Source: Dehalococcoidia bacterium
GTDB lineage: Bacteria; Chloroflexota; Dehalococcoidia; Lucifugimonadales; GCA-002694895
Length of the DNA: 64,000 bases
Assembly: GCA_029936815.1 (NCBI GenBank)
Contig: JAPYRX010000005.1
Coordinates: 47,707-111,706 of the forward strand
Direction of reading: 5' to 3'
In this document: positions 1 to 64,000 of the stretch, piece after piece
How positions within the stretch are numbered: the stretch's first letter is position 1
Layout of the letters: every line of letters begins with the position of its first letter
The notes under the pieces: generated by a model
Told to the model about the DNA's origin: nothing
The model's input: only the letters and a program-made list of their open reading frames with translations
Databases searched by the model: none
Translations under genes and position numbers: made by a program

Positions 1-855
1 TATATATGAGTGAGCCCCAGGGCCAATACCTAAAAATTTATTATTATCCCAATAGTTAAGATTGTGTATACTTTCAAAACCCTTTTTAGCCCAATTAGAA
101 ATTTCATAATTTACGTAATTGTTTTCTTTTAATAACAAGTACAAAATATTAAAAATCTTCAAATATTCTTCCTCATCAATTTCTTTTATCTTATTTTCCT
201 TAACATATTTAAAAAAAGGAGTGTTGGGCTCAATCGTAAAAGAATAAGAAGAAAAATGAGAAGGTTCAAATTCAAGCAAGGTACTAACAGTTTCTTTGAT
301 TTCTTCATGTGTTTGATAAGGTATCCCGTACATTATATCTACACTGAAATTTGTAACGTTATTTGATCTCAAATTATTTAACGAATTGAGAGCTTTCATT
401 CTATCGTGGTTTCTTCCAATAAATTTAAGAGTTTTATCATTCAAACTTTGAATACCCACACTAAATCTAGAAACTCCAGCATTAATATAAGTAGAAATTT
501 TTTCACTACTGAGATCAATAGGATTACATTCAAGAGTTATTTCTGTATTATCAGACACATTAAAATTCTTGCTAATACTTCTTAATATATCTTTAATGTA
601 TTCCGCATCAATCCAAGATGGTGTTCCTCCTCCAAAATATATAGATTTTATATCTTTTTTTTCAAATAGAGAGGCCCATAAATCAATTTCAACTTTCATG
701 GCTTTAATTAAATCAGATGTCAGATTATCTATGTTTGAGTAAGCATTAAAATCACAATAAGGGCATTTTATTTCACAAAAAGGAATGTGAATATATATAC
801 TTTCGAAATTTGTATGTTTATTTTGATTCAGGGTTTTTATCTGATTTTTTATCAT
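1..855 (-). CDS. hemW: HemW-like radical SAM protein (coproporphyrinogen III oxidase-like), 3' end outside window
   Basis: Reverse-strand reading gives MIKNQIKTLNQNKHTNFESIYIHIPFCEIKCPYCDFNAYSNID (CxxxCxxC radical SAM motif) and AGVSRFSVGIQSLNDKTLKF, typical of HemW. In-frame ATG at 855-853. Absent from the ORF track because it runs off the window edge. Confidence 0.85.
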   Translation of the reverse strand, partial: MIKNQIKTLNQNKHTNFESIYIHIPFCEIKCPYCDFNAYSNIDNLTSDLIKAMKVEIDLWASLFEKKDIKSIYFGGGTPSWIDAEYIKDILRSISKNFNVSDNTEITLECNPIDLSSEKISTYINAGVSRFSVGIQSLNDKTLKFIGRNHDRMKALNSLNNLRSNNVTNFSVDIMYGIPYQTHEEIKETVSTLLEFEPSHFSSYSFTIEPNTPFFKYVKENKIKEIDEEEYLKIFNILYLLLKENNYVNYEISNWAKKGFESIHNLNYWDNNKFLGIGPGAHSYI

Positions 856-1138
856 CTTCCTCACGAAATTTGCCATCTATAACTGTCTTTTTGGTTTCCT
901 TATGTTCATTGACAACTTTTTTAGGAGCTAATTTTAACAAAACCATTAATCCAATTGCTAATGCAACCAAATCATCTATCCTGCCTGCAAAAGGAATTAA
1001 ATCTGGTAAAAAATCAACAGGGGAAATTACATAAATTAACGCTAGAGGGATGGCCATTCTTATAATGAACGGAACTCTCTTATCGGTCATTAATTTCCAA
1101 ATCAAACTTATTGAATTAATCAATCTAAATAAAAACAT
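818..1138 (-). CDS. DUF1232 (YkvA-like) small membrane protein
   Basis: IPLALIYVISPVDFLPDLIPFAGRIDDLVAL is the DUF1232 signature. Confidence 0.8.
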   Translation of the reverse strand: MFLFRLINSISLIWKLMTDKRVPFIIRMAIPLALIYVISPVDFLPDLIPFAGRIDDLVALAIGLMVLLKLAPKKVVNEHKETKKTVIDGKFREEDDKKSDKNPESK

Positions 1139-1190
1139 ATAGATTTCTCCTTATAAATAGTATACATTAATTTTACTCGGAGAGCTTATA

Positions 1191-2135
1191 GTGAATTTGC
1201 TAATTTATGGTCAAAATTTATACGATAAAAGTATTTATAAAAAAGACTTTTTAAATAAAAAAATAAATAAAACATATTCTGTATATTTTTTAGATAACAT
1301 GGATTACGAAAAATTTACAAATGAAATAAATTCATTTGACATGTTTGAAACAGAGAAAAATATTGTTATTAAAAAAATTGCCTCTAATAAAATCAAAGAT
1401 GAAACAAAAAAAATTGATAATATTATTTCAGAATATTCGAATCCTAAAACAAATATATTATTTGATATCGATGGTAAACCTGAAAAATCATTTGAGGAAT
1501 CATTTGTATTTAAACAATTTAAGATAAAAACCTTTGATAATCCAATAAATAAAAATGAGGAAATTAGTTGGATTCAAAAACTAGCTCATTCCTATGATTT
1601 GTCAATCGATTATAATGCTGCAAAATATTTAAGTGAAATAAATGATTTTGACAGCCTTAATCTTAGTAATGAAATTATAAAGATTTCACTTCTTTCAATT
1701 CCAAAGTCGGATTCAATTGGATTAAATGAAATAAAAAAGTATAGCTCAAACAATACTCACAAATATAAAATTTTTAATCTAGTAGATGATTTGATAATGC
1801 AAAATGAATACAGATTATATTATCAAATAAAAAATTTCACAGCATCTGGAGCAGGATTTCCTTATCTTGTTGCAATGATATCAAGACAATTAAAAATACT
1901 TGCAACCGTAAAAAGTAAATCTGAAGCAGGGCAAACAATAAATCAAATTAATAAATCACTTAAGCTTCCATCATTCGTAATTAATTCAACATTCAATATG
2001 TCAAACCAAATAAGTATTGAAAGAATAAAAAAACTAAGTAATATATTATTAGAAGAAGATTTAAGATATAAAACCAAATCAATCAGTGACGAAAATATAA
2101 TTTATTCATTGACTTCTAAATTCACTGAACAATAA
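1191..2135 (+). CDS. holA: DNA polymerase III delta subunit
   Basis: 314 aa; HolA-like C-terminal region (YYQIKNFTASGAGFPYLVAMISRQLKILATVK); GTG start. Confidence 0.75.
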   Translation: MNLLIYGQNLYDKSIYKKDFLNKKINKTYSVYFLDNMDYEKFTNEINSFDMFETEKNIVIKKIASNKIKDETKKIDNIISEYSNPKTNILFDIDGKPEKSFEESFVFKQFKIKTFDNPINKNEEISWIQKLAHSYDLSIDYNAAKYLSEINDFDSLNLSNEIIKISLLSIPKSDSIGLNEIKKYSSNNTHKYKIFNLVDDLIMQNEYRLYYQIKNFTASGAGFPYLVAMISRQLKILATVKSKSEAGQTINQINKSLKLPSFVINSTFNMSNQISIERIKKLSNILLEEDLRYKTKSISDENIIYSLTSKFTEQ

Positions 2136-2154
2136 AAATTAAAAGGAGATAAAA

Positions 2155-3177
2155 ATGCAACTCTCAAAATATCCAAGAGTAAAACTTATTCACTCACCTA
2201 CTCCACTTGAATATTTAGATAACTTAACCAAACATTTTGGTGGACCGAAAATATATATCAAAAGAGATGACTGCACTGGGCTAGCTTTTGGAGGTAATAA
2301 ATCAAGAAAACTAGAATTCCTCATGGGAGATGCAATCGCAAATAAATCTGACGTAGTGATAACAGCTGGAGCAGTCCAATCTAATCATTGCAGACAAACA
2401 GCCGCAGCCGCAACAAAACTTGGAATGGAATGTATCATTGTTGCCAAACCTTCTTGGTCAAAAGATTATAATGGGAATCTATTTTTAGATGAATTGCTAG
2501 GAGCAAAACTAGTATTAATCGAAGATGATAATGAAGCTTTAGATCAAGGCGGAAAACTTTCAATGGAAGAAACAATTGACAAATTAATGACTGATCTCAA
2601 AAATGAGGGTAAAAATCCATATTATATACCTGTAGGAGGAAGTAATTCGATTGGTAGCCTTGGGTATATATCAATGACAATGGAACTAGTATCACAGGCT
2701 AATGAAATGGACATTGAAATTGGTAGTATGGTTGCTGCATCTGGAAGTGGCGGAACGCAAACTGGAATGATCCTCGGAGCAGATGTCGAAAAATCCGGCA
2801 TACAAGCTGTAGGAATGGGAATAAGTTCTGATGCTTCAGTAGTTATTCCAAAATTAACAGACCTTTGTAATCAAACTTCAAAATATTATGATCTTGGGCT
2901 TAATTATGAAGAGAAAGACATAATATTCAATGATAACTATATAGGCGAAGGTTATGGAATCCCATCAGAAGAAATGATCGAAGCTGTAAAATTACTTGCT
3001 CGTAAAGAAGGTATAATCCTAGATCCAGTATATTCTGGTAAAGCATTTGCCGGCATGGTTGATCTTATCAAAAAAGGATATTTCGATAATTCAAAAGCTG
3101 TAGTTTTTATTCATACTGGTGGAACACCTGCTTTATTTGTTTATTCAGAAAGCTTCAGAGAATATTTACAAGCTTAA
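2155..3177 (+). CDS. PLP-dependent D-cysteine desulfhydrase / ACC deaminase family
   Basis: IKRDDCTGLAFGGNKSRKLEFLMGDA and TAGAVQSNHCRQTAAAA; strong Shine-Dalgarno (aaaaggagataaaaatg). Confidence 0.9.
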   Translation: MQLSKYPRVKLIHSPTPLEYLDNLTKHFGGPKIYIKRDDCTGLAFGGNKSRKLEFLMGDAIANKSDVVITAGAVQSNHCRQTAAAATKLGMECIIVAKPSWSKDYNGNLFLDELLGAKLVLIEDDNEALDQGGKLSMEETIDKLMTDLKNEGKNPYYIPVGGSNSIGSLGYISMTMELVSQANEMDIEIGSMVAASGSGGTQTGMILGADVEKSGIQAVGMGISSDASVVIPKLTDLCNQTSKYYDLGLNYEEKDIIFNDNYIGEGYGIPSEEMIEAVKLLARKEGIILDPVYSGKAFAGMVDLIKKGYFDNSKAVVFIHTGGTPALFVYSESFREYLQA

Positions 3178-3825
3178 TCACAATAGACTAACAGGATTAT
3201 ATTTACCAAATTTAATTTGATAAATAAGGTCTGTTGTATCTTTAATATCATCAGATCCAAATTCTGTGGCCCAAGTACCAACATCTTTTGTAAGATGGCA
3301 ATCACTAGAACCAACCATGGTTGATTTAGTCTTCTCAGCAAGTTTTTTAGAAAAATGATTCTGAAAATCCGTTCCTCTTCCATTATTCACTTCGATAGCA
3401 TCAATATATTCAAGAACTTTTGATTTTGAAATAAGTTCTAGTCGATTTTGAAATTCTTCTTTTGTCATTTTTTCGTTTTCATTAATAACTCTCCTATAAG
3501 GATGAGCCCAAATAAGTGCACCTTTGTTTTTATTTACTTCATCATATAAAAATTCTATTCTATGCATTCCAAATTTGTATTCATTAATTCCAAATGTTAT
3601 GATGTGTCCTATATCTGTATTTATTTCTGCTCCAATAAAAATTTTGATATTTATTTTTTGGGATATCAAAACGATTTCATCCAATAAATGTTGATCAACA
3701 AAAGATTCGTGATCAGTTATGCATATGCCATCTATACCTTTGTTTTTGGATAGCTTGGCGATATTTTCAATTGTTAGTAGCGAGTCATCGGAATAAATAG
3801 AATGACAATGTAAATCAATAATCAT
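3178..3825 (-). CDS. PHP domain metal-dependent phosphoesterase
   Basis: MIIDLHCHSIYSDDSLLTIENIAKLSKNKGIDGICITDHES; PHP motifs. Confidence 0.9.
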   Translation of the reverse strand: MIIDLHCHSIYSDDSLLTIENIAKLSKNKGIDGICITDHESFVDQHLLDEIVLISQKINIKIFIGAEINTDIGHIITFGINEYKFGMHRIEFLYDEVNKNKGALIWAHPYRRVINENEKMTKEEFQNRLELISKSKVLEYIDAIEVNNGRGTDFQNHFSKKLAEKTKSTMVGSSDCHLTKDVGTWATEFGSDDIKDTTDLIYQIKFGKYNPVSLL

Positions 3826-3861
3826 ATTTTTATTCTATAAAAGATTGACGCAAAATGTAAG

Positions 3862-3882
3862 CTTGAGTCGAGTCGTGTCAAG
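3862..3882. promoter_or_regulatory. HAIR-like inverted repeat (possible HspR operator) upstream of clpC
   Basis: CTTGAGT-cgagtcg-TGTCAAG; matches HAIR consensus CTTGAGT-N7-ACTCAAG at 12 of 14 positions. Confidence 0.45.
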
Positions 3883-3889
3883 AAATATA

Positions 3890-3918
3890 TTGACAAAAGA
3901 AGCAAGATAACGTATTCT
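3890..3918 (+). promoter_or_regulatory. Sigma70-type promoter of clpC
   Basis: TTGACA (3890-3895), 17-nt spacer, TATTCT (3913-3918); ATG at 3958. Confidence 0.7.
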
Positions 3919-3957
3919 TTAGATAATAACTTTTATATTACAGGTCAGAGGATATTA

Positions 3958-6411
3958 ATGGTCTTTAAAGAATCAGATTTTACTAAAGAAGCGCAGGCTG
4001 TTCTTCATTTGTCGCAAGAACTAATGTGGAAATATAAACATAGCCAATGGGATCCTGAGCATATATTGTTAGCACTTTTGGAACATGAAAAAGGTGTGCC
4101 AATGTTAATTTTCGAAAAATTAAATACAGCAAGTAAATCATTAAGAAATAGATTGATATCAGCAATGGAATCCACTATAGGAATGCGTTACCCATCTTCT
4201 CAAGTTTATGCTTCTCCAAGATTAGAAGCTTTACTTGAGAGATCTAAATCAGAAAGTAAACGCTTACAAGACGATTTTATAAGTACAGAACATTTTCTGA
4301 TTGCATTATGCCAAGAACAACAAGGGCTTGTTGTAAGGGTATTTAGGGAATTTAATATTGAAATTGAAAAAGTGTATAAAGCTCTGCAAAAAATAAGAGG
4401 TGGGCACAGAGTAAAAGATGAAAATGCTGAACAAAAATATCAATCTCTTGATAGATATACAACAGATTTAACAAATCTTGCCTCAAGAGGAAAATTAGAC
4501 CCAGTATCCGGCAGAGAAAGTGAAATATCACGAGTAATACAAACATTAATTAGAAGATCAAAAAACAACCCTGTACTAATTGGTGGCCCAGGAGTTGGTA
4601 AAACTGCTATAGCAGAAGCATTAGCCCAAAAAATTGCTGATAATGATGTCCCAAAAATATTAAAAAACAAAAAAATATTAGCATTAGATATGGGTGCTTT
4701 AATAGCAGGAAGTAAATTCAGAGGCGAATTTGAGGAAAGATTAAAAGCTGTGATGGACGAAATCAAAAGCTCTAATGGGAATGTAATTCTATTCATAGAT
4801 GAACTTCATACTGTAGTTGGAGCTGGTTCAGCAGAAGGAGCAATTGACGCAAGTAATCTTATGAAACCTTCTTTATCAAGAGGAGAATTGCAATGTATGG
4901 GAGCAACAACCGAAGCTGAGTACAAAAAATATATAGAAAAAGATGGAGCTCTAGAAAGAAGGTTTCAACCAGTTATTGTTGATGAACCTTCAAATGAATT
5001 AGCTGTTGAGATGCTAGAATCTTTAAGACCAAAATTAGAAGATCATCATAATGTAACTATAGAAAAAAATTCATTAGTATCAGCAGTAAAGTTAGGACAA
5101 AGATATATTAGTGGAAGATTACTTCCTGACAAAGCTATAGATTTAATCGATGAAACTTCTGCCAGGTTACGTATTGAAAACAAAGATGATGATTTTAATA
5201 TAGATATTTCAGATAAACAACATGAGATATCAGATCTTAAAGAAGATGAATATGAAGCATCAAAATTAGAAGATTACAAATTGGCAGGAGAATTAAAGGA
5301 TAAGAGGATTAAATTAGAAAATACACTGAAATCTGTAAAAACCGAAACTTTGGAAAATAAAAAATTAGTTTTAACATCTGAAGAAATTGCTAAAACTGTT
5401 TCAATATGGACAGGCATTCCAATTACAAATCTTATGAATGATGAATCAAAAAAATTAATGAAAATTGAAAAATATCTTCATAAAAGAGTAGTAGGTCAGA
5501 ATAATGCAGTAAAATCTATTTCAGATGCATTGAGAAGATCTAGAGCTGGATTAAAAGATCCTTCAAAACCAATTGGTAGTTTTCTTTTTATGGGGCCTAC
5601 CGGAGTTGGAAAAACAGAATTAGCAAAAGCATTATCTGAATTTATGTTTGATGATGAATCTAACATGATCAGAATAGACATGTCCGAATACATTGAAAAA
5701 CATAGCGTTTCTAGACTCATAGGTTCACCTCCAGGATATGTTGGATTTGATGAAGGTGGACAACTCACAGAAAGCGTAAGAAAAAGACCATACAGAGTAA
5801 TTTTGTTTGATGAAATTGAAAAGGCACATCCAGATATTTTTAATATATTATTACAAATATTGGATGACGGAAGACTAACAGATGGACATGGAAGAACAGT
5901 TGATTTTACAAACACTATTATTATTATGACCAGTAATCTTATTACTGCAGATAACATGACAAATAATTTTGGATTTGTTCAAAATTTAACTGATCAGGAA
6001 GCTGTAAAACAAAGATCATCAATTGACAAAGTTTTAAAAGGTTCTTTCAGACCAGAATTCATAAATAGAATAGATGAAATCATTGTATTTGAGAAACTTA
6101 AAAAAGATGAACTGACGCACATTGCTGACATAATTATCAGAGATATTCAGATTAGATTAGATGAGAAAAAAATCAAGATCTCATTAACTGAATCAGCAAA
6201 AGAATTATTGATTGAAGAAGGCTACGACGAAGAATTTGGAGCAAGGCCATTAAAAAGATTAATTCAAAGAAAAATTGAAAATGAAATTTCATCTATGATA
6301 ATTTCAAAAACATTATCTAAAAATGCAACTGTCAAAATAAATTCAAAAGATGGAAAATTAGAATTTAAAAAACAAAATTCAAAAAGTAAATCTAAATCTT
6401 CAGTGACATAA
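3958..6411 (+). CDS. clpC: ClpC/ClpB-family AAA+ ATPase
   Basis: 817 aa with Clp N-domain, two Walker A motifs ([16 protein letters not shown]) and a short middle domain as in ClpC. Confidence 0.92.
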
Positions 6412-6458
6412 TTCACTTTAGTTTACTTAAGTGTTATAATCTTTTTTATTCTTAATTT

Positions 6459-6533
6459 TCCGCAGTAGCTCAGTGGTAGAGCAATCGGCTGTTAACCGAT
6501 CGGTCGTAGGTTCGAATCCTACCTGCGGAGCCA
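6459..6533 (+). tRNA. tRNA-Asn(GTT), CCA encoded
   Basis: Acceptor TCCGCAG/CTGCGGA, anticodon loop ctGTTaa, T-loop GGTTCGAATCC, terminal GCCA. Confidence 0.95.
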
Positions 6534-6545
6534 CTAAAATAAGTA

Positions 6546-6902
6546 TTAAGCTCTACGTAAATTTTGGAAATAATTTTCCCATGCTTTATCTCCTTTTCTC
6601 CTTGGAATCAAATGGAAATGAAGATGAAATACTGTTTGTCCTGCGACTTTGCCATTATTAATGAATATATTAAATCCCTCTACTGTAGAATCATTTGAAG
6701 AAACTTCTTCTTTCCTGGAAATAATTAATTGCTTAATTGAAATAAGTTCTTCATCACTTAATTCAAAAAATGTCTCTATTTCTCTTTTTGGAATAATTAA
6801 AGTATGGCCTTCAGAGGCAGGAAAAATATCAAGTATTGCAAAAGAAAGTTGGTTGCTTGAAACCCGTTTGTCTTCAGGAATATTACTAAATATACTACTC
6901 AT
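6546..6902 (-). CDS. HIT family protein
   Basis: FNIFINNGKVAGQTVFHLHFHLIPRRKGD; HxHxH motif. Confidence 0.93.
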   Translation of the reverse strand: MSSIFSNIPEDKRVSSNQLSFAILDIFPASEGHTLIIPKREIETFFELSDEELISIKQLIISRKEEVSSNDSTVEGFNIFINNGKVAGQTVFHLHFHLIPRRKGDKAWENYFQNLRRA

Positions 6903-6957
6903 ATCATTGTCCCCTTCTATGTGTTAACATAATCAACATTAATTATATCCTATACAA

Positions 6958-7863
6958 ATGAACAAGTACTTTTCAAAAGAAAATAATGCGTTTGTACTTG
7001 GATTTATTGGGGTTCTGATTTTTGCCCTTACACTTCCAATCACCAAACATTTAACCCAAGCAGAATTCACATCTTTAGAAATAGGATTTGGGCGAGGATT
7101 TTTAGCAGGAGTAGCATCAGTATTTATACTTTTATTTAAAGGGCAATTTAAAAGAAGTAATCTACCAAATATTTCAGATATTAAAAAACTTATCATTACT
7201 GCTATTGGTGTAGTTTTTGCTTTTCCAATTTTTACAGCAGTAGCTATGCAAACCATACCTGCTGGTAATGGTGGAATTGTATTAGCAGCAGTTCCGTTAT
7301 CAGTAGCAATATTTGCAGGGATTTTGTCTGATGAAAAACCTTCGAATAGGTTTTGGGGAGTAGCTGTAATTGGATTTATAACCGTAATAATTTTCAGACT
7401 TTTAACTAATGACTCGTCATTTACTGATATAGGATTTGGAGATTTCGGATTACTTGGCTGCGTAATTATTGGAGGAATGGGATATTCTCAGGGAGGAATT
7501 TTAGGTAAAACAATGAGTGGATGGAAAGTAATATGCTGGGCCCTTGTTATAAGCCTTCCTATAGTTTTCCCATTAACATTAATTAATTTTGACTTTACTC
7601 ATTTAACACAAGTTGCCAATGATTCAATAACTACAATCTTGCTATTTGCATTCTTATGTCTTTTCAATAATCTCATTGGTTTCTTTTTCTTCTATGAAGG
7701 CCTGGGAAAAGGTGGCGTGGCCAGGGTCAGTCAATTAGATCTATTGAGACCATTTTTCACTTTCTTCTTCTCAGTAGTATTCTTGGGAGAGAGTATGTCT
7801 TTCCTCTCTATTTTCTTTTTAATCTTAATTATCGGTATTGTATACTTAAGTAAAAAAGCTTAA
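6958..7863 (+). CDS. EamA/DMT family transporter
   Basis: 301 aa, ~10 hydrophobic segments with EamA-like repeats. Confidence 0.8.
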   Translation: MNKYFSKENNAFVLGFIGVLIFALTLPITKHLTQAEFTSLEIGFGRGFLAGVASVFILLFKGQFKRSNLPNISDIKKLIITAIGVVFAFPIFTAVAMQTIPAGNGGIVLAAVPLSVAIFAGILSDEKPSNRFWGVAVIGFITVIIFRLLTNDSSFTDIGFGDFGLLGCVIIGGMGYSQGGILGKTMSGWKVICWALVISLPIVFPLTLINFDFTHLTQVANDSITTILLFAFLCLFNNLIGFFFFYEGLGKGGVARVSQLDLLRPFFTFFFSVVFLGESMSFLSIFFLILIIGIVYLSKKA

Positions 7864-7866
7864 GAA

Positions 7867-8550
7867 ATGCCCAATCAAAATAATTTTGAACAATTTTATT
7901 CGGAAATGATCACCTGTATCAAATGCAGTAGATTGGTAACTTTTAGAGAAAAAATAGCCACAGAAAAACGTAAGCAATATATAGATGAAGAATATTGGGG
8001 GAAACCGGTACCAGGGTACGGAGATATTAATGCAGAAATTCTCTTTGTTGGGTTGGCACCTGCGGCACATGGTGGGAACAGAACAGGAAGAGTGTTTACA
8101 GGAGATAAATCAGCTGATTTTTTAATGAAATGTATGGACCGTACAGGCTTAGCTAATCAGATCAATTCTGACTATCTGGATGATGGACTTATATTAAATA
8201 ATGCCTATATGACTGTTATGCTAAAATGCGTACCTCCTCAAGATAAGCCTTCGCCACTCGAATTGAAAACTTGTTTTAGTTATTTTAACCAGGAAATGAA
8301 ATTACTTAAAAATCTTAAAACGATCGTAGCACTAGGAAAGATAGCTTTTGACGGCACACTAAAATATTTCAAACAGTTTGATGATTTAAAAACAAAAGAC
8401 TTTCCATTTGGGCATGGAAAGTCATATAAAATGCCTAATGGAATAAACTTGCTAGGCTGCTATCACCCTAGCCCAAGAAATGTTAATACCGGGAAATTAA
8501 ATTTCGAGATGATGACTAGTCTTTTCAGGAATATAAGTAACAAGATATAA
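7867..8550 (+). CDS. Type-5 uracil-DNA glycosylase (UdgB-like)
   Basis: CIKCSRLV..., VPGYGDINAEILFVGLAPAAHGGNRTGRVFTGDKSADFL; GCYHPSPRNVNTGKL. Confidence 0.88.
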   Translation: MPNQNNFEQFYSEMITCIKCSRLVTFREKIATEKRKQYIDEEYWGKPVPGYGDINAEILFVGLAPAAHGGNRTGRVFTGDKSADFLMKCMDRTGLANQINSDYLDDGLILNNAYMTVMLKCVPPQDKPSPLELKTCFSYFNQEMKLLKNLKTIVALGKIAFDGTLKYFKQFDDLKTKDFPFGHGKSYKMPNGINLLGCYHPSPRNVNTGKLNFEMMTSLFRNISNKI

Positions 8551-8573
8551 AATTTTGATTAATCATATATAAA

Positions 8574-8602
8574 TTGAATAAAACGAACAAATGTTCTAAA
8601 AT
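8574..8602 (+). promoter_or_regulatory. Promoter of nurA-herA operon
   Basis: TTGAAT (8574-8579), 17-nt spacer, TAAAAT (8597-8602); ATG at 8609. Confidence 0.5.
8584..8597. promoter_or_regulatory. LexA-type SOS box
   Basis: CGAACAAATGTTCT = perfect GAAC-N4-GTTC, inside the promoter spacer and overlapping the first base of the -10. Confidence 0.65.
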
Positions 8603-8608
8603 AAGATT

Positions 8609-9694
8609 ATGAAAATAGAAAAAACAGTTAAATATATATCAGGACTAGCCAAGCAACTGCAACAGGAAATTTCAATGAAAACGAATGTTGCTAGTTCATT
8701 ACAACATGAAATCAGTGCGAATTCAAAAACTATATTGGAAAACACAAGAAATGGAAATGATAAACAAGCTACCTACTCTGATTTAAATACAGCTATCCCA
8801 GTAACTGCTGTTGAAAAAAATATTTCAGTATTTGGTGCTGATGGATCAAGCATAGAAGCTGACAGAGAATTACCATTAGAATTTTCAGCAATAAATATTG
8901 GATATATAAATATAAATTATGGTGATAACGCTAATGCAGATTTTGACGAATCACTTACATTTTACCCTGATAACAAAGATATTCCAGAAGTAGACAGAAA
9001 ATTATTGTCTGATATAAATGCTATGAGTGCATTAAGGCATGTATTAGAAATTGAATACCTTATTGGGAAAATGGAGGAAAGTAAAAGTAATAATATTAAA
9101 CTAGGATTTGTAGATGGTAATTTATACCCAAATTTTGCACTTGCACATATTACTAATATAACTTTCAAACAATTTTTATATAAAAGACTGGATGAAGTTG
9201 CTGAAAAAATAATAAATTTATCACAACAAAACGCTTATATTATTTCATATAATAGCAGCCCAAATTCAATTCACATTTCATCAAAGATGAAGGGTAAGTT
9301 TGCAGAAGAACTTAGTGATTCTGAATTATTTGATAACCTACTCAATATAAATGAAAGATCTGATATATTCACTGAAATATCTGAAGAAGAAAACAATAAC
9401 TTAAAACCAATATCATTTGTATTTACAAAAAATTACAAAGAGTTATCCAAAATAGAATTTTTAAAAGACACTATTAACTTAGAGACCATGGACAAAATCC
9501 ATGGAATCATTTTATCCCAGGTAGAAAAAGGCCGAGGATACCCAAAGATATTAATTGAAAGCCATGAACATGCTGTTATATCACAATCTGACAGAGCGGC
9601 AATAAACACACTTATTGAGAGAGAGTTGAATTTATTAAACATAAATTATAAAACATCACAAAAGCAACAATCTAAACAAACAAGAAATATTTAA
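8609..9694 (+). CDS. nurA: NurA domain nuclease
   Basis: NurA-type VFGADGSSIEADRELPLEFSAINIGYI motif; C-terminal KGRGYPKILIESHEHAVIS; followed by HerA. Confidence 0.85.
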   Translation: MKIEKTVKYISGLAKQLQQEISMKTNVASSLQHEISANSKTILENTRNGNDKQATYSDLNTAIPVTAVEKNISVFGADGSSIEADRELPLEFSAINIGYININYGDNANADFDESLTFYPDNKDIPEVDRKLLSDINAMSALRHVLEIEYLIGKMEESKSNNIKLGFVDGNLYPNFALAHITNITFKQFLYKRLDEVAEKIINLSQQNAYIISYNSSPNSIHISSKMKGKFAEELSDSELFDNLLNINERSDIFTEISEEENNNLKPISFVFTKNYKELSKIEFLKDTINLETMDKIHGIILSQVEKGRGYPKILIESHEHAVISQSDRAAINTLIERELNLLNINYKTSQKQQSKQTRNI

Positions 9695-9710
9695 CTAAAG
9701 GTAAACATAT

Positions 9711-10319
9711 ATGGATAATGGAAAAATAATAGGCGAAATAATAGAAGTATCAAGTAGATACTGTATTGCTCAATCGTATGAGTTATATGGATGCCCACCT
9801 ATAGGAGATATAGTTAAGTGTACGGACGATAAAAATGAAGGTATTTTTGGTGTGGTGACTAATATATCAACGACAAGTATAGATCCTGGAAGAAGGCCAA
9901 ATCCTAAAGGGCCTGGGTTTGAAAATGTTACAGATATTTACAAAGAAAATCCGGAAATTAGACATCTTATGAAAACAGAATTTAATATAACTTTCATGGG
10001 ATTCAAAAATTTTAATAAATTCTCAATTTCTATTCCCCCTACCCCACCTAAGATTTTTAGTTTCATACATGCTGTTGGAGAAGATGAACTTACAACATTA
10101 TTTTCTGATTCAAACTTAATCAAGTTTATAGTTAATTCAAACATGGATCTAAAGGATGATGTTATCACTCTAACTATTAATAAATATCTTAATTATAAAA
10201 AATCAAATAAAGATGAATTGATCAGATTTACCAACTTATTAGCACAAGCGTTACCAGATCAGATTCAAAGAATAACTAACATAATAAACAATCTTCAAAT
10301 TGAGGAGGATCTAAATTGA
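9711..10319 (+). CDS. HAS-barrel-like protein associated with HerA-NurA
   Basis: 202 aa; N-terminal GKIIGEIIEVSSRYCIAQSYELYGCPPIGDIVKC; stop overlaps start of herA. Confidence 0.55.
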   Translation: MDNGKIIGEIIEVSSRYCIAQSYELYGCPPIGDIVKCTDDKNEGIFGVVTNISTTSIDPGRRPNPKGPGFENVTDIYKENPEIRHLMKTEFNITFMGFKNFNKFSISIPPTPPKIFSFIHAVGEDELTTLFSDSNLIKFIVNSNMDLKDDVITLTINKYLNYKKSNKDELIRFTNLLAQALPDQIQRITNIINNLQIEEDLN

Positions 10320-11947
10320 TCAAACAGGATAATATCGGAATAGTCGTATCAGGAACTTTTAATCAGGGAATAAATATTAAATTAAATTCTCAAAGTGATA
10401 TGGAATCAGTAACAATAGGTTCCCATATAGTAATAGATACAAAACAAAATAGATTTATGTGCGAAGTTGCAGATATAAAATTAACTTCTACAGATCAGAG
10501 GATTGAGCAACTTCCTATCCATATGCATAATGAAACTATATTCAACTCACTAAGAGATAATGCTGCATATGGGATAATCGAAGTTATTCCAAGGCTATTA
10601 CTAAAAAAAGATTCACCATTAGGAAAAGATGAAGAACCTGAAGAATTACCTGGGGCAAATACAATTCCTCCGCATTTTTCACCTGTATTTAAACCAACTG
10701 AAGCTGACTATAACCAAATATTCCATACTAAAGATGGAGTAGGATTCAATGTAGGATCTCCAATGGATTTGAATACTCAGATTAATTTGGATATGGAATT
10801 ATTAGTTAGAAGAAGTAGCGCGATATTTGGAAAATCAGGATCTGGAAAATCTTTCTTAACCAGAATTCTATTAGCTGGAATGATACAAAAAAGCAACACT
10901 GCATCTTTGGTATTTGATTATGCAGGAGAATATGGATATGAGTCAGCAAGTGAAAACGGATCTACTGTAAAAGGACTTGCTCAATTATTTTCACAAAAAG
11001 TTTATAACTATACAATAAATGAATCAAAAGCAAAAAATAAAAAATTTGGAGCAGTTTATCTAAGTATTCCAAGGTCACAAATAACCGCAACTGATATTGT
11101 AACTTCTGCTGCTGAACTTGATCTAAATGCAAATCAAGTTGAAGGCATTCACCAAATATATGATCAGTTTAGGTATGTAAAAGGTGGAGACTGGATTAAT
11201 CATTTCCTACGATTAGAAAATGAAACAGACGAAATGAATACATTTAAAAATAGTACATATACAGCAGACGCCACTATAGAAGCAATCAAAAGAAGATTTG
11301 CAAGAATCGCAAGGTTGCAATTTTTAACTTCAGGGGATACAGAAACCAATGTAATTGAAGAATTAATAGAGAAACTAAAACTTGGAAATACCGTTATTTT
11401 AGATTTTCCTAAAGATCAATTGTCTTATATTCTACTTGCTAATATGCTTACTCGAAGAATTCATAGACAATGGCAAAAAATGAAAGATGATTATGTGGAT
11501 TCAATAAATACAGACAATCCTAAAAAGGATCCTGTTTCATTAGTGATATGCATAGAAGAAGCTCATAATTTCTTGAATAAAGATGTTTCAAATAGAACAA
11601 TATTTGGGAAAATCGCAAGAGAAGCAAGGAAATATAATGTAACTTTAATGGTGGTAGACCAGAGACCAAGTGGGATTGATGACGAGATTATTTCCCAAAT
11701 AGAAAATAAATTCATTTGCAAACTTGATAACTCAAAAGATATAGATGCGATTTTCACAGGCATACATCAAAGTGCTTCATTAAAAACATCTCTTAGATCT
11801 ATACAATCGAATCAACACGCATTAGCTTTTGGGGAGGCAATTCCAATGCCCATCATATTTAAAGTTCGTAATTATGGACAAACTTTTTATAAGGAAATAG
11901 GTGCTGATGATGAACCTCTTTTCTCGCCAGAAGATGCGGGGATATAA
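10316..11947 (+). CDS. herA: HerA-like DNA translocase/ATPase (DUF87)
   Basis: Walker A FGKSGSGKSFLTR, Walker B LVICIEEAHNFL, N-terminal HAS-barrel-like segment. Confidence 0.92.
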   Translation: MIKQDNIGIVVSGTFNQGINIKLNSQSDMESVTIGSHIVIDTKQNRFMCEVADIKLTSTDQRIEQLPIHMHNETIFNSLRDNAAYGIIEVIPRLLLKKDSPLGKDEEPEELPGANTIPPHFSPVFKPTEADYNQIFHTKDGVGFNVGSPMDLNTQINLDMELLVRRSSAIFGKSGSGKSFLTRILLAGMIQKSNTASLVFDYAGEYGYESASENGSTVKGLAQLFSQKVYNYTINESKAKNKKFGAVYLSIPRSQITATDIVTSAAELDLNANQVEGIHQIYDQFRYVKGGDWINHFLRLENETDEMNTFKNSTYTADATIEAIKRRFARIARLQFLTSGDTETNVIEELIEKLKLGNTVILDFPKDQLSYILLANMLTRRIHRQWQKMKDDYVDSINTDNPKKDPVSLVICIEEAHNFLNKDVSNRTIFGKIAREARKYNVTLMVVDQRPSGIDDEIISQIENKFICKLDNSKDIDAIFTGIHQSASLKTSLRSIQSNQHALAFGEAIPMPIIFKVRNYGQTFYKEIGADDEPLFSPEDAGI

Positions 11948-12042
11948 ATAAAAATCAAATATCTATAATTTATTTCAATATAGATATTTATGAGATATAA
12001 TATTTATTAAAATTATATAGTAAAAATTTTCACGTAATTTAG

Positions 12043-12717
12043 ATGAATACAAACAAATCTCAGATAAATAATATTTTACATTTTATTGGATGGATTGTAA
12101 CAATTTATTTAATATTTCTTTGGTCTCCTATAGACACAAGTGTTGGATTAACTCAAAAAATATTCTATTTTCACGTCCCTGTTGGATGGTTGGGAATGCT
12201 TTCAATATTCGGAGTAGGAATTTCTAGTTCAATGTTTCTTATAACAAAAAATTTCAAATGGGATGACTTAGCTTTTTCTTTTGCTCAAGTAGGAGTTATT
12301 TTTGCATCATTAATCATAATAACAGGAGCATTATGGGCAAAGCCTGTTTGGGGAGTATGGTGGACGTGGGATCCAAAACTAACTACCACTGTAGTTTTAT
12401 GGTTTATATTTTCCGCATATTTATTACTAAGAAATCTAATTACAGACAAACGAAGATCTGCACTTATTGGTTCAATAGTTGCCCTTCTAGGAAGTATTGA
12501 TGCTCCATTAATTTATTTTGCATCAATACTATGGAGAACAGCGCATCCGGAACTAAATATCGGGCCTTTAGCCGAAGATGATAGTTCACTTCCGGGAACA
12601 ATGTTAATTACTTTTTTCATTTCTTTAATTATGCATACTTATTTATTTGTTATCCTTATTCGAATGAGACAAAAAGTTATAAAACAAGAGAGGTTGATTT
12701 ATGAACAGTCAGTATAA
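12043..12717 (+). CDS. ccmC: Cytochrome c maturation protein CcmC (heme handling)
   Basis: WWD motif: WGVWWTWDPKLTTTVVLWF. Confidence 0.92.
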   Translation: MNTNKSQINNILHFIGWIVTIYLIFLWSPIDTSVGLTQKIFYFHVPVGWLGMLSIFGVGISSSMFLITKNFKWDDLAFSFAQVGVIFASLIIITGALWAKPVWGVWWTWDPKLTTTVVLWFIFSAYLLLRNLITDKRRSALIGSIVALLGSIDAPLIYFASILWRTAHPELNIGPLAEDDSSLPGTMLITFFISLIMHTYLFVILIRMRQKVIKQERLIYEQSV

Positions 12718-12943
12718 ATTACTAATTACTTTCGTGATCGGGTTACTTTCAGGAATTGGAATTCGCAATGCATTTGATATAAATATTTTATCAGGTAAAC
12801 ACGCAGAAGCAGGGTTAGGATTTGTATTTATTGTTACTTTTCTTATATTTATTACTATTAGTTTATATATCGCTTATATGAATGTTAAATTAGATAAAAT
12901 TATACAAAACAAAAAGATTGATGATGAAAAAAATAGCAAATAA
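12701..12943 (+). CDS. Small membrane protein, CcmD-like by position
   Basis: 80 aa, two hydrophobic segments, between ccmC and ccmE, translationally overlapping both. Confidence 0.45.
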   Translation: MNSQYKLLITFVIGLLSGIGIRNAFDINILSGKHAEAGLGFVFIVTFLIFITISLYIAYMNVKLDKIIQNKKIDDEKNSK

Positions 12944-13322
12944 TTTTAACTATAAACTTGCAATATCGTTATTCGTACTAACCCTTGCTATTGTTTATTT
13001 AGGATTGATGACTATTCAAAGTTCGAAAACTTACTATTTAACAATAGATGAAATTTCTTCTGCTAATTCTTCAGATTCCTTTCGAGTTGCAGGTAAATTA
13101 ATATTAGAATCTTACACACGAGAATCAGATTCAACAATGTCTACATTCAACATTACTGATGAAGGGAAAATATTGAAAGCTTCATTTGAAGGAGTATTAC
13201 CAGATATGTTTTTTAGTTCAAAATCAGAACAAATAATACTAGAAGGTAAATTAATTAATAATGGTGAATTATTTAAAGCCGAAAATGTGATTGTAAAATG
13301 TCCCTCAAAATATGAGGAATAA
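12918..13322 (+). CDS. ccmE: Cytochrome c maturation protein CcmE, CxxxY variant
   Basis: N-terminal TM helix plus OB-fold (TYYLTIDEISS..FRVAGKLI..FEGVLPDMF..GKLINNGELFKAENVIVKCPSKYEE). Confidence 0.88.
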   Translation: MMMKKIANNFNYKLAISLFVLTLAIVYLGLMTIQSSKTYYLTIDEISSANSSDSFRVAGKLILESYTRESDSTMSTFNITDEGKILKASFEGVLPDMFFSSKSEQIILEGKLINNGELFKAENVIVKCPSKYEE

Positions 13323-13323
13323 A

Positions 13324-14037
13324 TTAGTTTTCTAATTTAAAATACATACCTATTAATAATGCTCCAGAAATAACAAATATTAAGTCAAAGCAAAGAATTG
13401 CCACAATTGAATTAATCACATCATTAATTAAAAATGAATCCACTGCAAACAATTTAGTTAATTCTACTGAACCTAACAAATAAGGCAACGTAAATGGCAA
13501 AACCAATATACTTAGTAAGTTTTGATTAATATTATTTCTGGAAGTGATTATTCCTAAAATAGTATTCAGAGTACTTATTCCAAGATTTACAATTAAAGCA
13601 ACAACTATCATCAATGGAGAGTTAATTGAAAATTGAAATAGTACATAAAACAATCCAAATGTAATTAGTTGTACAACACTCAAAATGACAACAGTAGAAA
13701 ATATTTTAGACAAAAAGTAAATTTCTGGCTTGATTCCTATGATGAATAACAAATCAATAGATTTATTTTTCATATCTATATCTATGAGTCCTGAGCTAAC
13801 GATTAAAGAGCTAAACAAAAATATAATCCAAATAATAATTGCTACAATAGTATTCTTCTCGTCTACACCAAAGGGAAATGTAATATTAAATAAACTAACT
13901 ACTATTGCAGTAAATACAATCGTTACTGAGAGAGTAGAAAAAGATCTCAATTCTAATTTTAAATCTTTTTTTACCATATGAAAAAACGATTGTATATAAC
14001 CAGGTTTTTCTAGGGTAATATTATTCACTGAAATCAT
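13324..14037 (-). CDS. ccmB: Heme exporter permease CcmB
   Basis: 237 aa, FHMVKKDLKLELRS and six hydrophobic segments; overlaps ccmA. Confidence 0.85.
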   Translation of the reverse strand: MISVNNITLEKPGYIQSFFHMVKKDLKLELRSFSTLSVTIVFTAIVVSLFNITFPFGVDEKNTIVAIIIWIIFLFSSLIVSSGLIDIDMKNKSIDLLFIIGIKPEIYFLSKIFSTVVILSVVQLITFGLFYVLFQFSINSPLMIVVALIVNLGISTLNTILGIITSRNNINQNLLSILVLPFTLPYLLGSVELTKLFAVDSFLINDVINSIVAILCFDLIFVISGALLIGMYFKLEN

Positions 14038-14617
14038 CCATATTAACTAATTTGTCTGAAATATTTTCAATAATTTCGATGATATTTGAAGATATGATAA
14101 GAGTTTTTTTCTTAAGCTTTAATTTATTTATTAGTAGAATCAGATTTTGAACTGATAGTGTATCAAGTCCTGAAAAAGGTTCATCAAGTAGAATCAGGTC
14201 TGAATTAGATAAAACAATTCTATATAATCCTGATTTTTTTACTTGACCATATGACAGTTCGTTTAATTTTTTCGTATAGATTAATTTTAATCCCAATAAA
14301 TTTTTCAATTCAGAAATATTTTCTTCAGATTGTTCAATGTTTTTAAACTTTGTGAAGAAATCTATATTTTCCTTTATTGACATGTCTCCAAAAAACATGT
14401 TTTCATGCCCCAAATAATCAACATTAATATCTGGATTTATTATAATTTCACCGAAATCTTGAATAGCAATTTTTGATAATATCTTTAACAAAGTCGACTT
14501 GCCAGACCCGTTTCTTCCAGTGATTCCTAAAATATCTCCTTCTTGAATAGCAAAACTGAGATCGGAAAAAATCTTTTGACCATTGTAAGACTTGGATATT
14601 TTATTTACTTCAAGCAT
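14021..14617 (-). CDS. ccmA: Heme exporter ATPase CcmA
   Basis: GITGRNGSGKSTLLK, LSYGQVKK, LILLDEPFSGLD; adjacent to ccmB. Confidence 0.87.
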   Translation of the reverse strand: MLEVNKISKSYNGQKIFSDLSFAIQEGDILGITGRNGSGKSTLLKILSKIAIQDFGEIIINPDINVDYLGHENMFFGDMSIKENIDFFTKFKNIEQSEENISELKNLLGLKLIYTKKLNELSYGQVKKSGLYRIVLSNSDLILLDEPFSGLDTLSVQNLILLINKLKLKKKTLIISSNIIEIIENISDKLVNMDDFSE

Positions 14618-14749
14618 AAACGAATTATAGAAATATTAATTATTAAGATATAGTATATCTTTTATTATTAAAATATAGAAAATATAAAATATTTATAATA
14701 CACTCTCAAATACAATCTTGTTTAATCATTCAAATAATAAGAGGGAATA

Positions 14750-15520
14750 ATGAAATATGTAAGGTTTAAATCCGGTGATAATACTTCATGGGGGATATTA
14801 GAAGGAAATAAAATCAATGAACTTTCAGATAATTATGTGTTATCTGAATCAAAAACAACTGATAATGTATTTAATGTTGAAGATGTTAGTATGTTAAGTC
14901 CAGTGGCTCCTGGAAAAGTTATTGCTATTGGCTTAAATTACAAAAGCCATTTAGGAGATAAACCAGCCCCTGAGGTCCCAGAACCTTTCTTCAAATTACC
15001 TGATACTTTGATTGGAAATAATGACAATATCATCGTGCCAAAAGAAGCTTCAGAAAATAATCTTACAGTACAACCAGAAGCTGAGCTCTGCTTAGTGATA
15101 GGAAAAGGTGGCAAAAGAATCACACAATCTGATGCTCTATCTCATGTTTTTGGTTATACCTGCGGAAATGATGTCAGTGTTAGAGACTGGCAACAAAATG
15201 ATCTCCAATGGTGGAGAGCAAAGTCTTGTGATACATTTACTGTGATAGGACCATGGATAGAAACCGAAGTTGATGCAGCTAATACGCAAATTATATGTAG
15301 AATAAATGGCGAAGAAGTTCAAAATCAAAACACATCAGATTTGTTACATAAAGTACCCAAAATAATTGAATTTGTATCAAGCATGATCACACTAAATGCT
15401 GGTGACGTAATTATGACTGGTACACCTGGCAAACCAAAAAATATGTATGATGGAGACAGAGTTGAAGTCGAGATTGAGGGCATTGGAATTTTAAGTAATA
15501 CAATTAAAAATGAATCATGA
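14750..15520 (+). CDS. Fumarylacetoacetate hydrolase family protein
   Basis: GKVIAIGLNYKSHL, EAELCLVIGK, GYTCGNDVSVRDWQ, GDVIMTGTPGKP. Confidence 0.93.
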   Translation: MKYVRFKSGDNTSWGILEGNKINELSDNYVLSESKTTDNVFNVEDVSMLSPVAPGKVIAIGLNYKSHLGDKPAPEVPEPFFKLPDTLIGNNDNIIVPKEASENNLTVQPEAELCLVIGKGGKRITQSDALSHVFGYTCGNDVSVRDWQQNDLQWWRAKSCDTFTVIGPWIETEVDAANTQIICRINGEEVQNQNTSDLLHKVPKIIEFVSSMITLNAGDVIMTGTPGKPKNMYDGDRVEVEIEGIGILSNTIKNES

Positions 15521-16261
15521 TTAAAACAATTCAATTATTGAATCATAAAAAATAGTACTGCCTGATCCAACAAGCCAATAGTGAATGATGAATATTCCAG
15601 CTAAAATCATAAGGACAATACCTACTTGTTCGACATATTTGCTTATTTTAGAAACAAATTGATTTACTGAATGTTTAAATAATACTACTCCAAGAGAAGT
15701 TCCTATTAAAACCAAACTCATACCAGAAGCATAAATCAGACTATAAAAAATTATATTTATAAAATCAATCCCAGTTCCTATTACTAAACCAATTGCTGCT
15801 AGGTAAATTGGTAATGCGCAGCTCAATGAAGCAAGTCCATATCCAATTCCGAAAATAAACATTGACAAATTTTGATTTTTTATTCCACTTCCAATCGATG
15901 AAGCTCTGGAAAAAAATAATATCATAATTTTTTTCTGAAAAATTAACAAAAACAACCCTGTAATTACGAGGAAGATTCCTACGAGAAGGCCAAACAATGG
16001 GATCCAATCTCTGATCAAGCTTCCAAATAACGCCAATAAAAAACCTGATATAGCAAATAAAGTTACAAATCCAAATGAAGTATAAATGCCTAATGATAAA
16101 GATTTCATAATTAGTAATAGAGATACTAATTTTTTTGAATCTGACATATCCAAAAATTTCAATTGATATCCTATGTATGCAGGGAACATTAGAATTCCGC
16201 AAGGGTTAAATGCTGCTACCAGTCCGGCCGTGAAAGTAAAGATCAATATTTCATTAATCAT
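15521..16261 (-). CDS. ccdA: Cytochrome c biogenesis/thiol transport protein CcdA
   Basis: AFNPCGILMFPAYIGY and LASLSCALPIYLAA cysteine motifs. Confidence 0.88.
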   Translation of the reverse strand: MINEILIFTFTAGLVAAFNPCGILMFPAYIGYQLKFLDMSDSKKLVSLLLIMKSLSLGIYTSFGFVTLFAISGFLLALFGSLIRDWIPLFGLLVGIFLVITGLFLLIFQKKIMILFFSRASSIGSGIKNQNLSMFIFGIGYGLASLSCALPIYLAAIGLVIGTGIDFINIIFYSLIYASGMSLVLIGTSLGVVLFKHSVNQFVSKISKYVEQVGIVLMILAGIFIIHYWLVGSGSTIFYDSIIELF

Positions 16262-16530
16262 TCTATTCTTTCACCTCTCCAATATTTTTCTTCTTTCTTA
16301 GGTATTTTGCGTGTTGCAAAAAAAACAAAAATTAAAAATAAAGCAACAGCAGCAATAAAAAAATACTTAATGCTTATCGTAATTAATGGTACAAGTAAAA
16401 TAGAAATTACCAACAAAGCGATAATAAATTTGAAAAGATATTTTTTTACTAACGAATTAGAAGTACTAGATAAATTTTCCGTATTTGTACCTAATATATC
16501 GTCAATTTCATTTGTGATTTTTTCATTCAT
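16258..16530 (-). CDS. Hypothetical membrane protein, overlapping ccdA
   Basis: 90 aa, two hydrophobic segments; 4-nt overlap with ccdA. Confidence 0.5.
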   Translation of the reverse strand: MNEKITNEIDDILGTNTENLSSTSNSLVKKYLFKFIIALLVISILLVPLITISIKYFFIAAVALFLIFVFFATRKIPKKEEKYWRGERIE

Positions 16531-16581
16531 AGTATTATTATATATAAATCAATGAAACTTATATATTAAAGGTACAAAAAT

Positions 16582-17322
16582 ATGTCAGATGAAATTTCTC
16601 AGCAAATACTAGACAAGTATAAAAATATCACGCCTGCTACAGTGTGGACAGCATTAGGGAAAAAAGGATATGAAAATTGCGTTATGGATAATGTGAAGCC
16701 TTTAACAAAAGGTAAAATCATATTAGGAAGAGCTCGTACATTAAGATATTTACCTGAAAGACCAGATTTGAAAGAAGAAGTGAGAGGTGGATATAACGCA
16801 GATGGTATGGAAGTTCCAAATGAGAATGCACCCGAATATAGGGCTATGGGATCCTGTGGGCCTGGAGACGTACTTGTTTGTGATGCGATGGGAAATAGTA
16901 CAGCAGCAAATTTAGGAGATGTAAAATTAGTACAACTAAAAATGAATAAAGCAGAAGGAATTGTAACAGATGGAGGAATGAGAGATTTTGACCAGGTTGC
17001 ACCTTTTGGATTCGCAATTTACGCCTCAGGAAGAACTCCAAAAGCTGCAAGACATGTAATGACAGAGTATGAAGATAACGTAGATATTCAATGCGATGGT
17101 GTTCTAGTTAGACCTGGAGATATAATCTATGGTAACGATGACGGCGTGGTTGTAGTCCCGAATCATTTAGCAGAAGAAATTGTGGAATGGTGTGAATTAT
17201 ACGAATCAGCAGAAGAGTACATAAAAAACAAAGCAGAAGAGGAAAAGGTACCTCCCGGTAAATACTACCCTCCGACAAAAGAATGGCTTGAAGATTTTAA
17301 AAAAAACATATACAAAAAATAG
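16582..17322 (+). CDS. RraA-like / 4-hydroxy-4-methyl-2-oxoglutarate aldolase family
   Basis: GPGDVLVCDAMGNSTAANLGDVKLVQLK, GIVTDGGMRDFDQV, VRPGDIIYGNDDGVVVVP. Confidence 0.9.
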   Translation: MSDEISQQILDKYKNITPATVWTALGKKGYENCVMDNVKPLTKGKIILGRARTLRYLPERPDLKEEVRGGYNADGMEVPNENAPEYRAMGSCGPGDVLVCDAMGNSTAANLGDVKLVQLKMNKAEGIVTDGGMRDFDQVAPFGFAIYASGRTPKAARHVMTEYEDNVDIQCDGVLVRPGDIIYGNDDGVVVVPNHLAEEIVEWCELYESAEEYIKNKAEEEKVPPGKYYPPTKEWLEDFKKNIYKK

Positions 17323-17324
17323 TA

Positions 17325-17762
17325 CTATAAAATTGTTTTAGACATTAAATTATGATAAATACCATCCATTATGTATTTATCACCTTTTGGAACATAATTT
17401 TGTTTTAAATAAAAATTCAATTTGTCAGATTGCGCTTCTAAATAAATTTCAGAAATATTTTTTGATTTAGCAATGTCTTCAAATTTATTTAATATTTTTG
17501 TGCCAATACCTAATCCTCTGAAATTCTTCAAAACTGCCATTCTTCCTAATTTATATATAGAATCATCATTAGATGGGTAAAATCTTCCAGTCCCAATAAT
17601 TTGTTGATTATTTTCAACAATTAAATGAAATGCCGAAGTATCATGTTCGTCAAATTCCCATTGCCATGGAATTTGTTGTTCAATAACAAACACTTGTATA
17701 CGAATATTCCTTAGAAATATATGCTCTATGGCAGTTTTTGGTTCTCGGATTTTAATATGCAT
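17325..17762 (-). CDS. GNAT family N-acetyltransferase (ElaA-like)
   Basis: KLGRMAVLKNFRGLGIGTKILNKFEDIA; FVIEQQIPWQWEFDEHD. Confidence 0.88.
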   Translation of the reverse strand: MHIKIREPKTAIEHIFLRNIRIQVFVIEQQIPWQWEFDEHDTSAFHLIVENNQQIIGTGRFYPSNDDSIYKLGRMAVLKNFRGLGIGTKILNKFEDIAKSKNISEIYLEAQSDKLNFYLKQNYVPKGDKYIMDGIYHNLMSKTIL

Positions 17763-17881
17763 TTTATTTGTAAGCTCGAAAAATAAGATTTATTATACAT
17801 AAAAAATGGGCTTTAAATATAAAAAAAAGCTAAAAAAAGAGATTTTGTATGTTTTTTCATAATATGACACTGTAAAATTTG

Positions 17882-17910
17882 TTGACTCTAGGAATTGATA
17901 TAAATATAAT
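17882..17910 (+). promoter_or_regulatory. Sigma70-type promoter of the str-S10-spc operon
   Basis: TTGACT (17882-17887), 17-nt spacer, TATAAT (17905-17910), 56 nt upstream of rpsL. Confidence 0.8.
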
Positions 17911-17966
17911 ATCGTTTCGTGTTTTTACACAAGTTTACTAGTCCGTTATAGAAATGGTATTGAATT

Positions 17967-18401
17967 ATGCCTACAATTAATCAGTTAGTTAGGAAAGGAA
18001 GAGGAATAAAAAAAGGGAAAGATAAATCTCCTGCTTTGAGATTCTCTTTTAACTCCTTGAAAAATTCTGGGTACAGAAATTCAGGCTCTCCGCAAAAGAG
18101 AGGCGTATGCACACAAGTTAGGACTCAAACACCTAAAAAACCGAACTCAGCATTAAGAAAAGTTGCCAGAGTAAGATTAACAAATGGAATGGAAGTCTCT
18201 GCTTATATCCCTGGAGAAGGGCATAATTTGCAAGAACATTCAGTTGTTCTAATAAGGGGTGGAAGAGTCAAAGATTTGCCTGGTGTAAGATATCATATTA
18301 TTCGCGGAGCTCTTGATACCGAAGGCGTGGCAGACAGAAACAGAGGCCGAAGTAAATACGGAACCAAACGTCCTAGTAAAAAAAATAGTTCTGCAAAGTA
18401 A
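17967..18401 (+). CDS. rpsL: 30S ribosomal protein S12
   Basis: [12 protein letters not shown]...[38 protein letters not shown]. Confidence 0.98.
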
Positions 18402-18413
18402 TAGGGAAACAAT

Positions 18414-18884
18414 ATGTCAAGACGTCACAGAGCTAAAATAAGAAAATTAACCCTTGAAAGTAAATATCAAAACTTAGCTCTAACCAGATTTATAAACAAA
18501 GTTATGCAACATGGAAAGAAAAACCTAGCCAGGAAAATTGTATACTCTGCCCTAGATGAGATAGAAACACAATTAAAAAAACCAGGAATTGATGTGTTTA
18601 ATCAAGCAGTATCAAATGTTTCCCCAGATGTTATTCTTAAAAGCCGAAGAGTAGGAGGAGCAAATTATCAAGTTCCAACCGAGCTTCCTAGAGAAAAAAG
18701 TCTAACACTAGCTATGAGATGGATAATTGAAAGTTCTAGAAGTAGGTCTGGGTCAGCTTATTATCTAAGATTGGCAAAAGAACTAATGGACGCATATAAT
18801 TCACAAGGCCCAGCAATAAAAAGAAAAGATGATATTCATAGAATGGCTGAAGCAAATAAAGCTTTTGCCCATTTCAAATGGTAA
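18414..18884 (+). CDS. rpsG: 30S ribosomal protein S7
   Basis: MSRRHRAKIR...RVGGANYQVPTELPREKSLTLAMRWII. Confidence 0.98.
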   Translation: MSRRHRAKIRKLTLESKYQNLALTRFINKVMQHGKKNLARKIVYSALDEIETQLKKPGIDVFNQAVSNVSPDVILKSRRVGGANYQVPTELPREKSLTLAMRWIIESSRSRSGSAYYLRLAKELMDAYNSQGPAIKRKDDIHRMAEANKAFAHFKW

Positions 18885-18899
18885 TGGAGATATATAAAA

Positions 18900-20978
18900 A
18901 TGTCAGCTAATTTAGCAAAAACAAGAAATATGGGATTCATAGCTCACATAGATGCAGGTAAAACATCTGTGTCAGAATGTGTATTATTCTACACAGGCAG
19001 AACTCATAAAGCTGGTAATATTGATGACGGAAATACAGTATTAGATTGGATGGCTCAAGAAAGGGAAAGAGGTGTTACAATTGTTTCGGCAGCCACATCA
19101 TGCGAATGGAATGGCTATGACATAAATATTATTGACACACCTGGGCACGTTGATTTTACTGCAGAAGTAGAGCGAAGTCTTAGAGTTCTAGATGGTGCTG
19201 TTGTAGTTTTAGACTCTGTTGCTGGTGTGCAACCTCAGTCTGAAACAGTATGGAGACAAGCTAATAAATATAATGTACCTCGAATGGTTTTCATTAATAA
19301 AATGGATAAAATTGGAGCTGATTTTGACCTTGCAACCCAAACTTTAATTGACAGACTCAGAGCTAATCCTGTCGCAATACAAATACCTATAGGTTCAGAA
19401 GACAAATTTGAAGGAATTGTAGATCTCGTAGAACAAAAGGCAATCTATTATAAAATTGGAGATGATCAGGGACATATTGATAAAGTCACTGAAATCCCTG
19501 AAGATTTAAAAAGCAAGGCCGAAGAGTACAGATCAAAATTAATAGAAAAAGTCGCAGAGAATGACGAAAAATTTCTGGAAATTGTATTCTCTGGCGAAGA
19601 ATTTGATACCGAAACATTTAAAAGCGCAATTAGAAGAGTAACTATATCTAATACGATTATACCTGTGATGTGCGGTACAGCTCTGAAAAGGAAAGCCGTA
19701 CAACCTATGCTTGACGCTATTGGAGATTACTTACCTTCACCTCTTGATGTACCTTCTGTTAAAGGGAAGGAATATCGTGGTGAATCAGACCAAATTAGAA
19801 AAGCAGATATTAATGAACCTTTTTCTGCATTAGCTTTTAAAACTGTTTCAGATCCGTACATAGGAAGATTAATATATTTCAGAGTATACTCTGGAACTAT
19901 AAATGCTGGCGCAGGTGTTTTAAATACAGTAACCGGCAAAAAAGAAAGAATGGGTCGAATAGTAAAAATGCACGCGGATGATAGAGAAGAAATAAAAAGC
20001 GTTAGTGCTGGAGATATTGCTTGTGCTGTAGGATTGAAAGACACTTCTACCGGACATACCATATGTGACGAAAATCAACCTATAATATTAGAGAAAATCA
20101 CTTTCCCGGAACCAGTGGTAGCCGTTTCTGTCGAACCCAAATTAAAATCTGACAAAGACAAATTACAAGAAGCATTACTTAAAATGGCAGACGAAGATCC
20201 AACATTTATAGTTTCATATAATGATGAAACAGCTGAAACGCTTATATCTGGAATGGGAGAGTTTCACCTTGAAATCATGGTAGATAGAATGAAGAGAGAG
20301 CTCAACGTAGAATGTAATACAGGGAAACCACAAGTTGCATACCGAGAAACTATTACAACCAGTTCAAAGGCAGAAGGTAAATTCATAAGGCAAAGTGGAG
20401 GGAGAGGACAATACGGTCACTGCGTCATTGAGGTAGAGCCACAAAAAAGCGGAAAAGGATTTGAATTCGTAGATTCAATAAAAGGAGGTTCTATACCTCG
20501 AGAATATATACCAGCAGTAAGAAAAGGTATTATAGAAGGACTAAATAGCGGATCATTGTTAGGTTATCCGGTAGTTGATGTTAAAGTTAATTTAATTGAT
20601 GGTAGCTTTCACGACGTTGACTCATCAGAAGTTGCATTCACAATCGCAGGGTCAATGGCTGTAAAAGCAGCAGTAAGAAAAGGTTCTCCTGTAGCTTTAG
20701 AACCAATAATGAAAATAGAAGTAACTACTCCTTCTGATTTTCTTGGTGAAGTTATAGGTGATTTGAATAGGAGAAGAGGGCTTGTAAGTGAAACTAACAC
20801 TCAATCTAACACACAGATCATAAAAGGATCTGTACCATTAGGTGAAAGTTTCGGTTATGCAAATACATTGAGATCTTTAACTCAGGGTAGAGCAAGCTTT
20901 TCAATGGAATTCGAAAAATATGATCAATTACCTAAATCTATATTAAAAGGAAAAATGGAAGAACAAGGCGTAAAATAA
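18900..20978 (+). CDS. fusA: Elongation factor G
   Basis: [50 protein letters not shown]. Confidence 0.98.
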
Positions 20979-21295
20979 TGGCTAATAAACAAAATACAAC
21001 AAAAATAAGAATTAAATTAAAATCATTTGATCACCGAATGATAGATTACTCTGTTCAACAAATAATTGAAGCTGCAGAAAGAACAGGAGCTTCTGTTTCA
21101 GCTGTTCCCTTACCCACAAAAATAAAAAGATTTTGTGTCATCAGATCGCCGCATATTGATAAAGATAGCAGGGAGCATTTCGAATTTAGAACACATAAAA
21201 GATTACTTGATATTTTAGACCCAAATGCTCGAACAATTGATGATCTTACTAATTTAAACGTTCCTGCGGGCGTTGATATATCAATGAAATTATAA
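20978..21295 (+). CDS. rpsJ: 30S ribosomal protein S10
   Basis: [39 protein letters not shown]. Confidence 0.98.
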
Positions 21296-21307
21296 ATAGA
21301 GATACAC

Positions 21308-22000
21308 ATGAGTTTGAATAAAATAATAGCAAAAAAAATAGGATCTACTACTATTTTCAATAATAGTGGTGAATCTAAGCACGCAACAATTTTAAAATCA
21401 GGCCCATGTTTTGTAACACAAATTAAAACTAAAAAATCAGATGGATATGACGCTGTTCAATTAGGATTTGAAACATCCAAAAAAACAAACAAGCCTATGT
21501 CTGGGCATATGAAAAATAGCAAAGGCTTATATAAAATCCTTAAAGAATTTCGGGTTAATAATGAGATCTCAAACAAAGTTGGAGACCAAGTAGATATTGG
21601 AATGTTTGTGAAAGGACAATATTTAAATGCGACATCCAAATCAAAAGGACGAGGGTTTTCTGGGACAGTAAGGCGATGGAATTTTAAAGGTGGACCAAAA
21701 ACTCACGGCCAATCAGATAGGCATAGAGCCCCCGGATCTATAGGCTCGGGATCAACTCCAGGAAAAGTAATCAAAGGTAAAAAGATGTCAGGCCGTTATG
21801 GTGGAGAGCAATTCACTACAAAAAATTTAGAAATTTTAGATCTTGATTTAGAAAACAATTTAATCTATCTATCAGGATCAGTGCCTGGTGCTTCAAATAC
21901 ATTAGTATTATTAGCTGCAAGTAACAAATCTTTTACCCCTCTTGAAGAACCTCAAAGGGATGAACCTAAAGCTGAAGAACCTCAAAGAGATGAAAAGTAA
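21308..22000 (+). CDS. rplC: 50S ribosomal protein L3 with acidic C-terminal tail
   Basis: GFSGTVRRWNFKGGPKTHGQSDRHRAPGSIGSGSTPGKVIKGKKMSGRYG. Confidence 0.97.
   Translation: MSLNKIIAKKIGSTTIFNNSGESKHATILKSGPCFVTQIKTKKSDGYDAVQLGFETSKKTNKPMSGHMKNSKGLYKILKEFRVNNEISNKVGDQVDIGMFVKGQYLNATSKSKGRGFSGTVRRWNFKGGPKTHGQSDRHRAPGSIGSGSTPGKVIKGKKMSGRYGGEQFTTKNLEILDLDLENNLIYLSGSVPGASNTLVLLAASNKSFTPLEEPQRDEPKAEEPQRDEK
21944..22000 (+). repeat. Tandem 30-nt repeat encoding the L3 C-terminal tail (EEPQRDEPKA / EEPQRDEK)
   Basis: gaagaacctcaaag(g/a)gatgaa at 21944 and 21974. Confidence 0.8.
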
Positions 22001-22705
22001 ATGAAAGTAAAACTTATAGATCAAAAAGGCTCCGTGATAGGAGATCATAATATTCAAAAAGAAATTGTAAATTATCCTATAAATGATCAACTTATACATC
22101 AAAATGTAGTAGCATTTTTAGCAAATCAACGACAAGGTACACATAAGACAAAATCAAGATCGGAGGTAAGAGGGGGGGGTAGGAAACCACATGCTCAAAA
22201 AGGAACAGGTCGCGCTAGAGCTGGAAGTATAAGAAGCCCTATATGGAGAGGTGGTGGGATTGTATTTGGGCCTCAACCTAGATCGTACAGAAAAAATTTA
22301 AATAAAAAAATGAAAACTGGAGCTTTGTTATCTACAATAGCTTACAAATTAAATGAAAAGAAATTATATGTGTTAAAAGATTTTAACGAATCAAATAAAT
22401 TTGCTAAAACTAAAGATGCTGAGAATCTACTGAAATCTTTGAAATTAGCTAAACACTGTTTATTCGTACTAGATGGAGCTGATTTACAAAGTTTGAAATC
22501 TACAAATAATATATCTAACATTACAACGTTATCTAGCGATCTTATCAATGCCCCAGCTATAGCAAGATCTGAACACATGATAATAACCGAAAAAGGGTTG
22601 AATAATTTAATTGAAAAACGATTGAAATCTAAATTCAAAAAAACAATTAAAGCTACCACTGCACCAAAAAGAAATACAATTGATAAAGGAGAAAGTAATG
22701 CCTAA
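22001..22705 (+). CDS. rplD: 50S ribosomal protein L4
   Basis: GTHKTKSRSEVRGGGRKPHAQKGTGRARAGSIRSPIWRGGGIVFGP. Confidence 0.97.
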   Translation: MKVKLIDQKGSVIGDHNIQKEIVNYPINDQLIHQNVVAFLANQRQGTHKTKSRSEVRGGGRKPHAQKGTGRARAGSIRSPIWRGGGIVFGPQPRSYRKNLNKKMKTGALLSTIAYKLNEKKLYVLKDFNESNKFAKTKDAENLLKSLKLAKHCLFVLDGADLQSLKSTNNISNITTLSSDLINAPAIARSEHMIITEKGLNNLIEKRLKSKFKKTIKATTAPKRNTIDKGESNA

Positions 22706-22988
22706 TTATCAGTGTTTAAAAAAACCAATAATCAGTGAAAAATCATCATTGTTACAGGATGTAAGTGTATACACATTTGAAGTAGAGATTAATTCAAACA
22801 AATCACAAATAAAAACTAATGTTGAAAGTGCTTATGGAGTTGATGTTATTAATGTGAGAACCATAATATCCAAAGGGCCAAAAAAAAGAAATCCTAAAAC
22901 TGGCTCGTGGATGAATGGGAAAAAAAGTAAAAAAGCCCTGGTTAAAATTAAGCAGGGACAAACTATAAATATATTTGAAGGTGTTTAA
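22698..22988 (+). CDS. rplW: 50S ribosomal protein L23
   Basis: [12 protein letters not shown]...[35 protein letters not shown] at 22698 with good SD, shorter than track ORF. Confidence 0.95.
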
Positions 22989-22990
22989 AA

Positions 22991-23821
22991 TTGAGTTTAG
23001 TTAGAAAAAAACCAACATCACCAGGAAGAAGAGGAGCAGTTCTCCCTAATTTTAGCGAGTTAACATCAACAGAGTCTAAAAAATCTCTTCTACAACCACT
23101 TAAAAAACATTCTGGAAGAAATAACCAAGGAAGAATAACTGTTCGCCATAGAGGTGGCGGCCATAAAAGAAAATATAGAATAATCGATTTCAAAAGATCT
23201 AAAATTGGTATTGAAGGAATAGTGCATTCAATACAATATGATCCTAATAGGTCATCCAATTTAGCTTTAATAAAATATAAAGATGGCGAATGGTCATATA
23301 TATTATCTCCTCAAGGATTAAACGTTGGAGAATTAGTATTAAGTAATGAGAAAACTGAAATAAAGATCGGGAATTGCATGCCCTTGAAAAATATTCCTAG
23401 TGGTACAGAAGTACATAATGTTGAATTAAATGCAGGACAAGGGGCAAAACTAGTTCGTTCTGCTGGAAACTCTGCTCAAGTACTAGCTACGGAAGGAGAA
23501 CATACTCTTATTAGATTACCTTCCGGGGAAATGAGAAGAATCCATAAAGAATGTAAAGCAACGATAGGTTCCTTAGGAAATCAAGATCACAAAAATATCA
23601 AACTTGGTAAAGCTGGGAAAAACAGACACAGAGGCAAGAGACCGTCTGTGCGAGGAGTAGCAATGGCACCTAATGCACATCCACATGGTGGAGGTGAGGG
23701 TAAATCTCCTATTGGTATGCCTGGGCCTAAGACGCCTTGGGGGAGACCTGCTTTAGGCGCTAAAACTAGGAAGAAAAAACCTAGTGACAAATTTATTATA
23801 AGAAGTAGAAAAAGGAAATAA
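22991..23821 (+). CDS. rplB: 50S ribosomal protein L2
   Basis: TTG start; [57 protein letters not shown]. Confidence 0.98.
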
Positions 23822-23823
23822 AT

Positions 23824-24099
23824 ATGTCTAGATCTACAAAGAAAGGACCTTACGTTAATGCTAGTTTACAAAAAAAAGTAGAACAAGCAATGAATTCAAA
23901 TAAAAATGAAATAATAAAAACATGGTCAAGAGCATCAACTATACTCCCTGACATGCTTGGTTTAACAATAGCAGTATATAATGGAAGAAGGCACGTCCCT
24001 GTATTTATCTCTGAAAATATGGTTGGCCACAAATTAGGAGAATTTGCTCCTACGCGAACTTTTAGAAATCATTCAGGAGCTGAAAAAATAACAAGTTAA
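23824..24099 (+). CDS. rpsS: 30S ribosomal protein S19
   Basis: [15 protein letters not shown]...[31 protein letters not shown]. Confidence 0.98.
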
Positions 24100-24103
24100 T
24101 ATC

Positions 24104-24427
24104 ATGAAAGCTATATCAAAAAACATCGGAATATCATCTAAAAAACTCAAGCCTTATTTGGACTTAGTAAGAGACAAAAATATTAATGAAGCATTAATTC
24201 TTTTGAGATACCAAAAATCTCCTGCTGCATTCGAAATTCACAAAACTATTGAATCTGCGATAGCAAATGCAAAAGATTTATCTATGCCTGGCGTAGATAA
24301 TTTAAAAATTGACGAGATTTATGCGAACCAAGGAACTACTCTAAAAAGGTGGAGAGCCGAAGCAAGAGGCAGACCTGGAACTTTTAATCACCCTACTAGT
24401 CATATAGTAGTTAAACTCTCTGAATGA
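24104..24427 (+). CDS. rplV: 50S ribosomal protein L22
   Basis: GISSKKLKPYLDLVRDKNINEALILLRYQKSPAA...RPGTFNHPTSHIVVKLSE. Confidence 0.95.
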   Translation: MKAISKNIGISSKKLKPYLDLVRDKNINEALILLRYQKSPAAFEIHKTIESAIANAKDLSMPGVDNLKIDEIYANQGTTLKRWRAEARGRPGTFNHPTSHIVVKLSE

Positions 24428-24438
24428 GGAAATAATCA

Positions 24439-25416
24439 ATGGGACAAAAAATACATCCGATAGGCTTTAGGCTAGGAATCTCAAGAGGTTGGGATTCGAC
24501 ATGGTATGGAAACAAATTTTCTTACAGAAATTTTGTTAAAGAAGATCATAAAATTAGACAAGAAATAATGAATGTAAATAAAGATGCTGGGATAACCAAA
24601 ATTGAAATCGAAAGAAGTACTAATGAAATATCTGTTAAAATTTTCACTTCAAGACCAGGAATAGTAATTGGGAGAGGTGGTCAAAGAATAGACGAGCTTA
24701 AAAAATTGATCTCAAATATCACAAAGAATAAGACACAATTAAATATTGAAGAAATTCGAAATCCTGATTTGGATGCTACTCTAGTGTCCCATTCAGTAGC
24801 AGATCAAATTCAAAGACGAATATCATATAAAAGAGCTGCAAGGATGGCTGCAAGCCGATCCATGCAAAACGGTGCAAAGGGTATTAAAATCATATGTAAG
24901 GGAAGATTAGGGGGAGCTGAAATCGCAAGAAAAGAACAGGTCATGGAGGGAAGAGTACCCCTGCACACACTAAAAGCCGATATTGATTATTCAATTGCTG
25001 AAGCACATACTGAGTACGGTAGAATTGGAGTGAAAGTATGGATTTATAGAGGAGATATTGAAATCTCAAAACAAACACATGTTGAACCATCTGAGATAAA
25101 ACCAATCGAATTGACATTAACTCCTGAAACTTCTGCACCCGAAAACATCGAATTGATATTAACTCCTGAAACTTCTGTTTCTAAAAACACTGATAAACAA
25201 TCTACGCCATCACAAAGTAGTAATCTAAATTTAAAAAAAATTGTAGATGAACCTAAATTTGCAAATGTGACTAAAGATGTTGTAGAAAAACCAATCAGCA
25301 AACCTAAATCTAAAAAATCAATAATTCCTAAAACCAAAGCTGAATTATCTGTAAAAAAAGATAAGAATACAAAAAGCACTAGTATAAAGGAGAAATCTGA
25401 TGATACAAATTTATAG
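24439..25416 (+). CDS. rpsC: 30S ribosomal protein S3 with ~115-aa C-terminal extension
   Basis: [23 protein letters not shown]...[21 protein letters not shown], then a low-complexity tail. Confidence 0.97.
25105..25188 (+). repeat. Tandem 42-nt duplication in the rpsC tail ([14 protein letters not shown] / [14 protein letters not shown])
   Basis: atcgaattga(c/t)attaactcctgaaacttctg repeated at 25105 and 25147. Confidence 0.85.
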
Positions 25417-25768
25417 TAGAGTTAAAGTAACAGACAACTCAGGTGCAAGAGTAATTAGTTGTATAGGTGTTCCTGGAGGAAGTAGACGCAAATACGCACA
25501 TGCTGGTGATGTTATTGTAGCTTCAGTAAAACAAGCAACATCTACTTCACCAATTAAAGCAGGAGAAATTGTTAAAGCTGTTATTGTAAGAACTACAAAA
25601 CAAATAAGAAGAAAAGATGGAACATATATAAGGTTTGACGATAATGCAGCTGTTATAATAGACGACGCCAAACTACCACGAGGAACTAGGATTTTTGGCC
25701 CGGTTGCGAGAGAGTTAAGAGATAGAAATTACATGAGAATAGTTTCTTTGGCTCAGGAGGTATTATAA
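25400..25768 (+). CDS. rplN: 50S ribosomal protein L14
   Basis: [44 protein letters not shown]. Confidence 0.98.
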
Positions 25769-26083
25769 ATGAGAAAAATTAAAAACAATGATAATGTTAT
25801 TGTTACAAAAGGGAAGGATGCGGGGAAATCAGGAAAAGTACAAAAAATATTACCTTCAAAAGGTAAATTACTAATAGAAGGAATTAATATTTATAAAAAA
25901 CATATGAAAACTCAATCAGAATCACAACAAGGCGGAATAATTGATAGAGAGATGTTTGTTGATATTAGTAATGTAAGATTAATTGACCCAAATACAAATG
26001 AACCGACAAAGGTTAAAATAACACAGTTAAAAGATCAAAGCAGAGTCAGAACAAATAAAACCACTGATGAGGTCATAGAATGA
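25769..26083 (+). CDS. rplX: 50S ribosomal protein L24
   Basis: [41 protein letters not shown]. Confidence 0.96.
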
Positions 26084-26682
26084 CAATTAAAAGCAATACA
26101 AATACGCCTAGATTATTAGAATTTTTTAGAAAAGATATAGCTCCTGAATTAAAAAAAGATTTGAATCTGTCAAATATTAATAGTGTTCCTACAATATCTA
26201 AAATAGTAATTAATATTGGTCTTGGAGAAGCTCTTACAAATTCAAAGGCGTTAGAAAATTCTGTAAAAGATGTTTCGTTAATTACAGGACAAAAGCCAAT
26301 AACAACAAAAGCCAAAAACTCTATAGCAGGATTTAAAATAAGAGAAGGAATGGCAATAGGTGTTGCAACGACTCTTCGAAGTAGAAGAATGTATGAATTT
26401 TTAGACAGACTAATAAATCTAAGCATACCAAGAATCAGAGATTTCCGAGGGCTATCAACAAAATCTTTCGATGGAAATGGCAATTATACTATTGGGATAA
26501 AAGAACATGTTATATTTCCTGAAATAGATTACAATTCAATAGATAAAATTAGAAGCCTACAAATAATCATAGTTACTACAGCAAAAGATAATGAAACAGG
26601 ATTAATGCTTTTATCTAAATTTGGATTCCCATTTGTAAAACAAGAAGGGGAAACAATAAACCCAATTGGTAACGAGGAATAA
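26080..26682 (+). CDS. rplE: 50S ribosomal protein L5
   Basis: [62 protein letters not shown]. Confidence 0.97.
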
Positions 26683-26686
26683 TCAT

Positions 26687-27100
26687 ATGTTACAACCTAA
26701 AAGTTATAAATACAGAAAACAACACAGAGGTAGATTAAAAGGAATCGCTTCCAAAGGCACTAGCGTTTCATTCGGAGAATTTGGATTGAAAGCACAAGAA
26801 TCATCATGGATTACTGCAAGGCAAATTGAAGCAGCAAGAAGAGTAATGACAAGATACACACGTAAAGGTGGCAAAATTTGGATCAGAATATTTCCAGATA
26901 AACCTATTACTGCCCGTGCTGCAGAAACTAGAATGGGAAAAGGAAAGGGAAATGTTGATCATTACGTAGCATCAGTATTAAAGGGGAAAGTTATATTTGA
27001 AATTTCGGGGATAGATAAAGATGAAGCAAGTTTAGCGTTAAATTTAGCATCAGATAAATTACCTATAAAAACATCATTTGTGGAAAGGAAATTATTTTAA
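26687..27100 (+). CDS. rplP: 50S ribosomal protein L16
   Basis: [55 protein letters not shown] at 26687. Confidence 0.97.
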
Positions 27101-27300
27101 TGCCTAATATAGATAACATAAGAGATAAAAGCGATAAGGAATTATTAGAAGAATTATCCAGTATAAACAGAGATTTGTTAGATTTGAGATTCAAATTAGA
27201 AACAAAACAGCTTGCGAATAGTAATGAAATTAAAAATCTTAAATTAAATAGAGCAAGGATATTAACAGTTATAAATGAAAGAAAAATATTAAGGTCGTAG
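27100..27300 (+). CDS. rpmC: 50S ribosomal protein L29
   Basis: IRDKSDKELLEELSSINRDLLDLRFKLETKQLANSNEIKNLKLNRARILTVINER. Confidence 0.95.
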   Translation: MPNIDNIRDKSDKELLEELSSINRDLLDLRFKLETKQLANSNEIKNLKLNRARILTVINERKILRS

Positions 27301-27310
27301 GTCGTAAATA

Positions 27311-27559
27311 ATGAGTAACCAAAAAATAAGAACAGGCGAAGTAATTAGTAATAAAATGGACGAAACTGCTATTGTAAGTGTCTCGAGGCAGTATAAACAT
27401 AAGTTATATGGAAAATATATTAAACGATTCAAAAAATATGTTGCACATGATCCTGCAAATAAAGCTACAATTGGTTCAGTAGTAAAAATTAAAGAAATAA
27501 GACCTCTATCCAAAACTAAAAGATGGATAATCACAGAAATTCAAGATAAAAACAATTAA
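27311..27559 (+). CDS. rpsQ: 30S ribosomal protein S17
   Basis: RTGEVISNKMDETAIVSVSRQYKHKLYGKYIKRFKKYVAHDPANKATIGSVVKIKEIRPLSKTKRW. Confidence 0.96.
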   Translation: MSNQKIRTGEVISNKMDETAIVSVSRQYKHKLYGKYIKRFKKYVAHDPANKATIGSVVKIKEIRPLSKTKRWIITEIQDKNN

Positions 27560-27576
27560 ATCAAGGTGTATAAATA

Positions 27577-27882
27577 ATGGCTAAAGTATCATCGGTAGCA
27601 AGAAATAACAAAAGGAAAAAAATGGTTGAACAGTATTCTGCAAAAAGATCTGAACTTAAATCTATTGCAAATAATCAAGATTTACCTAATGAAGAAAGAA
27701 TGAATGCAAGAAAAAAACTAGATAAATTACCTAAAAATTCAAATCCTATAAGAATCAGAAATAGATGCTTCGTTTCTGGCAGGCCAAGAGGATATATCAA
27801 TTATTTTGGCTTGTCTAGAATAACTTTTAGAGAAATGGCACATAAAGGTTTATTACCAGGTGTAAAAAAATCAAGTTGGTAA
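27577..27882 (+). CDS. rpsN: 30S ribosomal protein S14, long zinc-free form
   Basis: 101 aa; [43 protein letters not shown]; no CxxC zinc motifs. Confidence 0.96.
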
Positions 27883-27898
27883 TTCAGGAGATAAATAT

Positions 27899-28294
27899 AT
27901 GAATACAGATCCAATATCAGACTTTCTTACAAGAATTAGGAACGCCAACTTAGTCGGCAAAGACAATGTTGCTATACCATATTCTAAAATCAAGTCTAGT
28001 ATTACTAAAATATTAAAAACTGAAGGTCTTATAGAAGATTTTAATATTATGGACGAAGACAAAATGAAAATGATAAATCTAAATTTATCTTATAAGAATG
28101 AAGGATCTCCAAGAATAAATGGATTGAGAAGAATAAGCAAGCCAGGATTACGGGTATATTCTAGGAAAGGAGAAATACCAAGATACTTTGGTGAATTAGG
28201 CGTAACTATAGTATCTACATCTAAAGGAATCATGACTCATAAACAAGCTTGGAAAGAACGATTAGGTGGAGAGGTGATTTGTGTTGTTTGGTAA
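27899..28294 (+). CDS. rpsH: 30S ribosomal protein S8
   Basis: DPISDFLTRIRNANLVGKDNVAIPYSKIKSSITKILKTEG...STSKGIMTHKQAWKERLGGEVICVVW. Confidence 0.97.
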   Translation: MNTDPISDFLTRIRNANLVGKDNVAIPYSKIKSSITKILKTEGLIEDFNIMDEDKMKMINLNLSYKNEGSPRINGLRRISKPGLRVYSRKGEIPRYFGELGVTIVSTSKGIMTHKQAWKERLGGEVICVVW

Positions 28295-28306
28295 AGGAGA
28301 AATAAA

Positions 28307-28855
28307 ATGTCAAGAATAGGAATGAAACCCATATTAATCCCTGAAAATGTTACAGTGGAACTATCTAAAAATAATCATGTGACAGTAAAAGGGGCAAAAG
28401 GAGAATTATCTTACACTTTCAATAAAGAAATGATAATTAAAATTAATGATTCAAGCTTAATGGTCGCAAGAAAAGATGACGAAAAAGAATCTAAATCATT
28501 ACATGGATTAACTAGAAGTTTGATAAATAATATGATTATAGGAGTTTCCGAAGGTTTTGTTAAACATCTAGAAATGGTAGGAGTTGGTTACAGAGCAGAA
28601 CAAAAAGGAAATGCAATAAACCTAAGTGTCATGAAAAGCCATTTAGATATTATTGAAGCCCCTGAAGGGATTACAATTAAAGTTGAAGATAGTACTAAAA
28701 TTGCTATTTCAGGAATAGACAAACAACAAGTCGGACATGTTGCAGCTTTAATTCGATCATCACGTCCTCCAAATGCATACACAGGAAAAGGCGTCCGATA
28801 TCTCGGTGAAGAAGTCACTATTAAACCAGGTAAAAGCGCACGTGCTGAAACTTAA
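28307..28855 (+). CDS. rplF: 50S ribosomal protein L6
   Basis: MSRIGMKPILIPENVTVELSKNNHVTVKGAKGELSY...IRSSRPPNAYTGKGVRYLGEEV. Confidence 0.97.
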   Translation: MSRIGMKPILIPENVTVELSKNNHVTVKGAKGELSYTFNKEMIIKINDSSLMVARKDDEKESKSLHGLTRSLINNMIIGVSEGFVKHLEMVGVGYRAEQKGNAINLSVMKSHLDIIEAPEGITIKVEDSTKIAISGIDKQQVGHVAALIRSSRPPNAYTGKGVRYLGEEVTIKPGKSARAET

Positions 28856-28889
28856 CATCAAAGCAAATTTATTATAAGGAAAAAATAAA

Positions 28890-29237
28890 TTGAATAGCCA
28901 CAAAAAACGATTAATCAGAAAAATAAGAACAAGAAAAAAAATAAGCGGTACAGAAAATCGCCCAAGATTATCAGTATTCAGAAGCTTAAACCATATATAT
29001 GCACAAATTATTAATGACGAATCAGGGAATACTTTAACTCAAGCAAATAGCACAGAAGTTACAAATGATAAAAAGGTAACTAAAACTAAGATTGCTGCTG
29101 AAGTTGGTAAATTATTAGGCGAAAGAGCTAAAGGGAAAAAAATTACTACTGTTGTTTTCGATAAAAACGGATATAAATTTCATGGAAGGATAAAAGCTTT
29201 AGCCGATTCAACCAGAAAAGAAGGAGTACAATTTTAA
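28890..29237 (+). CDS. rplR: 50S ribosomal protein L18
   Basis: TTG start; NRPRLSVFRSLNHIYAQIINDESGNTLTQAN...VVFDKNGYKFHGRIKALADSTRKEGVQF. Confidence 0.96.
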   Translation: MNSHKKRLIRKIRTRKKISGTENRPRLSVFRSLNHIYAQIINDESGNTLTQANSTEVTNDKKVTKTKIAAEVGKLLGERAKGKKITTVVFDKNGYKFHGRIKALADSTRKEGVQF

Positions 29238-29755
29238 TGGTTTCAACACATAAATCAACTAATAATAAATCTGCCTTGCCAATTCTAGAAAGAACAGTAA
29301 AAGTATCTAGAGTAGCTAAAGTTATAAAAGGAGGCCGAACTCTACGATTTGCTGTTACAGTTGTAGTAGGCAATGGAAATGGAGAAATAGGAATTGGAAG
29401 CGGTAAATCCGCCAATGTCCCTGATGCTGTTAAAAAAGCTGTTTCTAAAGCAAAAAAAACAATGATATCTGTTCCGGTTATAAACGATACCCTGCCCCAT
29501 GAAGTCAAATCGAAATTTTGTGGTAGCGTAGTATTATTAAAACCTGCACCTGAGGGAACAGGAATAAAAGCCGGTGCTTCATTAAGGGCTATAGCTGAGG
29601 TACTAGGAATTAAAAACATTGTTACGAAAGTATGGAGAAGTACTAATCCATCAAACGTAGTAAAAGCTGCTTATAAAGGATTAGAAAGTATGATTGACGT
29701 TGAAGCAGAAATGAAAGAAAGATCAAATAAAAAAACAACCAAAGAGATAAATTAA
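29237..29755 (+). CDS. rpsE: 30S ribosomal protein S5
   Basis: RTVKVSRVAKVIKGGRTLRFAVTVVVGNGNGEIGIGSGKSANVPDAVKKAV. Confidence 0.98.
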   Translation: MVSTHKSTNNKSALPILERTVKVSRVAKVIKGGRTLRFAVTVVVGNGNGEIGIGSGKSANVPDAVKKAVSKAKKTMISVPVINDTLPHEVKSKFCGSVVLLKPAPEGTGIKAGASLRAIAEVLGIKNIVTKVWRSTNPSNVVKAAYKGLESMIDVEAEMKERSNKKTTKEIN

Positions 29756-29756
29756 G

Positions 29757-29945
29757 ATGAGTACAGAAAAAATCATCATTAAATTAATAAAAAGTCCAAT
29801 AGGTACTTCGCCCAAGCAAAAAAAAGTACTTGAAAGCTTAGGAATTAGAAAAATTAATAAAGTAATAACTCATAATAAAACACCAGAAATACTTGGAATG
29901 ATAAAAAAAGTTAAACATTTAATCAAAATCGAAAACAATACATAA
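29757..29945 (+). CDS. rpmD: 50S ribosomal protein L30
   Basis: IIIKLIKSPIGTSPKQKKVLESLGIRKINKVITHNKTPEILGMIKKVKHLIKIE. Confidence 0.95.
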   Translation: MSTEKIIIKLIKSPIGTSPKQKKVLESLGIRKINKVITHNKTPEILGMIKKVKHLIKIENNT

Positions 29946-29954
29946 TGGTGAACT

Positions 29955-30389
29955 ATGCAATATAGCAAATTAGTCAATAATGAAAAAAAACAAAAGAAAA
30001 GAGTTGGTAGAGGCAATGCAACTGGAAATGGAACATACTCAGGAAAAGGCTTAAAAGGCCAAAAATCTAGATCTGGATTCAGTTTGGTTCCTGGATTTGA
30101 AGGTGGCCAGTTAAGATTGATAAAAAAATTAGCGAAATTGAAAGGTTTCAAAAATCATAACAGAACTCCTAATCAAACAGTCACTTTAGACCAAATTGAC
30201 AAATTACCTCCTAATATTGAAATAAATAATATTACTCTTTTTGATAATGGGCTAATAGAAAACCCCAAGAATCCAATTAAAATTCTGAATGTTGGAAAAC
30301 TTTCATCTAAAAGGCAAATTCAAATAAAGAAAATCTCTGAATCTGCAAGAAAATCTATTGTGAAATCAGGATCTGAAATTATCGAATAA
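29955..30389 (+). CDS. rplO: 50S ribosomal protein L15
   Basis: RVGRGNATGNGTYSGKGLKGQKSRSGFSLVPGFEGGQLRLIKKLAKLKGF. Confidence 0.96.
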   Translation: MQYSKLVNNEKKQKKRVGRGNATGNGTYSGKGLKGQKSRSGFSLVPGFEGGQLRLIKKLAKLKGFKNHNRTPNQTVTLDQIDKLPPNIEINNITLFDNGLIENPKNPIKILNVGKLSSKRQIQIKKISESARKSIVKSGSEIIE

Positions 30390-30394
30390 TTATT

Positions 30395-31729
30395 ATGTTA
30401 AACAATAATAGATCTAGAAATAAATCAAATATGCCAAAATTAGTAGCTTCGCTACTAGCAGCAGTACAAATACCTGATTTGAGAAATAAAATATTTTTTA
30501 CTATTTTCATGCTAATTATTTTCAGATTTGTAGCTCACGTACCTGTCCCCGGAGTAGATACACAAGCTTTGGGACAAGCATTTGAACAAAATGCTATTTT
30601 AGGGTTTTTAGATCTTTTTAGTGGAGGAGCATTAAAAAACCTGAGTATAGCAGCTTTAGGTGTTTATCCATACATTACAGCATCTATAGTAATTCAAATT
30701 TTAACACCTGCAATCCCACAATTAAAAGAATTGTCACAAGAAGGAGAATTTGGAAGACAAAAAATAAATCAAATAACTCACTATATAATGATCCCTATTG
30801 CTTTATTACAAGCATGGGGGCAGTTAACATTACTAAATCAAGCAGGAGTATTTAATTCCTTTGATTTTGGTTTGAATTTCATAACTTTAACAATTATGAT
30901 TTCGATGGTTGCTGGAACTGCGTTCCTAGTATGGATTGGAGAATTAATATCTGAAAGAGGCCTTGGGAATGGAGTTTCACTGATAATTTTTGGAGGAATT
31001 GTAGCTAACCTACCTAATATTTTGGGGCAAGGATTGTACATGCAAAATGCTATTGGAAGCCTAATAGTTCTCATAATATTTACAGCAATAATCATATATA
31101 CCATTGTTTTGTTTTCAGAAGCTCAAAGAAGAATTCCTATTCAATACGGGAAAACAATAATGAGAGGAGGGCAAGTTCAAAGACAAACTGGTTCAAGCAT
31201 TCTTCCAATCAAAGTAAATTCAGCGGGGATGATTCCTCTGATTTTTGCTTTTTCTATAGTAATATTACCTGCTACAATTGCGGGATTTTTTGTTAATCCA
31301 CTAAGTGATGGCTTTGGTTCTAATTTAGCAAAGCTAATATCAGGATTTTTTGACCCAACTAACCTTCCCTATTGGATCTTTGTATTTATTCTAGTTGTAA
31401 TTTTCACGTTTTTTTACACTTTAGTTACATTCCAGCAGCAGAACTTATCCGAAAATTTACAAAAACAAAGTGGATTTATACCTGGAATAAGACCTGGATT
31501 ACCTACACAAGAATATCTTAACAAAGTAATTATAAGAATTACTTGGGCAGGAGCCCTTTTCTTGGGAGGAATAGCTATAGTACCGTTTTTTATAACAGGA
31601 ATAACAGGAGTTAAAACACTTACATTAAGTAGTACTAGTTTGTTAATCATGGTTGGAGTTGCATTAGATACTATGAGGCAATTGGAATCTCAATTGTTGA
31701 TGAGAAACTATCAAGGATTCATGGATTAA
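30395..31729 (+). CDS. secY: Protein translocase subunit SecY
   Basis: VPVPGVDTQAL, ALGVYPYITASIVIQIL, GIRPGLPTQEYLNKVIIRITWAGALFLG. Confidence 0.98.
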   Translation: MLNNNRSRNKSNMPKLVASLLAAVQIPDLRNKIFFTIFMLIIFRFVAHVPVPGVDTQALGQAFEQNAILGFLDLFSGGALKNLSIAALGVYPYITASIVIQILTPAIPQLKELSQEGEFGRQKINQITHYIMIPIALLQAWGQLTLLNQAGVFNSFDFGLNFITLTIMISMVAGTAFLVWIGELISERGLGNGVSLIIFGGIVANLPNILGQGLYMQNAIGSLIVLIIFTAIIIYTIVLFSEAQRRIPIQYGKTIMRGGQVQRQTGSSILPIKVNSAGMIPLIFAFSIVILPATIAGFFVNPLSDGFGSNLAKLISGFFDPTNLPYWIFVFILVVIFTFFYTLVTFQQQNLSENLQKQSGFIPGIRPGLPTQEYLNKVIIRITWAGALFLGGIAIVPFFITGITGVKTLTLSSTSLLIMVGVALDTMRQLESQLLMRNYQGFMD

Positions 31730-31735
31730 CCTTAT

Positions 31736-32314
31736 ATGAATATAATTCTAGTTGGCCCACCGGGTGCAGGTAAAGGAACTCAAGCAGATTTTATCGCTAA
31801 TAAATTTGAATTGTCTAAAGTATCTACAGGTGATTTGTTTAGAGATAACATAAAAAATGAAACAGAATTAGGAAATAAAGCTAATGAATATGTTAATTCA
31901 GGAAAATTAGTTCCGGATACAATTGTTACTGACATGATAGAAAATTGGTTACTTCAAAACAATAAGAATTGGATTTTAGACGGATTCCCAAGAACAATTA
32001 ATCAGGCAGAATCTTTAGATAAAATACTAAATTCGAATAACCAAATTTTAAATATAGTTTTATTAATTTCTGTTCCAAATAATATTCTAGAAAACAGATT
32101 GCTTGATAGGCAAAGTACAGAAAACAGATCAGACGATAATATCAAAACCATAAAAATTAGAATAGATACTTACGAACAAGAAACAAAACCTTTGATTTCA
32201 TATTATAGAAAAACAGGATTATTAAGCGAAATTGACGGATCTCTATCAATACCCGAAGTTTCTTCAAAAATTAAAAACAAACTTATTAATATTAAAAATA
32301 AAATAAACAATTAA
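31736..32314 (+). CDS. adk: Adenylate kinase
   Basis: MNIILVGPPGAGKGTQADFIANKFELSKVSTGDLFRDNI; NWILDGFPRTINQAE. Confidence 0.97.
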   Translation: MNIILVGPPGAGKGTQADFIANKFELSKVSTGDLFRDNIKNETELGNKANEYVNSGKLVPDTIVTDMIENWLLQNNKNWILDGFPRTINQAESLDKILNSNNQILNIVLLISVPNNILENRLLDRQSTENRSDDNIKTIKIRIDTYEQETKPLISYYRKTGLLSEIDGSLSIPEVSSKIKNKLINIKNKINN

Positions 32315-32377
32315 TCACTTGAGATATAAAGAGAAATACTATAATATTATATTCTTGTTTTTTATGAAGGGTAAATA

Positions 32378-33142
32378 GTGGTTGGAATAAACAGGCCAAA
32401 AGGTATAAATATTAAAAGCATAAAAGAGCTAGGGCTGATAAGAGAATCGGGGCATATGTTAAAACAAGTAAAACAAATTATAAATAGTAATATAACTGAA
32501 GGGATAAGTACTAAAGAATTGGACGCAATTGCTGAAAAAGAAATATATAAACTAGGAGGGAAACCAGGCTTTAAAGGACTTTATGGATTTCCTGGATCAA
32601 TTTGTGCTTCATTTAATGAGGAAATAGTTCATGGGATTCCTAGTTCACGAAAAGTAAAAGAAGGCGATATATTAAGCATAGATTGTGGTGTGTTATATGA
32701 AGATTTCAATACTGACAGTGCTTTTACAATTAGCATTGGAAGCATTCCTGATAATATTAAAAAATTAATTAGAACTACATCGGAAGCATTAAATCTAGGC
32801 ATTAAAAGCGCTGTCCCTGGTAATCAAATAGGTGATATAGGTAATTCTGTAGAATCACACTCTCTAGAAAATGGATTTTCTGTGGTAAAAGAATATGTTG
32901 GTCACGGTATTGGAAAAAAATTACACGAAGACCCTCAAATTCCTAATTACGGGCAAAAATCTACTGGACCTCAAATAATTGAAGGAATGGCATTAGCCAT
33001 TGAACCTATGCTTATTGTAGGAGGTGAAAAAACTATCATTGACAATGATGGATGGACAGTCAAAACAGCCGATTCTTCTATGTCTGCTCATTTCGAAGAT
33101 ACAATAATTATTACTAACAACCAATATGAAGTAGTAACGTAG
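32378..33142 (+). CDS. map: Methionine aminopeptidase
   Basis: GTG start; [55 protein letters not shown]. Confidence 0.96.
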
Positions 33143-33153
33143 TTGAGGATATA

Positions 33154-33378
33154 ATGGCTAACACAAAAAAAGAAGTTATAGAAGTTGAAGGAATAATTAA
33201 AGAATCACTACCTAATGCATCTTTTAAAGTTGAGCTTGCAAATGGGCATGAAGTTTTAGCATATATATCAGGAAAAATAAGAGTTCATTATATAAGGATT
33301 CTACCAGGAGATCGTGTCTTAGTAGAATTATCCCCTTACGATCTTACTAGGGGCAGAGTTACATATAGGTTCAAATAA
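33154..33378 (+). CDS. infA: Translation initiation factor IF-1
   Basis: [65 protein letters not shown]. Confidence 0.98.
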
Positions 33379-33390
33379 GGAATATTTTTT

Positions 33391-33807
33391 ATGGCACTAA
33401 TATCAGGAGTAAATATACCAGATCACAAACGTATTAATATATCCCTCAGATATATTCAGGGGATAGGACCAACTATTGCCGCTCTTATAGTAAATCAATC
33501 AGGAATAACTGGTAATCCAAAGGTTAAAGATTTAGATAATAACGATCTAGATAAAATAAGAGGAATTATTGATACTGGTGAAATTGTTAGTGGAAAGAGA
33601 ACAATTAAAATTACAATAGAAGGAGATCTTAGGGTTGAGAAAAATCTTAATATACGTAGATTGATAGACATTGGTTCTTATAAAGGAACAAGGCATCGTA
33701 AAAGTCTGCCCGTTAACGGACAAAGAACAAAAACTAATGCTCGCACAAAACGTGGAAAAAAAGTAGCTGTTGCTAAACGTGGGAGAGACGTTAATACCAA
33801 AACATAA
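33391..33807 (+). CDS. rpsM: 30S ribosomal protein S13
   Basis: ISGVNIPDHKRINISLRYIQGIGPTIA...YKGTRHRKSLPVNGQRTKTNARTKRGKK. Confidence 0.97.
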   Translation: MALISGVNIPDHKRINISLRYIQGIGPTIAALIVNQSGITGNPKVKDLDNNDLDKIRGIIDTGEIVSGKRTIKITIEGDLRVEKNLNIRRLIDIGSYKGTRHRKSLPVNGQRTKTNARTKRGKKVAVAKRGRDVNTKT

Positions 33808-33835
33808 TTATTAAAATAAGATAAATTAGGAAACT

Positions 33836-34222
33836 ATGACAACAAGAAAAAAAACAAGAAAAAAAACAAGACAGAATGTAGTATACGGAAGAATATATGT
33901 TCAAAGTACATTTAATAACACGCTTATAACTGTTACTGATAGATCAGGAAATGTTCTTGCGTGGAATAGCGGTGGAACAGAAGATTTCAAAGGCTCTAAA
34001 AAATCAACGGCTTTCGCAGCGCAACAAGCAGCAACTAAATTAGCACAGCGAGCAGGTGATTTTGGGATACAAGAAGTTGAAGTTTTTGTCAAAGGCCCCG
34101 GAGCAGGACGTGACTCTGCTATTCGATCAATAAGTAATTCAGGCATTAAAGTAAAATCAATTAGGGATGTAACACCTGTTCCGCATAATGGTTGCAGGCC
34201 TCCCAAAAGAAGAAGGGTATAA
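33836..34222 (+). CDS. rpsK: 30S ribosomal protein S11
   Basis: [28 protein letters not shown]...[17 protein letters not shown]. Confidence 0.98.
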
Positions 34223-34224
34223 AT

Positions 34225-34848
34225 ATGTCAAGATACACTGGACCAAAATGTAGAAAATGTAGGCAGTATGGAATGGTTTTATGTGGGAAACCAACCAACA
34301 AATGTGCTTGGGAGCGAAGAAAATCACCTCCTGGTGATAAATCACCGATGTCTCAGAGAAGAAGACCTTCTGAATATGGAATGCAATTAAAAGAAAAACA
34401 AAAAGCAAGATTTATGTATGGCATAGTAGAGAAACAATTTAGAAATTATTTTAAAAAAGCTATAATCAAATCTGGAGTTTCTGGAGATAATCTAATGTCT
34501 TTGTTAGAACATAGACTTGATAATGTAATCTACAGACTTGGATTTGCAGATACAAGGCAGCAAGCCCGTCAAGTCATCAATCACGGACACATTAGAGTGA
34601 ATGATATAAAAGTAAGCTCTCCATCGTATCAAATAAAAATTGGAGAAAAAATCTCTTGGACAGAAAAATCTAAGAAATCAAAATTACTTAATATTATTAA
34701 AGCTGAATCTGGTAAAAATGCTATCGTACCGAATTGGCTTAAAATAGATACATCAAATTCTATAGGAGAAGCCGTAGCTAGTCCTAATGCAGAAGATTTT
34801 GATCCTAACATAGATAGAATGCAAATAATTGAATATTACTCAAGATAA
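34225..34848 (+). CDS. rpsD: 30S ribosomal protein S4 (zinc-type)
   Basis: MSRYTGPKCRKCRQYGMVLCGKPTNKCAWERR; ATG at 34225, downstream of track start. Confidence 0.97.
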   Translation: MSRYTGPKCRKCRQYGMVLCGKPTNKCAWERRKSPPGDKSPMSQRRRPSEYGMQLKEKQKARFMYGIVEKQFRNYFKKAIIKSGVSGDNLMSLLEHRLDNVIYRLGFADTRQQARQVINHGHIRVNDIKVSSPSYQIKIGEKISWTEKSKKSKLLNIIKAESGKNAIVPNWLKIDTSNSIGEAVASPNAEDFDPNIDRMQIIEYYSR

Positions 34849-34873
34849 ATCAAAAAATTAAAAGGAGAAAATT

Positions 34874-35944
34874 ATGGTAATGGATTATTCAATAGTTCCA
34901 GAACTTGAGCCAGAATCAGATATTATTTTAGAAAAAATAAATTCTAAAATAATAACTGAAGTATTAAATGATGACTACGGAAAGTTCACATTTGGACCTC
35001 TTCCTGGAGGCCAAGGTATCACTATAGGGAATTCTTTAAGAAGAGTTTTATATAGTTCAATAGTAGGAACAGCTATAACATGGGTAAAAATCGAAGGAAT
35101 ATTGCATGAATATTCTACTATAGATGAAATTAAAGAAAGTGTTGAGGAACTACTTTTAAATTTCAAATCAATTAGAATAAAATCAAAATCAGATAGATCC
35201 GGAAAACTACGATTAGAAGTAGAAGGTGAAGGGAAAGTTTCTGCAGCCGATATAATGGCTTCTTCAGATTTTGAAATAGTAAACCCCGAATTACATTTGG
35301 CAACTTTAGATTCAAAAAAAGCAAAACTATCAGTGGAATTTAATATTGAACGGGGAATTGGATATAGAGTAAAAAACATTGAAGAAAAAGAAACTACAAT
35401 AGGGATACTACCTGTGGATGCTATATTTAGCCCTATTAGAAAAGTAAATTATTCAATTGAAAAAACTTCACATTCAGACCCCGGAGAATTAGAAAATTTA
35501 CTCATAGAAGTATGGACTGATTCAACAAAAAATGCAATTGACTCCATAAAAGAAGCTGCTAGTGTGTTATTAAACCAATACATGATTATAAGCAAAGCCA
35601 CAGAAGAAAACCAAGATGAAAAAGATAACGAATCTGAAATATGGAGACAATTAACTCCTGAGCAATACAATACTACAATTGAGCAATTAGATTTGTCATC
35701 ACGTACTTTAAATTGTCTTAAACGAGCTAGTTTAGATACAGTAGGTCAAATCATAGAAACTCAAAGAGCTGACTTACTTAAAATCCGTAACTTCGGAGTT
35801 AAATCTTTTAACGAATTAAATGATAAATTCAGTACAATGGGATTCCTTCCAGAAGGATTTGTTTGGGCTCTTGAAGAAGAAAATCTTGAAGAAGAAGATA
35901 TCGAATCATCAGTAAATGAAACAAACGAGGATGCAAATAATTAA
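34874..35944 (+). CDS. rpoA: DNA-directed RNA polymerase alpha subunit
   Basis: YGKFTFGPLPGGQGITIGNSLRRVLYSSIVGTAITWVKIEGILHEYSTI; alpha-CTD LDLSSRTLNCLKRASLDTVGQI. Confidence 0.97.
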   Translation: MVMDYSIVPELEPESDIILEKINSKIITEVLNDDYGKFTFGPLPGGQGITIGNSLRRVLYSSIVGTAITWVKIEGILHEYSTIDEIKESVEELLLNFKSIRIKSKSDRSGKLRLEVEGEGKVSAADIMASSDFEIVNPELHLATLDSKKAKLSVEFNIERGIGYRVKNIEEKETTIGILPVDAIFSPIRKVNYSIEKTSHSDPGELENLLIEVWTDSTKNAIDSIKEAASVLLNQYMIISKATEENQDEKDNESEIWRQLTPEQYNTTIEQLDLSSRTLNCLKRASLDTVGQIIETQRADLLKIRNFGVKSFNELNDKFSTMGFLPEGFVWALEEENLEEEDIESSVNETNEDANN

Positions 35945-35949
35945 ATAAA

Positions 35950-36417
35950 ATGAGACATAAACTTAAAGGAAATAGATTATCAAGAAGCACTGGGCATAGA
36001 TTAAGTATGCTTAAAAATTTAAGCAAAGATTTAATATTATATGAATCAGTAGAAACAACTTTGGCTAGAGCTAAAGAATTAAAAAGATACGCTGAAAAAA
36101 TAATTACTAGGGCAAAAGAAGATACTGTACACAATAGAAGGCAAATAATATCTAAATTAGGACAATCTGATGCTTATAAAAAATTGTTTGAAGATGTTGG
36201 GTTAAGATATAAAGATAGAGAAGGTGGATATACAAGAATTATCAGAATACCTAGCTCTAATACTAAATCTAAATTCAAATCATTTTATAGAAAAGGTGAT
36301 GGAGCTGAGTTAGCTAGAGTTGAATTAGTAAAAGAATCTACTATATCTAACCAAGAATCAAATTCAGAAACCGCTGAAAATAAAACCGATTCTAATACAA
36401 ATGGTAGCAGCAAATAA
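35950..36417 (+). CDS. rplQ: 50S ribosomal protein L17
   Basis: MRHKLKGNRLSRSTGHRLSMLKNLSKDLILYESVETTLARAKELKRYAEKIIT. Confidence 0.97.
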   Translation: MRHKLKGNRLSRSTGHRLSMLKNLSKDLILYESVETTLARAKELKRYAEKIITRAKEDTVHNRRQIISKLGQSDAYKKLFEDVGLRYKDREGGYTRIIRIPSSNTKSKFKSFYRKGDGAELARVELVKESTISNQESNSETAENKTDSNTNGSSK

Positions 36418-37168
36418 CAAATATGCTCTAACTTGCCAATATGATGGGACTTTATATAAAGGATTCCAATCTCAAATAAATGAACATACCATTCAAGAAA
36501 AAATTGAGAATTCATTATATAAAATAAATAATGGAAAAATAAATATAGAATATGCTGGGCGAACCGACTCAGGAGTTCACGCAACTCATCAAGTAATAGC
36601 ATTTGAAATAAAATGGAATCATTCTAAATTAAAATTAGAAAATGCAATTAATGCATATCTACCAAATGATATTTTAGTAAATAACATAAAAAAAGTACCG
36701 CCATCATTTCATCCGAGAAAAGATGCGATTTCTAGAACGTATGAATACCACATTTCGCAAGCAAAGGTGAAAAATGTATTTACTAGAAATTATGAATATC
36801 ATTACCCTTATAAATTGAATCTTTTTAAAATTAAGAGAGCCATAAAGATTCTAGAAGGAAGGCATGATTTTAAAAATTTTTGTAAAAGTGAAAATATTAT
36901 AGATAATTGTATTCGTGATTTGTATTCAGTTTCGGTTCATAGAGAAAATGAAATTTTAATATTCAAATTCAAAGGATCAAGTTTTTTAAGGCATCAAATT
37001 CGTTTTATGATTGGTTACATATTGCAAATTGGCAGGAATAAATTAGACATAAATGAACTTAAATCACTTCTAGATGGCAAAAATAAGGTAAAATCAATTA
37101 TAAAACACAATGTCTCTCCTAGAGGTTTATGCCTAACTTTAGTAGAATATTATGGTTTTTCTTTTTAA
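36401..37168 (+). CDS. truA: tRNA pseudouridine(38-40) synthase
   Basis: CQYDGTLYKGFQSQ, EYAGRTDSGVHATHQVIAFE, GSSFLRHQIRFMIGYIL. Confidence 0.96.
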   Translation: MVAANNKYALTCQYDGTLYKGFQSQINEHTIQEKIENSLYKINNGKINIEYAGRTDSGVHATHQVIAFEIKWNHSKLKLENAINAYLPNDILVNNIKKVPPSFHPRKDAISRTYEYHISQAKVKNVFTRNYEYHYPYKLNLFKIKRAIKILEGRHDFKNFCKSENIIDNCIRDLYSVSVHRENEILIFKFKGSSFLRHQIRFMIGYILQIGRNKLDINELKSLLDGKNKVKSIIKHNVSPRGLCLTLVEYYGFSF

Positions 37169-37183
37169 AAAAATGATTGGATA

Positions 37184-37582
37184 ATGAATAAAAACGAAAC
37201 AAAAGAAATTTGGATACATATAAACGCTGAAGGTGAAACTTTGGGAAGATTAAGTACATCTATTGCAAAATATCTCCAAGGTAAAGATAGGCCAGACTAT
37301 GTACCGCACCAATTAAGTCCAAATTTTGTAATAATAACAAATGCAAGTAAAATCAAAGTTACCGGGAACAAATTAAAAGGAAAAGAATTTTACTCTTACA
37401 GTGGTTATCAGGGCGGATTGAAAACAGAAATACTGGGAGAAATTCTTGAATCAAATCCTGAAAAGCTCCTAAGAAATTCTGTAAAAGGAATGTTGCCAAA
37501 AAATAAATTATCTGACAAGTTAATAAAAAGATTGAAAATATATGCCGGGAATAAACACCCGCACAATGCTCAATTAAGTTAA
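37184..37582 (+). CDS. rplM: 50S ribosomal protein L13
   Basis: WIHINAEGETLGRLSTSIAKYLQGKDRPDYVPHQLSPNFVIITNASKIKVTGNK. Confidence 0.96.
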   Translation: MNKNETKEIWIHINAEGETLGRLSTSIAKYLQGKDRPDYVPHQLSPNFVIITNASKIKVTGNKLKGKEFYSYSGYQGGLKTEILGEILESNPEKLLRNSVKGMLPKNKLSDKLIKRLKIYAGNKHPHNAQLS

Positions 37583-37594
37583 GTAGGAATATAA

Positions 37595-37996
37595 ATGGGA
37601 CAACAAGAAAATCTATATCATTATGCAATAGGAAGAAGAAAAGGGGCGGTTGCTCAGGTTCGACTATATGAAACAAATGGAAATATAACAGTGAATAGCA
37701 AACCTATTGATGAAATTTTCACTGTCCCTGAATGGGTCGACTATATTAAACAGCCTTTAAATTTAATTAACAAATCCAAAAAGAATAATATAGATATAAA
37801 AGTAAGTGGAGGAGGGTTCGCTGGCCAATCTGGCGCAATAAGATTAGCTATAGCAAGAGCGTTAATAAAACAAAACCCAGCAAGCAGACCTGCGCTTAAA
37901 GATGCTGGGTTACTAACAAGAGATAGTCGTATCAAAGAAAGTAAAAAATATGGCTTGGTTAAAGCTAGAAAAGCTAAACAATTTTCTAAAAGATAA
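37595..37996 (+). CDS. rpsI: 30S ribosomal protein S9
   Basis: YAIGRRKGAVAQVRLYETNG...GGGFAGQSGAIRLAIARALIKQNP...RKAKQFSKR. Confidence 0.97.
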   Translation: MGQQENLYHYAIGRRKGAVAQVRLYETNGNITVNSKPIDEIFTVPEWVDYIKQPLNLINKSKKNNIDIKVSGGGFAGQSGAIRLAIARALIKQNPASRPALKDAGLLTRDSRIKESKKYGLVKARKAKQFSKR

Positions 37997-38006
37997 TTTT
38001 TTTATA

Positions 38007-38570
38007 CTATTTTTTAGCAATAAAAAAATATCCGCTCGGATACATCTCTTTATTATATTTTGAGCTATGAAATTTTTCGTATAAAAAGTTTAATAGAATA
38101 GAAATAGATGAAAGAAAAATTCTAATAATAAACATCTTTTTTGGTAGTATTACGTCATACAAAACGATAAACCTTTCGCCTAGAGGTTCAATAATAATAT
38201 TTTTAAATCCAGCTTTAGTTAACATATTGGATAAAGCAGATCTACTAAATCTCCAGTAATCAATGGGTTAATTATGAATTGGAAACAAAAAAGGAACATA
38301 GCCAACAAGGTTACCATCAGTTTTAAGCACTCTAAAACAGTCATTAACTGCATTATGTGGGGATTCTATTAACTCTAATCCAAAGTTAGAAATAGAGTCG
38401 TTTATAAAAGGTAAAAAATTAACATCAACTTTTATATCTGGAGTCCCATCAATATCGATATGGAAAAGTAAGTTTTTATCAATATTCCAATTATCTTCGT
38501 AACTTGATTTGTATTCTCCGCCATTATCTAATGTTATGCCTTTACAGAATATAAATTCTTAAAGCTTTAG
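38007..38570 (-). pseudogene. Decayed class I SAM-dependent methyltransferase
   Basis: Reverse-strand reading with in-frame stops: *EFIFCKGITLDNGGEYKSSYEDNWNIDKNLLFHIDIDGTPDIKVDVNFLPFINDSISNFGLELIESPHNAVNDCFRVLKTDGNLVGYVPFLFPIHN*PIDYWRFSRSALSNMLTKAGFKNIIIEPLGERF. Confidence 0.7.
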
Positions 38571-38640
38571 CCCCAATAAAATTCTATGAATTGTATAATT
38601 ATTTCGTATTCCTACAATAAAGTCGGAAATATTATACATA

Positions 38641-38988
38641 TCAAGCACTTTGTATAAATTGGATAATATTTTCATCATAATCTTCAAAAGTACAAATATA
38701 TCCTCCCCAATTTTCCTTATAAGGAGATTTTATAATTTCAACATTGAGTGATAATAATTTTTGATAAGATTTTTGTATATCACTTACAGAAAAGTTAATC
38801 ATTTTTCTATATTTATCTTTTGCTTTTCCTTCTACCTTATCATGTGTGCCAATTATAAGTTTTAAATCATTAAAATGAAATGAAACATGGGATTTATTTG
38901 TATTACTTGGATTAACATCTAAAATTAATGAATAAAATTCACTCATTTCTATTAAATTTTCAGTCCAAATAATTATTCCTGCTAGCAT
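38641..38988 (-). CDS. VOC/glyoxalase-bleomycin resistance family protein
   Basis: 115 aa; ENLIEMSEFYSLILDV...GGYICTFEDYDENIIQFIQ. Confidence 0.75.
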   Translation of the reverse strand: MLAGIIIWTENLIEMSEFYSLILDVNPSNTNKSHVSFHFNDLKLIIGTHDKVEGKAKDKYRKMINFSVSDIQKSYQKLLSLNVEIIKSPYKENWGGYICTFEDYDENIIQFIQSA

Positions 38989-39059
38989 GGTATAAATGAT
39001 ATAGTAAAAAAAATAAACTTTAAATATATTATAGATATATTTAAAAACAATTAATATAT

Positions 39060-39132
39060 GGGGCTGTAGCTCAGTTGGGAGAGCGCTTCAATGGCATTGA
39101 AGAGGTCAGGAGTTCGAGCCTCCTCAGCTCCA
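39060..39132 (+). tRNA. tRNA-Ala(GGC), CCA not encoded
   Basis: Acceptor GGGGCTG/CAGCTCC, anticodon arm CTTCA-atGGCat-TGAAG, T-arm GGAGTTCGAGCCTCC. Confidence 0.95.
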
Positions 39133-39288
39133 ACTTTCATAAGAATATCGGATATTAGTATAAGGAATTCAAAATCCTTATAGAATAAATTTAAAAGACA
39201 TATTTTAAAAAATCGTAAGAAGTATTGATAAAAATAAATTAAATTATTTTTACGCTAATATAAATTTCTGCCATACTAATTTCAGAAA

Positions 39289-40323
39289 TTATTTTGACAT
39301 ACAACATTCGCAATTTGCTACCCAATGTTCTGGTGAAACTTCTATAAGTACTGGAGTAGTTTCAGAACATTTGCATTTATCTTTTTTAGTACATCTAGGT
39401 TGAAATACACATCCTGCTGGAGGATTGAGGGGGCTAGGAACATCTCCTTCTAATATAATTCTTTCTCTTGTTTTTTCGATAGTAGGATCTGGAATCGGGA
39501 TAGCTGATAATAGAGCTCTTGTATATCCATGAATCGGATTAAAATACAGTTCGTTAGCCGGAGCAATTTCAACGATGTGTCCAAGATACATAACTGCAAT
39601 TCTATCACTAATATGCTTCACAACTGACAAGTCGTGAGCTATAAATAAATATGTCAGTCCAAATTTAGCTTGTAAATCTTCTAGAAGATTTACAACCTGC
39701 GCTTGAATTGATACATCTAACGCAGAAACCGGTTCGTCACAAACAACAAAACTGGGATTGACAGCTAAGGCTCTTGCTATACCTATTCTTTGTCTTTGAC
39801 CACCACTAAATTCATGTGGATACCTGTCAGCCATATAGGGGCTTAAGCCCACAATGGATAATAATTCAGCCACTTTTTCTCTGTATTGAACTTTGTTGTC
39901 AACTAATTTATGTACTTTTAAAGGTTCTCCAATAATATCTCCTGCTGACATTCTTGGATTAAGCGAACCATAAGGATCCTGAAATATAATCTGAACTTCT
40001 TTTCTCATAGCTCTCATTTCATTAGCATTCAATTCAGTTAATTCGATTCCATTAAATTGAACTTTGCCTGCTGTAGGTTCGTATAATTGGAGTACAGCTC
40101 TACCTGTGGTTGTTTTACCACATCCGCTCTCACCGACTAATCCTAGAGTTTCACCTTTTCGAACAAAAAAGCTAAGATTGTCTACAGCTTTAACCTGGCC
40201 AATTTCCTTTTGTATAATAACACCGGATGTTACAGGGAAATACATTTTTAAATTTTCTACATTAACTAAAATATCAGTTTCTTCTTTTTTGTTTTTAGTT
40301 GTTTTTTTTGTTTTTGTAGTCAT
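39289..40323 (-). CDS. Oligopeptide/dipeptide ABC transporter ATPase (OppF/DppF-type)
   Basis: [65 protein letters not shown]. Confidence 0.92.
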
Positions 40324-40354
40324 TTAATTTACCTCTTAAATTTAATTTATCAAT

Positions 40355-41377
40355 TTATTTAGTCATACAACATTTACAATCAGCAATGTAGTGACCTTTT
40401 TTTATTTCTACAATTGCTGGTGGAGTTTCAGGACATTTGCATACTTTTTTCTGACATCTCGGGGCAAATCCACATCCGGGCGGAGGAGCTATCAAATCCG
40501 GAGGTAGTCCTTCAATAGTTTGTAATCTTACATGATCAGTTGCATCTAGTCTTGGAACCGATGCTAAAAGCCCTCGCGTATATGCATGCATTGGATTATG
40601 AAAAATTTCTTCCGCAGATCCTTCTTCAATAATTTTACCTGCGTACATGACAATAACTCTGTCTGCATACCTTGCAACCACTCCTAAATTATGGGTAATA
40701 ATAATTAAAGCAGTTCCATAATCTTTTGCCAATCCTTGCATCAATTCTAAAATTTGAGCCTGAATGGTTACATCCAAAGCTGTTGTAGGTTCATCAGCTA
40801 TAATCAATTTAGGATCACAACTCAATGCAATCGCAATCATTACTCTTTGTCTCATTCCACCACTAAATTGATGAGGATAATCACTCAATCTTCCTCTAGG
40901 ATCAGGAATTCCTACTCTAGCTAGTAATTCTTCTGCTTTATCTATCAGTTCATCTCCTCTTAAACCTTGGTGAAGCTCTAAGGTCTCAGTCAATTGGCGA
41001 CCAACAGTTAGAACAGGGTTTAATGATGTCATCGGTTCTTGGAAAACCATTGCTATTCGGTTTCCTCTAATCTTTCTCATTGCTGATTCGTCTAAATCTA
41101 CAAGGTTTTCACCCTCGAAAGTTACGGATCCATCTACGATTCTTCCTGGAGGATTAGGAATGATTTTCATAACTGACATAGCCCCTACACTCTTTCCACA
41201 ACCACTTTCTCCAACAATTCCTACTACTTCACCTTCATGAACATTATAAGAAATACCATCTACTGCTTTAACCACTCCATCTTGAGTGAAAAAATGTGTA
41301 GTTAAATTATTAACCTCTAATAATACATTGTCTTTTTTAGTAGTAGTAGATTTTGATTTTGATGTTTTAGTAGTCAT
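40355..41377 (-). CDS. Oligopeptide/dipeptide ABC transporter ATPase (OppD/DppD-type)
   Basis: [60 protein letters not shown]; likely start at second Met of the track ORF. Confidence 0.92.
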   Translation of the reverse strand: MTTKTSKSKSTTTKKDNVLLEVNNLTTHFFTQDGVVKAVDGISYNVHEGEVVGIVGESGCGKSVGAMSVMKIIPNPPGRIVDGSVTFEGENLVDLDESAMRKIRGNRIAMVFQEPMTSLNPVLTVGRQLTETLELHQGLRGDELIDKAEELLARVGIPDPRGRLSDYPHQFSGGMRQRVMIAIALSCDPKLIIADEPTTALDVTIQAQILELMQGLAKDYGTALIIITHNLGVVARYADRVIVMYAGKIIEEGSAEEIFHNPMHAYTRGLLASVPRLDATDHVRLQTIEGLPPDLIAPPPGCGFAPRCQKKVCKCPETPPAIVEIKKGHYIADCKCCMTK

Positions 41378-41495
41378 AACTTCTCCAAGCACTGATCAGA
41401 TTTTTATGAAATCGTCTTTAAATTTTGATTAATTTTAGTTTATAAATTGAAATGATTCAACCTATAGAAACTAGCAAACATATGAGTATATGTTT

Positions 41496-42497
41496 TTATT
41501 TAATATTTTTGTCTGTTTTAACTAAATTCCAATATATCAATCCAATCAGAAAACCAATGCCCCAAGAAAAATGAAGAGTTGGGTAAATAATAATCAAAAG
41601 CAATGAGCTTAAAATTTTTTTAATATCGAAATTGATTAGCACTCCAATAGATAAAAATGCTGTATAAAGTAAAGGGAAAAACAACATGTGATTATATGAA
41701 AACGACATGATTACTGTACAAATTAATGAGATCACTAATATCGGGGGAGCAACCCATCTTATCTGTATTTCTTTAGGGTAATTCAATAAAAATTTAGTCT
41801 TCCAAAAACCATACTTATAAAACTGAACGAAAAGATCTTTTATAGATTTTCTAACAATATAGGTAGCTTTAATCTTGTTTGAAGCTACTATTTCTCCACC
41901 ATCAATTCTTAATCTATAATTCAAATCAAAATCTTCAGCAATTTTTAACGACTCATCAAATCCGTTTATTTCAATTAGTTTTTCTTTGAACCAAGCTCCA
42001 AGCCATACTGATTTTACCTTTTCAATATAATTATCTGACAATCGATATTTTGCATTACCTAGTCCAAAAAATGAATTCATAGCCATTGATATAGATTGAC
42101 TTAATATACCTACTCCTACAGATTTTTGAAAGGGGCCAACATTTTGAAAACTATTACTGGTTAGTAACTTAACAGATTCACGTATGAAATGTTTATCATA
42201 TATAGCATGGGCATCAGCTCTGATAAGTATACTGCCTCTAGATTTCTTGATTCCAATATTCAATCCAGCAGATTGAATTTTTTTTGGATTGTCAATAATT
42301 TTTATATTTTTATTAATTTTGATTATATTTCCAACTATTGTTTTTGTTCCATCTGTACTGCCACCGTCAATTATTATAATTTCATAAAAATTTTTAGGGT
42401 AAGAGTTATCAAGTAAACTATTTAAAGTTTGTTCAATATAATCTGATTCATTAAAACAAGGGATCAATATAGAAACAAAAGATGTTTTTTCACTCAT
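41496..42497 (-). CDS. Family 2 glycosyltransferase
   Basis: SILIPCFNESDYIEQTLNSLLDNSYP...EIIIIDGGSTDGT; C-terminal TM segments. Confidence 0.9.
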   Translation of the reverse strand: MSEKTSFVSILIPCFNESDYIEQTLNSLLDNSYPKNFYEIIIIDGGSTDGTKTIVGNIIKINKNIKIIDNPKKIQSAGLNIGIKKSRGSILIRADAHAIYDKHFIRESVKLLTSNSFQNVGPFQKSVGVGILSQSISMAMNSFFGLGNAKYRLSDNYIEKVKSVWLGAWFKEKLIEINGFDESLKIAEDFDLNYRLRIDGGEIVASNKIKATYIVRKSIKDLFVQFYKYGFWKTKFLLNYPKEIQIRWVAPPILVISLICTVIMSFSYNHMLFFPLLYTAFLSIGVLINFDIKKILSSLLLIIIYPTLHFSWGIGFLIGLIYWNLVKTDKNIK

Positions 42498-42512
42498 AAA
42501 ATTAATACCAAT

Positions 42513-43469
42513 TTAATAATAAATTCTTCCAAAGTTTTTCTTTAAATAAGCCATATTTTTTTTTGAAAGCGGATATCTGTTCGAGAGATTTATTTTTCTA
42601 ATACCCATTTTGACTCCAAAAATCCAATCACCAAATCTAAGTTTAAAAATAGACAATATTAAATAATAAGTTGTCCATATAGTAATATATAAAAAAGCAT
42701 TGATAAAAGGTAAGAATTTGTATGCCGTTAAAATACGATTAGAAATAAATAAATTTAATGAATTAATTTTTTTATCGTTTTTATCAATCACAGATCGTCC
42801 AGGGTAATGATTTGCTTTAAATGCAGGATGAAACATAAGTTTGTATTCATTTTTAATAAGATTATAAGAAAAATCAAGCTCTTCATTTCCCCAAAAAAAC
42901 AATTCGTCAAATGTGATACGTTTATCGAATATAGATTTTTTACATGCAAAAGCTGCTCCAATAAAATAGGAAACATAATTGACATTTTCTGAAAGTATGG
43001 ATGAAAAAAACAATTGATATTTTTTAAAAGGAATTTGTTTAATCTCTTTTTGAACATTCGAAGGTGAATTGCTCTTACATTGTTCAGAATAAACATCGGA
43101 ACCAAACAATGCAGTAATATTAAAAGCAATCAATCCTAATTTATTATCAGTTTCAAAAAGTTGAGATAGAACATCTAAATTTATATCTTTATCTAAAGTT
43201 ACATCGTCATCAATGAATATCAAATATTTACCCTTAGCTAAGTAAGCCAATTTATTTCTTGCCTTGGATATGCCTATAGAACATTTGTTTTTGTAATACT
43301 TTACAAATTTATATTTTGAAATGATTTTATTATAATTAACACTCGAACCATCATCTAAAACTATAATTTCATAATCTATATTTATAATATTCAATTTATT
43401 TATGGAATTAAGATTTAAATCCAAATCATTTGGTCTGTTTTTAGTTGGTATTAAAAAAGATATATCCAA
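42513..43469 (-). CDS. Family 2 glycosyltransferase
   Basis: ISFLIPTKNRPNDLDLNLNSI...YEIIVLDDGSS...LIFIDDDVTLD. Confidence 0.88.
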   Translation of the reverse strand: MDISFLIPTKNRPNDLDLNLNSINKLNIINIDYEIIVLDDGSSVNYNKIISKYKFVKYYKNKCSIGISKARNKLAYLAKGKYLIFIDDDVTLDKDINLDVLSQLFETDNKLGLIAFNITALFGSDVYSEQCKSNSPSNVQKEIKQIPFKKYQLFFSSILSENVNYVSYFIGAAFACKKSIFDKRITFDELFFWGNEELDFSYNLIKNEYKLMFHPAFKANHYPGRSVIDKNDKKINSLNLFISNRILTAYKFLPFINAFLYITIWTTYYLILSIFKLRFGDWIFGVKMGIRKINLSNRYPLSKKNMAYLKKNFGRIYY

Positions 43470-43480
43470 GAATTCACTTT

Positions 43481-44635
43481 TTAAGAATTAAATAATTTTA
43501 AATATTTAGTCGCAACATTTTTAGTATGAAAACGTTGCAAGTATGATTTGGATTTATTTAATTTGAATATCATTTCATCATTATTATCCAACGCGTAAAT
43601 GATTGATTCAGATAGTAGATTGCTATCTTCAATATCTACTAATATGCCATATTCCCCATTTTGAACTGTATCTGCCGGTCCTGAATAACAATTAGTAGTG
43701 ATTACAGGGCATCCAACGCCCATAGCTTCGATCAAAACATGCCCAGGGCCTTCCCATCTTGAAGACATTACAAACAAGTCGCTATTTTTGATATATTTAT
43801 ATGGATTATTTTTATAACCCAAAAATTCAACTAATCCTTTCAAATTTAAATCGTTTACCATATTATTTAGAGTATCATATTCTTCCCCTTCTCCAATTAT
43901 TACAAGCCTCGCATTAGAATTAGATTTGGAAACTTTTTCAAAAGCTCTAATTAAATTGTCAAAATTTTTTTGGTAAGTTAATCTGCCTACGGCTGTTATA
44001 ATTTTAAGATTAGAATCAACAAATAATTTCTCTTCAACTCTTTCATTACTTTGTTCAATTAGTGTTTTATCTAGAACTGAATTACTAATGACTTCAAAAT
44101 TTATTTTATTTGGAATCTTGTATCGATCATTTATGTAATCATTCATACTTTCATTAGGAATTACTAATTTTATATTTCTCACAAACTGTGCAAAATATAA
44201 ATTCATTCCAAATACAAAAGATCTAGGGAGTCCTTGTATAGAAAATACAATTCTATTTTTTATTCTTAAAATAGAAAATACAAACATTGGGAATATGGGT
44301 ATTAGTCCTAGTAAGTAAGTACTATTTTTAGTTTTCATAACATAAGAAATAAAAGGTAAAAAAGAAAATAGAATTGCAATAAAAAGAGTTATTTTCCAAT
44401 GAATATATTTATTTTTCAAAAAATTAAATATATTTCTGTTTAGCAAATTCACTACTTCAATGTTTTTAGTTTTATTTATCAATGCCCATTCATCTCCAAC
44501 AACAAGCAATTTGATTTTATTTCCACGAGCTGACAAATCTTTTGCTAATTTATAATAATTTACATCTGTCCCAACAGTTCCATATTGAGGGGATATAAAA
44601 GAAATTATTTTATTATTATTCATCTGATATTTCAT
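43481..44635 (-). CDS. Family 4 glycosyltransferase
   Basis: ITAVGRLTYQKNFDNLIRAFEKV...LFVMSSRWEGPGHVLIEAMGVGCPVITTNCYSGP. Confidence 0.9.
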   Translation of the reverse strand: MKYQMNNNKIISFISPQYGTVGTDVNYYKLAKDLSARGNKIKLLVVGDEWALINKTKNIEVVNLLNRNIFNFLKNKYIHWKITLFIAILFSFLPFISYVMKTKNSTYLLGLIPIFPMFVFSILRIKNRIVFSIQGLPRSFVFGMNLYFAQFVRNIKLVIPNESMNDYINDRYKIPNKINFEVISNSVLDKTLIEQSNERVEEKLFVDSNLKIITAVGRLTYQKNFDNLIRAFEKVSKSNSNARLVIIGEGEEYDTLNNMVNDLNLKGLVEFLGYKNNPYKYIKNSDLFVMSSRWEGPGHVLIEAMGVGCPVITTNCYSGPADTVQNGEYGILVDIEDSNLLSESIIYALDNNDEMIFKLNKSKSYLQRFHTKNVATKYLKLFNS

Positions 44636-45731
44636 TCATTAATTTTACAAAATTTTGAATAAATACATCTGAATAAAACATCTGCAAATGATTGTTGAGA
44701 GATTTGTTTTTTCTAATATTTTTCCTGCAAATATTAGAATTTAAAAACGTAACAAAATCATCTGTATTTCTATGTTCAATCAAATGGCCATATTTCCCAT
44801 GGCCAAGAATTTCTGATATTCCACCAGGTGAGTCATATGAAACAATGTTTAATCCAAAATGTAAAGCTTCAACCAAGCTATTACCCATACCTTCAAATTT
44901 AGAGGTGGATAAATACATATCACAATATTTCAGATATTTATAAGGATTTGATTTGAATCCTAAAAAGATAATTTTTTCGTCTAAATTTAATTTGCTAACT
45001 GTTTGTTTTACACAATCAAGCCTAGGTCCATCACCGATAATTAAAAGTTTAAATTTTATATTACAATTTATTCTTGAAATAATTTTTACCATCTCTTCTA
45101 TGTTTTTTTCATACGAAATTCTAGAAACTGTTATTAGATAAATATAATTATTTTGAAAATTGAAGTCTTCAATCTCTTCATTTGACAAAATATCTATATG
45201 TTCATTCAAAACCGGATTATAAATAACTTTAGTTTTTATATTAGCAACTAATTTGTTCAATTCTATTTTTGTTCCTTTAGAATTTACTACTACACAATGT
45301 GCCTTAGGATATAATTTTTTTATAAGAAATTTTAATATTTGCCTTTTAAAATAAGAGATGTTTTTTAAGTTCTCATATACTGGAACCCTTTCACAAATCA
45401 CCAACTTGTTTTTATATCTTGAGAGAAAACAACAAATGATCATTATAATATTCGCATAAAATTGTGAACAAATTATTAAGTCAGGTTTTTTTAATTTGAT
45501 GTAATTTATTAAATCAAGAACAGAAAACAACATTTTTGATCTATCAAGTGATTTTATTTCAGTGTTTTCATCAACTACGAATTTCGAATCAATGATATTA
45601 TTTGTTAACAATTCAGTATCAAAGCCTAAATTTCTTAACTCCCGATTGAGATTAATATTTGAGTTTTCCACTCCACCAAAATTAAAATTAGGAACAAAAT
45701 TGATAACTTTTTTTATATTCATATAAAACAA
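44616..45731 (-). CDS. Family 4 glycosyltransferase
   Basis: LITVSRISYEKNIEEMVKII...DMYLSTSKFEGMGNSLVEALHFGLNIVSYDSPGGISEIL. Confidence 0.9.
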   Translation of the reverse strand: MFYMNIKKVINFVPNFNFGGVENSNINLNRELRNLGFDTELLTNNIIDSKFVVDENTEIKSLDRSKMLFSVLDLINYIKLKKPDLIICSQFYANIIMIICCFLSRYKNKLVICERVPVYENLKNISYFKRQILKFLIKKLYPKAHCVVVNSKGTKIELNKLVANIKTKVIYNPVLNEHIDILSNEEIEDFNFQNNYIYLITVSRISYEKNIEEMVKIISRINCNIKFKLLIIGDGPRLDCVKQTVSKLNLDEKIIFLGFKSNPYKYLKYCDMYLSTSKFEGMGNSLVEALHFGLNIVSYDSPGGISEILGHGKYGHLIEHRNTDDFVTFLNSNICRKNIRKNKSLNNHLQMFYSDVFIQNFVKLMNEISDE

Positions 45732-45821
45732 TTACTATTTTTTTAACTTTTTAACAATATATATTTAAATCATTATATATAAAGATTAGAATAAAATAAT
45801 TAACCATTTAAAAGGTAAAGA

Positions 45822-46799
45822 ATGAATTTTATAGTTACAGGAGCAGCAGGTTTTATAGGCTATCATACTGCAAAAAAAATTCTGGAATCTGGTAATAACG
45901 TCATAGGAATAGATAATATTAATGATTTTTATGACATCAAACTTAAAAATGAGAGAATAAAATCACTTGAACAATTTGACAAATTTGAAATCAAAAAGAT
46001 TGATCTAACAAATAAAAAAGATGTATTGGATTTGCAAAATTCATTGCCAAATATTAGTTCCATAATACATCTTGCAGCTTTTGCTGGTGTCAGAACTAGT
46101 ATTACTGATCCTTGGTCTTATCAAGACAACAATGTAAATTCAACTTTAAACCTTTTAGAATTATGTAAGATAGCAAATATAAAAAACTTCTCATTAGCAT
46201 CTACCTCTAGTGTTTACGGGGATAATAAAAGTATTCCCACGAAAGAATCTGACACAACCTCATTCCCATTATCTCCGTATGCAGCAAGTAAAATTTCTGC
46301 TGAATTATTAGCCTTTACTTACAATTATCATTTTGATATTAATGTAGCTATATTAAGATTTTTCACAGTTTACGGTCCCCTTGGAAGACCGGACATGGTC
46401 ATATTCAAATTTTTAAAATCAATTATAAATGATACACCAATCACAATATTTGGAGATGGCAATCAAACTAGAGATTTTACTTATGTTGCAGATGTTGCAG
46501 AAGCCCTAATTAAATCGACCAAAATTCTAGGTTATGAAATATATAACGTTGGGGGTGGCAGTGCTATTACAGTCAATAAATTAGTGCAAACTTTGGAGAA
46601 ATATCTAAATAAAAAAGCAAAAATACAAAATATTGCACGAGATCCATCGGATATAGAGCACAGCTTGGCAGATATTTCTAAAATTCAAACTCAATTAAAT
46701 TGGCATCCTGAATACAATATTGAAATGGGTATTAATGAGACAGGAAAATGGTTTTTAGATAATTTGGAATTTATTTCTTCGATAAAATTACAAGATTGA
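45822..46799 (+). CDS. NAD-dependent epimerase (UDP-glucuronate/UDP-GlcNAc epimerase-like)
   Basis: MNFIVTGAAGFIGYHTAKKILESGNNVIGIDNINDFYDIKLKNERI; SPYAASKISAELLAFTYNYHF. Confidence 0.9.
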   Translation: MNFIVTGAAGFIGYHTAKKILESGNNVIGIDNINDFYDIKLKNERIKSLEQFDKFEIKKIDLTNKKDVLDLQNSLPNISSIIHLAAFAGVRTSITDPWSYQDNNVNSTLNLLELCKIANIKNFSLASTSSVYGDNKSIPTKESDTTSFPLSPYAASKISAELLAFTYNYHFDINVAILRFFTVYGPLGRPDMVIFKFLKSIINDTPITIFGDGNQTRDFTYVADVAEALIKSTKILGYEIYNVGGGSAITVNKLVQTLEKYLNKKAKIQNIARDPSDIEHSLADISKIQTQLNWHPEYNIEMGINETGKWFLDNLEFISSIKLQD

Positions 46800-46804
46800 A
46801 ACTA

Positions 46805-47030
46805 TTAACCAAATACAAAACATGATACACAAGAAGCAAATCTATATCTTCTTAATTTTATATTATTTAATTCGATTTTTTCAATTACAGCCAATCTTTC
46901 GCACGGAATAATGATCATTTAACTCGCCAAATCCTATAATACTTCCTTTAGTTAATCTTGGAATAACAGATTCTAATCTATAGGCAGTAGGTTTGTATAT
47001 TTCAAGTTCCAAAATTATTCAATTTGTCTT
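46805..47030 (-). pseudogene. 3' remnant of a TylF/macrocin-O-methyltransferase-like gene
   Basis: Reverse strand reads LELEIYKPTAYRLESVIPRLTKGSIIGFGELNDHYS, then after a frameshift ERLAVIEKIELNNIKLRRYRFASCVSCFVFG*. Confidence 0.6.
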
Positions 47031-47170
47031 CTGAAATTGTCGCTCTAAAGCGGGAGAAATAGAATAGTTCAAAATTTAATTACAAAAAGTTAACAGTTTC
47101 TAAACAATATACCTATATTATTTTTTCACATAATTAATGATAATAATCTTTAATTAATAAAAACCTAAAG

Positions 47171-48469
47171 ATGAATAATAAATTAATTAACAAACTAAAT
47201 AATAAAAAAGCAAAAATTTGTGTCATAGGTTTAGGCTATATAGGCCTTCCTTTATCACTTTCTTTTGCTATATCCGGATTCAAAGTATCCGGAATTGATA
47301 TAGATCAAACAAAAATAAATGATTTAAACAACAAAATCTCTTACATATCAGATATAGAAAGCACTTTTTTACAAAATGTGATTCAAAGTAACAATATAGA
47401 TTTTTCATCTGATTTCTCTCGATTAACATCTAGTGATGTGATAATTATATGCGTTCCTACTCCATTAAATAAAACTAAAGATCCAGACATATCCTATATT
47501 GTTGCAGTCGCTGAAGAAATCGCAAAATTTGATATATCTAATAAATTAATTTCTTTAGAAAGCACAGTGTATCCGGGAGCAACAGAGGAGATAATTCTTC
47601 CAATATTATCAAAAAAATCCGACCTGAAAATAGGTAAAGATTTTAATCTTGTATTTTCCCCGGAAAGAATTGATCCTGGCCAAAAAGAGTGGGATTTAAA
47701 AAATACTCCTAAAGTTGTAGGCGGTATTACTGAAGATTGTGGGATTTTAGGAGAAAAGTTGTATAACTGTGTTAGTGAAAAGGTAATAAAAGTATCTTCA
47801 ACACGTGCTGCAGAAATGACAAAATTATTAGAAAACACATTCAGGGCTGCAAATATTGGGCTAATTAATGAAATGGCAATTTTATGTAAACAATTAAATT
47901 TAGATATATGGGAAATAATTGAAGCTGCAAAAACCAAACCATATGGATACATGCCATTTTATCCAGGACCAGGGCTTGGTGGACATTGTATCCCTGTTGA
48001 TCCAAGATATTTAGAATGGAAATTAGAAACTCTAAATTCAGAATCTAAATATATAAAATTATCAGAAGAAATTAATTTCTCCATGCCTCAATATGTAATA
48101 GATAGAGCGAAAGAAATAATAAGTATAAATAATTTGAAAAACGAACTAAAAATTATAGGCGCAACATATAAAAAAGATGTTTCAGATATTAGAGAATCCC
48201 CTGCTATTGATATCATGCAACTACTTAGTGATCAGAAAATACCATTTACTTATCATGACCCTTACATAAATAAAATCGAAATAGGTAGTAAAACATATTA
48301 TTCAGAATCTTTAGAAGACACTAACTATAACAACGTATTGGGCATAATAGTCACAGATCATTCGTCTTATAATTGGGCTGAAATAACGCAAAATTTTAAT
48401 TTCATTTTCGATACCCGAAATGCGCTCAGAAATTTTGTAGGTAATGATGTCAATATTTACAAATTATAA
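47171..48469 (+). CDS. UDP-N-acetyl sugar / nucleotide-sugar 6-dehydrogenase (WbpA-like)
   Basis: ICVIGLGYIGLPLSLSFAISGFKVSGIDID, GPGLGGHCIPVDPRYL. Confidence 0.9.
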   Translation: MNNKLINKLNNKKAKICVIGLGYIGLPLSLSFAISGFKVSGIDIDQTKINDLNNKISYISDIESTFLQNVIQSNNIDFSSDFSRLTSSDVIIICVPTPLNKTKDPDISYIVAVAEEIAKFDISNKLISLESTVYPGATEEIILPILSKKSDLKIGKDFNLVFSPERIDPGQKEWDLKNTPKVVGGITEDCGILGEKLYNCVSEKVIKVSSTRAAEMTKLLENTFRAANIGLINEMAILCKQLNLDIWEIIEAAKTKPYGYMPFYPGPGLGGHCIPVDPRYLEWKLETLNSESKYIKLSEEINFSMPQYVIDRAKEIISINNLKNELKIIGATYKKDVSDIRESPAIDIMQLLSDQKIPFTYHDPYINKIEIGSKTYYSESLEDTNYNNVLGIIVTDHSSYNWAEITQNFNFIFDTRNALRNFVGNDVNIYKL

Positions 48470-48483
48470 ATAACATATGAAAA

Positions 48484-49320
48484 ATGGATAATATTTCATC
48501 AAAAAATAATATTAAAATTATCACCCCTCATTCAAAATATTTTTTAAATTTCAAAGAAATTTTAGAATATAAAGACCTATTGTATTTTTTAATTCTCAAA
48601 GACATAAAAGCAAGGTATGCGCAATCAATAATAGGAGTAGGTTGGGCGATCATACAGCCTCTTTTCTTCATGCTAGTATTTACAGTTATATTTGGAAAAT
48701 TAGTAAAAATAGATTCTGAAGGTATCCCTTATCAAATATTTAGTTTTACTGCTCTTGTCCCTTGGACTTTTTTTTCTAATTCTATGGCAGATTCTGCAAA
48801 CAGTTTATCAGGCAATTTGTCTTTAATTACTAACATATATATTCCAAGAATTATGATACCTTTATCAGCAATAATAGGGAAATTTATTGATTTTATTATT
48901 TCATTCATGATTCTAATAATCCTTCTAATATATTATTCTTATTATCCGGATGAAAAAATCGTAACAATATTTTTTTATATTTTATTAATGTTTATTGCTT
49001 CATTAGGATTTGGATTAATATTGGGAACAATGGCTATACAATACAGAGATATTAAATACGCCCTACCTTTTGGGGTTCAATTATTTATGTATGCGACTCC
49101 AGTAGCATATAGCGTAAATATGATTCCTGAAAAATATCAACTCATATATGCATTAAACCCAATGGTTACCGTAATAGAAGGATTTAGGAATATATTTTTA
49201 GATACAGGGAATATAAATATTGAAATGACTTCAGTTAGTTTTATTACTAGCTCTATTTGTTTAATAATAGCCATAATATATTTTTCCAAAACAGAAAGAA
49301 TTTTTGCAGATGTAGTATGA
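48484..49320 (+). CDS. wzm: Polysaccharide ABC exporter permease (Wzm-like)
   Basis: LLYFLILKDIKARYAQSIIGVGWAIIQPLFFMLVFTVIFGKL...ALVPWTFFSNSM. Confidence 0.9.
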   Translation: MDNISSKNNIKIITPHSKYFLNFKEILEYKDLLYFLILKDIKARYAQSIIGVGWAIIQPLFFMLVFTVIFGKLVKIDSEGIPYQIFSFTALVPWTFFSNSMADSANSLSGNLSLITNIYIPRIMIPLSAIIGKFIDFIISFMILIILLIYYSYYPDEKIVTIFFYILLMFIASLGFGLILGTMAIQYRDIKYALPFGVQLFMYATPVAYSVNMIPEKYQLIYALNPMVTVIEGFRNIFLDTGNINIEMTSVSFITSSICLIIAIIYFSKTERIFADVV

Positions 49321-50594
49321 ATAATTATTTAATCAAAACTGAAAATATTTCAAAAAGATATCCAATAAGAAAGCAAAATGCCAGACCAGACACATTGGTT
49401 GGGACAGTTATAGATTTTTTATATAAGCCTGTAAGAAATTTAAAAGAACTTAGAAATTTATCTTCCGCCCAAAATAGTGACTATGAGTTGGAAAGTTATA
49501 TATGGGCATTAAATAAAATCAATTTAAAGATTAAAAATAATGAAAAAATTGGGATCATTGGAAAAAACGGATCGGGTAAAAGTACATTGTTAAAAATATT
49601 ATCTAGAATTACTAAGCCAACAAATGGTACCGCAATTATAAAAGGTAGGGTAGCTAGTTTGATAGAAGTTGGGACAGGATTTCATCAAGAATTGTCAGGC
49701 AGAGAAAATGTATATCTAAACGGATCTATTTTAGGAATGAGTAAATCTGAAATTGATCAAAAGTATGATGAAATTATTGCATTCTCTGGAGTTGCCAAAT
49801 TTATTGATACTCCAATTAAGAGGTATTCAAGTGGAATGAGAGTAAGGCTGGCTTTTTCCGTCGCTGCTCACCTTGAGCCTGAAATTCTAATAATTGACGA
49901 AGTTTTAGCTGTAGGTGACGCAAGTTTTCAAAAAAAATGTTTAGGTAAAATGGATGATGTTGCAAAAAGCGGAAGAACAGTATTATTTGTTAGCCATAAT
50001 TTAGAATCAATCATTTCATTATGTGACAGAGTGATTTGGATAGATGATGGTGAAATAAAAGGAGATGGAAATCCTTTACAAATTGTGAATCAATATCTTG
50101 AAACAATAAATAATATCAGTGAGTCTCAAATCGATTTAACCTCTATCAATAGAGATACTAATTCTTCTTTTCAATTTTCAAAACTAATAATGATGAACCA
50201 AAATAATATTAAATCTTCTTCATTTAATGTTGGAGATGATTTGATAATTAAATTAAAATATTCATTAAAGGATCAAAATCTGCTGAAATCAAATTTGCAA
50301 GTAAAAATTTCTATTCATAACAGTACTCAAACTGAAGTTTTAAACCTCAATAACGAAGTGTCCGGATATATACATAAATTAATTAACAAAGAAGGACACG
50401 TAGTTTGTAAAATACCACATATTCCATTAGGAGAAGGGATATATTCAATTAATATAGAAGCCATAATAAATAGCGGAGCAGCTGACGTTATAAACAATGT
50501 TGGCTCATTTGAAATCATACCAGGGGATTATTTCGGGACCGGGGTTCCCAATAATACAAAAGCCAACTTTTATTGTATATCAGAGTGGGAATAA
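49317..50594 (+). CDS. wzt: Polysaccharide ABC exporter ATPase with C-terminal carbohydrate-binding domain (Wzt-like)
   Basis: IGIIGKNGSGKSTLLKILSRITKPTNG...YLNGSILGMSKSEI...RYSSGMRVRLAFSVAAHLEPEILIIDEVLAVGD; start overlaps wzm stop. Confidence 0.92.
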   Translation: MNNYLIKTENISKRYPIRKQNARPDTLVGTVIDFLYKPVRNLKELRNLSSAQNSDYELESYIWALNKINLKIKNNEKIGIIGKNGSGKSTLLKILSRITKPTNGTAIIKGRVASLIEVGTGFHQELSGRENVYLNGSILGMSKSEIDQKYDEIIAFSGVAKFIDTPIKRYSSGMRVRLAFSVAAHLEPEILIIDEVLAVGDASFQKKCLGKMDDVAKSGRTVLFVSHNLESIISLCDRVIWIDDGEIKGDGNPLQIVNQYLETINNISESQIDLTSINRDTNSSFQFSKLIMMNQNNIKSSSFNVGDDLIIKLKYSLKDQNLLKSNLQVKISIHNSTQTEVLNLNNEVSGYIHKLINKEGHVVCKIPHIPLGEGIYSINIEAIINSGAADVINNVGSFEIIPGDYFGTGVPNNTKANFYCISEWE

Positions 50595-50599
50595 ACAAT

Positions 50600-51313
50600 A
50601 TGGAAGCTGTAATTTTAGCCGGTGGGCAAGGAACAAGAATGCAAAATATAAATAATAGAATTCCTAAAATAATATTAGAAATAAATGGGAAACCATTCTT
50701 ATATTGGTTAATCAAACAACTTCAAAAAAATAAAATCAAAAAAATAATTCTCTGTCTTGGGATAAAGCATGAATTAATTTTAAACGCTATTGATAATTAT
50801 GAATTTAAAAATATAGATATAAATTTCTTTGTAGAAAAAGAACAACTTGGAACAGGTGGAGCATTAATCAATATATTAGATATGATTAACAACGATAATT
50901 TCATTTTCATGAATGGAGATTCTATGTTCAATATACCTATAAAAAAATTATATACTACTCACATTCAAAATCAAAATGATTTAACTTACTCTTTGAAAAA
51001 ATTAGATTCACAAAACACTGATTATGGCGGAATATGCGTGAAAAGTAACGGTCAGATTGTTTCGCATGAAATGGGTAATTCTAATAGTAAATGCAAATTA
51101 ATTGATGCAGGGTTGAGAATTGTAAATAAAAACACAATCATGAAGTATAAAAACCACAATAATTATCCTATATCCTTTGAAAAGGATATAGCTCCGGAAT
51201 TTATAAAAAATCATAAATCAATGGGATTAATATATGATTTCGATTTTTTTGATATAGGTAATCCACAATCTTACGAGTATACCAAGTCAAATTTTGATAA
51301 AATAATAAATTGA
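50600..51313 (+). CDS. hddC: Sugar nucleotidyltransferase, HddC-like
   Basis: MEAVILAGGQGTRMQNINNRIPKIILEINGKPFLYWLI; neighbours gmhA and hddA. Confidence 0.8.
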   Translation: MEAVILAGGQGTRMQNINNRIPKIILEINGKPFLYWLIKQLQKNKIKKIILCLGIKHELILNAIDNYEFKNIDINFFVEKEQLGTGGALINILDMINNDNFIFMNGDSMFNIPIKKLYTTHIQNQNDLTYSLKKLDSQNTDYGGICVKSNGQIVSHEMGNSNSKCKLIDAGLRIVNKNTIMKYKNHNNYPISFEKDIAPEFIKNHKSMGLIYDFDFFDIGNPQSYEYTKSNFDKIIN

Positions 51314-51314
51314 T

Positions 51315-51905
51315 ATGAATAAAAAAACAATGAAAGATCAAATAAGCAAATATATAAAAGAATCAAATTCTGTATCTTTAAAAACAATTGATATTTCGGA
51401 TGAAAAAATAATTGAAGCATCCTTCTTATTATCTAAATCACTAAAATCAAACAATAAGATTATGATATGTGGAAATGGAGGAAGTTCATCAGATGCAAGC
51501 CATTTGGCTGCAGAGTTTACTAATAAATTTTCAAACAATTTATTAAGATCAGGACTGGCTGCTATTTCTCTTAGTGTAGATAGTACATTCATTACTGCTC
51601 ATTCCAACGACTTCAGTTTTGACACTATTTTCTCGAGACAAATCGAATCTTTAGGCATGGAAAATGATATATTAATAGTAATAACAACTAGCGGTAAATC
51701 CAAAAATATATTAAAAGCACTAAAACAAGCGAATAAGATGGGCATAAAATCTATTGCACTAACTGGTAATAATAATAATTTAAATCAATTAGCATCTTTA
51801 ACAATCAATATTGAAAGCGATAATACTCAACATATTCAAGAATCAATGCTTAAAATTGAACATTTATTAATTCATTTTGTTGAACAAATAATATACAAAT
51901 CATGA
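51315..51905 (+). CDS. gmhA: Sedoheptulose-7-phosphate isomerase-like SIS protein
   Basis: IMICGNGGSSSDASHLAAEFTNKF...SLSVDSTFITAHSNDFSFDTIFSRQIESLG. Confidence 0.87.
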   Translation: MNKKTMKDQISKYIKESNSVSLKTIDISDEKIIEASFLLSKSLKSNNKIMICGNGGSSSDASHLAAEFTNKFSNNLLRSGLAAISLSVDSTFITAHSNDFSFDTIFSRQIESLGMENDILIVITTSGKSKNILKALKQANKMGIKSIALTGNNNNLNQLASLTINIESDNTQHIQESMLKIEHLLIHFVEQIIYKS

Positions 51906-52537
51906 AACTACAAATACCTAATCATTTAAAAGAAATTAGAACTATAAAACATACCCCCGAAGAACTTATAAGTTTTGAAAACGAAGTGAAAAAACATTAC
52001 GAAAATGGAGGAATAAAATCTCCTATTCATCTATCAAAGGGTAATGAAGATCAAGTTATTAAAATATTTAATTACATCTCAGAAGATGATTGGGTTTTTT
52101 CAAGTTGGAGAAATCACTATCATGCATTACTACATGGGATCGATAAACAAACTTTACTAGAAGACATTATATCTGGTAGAAGTATGAGTACTAATTCAAT
52201 AAATCCAAAATTTTATTCGTCTTCAATAGTTGGTGGAATAATACCGATCGCTACAGGTGTAGCTCAAGCAATTAAAAGAAAGCAAAAAAAGAATAAAGTT
52301 TGGTGTTTCATTGGTGACATGACATATGAAACAGGAATATTTCATGAAAGCTATAAATTCTCAAGGAATTTCGATCTCCCTTTAGAATTTGTTGTTGAAG
52401 ACAACAAATTAAGCACTAATACTCCTACAAAAGAAGCGTGGGGAATGAACAAAACAGATATTCCAAAAGATATTATTTATTACCAATATGAAAGAGATTA
52501 TCCTCATCATGGTACTGGGAATTGGGTGCTATTTTAA
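51902..52537 (+). CDS. TPP-dependent E1-alpha/transketolase N-half-like protein
   Basis: DDWVFSSWRNHYHALLHGIDKQTLLEDIISGRS...GGIIPIATGVAQAIK...CFIGDMTYETGIFHES...VVEDNKLST. Confidence 0.78.
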   Translation: MKLQIPNHLKEIRTIKHTPEELISFENEVKKHYENGGIKSPIHLSKGNEDQVIKIFNYISEDDWVFSSWRNHYHALLHGIDKQTLLEDIISGRSMSTNSINPKFYSSSIVGGIIPIATGVAQAIKRKQKKNKVWCFIGDMTYETGIFHESYKFSRNFDLPLEFVVEDNKLSTNTPTKEAWGMNKTDIPKDIIYYQYERDYPHHGTGNWVLF

Positions 52538-53073
52538 TGAAATATCTAGAATCTTTGATTTATTCTATGGAATGGTTAGGTAATAAAAATGATACCATTT
52601 TTCTTGGCCAATCAGTTAAATACAGTGGGAACGCTATTTTTAACACTCTTAAAACAATCCCAGATGAAAAAAAATTAGAAACTCCAGTCATCGAAGATTT
52701 ACAAATGGGATTGTCAATAGGATTAGCATTGGAGGGTTTTGTTCCTATAACATGTTATCCAAGATTTGATTTTCTTATACTAGCCTGCAATCAATTAATA
52801 AATCATTTAGATAAAATTCGACACATGTCTAAAGATAGGATGACACCTAGGGTCATTATACGAACATCTATAGGATCCAAAAACCCTTTAGATGGAGGTG
52901 TGCAACACACTCAGGATTATACTGAAGTATTTAAAAGCATGTGTTCAGAGATTAATGTAGTTATGCTTGATAACTCAAAAGATATTTTTCCTATGTTTAA
53001 AGATGCGTATGAACGAGAAGACTCCAAATCTACCCTATTAATAGAACATGGTGATTATTATAATGAAAAATAA
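52522..53073 (+). CDS. TPP-dependent E1-beta/transketolase Pyr-half-like protein
   Basis: DTIFLGQSVKY...TPVIEDLQMGLSIGLALEGFVPITCYPRFDFLILACNQLINHLDKI; overlaps preceding gene. Confidence 0.75.
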   Translation: MGAILMKYLESLIYSMEWLGNKNDTIFLGQSVKYSGNAIFNTLKTIPDEKKLETPVIEDLQMGLSIGLALEGFVPITCYPRFDFLILACNQLINHLDKIRHMSKDRMTPRVIIRTSIGSKNPLDGGVQHTQDYTEVFKSMCSEINVVMLDNSKDIFPMFKDAYEREDSKSTLLIEHGDYYNEK

Positions 53074-53093
53074 ATTCAATCTGCGGAGATAAA

Positions 53094-54053
53094 GTGAAGG
53101 TTTTAATAACAGGTATTACCGGCAATGTTGGAAGTCATCTTGCAGATTATATAATTGAAAATAAGCCTGAAGTTGAGTTGTACGGAATAACTAGATGGAG
53201 AAGTCCTTTAGATAACATTGATCATATTAAAGAAAAAATAAAATTAGAACTTGCTGATTTAAATGATTTAAATTCAATGATAAAAGCTATAAAAGCTATA
53301 AAACCTGATCTTGTATTCCATTTAGCAGCTCAGTCATTTGTGCAATTCAGTTTTACTGCCCCTGCTGAAACTCTAAATACAAACATAATTGGTACCGCAA
53401 ATTTACTAGAGTCCATTAGACTAGTAGGCATAACTCCTAAGATACATATTTGTAGTTCGTCTGAAGTATACGGGCAAGTAAAAAAAGACGAAGTCCCTAT
53501 TAAAGAAACAAATCCATTTAGACCAGCCAGCCCTTACGCAGTTTCTAAAGTTGCAGAAGATATGTTAGGTTATCAATATTATTTATCATATGATATGCAT
53601 ATTGTAAGAACAAGAATGTTCACGCATACTGGGCCAAGAAGAGGAGACGTTTTTGCGGAAAGTTGGTTTGCAAAACAAATCGCGTTAGTTGAAAAAAAAT
53701 TAATTCCAAATCCTATCAAAGTTGGTAATCTTAATAGTATTAGAACTATCATGGATGTTAGAGACGCAGTTAAAGCTTATTGGGTTATGATGGAAAAATC
53801 TCCTCCTGGGGAAGTTTATAACATAGGAGGAAACGCAACAGTGACAATCAAAGATATTTTAACTAATCTAATTCAGTATTCCGAATCAACAATTGAATAT
53901 GAAACCGATCCCACTTTATTAAGACCTTCAGATGTAACTTTGCAAATACCTAGTACAGACAAATTCAAAAAACTTACAGGCTGGGAGCCTCAAATTAATT
54001 ATGAAAAAACTCTGTTAGACTTACTCAATTACCACAGAGCAAAAATAAAATGA
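53094..54053 (+). CDS. GDP-sugar 4,6-dehydratase/NAD-dependent epimerase (GMD-like)
   Basis: MKVLITGITGNVGSHLADYIIENKPEVELYGITRWRSPLDNI...SEVYGQVKKDEVPIKETNPFRPASPYAVSKVAEDMLGYQYYLSY; GTG start. Confidence 0.87.
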   Translation: MKVLITGITGNVGSHLADYIIENKPEVELYGITRWRSPLDNIDHIKEKIKLELADLNDLNSMIKAIKAIKPDLVFHLAAQSFVQFSFTAPAETLNTNIIGTANLLESIRLVGITPKIHICSSSEVYGQVKKDEVPIKETNPFRPASPYAVSKVAEDMLGYQYYLSYDMHIVRTRMFTHTGPRRGDVFAESWFAKQIALVEKKLIPNPIKVGNLNSIRTIMDVRDAVKAYWVMMEKSPPGEVYNIGGNATVTIKDILTNLIQYSESTIEYETDPTLLRPSDVTLQIPSTDKFKKLTGWEPQINYEKTLLDLLNYHRAKIK

Positions 54054-55048
54054 TAGTATCTAGAACGCCCTATAGAATATCCTTTTTTGGAGGAGGTACA
54101 GATTACCCAGAGTGGTATCTGAAAAATGGTGGTAGTGTATTATCGTCAACAATAAATAAATATTGTTATATCACGGCAAAATACTCAACAAATTTAAACG
54201 AAATTTACCATAGAGTTATATGGACACACATTGAAAATGTATATTCATTCAAAGACATTTTGCATCCCGCAGTAAGAGAGGGCATAAAACAACTAGCTCT
54301 AGATGAAAAAAAAGGATTGGAAATATATCACAGTGGTGATTTGCCAGCAAGAACAGGAATAGGAAGTAGTTCGTCATTTTGTGTAGGACTATTTAATACC
54401 CTTTCTACTTTAGTAGAAAGGCCATTAAATAAAATGGAATTAGCATTGAAAGCAATTGAACTAGAACAAGACATATTAAATGAACAAGTTGGCTCTCAGG
54501 ATCAAATTGCTGCATCTTTTGGTGGAATTAATAAAATAATATTCAATCAAAACGGGGCTATTAGCGTAGAGAAAATAAATATATCTTCTGAAACAGTTAA
54601 GCTATTAAATAATAATATTGCTTTATATTATACCGGGACTAGAATAGGTAGAAATTCTTCAGATGTCACATATGATATGGTTAAAAATTTTGATTCTAAT
54701 CATTCTTTGTTAACTGAACTAAATAGTTTTGTAGATGAAGGAATTTCCTTATTAAAGAAAGCTGACATCACTGAATTCGGCAAACTTCTTCATGAATCAT
54801 GGAAAATCAAAAAATCTTTAGGCAAAGAAATATCGAATGATCTCATAAATGAAATTTACGAAACAGCTATTAATAATGGAGCTTACGGAGGCAAAATATT
54901 AGGAGCAGGCGGAGCTGGATTTATTATGTTTATAGTTCCAGAATCTCATAAAAAATCATTAAGTAAGGCTTTAAATAAATATGCTGAAGTTTCCTTTGAG
55001 TTCGAAAGTACTGGCAGCTCAATTATTTTAAATTCACAAACGCTTTAA
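54050..55048 (+). CDS. hddA: D-glycero-D-manno-heptose-7-phosphate kinase-like GHMP kinase
   Basis: MIVSRTPYRISFFGGGTDYPEWYLKNGGSVLSSTINKY...TGIGSSSSFCVGLFNTL...GGKILGAGGAGFIMF. Confidence 0.88.
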   Translation: MIVSRTPYRISFFGGGTDYPEWYLKNGGSVLSSTINKYCYITAKYSTNLNEIYHRVIWTHIENVYSFKDILHPAVREGIKQLALDEKKGLEIYHSGDLPARTGIGSSSSFCVGLFNTLSTLVERPLNKMELALKAIELEQDILNEQVGSQDQIAASFGGINKIIFNQNGAISVEKINISSETVKLLNNNIALYYTGTRIGRNSSDVTYDMVKNFDSNHSLLTELNSFVDEGISLLKKADITEFGKLLHESWKIKKSLGKEISNDLINEIYETAINNGAYGGKILGAGGAGFIMFIVPESHKKSLSKALNKYAEVSFEFESTGSSIILNSQTL

Positions 55049-55050
55049 CT

Positions 55051-55557
55051 ATGGGAATACTTAATAAAACTGTCTATAAAAATAAATGGTTTGAAGTAAT
55101 TAGTAAACATTACATTAAAGAAAAAAAGAAATATTACACATTAAAAATTCCTGACAGTTCTGTAATACTCCCAATAACCAAAGCCAATGAATTTATTATA
55201 ATTAAACAATTTAGAGAAAGTCTTGATGATTATAGTTTGGAATTACCAGCTGGTTTCATTGAAAACAATGAAACTCCCGAAGAAGCTGCTAAGCGAGAAT
55301 TGCTTGAAGAAACAGGATACACATCCAAAGAAATAATTTATTTAGGAATAGGCAGATTGATGATGAATAGAACTAATTCTGTACAACATCTTTTTGTTGC
55401 AAATAATATAATAAAAAAATCATTGCCAAAAGATAGAACAGAGATAATAAAAATCAATCAATCTAATTTATTTAAGATAATTTCAAACAATCAATTTGTA
55501 CAGTTGTCTGGACAAGGATTAATACTTAAATATTTAATACACAACAAATTAATATGA
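55051..55557 (+). CDS. NUDIX hydrolase
   Basis: Nudix box-like GFIENNETPEEAAKRELLEETGY. Confidence 0.92.
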   Translation: MGILNKTVYKNKWFEVISKHYIKEKKKYYTLKIPDSSVILPITKANEFIIIKQFRESLDDYSLELPAGFIENNETPEEAAKRELLEETGYTSKEIIYLGIGRLMMNRTNSVQHLFVANNIIKKSLPKDRTEIIKINQSNLFKIISNNQFVQLSGQGLILKYLIHNKLI

Positions 55558-56555
55558 CATATAATTTTAATGAAGAGTTAACAAATTTAATTTCCAATAA
55601 AAAAATTATAGTCACCGGTGGAACAGGCCTAATAGGAAGGCAAGTTGTTGATTTACTTTCAAATTTCAATTGCAAAATAACATCTGTTTCAATGGATAAA
55701 TTAAATTTAAATAATAATTGCGAATATATATATGGAGATTTAACTGATTTCAGTTTTTGCAAAAAAATTACCAAAGATTACGATATAGCTATCCATACTG
55801 CAGGCATTAAAGGGTCCGTTGATGTGACAAACAAAAAACCTGCTAGTTTTTTTGTTCCAATGCTTTTAATGAATACAAATTTTTTAGAAGCTTGTAGGAT
55901 TAATAAACTATATAAAATAATTTTTACGAGCTCGATAGGAGCATATAGTGTAAATGAAATATTTACGGAAAGTGATGAATTTGACCCAAACCCACCAATG
56001 GATTCATTCCCGGGTTGGGCTAAAAGAATGGCTGAAATGCAAATCAAAGCTTACAACATCCAATATAATATAAATTCCTTTTCCATTGTCAGGCCTGCAA
56101 ACGTATATGGGCCTGGGGATAATTTTGACCCTAACAATGCAATGGTAATACCTTCATTAATAAATAAAATTTTAAGCGGAGATAATCCTGTGCAAATATG
56201 GGGTGACGGGAAAGCTATCAGAGATTTTATATATAGTAAAGATGTAGCTTATGGAATACTGTTGTCATTATTAAATAAAAATAACTTTTCATATTATAAT
56301 TTGGGAAGTGGAATTGGTATAACTATAAAAGAATTAGTTGAAACACTTAATAAAATTCTTGATTTCAACTATGAATATGACATGTCGAAACCATCAGGTG
56401 CTCCAAAAAGAATTATGAATATAAATAAATCTAAAAAAGAATTAAATTTCATGCCTCAAACTTCTCTTTTAGACGGTCTTACAGAAACAATTAATTGGTT
56501 TAAACAAAATAAACAAGATTATTTACAAAAACAAAACTATTTTTTAGATGAATAA
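55554..56555 (+). CDS. NAD-dependent epimerase/dehydratase
   Basis: KKIIVTGGTGLIGRQVVDLL...IVRPANVYGPGDNFDPNNAMVIPSLINKI. Confidence 0.9.
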   Translation: MTYNFNEELTNLISNKKIIVTGGTGLIGRQVVDLLSNFNCKITSVSMDKLNLNNNCEYIYGDLTDFSFCKKITKDYDIAIHTAGIKGSVDVTNKKPASFFVPMLLMNTNFLEACRINKLYKIIFTSSIGAYSVNEIFTESDEFDPNPPMDSFPGWAKRMAEMQIKAYNIQYNINSFSIVRPANVYGPGDNFDPNNAMVIPSLINKILSGDNPVQIWGDGKAIRDFIYSKDVAYGILLSLLNKNNFSYYNLGSGIGITIKELVETLNKILDFNYEYDMSKPSGAPKRIMNINKSKKELNFMPQTSLLDGLTETINWFKQNKQDYLQKQNYFLDE

Positions 56556-57066
56556 ATTTAATATAGAAAAAACAAAATTATCACAAGTTTTAAAGATTAC
56601 ACCTGCAACAATATTTAATGACTTTAGAGGTACGTACTTGGAAACATATAATAAACCTCTATACACTGAAAATGGAATAGCGATAAACTTTATTCAAGAT
56701 GATATTTCTATTTCAAAACAAAATGTTTTAAGAGGAATTCATGGAGATAATAAAACATGGAAACTAGTTTCATGTTTGTCTGGTAAATTTTTTCTTGTTG
56801 TAGTGAATTGGGATAGTAATTCAAGTGAGTATCAAAAATGGATTTCTTTTGAAATGGATGCATCAAATCCCTATCAAATACTAATCCCACCTAAATTTGG
56901 AAATGGGCATCTCATTACTTCAAAAGAAGCTATTTTTCACTACAAGCAATCAACTTTATACGATAGAGAATCTCAATTTACAATTTATTGGAATGATATA
57001 AAATTAAATATCCCTTGGCCAATAAAAAATCCTATAATTTCAAAAAGAGATAAAAATGAGCAATAA
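56548..57066 (+). CDS. dTDP-4-dehydrorhamnose 3,5-epimerase-like (RmlC-family)
   Basis: FNDFRGTYLETYN...NFIQDDISISKQNVLRGIHGDNKTWKLVSCLSGKFFLVVVN. Confidence 0.87.
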   Translation: MNKFNIEKTKLSQVLKITPATIFNDFRGTYLETYNKPLYTENGIAINFIQDDISISKQNVLRGIHGDNKTWKLVSCLSGKFFLVVVNWDSNSSEYQKWISFEMDASNPYQILIPPKFGNGHLITSKEAIFHYKQSTLYDRESQFTIYWNDIKLNIPWPIKNPIISKRDKNEQ

Positions 57067-58018
57067 ATTTAATGATAAAAATATTCTCATCCTTGGAGGA
57101 AGTGGATTTGTAGGATCTAATCTTCTGAAAAGATTTATTGAGTTAAGCCAAAACATCACTGCTACGTATCATACAAACGAACCAAAAATTAAAGATAGTA
57201 ATATTAAATGGCAAAAAATAGACTTAACAAAACCAGATTTATATAAAGGTCTAATGAAAAATCAAGATTATGTATTTATATGCGCAGCATACACAAAAGG
57301 TGCTTCAGTAATAATAAATTCGCCTATGGATTTAGTAACTCAAAATTTAGTTATGAATTCATATATATTGGAAAACTGTTATAAATACAAAGTCAATAAA
57401 GTTATATTCCTTAGCAGCTCAGTTGTATATCCCGAAATCGAAGAAGTTATTGATGAATCATATTCATTCAAAGGTAACCCTCCAGAAGTTTATTATCCAG
57501 TAGGATGGATGAAAAGGTATACAGAATTGTTAAGCAAAACATATAGTACAAAAATTAAAAATGGCTTTTCAAGTTTAATTATCAGACCATCAAATTTATA
57601 TGGTCCTCATGATAATTTTCATCCGGAGGAATCACATGTAATTCCATCATTGATAAGACGTGTCGTCAAAAAAGAAATTCCATTTAAAATATGGGGGAAT
57701 GGAGAAGATAGTAGAGATTTTATTTATGTAGATGATTTCATAGATGGGTTAATTGATGCGTCGACATTAGAAGATCAATTTTTAGATATGAATTTAACTA
57801 CTTCACAAAATCATTCTATAAATGAAATTCTTGAAATACTATTTGAAATAGAAGATTTTTACCCGGAAATACAATATGACATATCAAAACCTCAAACAAT
57901 TAAAAAACGATATTTAAGTAACAATAAAGCAAAAAATTTAATTGATTATAAAATTAAACATAATATTCACAGCGGTCTTCAAAAAACATTAGATTGGTAT
58001 AAGGCAAATAAATTATAA
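57056..58018 (+). CDS. NAD-dependent epimerase/reductase (GDP-fucose synthetase-like)
   Basis: KNILILGGSGFVGSNLLKRFIEL...SSSVVYPEIEE...YYPVGWMKRYTELLSKTYS. Confidence 0.87.
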   Translation: MSNKFNDKNILILGGSGFVGSNLLKRFIELSQNITATYHTNEPKIKDSNIKWQKIDLTKPDLYKGLMKNQDYVFICAAYTKGASVIINSPMDLVTQNLVMNSYILENCYKYKVNKVIFLSSSVVYPEIEEVIDESYSFKGNPPEVYYPVGWMKRYTELLSKTYSTKIKNGFSSLIIRPSNLYGPHDNFHPEESHVIPSLIRRVVKKEIPFKIWGNGEDSRDFIYVDDFIDGLIDASTLEDQFLDMNLTTSQNHSINEILEILFEIEDFYPEIQYDISKPQTIKKRYLSNNKAKNLIDYKIKHNIHSGLQKTLDWYKANKL

Positions 58019-58171
58019 AAGATTAAATTTAATTTACAAAAAAAGAATGAAAAAACTATTAAGACTAATATTAAAAAAACTCTTCACAAAATTTCATTCG
58101 AAATGACAAGCGAAATTCAAAGTGAATTTTGAAGATACAATAAACTATGTTTCTGATTTACCAAATCAAAT

Positions 58172-58840
58172 TTATGGGATGACGGGGGTTATTAAATCTT
58201 GATCTTTAAATATCTTTAGCACATCAAAAAAATTATTAAAATGAAAATATGGAAGCTTGTTTTCCATGTAAAACCGACTTAATTTATCAGTAGCAAAAAC
58301 CACATCGCAAATCTGTGAAGATTTTAAATCTGTATGACTATCTCCAAAATATATTATTTTTTCATATTTTGATCTATGCAAACTAGTATAAGTATATTTG
58401 AAATTATCGTTAATCTCCTTATTATCAAAATCAAAATATTGAATTTTGATTCCTTCATTATTAAATTTTGATTTTCCAGAATAGATATCATTATTACTAA
58501 TATCTATTCCCAACATTGATAACGCAGAATAAATATAGAAATCAACACCACTACTAACTATTTTAAAATCAATATTATTTTCAAGTGTATAATTATAAAA
58601 CTCTAAAAAACCGGGCCTGAATTTAACATTTGATTTTACAAACTCATCTAATCTCGAATTTGAAATGTTTAAATACTTAAAAGAATATATATTACTTTCT
58701 TCCACTGAAATTAATTTGTTCTTATAATTACTATGTATTTCTCCCCAATTAAACGGCCCAAATTCTTCATGAATCAATTCACTAACATTTCCTTCAGTCA
58801 AAGTGTTATCAAAATCGCACTGGATTAAAATAGAATTCAT
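58172..58840 (-). CDS. HAD-superfamily phosphatase (MtnX/SerB-like)
   Basis: ILIQCDFDNTLTEGNVSELIHEEFG...IVSSGVDFYI...IIYFGDSHTDLKSSQICDVVFA. Confidence 0.8.
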   Translation of the reverse strand: MNSILIQCDFDNTLTEGNVSELIHEEFGPFNWGEIHSNYKNKLISVEESNIYSFKYLNISNSRLDEFVKSNVKFRPGFLEFYNYTLENNIDFKIVSSGVDFYIYSALSMLGIDISNNDIYSGKSKFNNEGIKIQYFDFDNKEINDNFKYTYTSLHRSKYEKIIYFGDSHTDLKSSQICDVVFATDKLSRFYMENKLPYFHFNNFFDVLKIFKDQDLITPVIP

Positions 58841-58853
58841 AACATATTACATT

Positions 58854-59468
58854 TTAAATAAATTTTCTTATCCACTTCCTAGAATCAGATTGCCAATTAC
58901 CAATAAATGTAACAAGTACTGACAAAAAAATAATTTTCATATCAAATAGAAAAGATTGGTTTCTTGTATAGATTAAATCATATCTTAATTTATTTTTTGG
59001 AGACGTATCATATTTTCCTAAAAGCTGGGCTAATCCTGTTAATCCCTGTGGTGAATTTAATCTATCAATAAATCTTGGATTCTTAATCACAAAAACATCG
59101 TACAATTCTGGTCTTTCTGGCCTAGGGCCAACAAAGCTAATATCACCTTTAAGTATATTAAATAATTGAGGGATTTCATCAATAGCATACTTTCTCATAA
59201 ATTTACCATGTTTAGTCAATCTTGGATCATCATTTTTCGAAGCCCATATTGGGCCTGTTTTTAATTCAGCATTTTTAATCATTGATCTAAATTTGTATAA
59301 CTTGAATAGTTTTTTATTTTCTCCGTATCTATTTTGAGTATAAAAAATTGGAAATCCATCTTCTATTATAATAAAAATTATAATAAAAATTAACAAAAAA
59401 ATAAAAAACGGCATAACAAGGAGAAATCCTGTAATCAAAAAAGTCAAATCTAACAAGCGCTTAATCAT
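58854..59468 (-). CDS. Undecaprenyl-phosphate sugar phosphotransferase (initiating phosphoglycosyl transferase)
   Basis: GFPIFYTQNRYGENKKLFKLYKFRSMI...YAIDEIPQLFNILKGDISFVGPRPERPE. Confidence 0.93.
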   Translation of the reverse strand: MIKRLLDLTFLITGFLLVMPFFIFLLIFIIIFIIIEDGFPIFYTQNRYGENKKLFKLYKFRSMIKNAELKTGPIWASKNDDPRLTKHGKFMRKYAIDEIPQLFNILKGDISFVGPRPERPELYDVFVIKNPRFIDRLNSPQGLTGLAQLLGKYDTSPKNKLRYDLIYTRNQSFLFDMKIIFLSVLVTFIGNWQSDSRKWIRKFI

Positions 59469-59599
59469 ATTTTAATCATTTTTCATACTATTCTAAGATA
59501 CAATTATTAATAAATTATTAAAGATAACATACCAAAGCCTTTATTGGCATTCAAACTTATTGTAGCCTAATATAGTTTAAAAATAGGTATATTAATAAC

Positions 59600-60661
59600 A
59601 TGTCGAAAATGAAGCAATTTAAATTAACAAAATATACAAACTCAGGCGGCTGAGGCTCTAAATTCTCTATTGAAGATTTAGGTCAAATCTTGAGTTTATT
59701 TAATTTGGAAAATAAAAATCCGAATATTCTAATCGATTCATCTGATAAAGATGATGCTGCTGTCTACAAATTAAATGATGGCAAATGCTTAGTTCTCACC
59801 GTAGATTTTTTTCCACCAAATGTTGATGATCCATATGAATATGGACAGATTGTTGCCGCAAATTCTATGAGTGATATCTACGCTATGGGAGCTGATCCTA
59901 TTATTGGACTGAATATAGCAGCATTTCCAAAAACATTCCCAATAGAAATAATACAAGATATTTTTAAAGGTTCCCAATCCAAGTGCGATGAAGCAGGATT
60001 AAGTATTATAGGCGGGCACACGATTTATGATTCTGAACCAAAATATGGGATAGCTTCTATAGGGATTATAGAATGCAATAATATTGTTTCTAATACTGGA
60101 GCAAATGAAGAAGAATTAATCATATTAACAAAGCCATTAGGCACTGGAATAGTAAATAATTTGATAATGAATGAAAATATTGATTCAAATCATTTATTAG
60201 TTAAAGAATCTATAGAATCGATGTCAATGCTCAATAAATACGCAAAGAACATAATGATAAAATACAACGCAAGTTCATGTGTGGACATAACCGGTTATGG
60301 ATTGCTTGGGCACCTCCACAATCTCGCAATTAATAGTAATATCTCATGCGAAATAAATGTTAACTCTATACCGTTATTAAATAACCTAGACGAGTTTATA
60401 GAAAGCAATATTTCAACAGGAACTAAAAAAAATATTGAATATTTAAATAAGAATATCAATGAGTTTAAAAACTTAAATACTAAAAGTAAAATTATTTTAA
60501 GTGATGCTCAAACTTCTGGAGGATTACTATTTACCATAAAGCACACCGATGCCGCAAATGTTATAAATGAACTTACAGATTTAAAACATTCTAAAGCCAC
60601 TATAATTGGCAAGATTAAAAAACTAGATAACAACAAAAATTTCATAAGATTTAATATATAA
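59600..60661 (+). CDS. selD: Selenide, water dikinase, selenoprotein form (Sec encoded by TGA at 59651-59653)
   Basis: ATG at 59600 gives MSKMKQFKLTKYTNSGG-U-GSKFSIEDLGQILSLFNL, continuous in frame with the track ORF at 59690; downstream SelD signatures (CLVLTVDFFPPNVDDPYEYGQIVAANSMSDIYAMGADPI). Confidence 0.9.
59657..59680 (+). promoter_or_regulatory. Candidate bacterial SECIS hairpin in selD
   Basis: CTAAATTCTCTATTGAAGATTTAG just downstream of TGA: CTAAA/TTTAG plus TTC/GAA with a 2-nt bulge and 6-nt loop. Confidence 0.45.
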
Positions 60662-62341
60662 ATGTACATCAAAAAAATAGAAATATTTGTACTGGAAACA
60701 CTTCTAAATACTTATAATAATTTAGACCTTAGCTTAATTAACAAAGATGGATTACTAATTCAAAAATCACCAAATTCAATAGACTCTGACTTCGGAACAA
60801 GTTTACCTCTTAGATTAGCTAAAACACTAAAGAAAAATCAGTTGGAAATCGCCAATATTTTGGCAGAAAAATTGATAAATGAAAAACCTGATTATATAAG
60901 TGAAATAACAGTAGTAAAACCAGGGTATATAAATTTTTCAATAAACAAGAAAGATATTTTTGAAATATTAAAAGATATAGCATTCAATGAAAATCCATTC
61001 TCTGATTTGTTTAATAATAAACAACAGAAAATACAAATAGAATTTGTAAGCGCCAATCCAACAGGACCACTACACGTAGGCCATATAAGAGGAGCAGTTT
61101 ATGGAAGTGCTCTTTCAAAAATTTTAAGTTTTTATGGATACGATGTTAAAAATGAGTATTATGTTAATGACGCTGGTAACCAAATTTTAAAATTTGGACT
61201 AAGTATTTTAAATGAAATTTTAAAATCAAATAAAATTAGTCAAAGTCTTAGAAATAAACATATTATTGATTCGACAGATTCGTATAAAGGTGAATATGTT
61301 AAGTTATTAGCAAATAAAATCAATAATCAGATCAATTTAGAATTGAATTCCGAAGATTTGATTCAAAAAATAACACAATTAGCAGTAACTGAAATGTTGT
61401 CTAATATTAAAGAAGATTTAAGTCGATTAAATGTATATTTCGATGAATGGTTTCATGAAACAAAATTATTTGAAGAAAATACTCTTGATATAGTTATTGA
61501 AAAATTAAAGCAAACAAATTTAATAATCAATAAAGATGGTGCAACTTGGTTTTTGTCCGAAGACCTTGGTGATGACAGAGATAATGTTTTAATAAAGCAA
61601 GATTCTTCTCATACTTATTTCTTTTCAGACATAGCAAATCATTATAATAAATTTTATATAAGAAATTTCGATAAAGTTATAAATATTTGGGGAGCCGATC
61701 ACCAGGGGCATATAAAAAGAACAAAACTAGCAATGGAAGCATTGGGAGTAAATCAAGAAGATTTAGAAATCAAAATTTCTCAAATGGTTACAATAAAGAA
61801 AGGAAACGAGTTAGTCAAAATCTCAAAAAGATCTGGAGAATATGTAACACTGAATGATATTGTATCTGAAGTAGGTAGTGACGCTTGTAGATACTTCTTT
61901 TTATCTAGAGCTCCAAATACACAACTAACGTTTGATATAGAATCAGCAAAAATTCAAAATTCAACCAATCCTGTTTATTACATCCAGTATGCACATGCTA
62001 GATTAACAAATTTGATAGAAAAAGCTACTCAATTAGATATTTCTTTAGACAAATTACCAGATCTCAATTTGTTATCTGAAAAAGAAATCTCAATTGCCAT
62101 GAAGTTAATTGAATTTCCTGAAATTATTGATCAAATAGCTAAAGAATTAGAACCTCATCACATAACACGATACACTCACGAATTAGCATCCGAATTTCAT
62201 ACGTACTATCAATCAGAAAAAATAATAGAAGAAAACAATATAGAATTATCTGTTTCTAGAATTTTATTGTGCAAAGCAATTTTAAAAATTATTCGTCAAT
62301 GCCTTGATCTAATGATGGTATCAGCTCCAACAAAAATGTGA
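60662..62341 (+). CDS. argS: Arginyl-tRNA synthetase
   Basis: IEFVSANPTGPLHVGHIRGAVYGSALSKIL; IWGADHQGHIKRTKLAMEAL. Confidence 0.97.
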   Translation: MYIKKIEIFVLETLLNTYNNLDLSLINKDGLLIQKSPNSIDSDFGTSLPLRLAKTLKKNQLEIANILAEKLINEKPDYISEITVVKPGYINFSINKKDIFEILKDIAFNENPFSDLFNNKQQKIQIEFVSANPTGPLHVGHIRGAVYGSALSKILSFYGYDVKNEYYVNDAGNQILKFGLSILNEILKSNKISQSLRNKHIIDSTDSYKGEYVKLLANKINNQINLELNSEDLIQKITQLAVTEMLSNIKEDLSRLNVYFDEWFHETKLFEENTLDIVIEKLKQTNLIINKDGATWFLSEDLGDDRDNVLIKQDSSHTYFFSDIANHYNKFYIRNFDKVINIWGADHQGHIKRTKLAMEALGVNQEDLEIKISQMVTIKKGNELVKISKRSGEYVTLNDIVSEVGSDACRYFFLSRAPNTQLTFDIESAKIQNSTNPVYYIQYAHARLTNLIEKATQLDISLDKLPDLNLLSEKEISIAMKLIEFPEIIDQIAKELEPHHITRYTHELASEFHTYYQSEKIIEENNIELSVSRILLCKAILKIIRQCLDLMMVSAPTKM

Positions 62342-62854
62342 TTATTCAAATCCTCCTTGTTTTTTATATGATTTAGTTCTTCTCACATAACTCAATGCGT
62401 TTTGCTTTACCATATCCAAATGATTGTCTGATATTTTAGATTTAATCCTTGCTGGAGTGCCTAATACAAAAGAAAAATCAGGTATAACCATATTTGGAAC
62501 AACGGTAGAGGATGCCCCTACGAGGCAATTACTACCTATTTCAACGCCATCATTTATCACTGAAGCATTTCCAAGCAAAACATTATCTCCAATTATGTTT
62601 GCGTGGCACATTACAAGATGCCCCATAGTTACACCATCTCCGATACGGACATCTTCATCACCATGTACAATAGAGTTATCTTGAATGTTAGTATTTTCTC
62701 CAATTATAATCCTTCCACTATCGGCTCTTAAAATTACGCCAGGCCAAATACTAGAATTAGCGCCAATTTCTATATCTCCTATAAGGTATGCAAATTCACT
62801 TATAAATGCCGTATCATGAATTCGAGCTATCTTTCCATTATATTTTTTTATCAT
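62342..62854 (-). CDS. Gamma-carbonic anhydrase family / hexapeptide-repeat protein
   Basis: YLIGDIEIGANSSIWPGVILRADSGRIIIGENTNIQDNSIVHGDEDVRIGDGVTMGHLVMCHANIIGDN. Confidence 0.93.
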   Translation of the reverse strand: MIKKYNGKIARIHDTAFISEFAYLIGDIEIGANSSIWPGVILRADSGRIIIGENTNIQDNSIVHGDEDVRIGDGVTMGHLVMCHANIIGDNVLLGNASVINDGVEIGSNCLVGASSTVVPNMVIPDFSFVLGTPARIKSKISDNHLDMVKQNALSYVRRTKSYKKQGGFE

Positions 62855-62953
62855 TATTTCCCCATGACGTAATTGATATTATGAAATTTATTTTATCAAA
62901 TTTCTCCTAGATAGCAAAAAATCGATGATAATAGGATTAATAACTACAAAACA

Positions 62954-62974
62954 AATGTCAGTAATATTGACATT
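62954..62974. promoter_or_regulatory. Palindrome overlapping the rRNA -35 element
   Basis: AATGTCA-gtaatat-TGACATT (perfect 7-bp arms). Confidence 0.5.
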
Positions 62975-62995
62975 TTACAATTTCTTCACTAACAT
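62967..62995 (+). promoter_or_regulatory. rRNA operon promoter
   Basis: TTGACA (62967-62972), 17-nt spacer, TAACAT (62990-62995). Confidence 0.65.
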
Positions 62996-63007
62996 TCTTA
63001 CTTCATT

Positions 63008-63019
63008 CGCTCTTTAACA
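63008..63019 (+). promoter_or_regulatory. boxA rRNA antitermination element
   Basis: CGCTCTTTAACA, one mismatch to TGCTCTTTAACA, in rRNA leader. Confidence 0.75.
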
Positions 63020-63044
63020 ACTGTATAGTGACGAAAACACGTTA

Positions 63045-64000
<956 letters not shown>

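Follow-up and report, generated by a model that had tools for sequence, protein, structure and literature searches.

Most work on NurA-HerA, a pairing of a nuclease-family protein with a hexameric-type ATPase, has been done in archaea and Deinococcus. The enzyme from Deinococcus radiodurans performs 5' resection that is regulated by translocation (PMC9960219), and the main damage response that has been described for Deinococcus is PprI-DdrO (PMC10904395). Here we analyse a nurA-orf202-herA operon from a Dehalococcoidia bacterium, encoded in a stretch of 64,000 nucleotides (the window) that belongs to a draft, 1.46-Mb genome in 35 contigs. The promoter of this operon contains a predicted LexA operator (SOS box). 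We consider it very likely that LexA represses nurA-orf202-herA and that DNA damage releases this repression; that is, the lineage has probably put a break-repair nuclease under SOS control.

The boxed nurA-orf202-herA operon

The first gene of the operon, nurA (8609-9694, forward strand), encodes a 361 aa protein of a nuclease family (Pfam NurA, 36.6 bits). It is followed on the same strand by orf202 (9711-10319), which specifies a 202-aa protein, and by herA (10316-11947), which overlaps orf202 by 4 bp and encodes a 543-aa hexameric-type ATPase (Pfam DUF87, 84 bits; the NCBIfam HerA models are below cut-off for this product). The Pfam assignments (NurA and DUF87/HerA) therefore describe adjacent genes of the NurA and HerA families. 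A gene of the uracil-DNA glycosylase (UDG) superfamily (7867-8550, forward strand; Pfam UDG, 90 bits) is an upstream neighbour that lies outside the boxed operon.

The nurA promoter is read from the sequence as a -35 hexamer, TTGAAT (8574-8579, forward strand), and a -10 hexamer, TAAAAT (8597-8602, forward strand), separated by a 17-bp spacer. The predicted operator GAACAAATGTTC (8585-8596, with no strand assigned) fills the downstream part of this spacer, between the -35 and -10 elements, such that it overlaps its target promoter and directly abuts the -10 hexamer; its extended form, CGAACAAATGTTCT, occupies 8584-8597. The end of the box is 12 bp 5' of nurA, the ATG of which is at 8609. A sequence-only reading had reported a perfect GAAC-N4-GTTC at 8584-8597 inside the TTGAAT/TAAAAT spacer: the coordinates proved to be exact, and the promoter positions are confirmed from the sequence. 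Its further proposal that this is a LexA-type operator is supported by a lexA gene with matching motif and register, and by the retention of the site within the genus (see below).

In the mechanism that we propose, LexA, encoded elsewhere in the genome, would bind GAACAAATGTTC between the -35 and -10 elements and exclude RNA polymerase. DNA damage would generate single-stranded DNA, upon which RecA filaments would form and elicit LexA self-cleavage; the loss of LexA would then permit transcription of nurA-orf202-herA and so raise the capacity for end resection.

As to the proteins themselves, D78, D169, R250 and E317 are among the NurA residues that are invariant in 13 homologues. Of these, D78, D169 and E317 are acidic; a search with the NurA profile found no solved NurA that it matched by sequence. 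The orf202 product has no match in Pfam, NCBIfam or PADLOC and its predicted structure is too poor for use (mean pLDDT 45); it is conserved across the class, in other families of which a homologue also lies between nurA and herA, and it is possibly a third subunit. The sequence-only reading had called this NurA-HerA system ‘archaeal-like’, which is overstated: NurA is an ordinary protein in the class (126 of 294 genomes in a one-sequence search) and in the order (73 of 98 genomes with Pfam NurA). Because the protein is so widespread in the class, we do not favour an archaeal import of nurA, and a search for viral relatives of NurA found none. We also rejected a role in a defence system: PADLOC returned only generic HerA models, and none for NurA. 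An AddB/RecB-type PDDEXK_1 nuclease domain was found in none of five genomes of the genus (65-90% complete), as compared to 12 of 14 control genomes; NurA-HerA would therefore have a larger role.

LexA, its motif and the predicted regulon

There is one full lexA in the genome (TIGR00498, 179 bits), the product of which has the Pfam domains LexA_DNA_bind and Peptidase_S24 (the S24 autoprotease). The sequence TAGAACATATGTGCTA is situated 11 bp before the lexA start, and is the same in congeners. Across the order, GAAC-N4-GTTC with at most one mismatch occurs within about 200 bp of lexA at 29 of 30 lexA loci; such a site is expected in 5-7% of random sequences. The core of the order-wide lexA box is GAACATNCGTTC-like, and the order's lexA motif matches the one described for Gram-positive bacteria (PMC3323433). 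Moreover, the register of the box relative to the -10 hexamer at nurA is that of the lexA promoters of the genus. The sequence-only reading had allowed for a genome that lacks lexA, or one with a different motif at lexA or recA. As we have seen, lexA is present, with the same motif in the same register; recA is neutral in this regard, having no recognisable box.

How far can the motif be distinguished from chance? The window contains a single perfect GAAC-N4-GTTC, the nurA box, against 0.34 expected, and 29 of 100 shuffled windows have at least one. The genome as a whole has 15 perfect sites, versus 10 for a reversed control pattern and ~7 from a Markov model; three of the 15 are within tRNA-like repeats, and most of the exact sites apart from the nurA box fall in such repeats or inside genes. 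Enrichment of the bare 12-mer was consequently rejected as proof (15 versus 7-10 expected), and because its count is near chance, it is context that decides. The extended motif TAGAACAWATGTTCTA behaves differently: with 0-1 mismatch it has four genomic sites (ftsZ2, umuDC, lexA and one that is intergenic) versus 0.7 expected, and in the four congeners there are 5-9 matches per strand with up to two mismatches, versus 0-3 for reversed controls. The nurA box of the window's genome (G000) departs from TAGAACAWATGTTCTA at two positions, both in the outer flank (ACGAAC instead of TAGAAC). The above-chance signal is thus the extended motif and its position, not the bare 12-mer. One other candidate in the window, with two mismatches (contig C11:90983, window about 43277), was discarded as it is inside a coding gene.

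These pattern searches yield a small regulon, which may be incomplete. Each of the four congeners also has the boxes at lexA, nurA, ftsZ2 and umuDC, the last being a classical SOS operon, and three of them (G001, G003 and G004) have the intergenic, fifth box. The register of the box to the -35 and -10 hexamers is identical in nurA, lexA and ftsZ2, and is off by one base in umuDC. For ftsZ2 of G000 and G001 our script favoured a 15-bp spacing; a 17-bp reading, TTGAC(T/A)-17-TAATAT, is also present. The gene for RecA is itself present (G000:C13:59717-60679; 522 bits), and its upstream region (L030) has no recognisable LexA box, unlike lexA and umuDC. A recA without a box is unusual for an SOS regulon, and counts against our best reading, as do the weaker outer flanks of the G000 nurA box, the lack of a site at nurA in the remainder of the order (see below) and the incomplete state of all five drafts. 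Only tentatively, then, do we suggest a small, rewired SOS regulon that comprises lexA, umuDC, nurA-orf202-herA and an FtsZ paralogue, possibly also a small hairpin RNA, to the exclusion of recA; upon damage, the main end-resection machine would be induced together with an FtsZ variant that lacks the usual C-terminal anchor peptide and might act as a division checkpoint. The wider interest of the nurA box lies in this small regulon as a whole.

The FtsZ paralogue and the fifth box may be stranger than the nurA box itself. The divergent ftsZ2 (G000:C8:61498-62577; L019:5499-6578) has orthologues in G001-G004, and its product shares about 32% identity with the canonical FtsZ of the genome. A near-perfect SOS box is embedded in a TTGACA-type promoter of ftsZ2 in all five genomes. 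FtsZ2 retains GGGTGTG and the DFADV loop; its C-terminus is KLIKLPIGFN, not the DLPPFLRK peptide. We view FtsZ2 as a candidate SOS division inhibitor. In G002, ftsZ2 occurs twice in nearly the same form, on separate contigs (C7:56739 and C20:70843) and each time with a box, which is probably a strain mixture in the draft. The fifth box (G000:C9:110035-110050; L033, also L088, L091 and L106) is between two convergent genes. It is flanked by a conserved TTGACT and, on the opposite side, by a 51-nt hairpin, TTAGCAGGAAT...ATTCCTGCTAA, whose middle pairs show covariation among the genomes and whose loop, GGATTTTTGGCTG, does not vary. An Rfam search over this region gave no family for the hairpin; besides matches below threshold it returned just a tRNA, at a distance of about 1 kb. 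Perhaps this element is an SOS-controlled small RNA, or else a terminator beside an operator.

Conservation and origin of the nurA box

Five genomes of the genus, all of them incomplete drafts (65-90% complete), were compared. Each of them retains the nurA box, at 12-18 bp upstream of the nurA start, and the NurA proteins of the congeners are 56-80% identical to that of the window. When the nurA intergenic regions of the five genomes are aligned, GAACA-NN-TGTTCTAA proves to be their sole invariant segment of any length. The surroundings are less constant: three genomes have UDG upstream of nurA, and in G001 and G004 its place is taken by selB and a 167-aa ORF. In other words, the flanking sequence and the upstream gene differ among the congeners, and the nurA box stays. 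A -35 hexamer of TTGAAT, TTGAAC or TTGTAT at 17-bp spacing is found in four of the five; in G001 our script favoured other hexamers, although TTGTAT-17-TAATAT is also present, and in G002 a distance of 20 bp separates TAAAAT from the best -35, TTGTAT.

Elsewhere in the order, none of about 70 nurA loci has a perfect site at up to 150 bp from nurA; a single one has a site with one mismatch. For 14 longer loci (L156-L169), in which the automatic nurA start was wrong, this was judged from a separate analysis; two loci are truncated by contig ends. Conservation in relatives, which the sequence-only reading had made a touchstone, is hence seen within the genus and goes no further in the order. We recognised selB upstream of nurA in 44 non-genus loci, and in most of these the starts of selB and nurA are about 1,860-1,880 bp apart, which puts the nurA start at the selB end. 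With the box present at nurA in the genus and absent elsewhere in the order, SOS control of nurA was probably gained in the genus, when nurA acquired its own promoter. The predicted LexA-nurA link belongs to this genus and is not general among Chloroflexota.

A separate observation concerns another genus: a perfect GGGAACACCTGTTCGG precedes selB, the first gene of the selB-nurA operon, by 13-15 bp in G088 (L157, about 4002-4013) and G338 (L185), and the lexA of G088 also has a perfect box. This is perhaps an independent SOS link; it could be due to chance, given that dozens of loci were searched.

Bearing in mind that the bare 12-mer is near expectation in the genome and arises in 29% of shuffled windows, the nurA box might be a chance palindrome with no regulatory role. 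We find this scarcely credible: it is already contradicted by the conservation of the box in five genomes with diverged surroundings, its register is the one found at lexA, and the probability of meeting GAACAWWTGTTC by chance in the 30 bp that precede a particular gene is about 1e-5. Some other dimeric repressor might instead be the main reader of the box, as many regulators bind short palindromes and LexA is assigned here from sequence; alternatively, the palindrome might work as an mRNA or DNA hairpin. Both the motif and the register, however, are common to the lexA, umuDC and nurA promoters, and the core is common to the lexA promoters of the order. Judged by the -10 hexamer, transcription should begin downstream of the box, which would leave the box outside the mRNA. 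Such a reading is, in our estimation, very improbable.

There is more to be said for a compromise in which LexA does bind, yet transcription also reads through from UDG (or selB), so that the box merely modulates expression and SOS induction is small. The UDG gene shares the strand of nurA and stops 58 bp short of it, and the position of nurA at the selB end in much of the order suggests ancestral read-through. Against this, the boxed promoter has been retained while the upstream gene changes among congeners; we consider substantial read-through to be unlikely, and direct repression by LexA to be the better description of the nurA promoter.

Relation to known systems

If LexA does control this operon, nurA-herA moved from selB read-through to its own LexA promoter, and break processing was tied to the SOS signal in a compact, presumably marine genome. 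Resection yields the single-stranded DNA that activates RecA, and so the induction of resection could amplify the SOS response, which raises the question of feedback. We found no report of LexA/SOS control of nurA or herA in the open-access literature, a weak negative.

The nurA-orf202-herA operons elsewhere in the order and class have the same gene order and homologous proteins; in the order they are often behind selB and, unlike those of the genus, have no perfect LexA box at nurA. D. radiodurans (PMC9960219) similarly has adjacent nurA and herA genes of the bacterial NurA and HerA families, and it is likewise without RecBC (PMC10904395), whereas in our genus a third gene separates nurA from herA and the operon has a predicted LexA box. 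With the Gram-positive-type LexA regulon of B. subtilis and M. tuberculosis (PMC3323433), the present one shares the GAAC-N4-GTTC core, lexA autoregulation, an umuDC-type polymerase and a cell-division gene; it differs in its nurA-herA target, in a recA that has no box, and in that the division gene is an FtsZ paralogue. The nurA-herA pair is, then, a probable new target of a LexA regulon whose type is already familiar.
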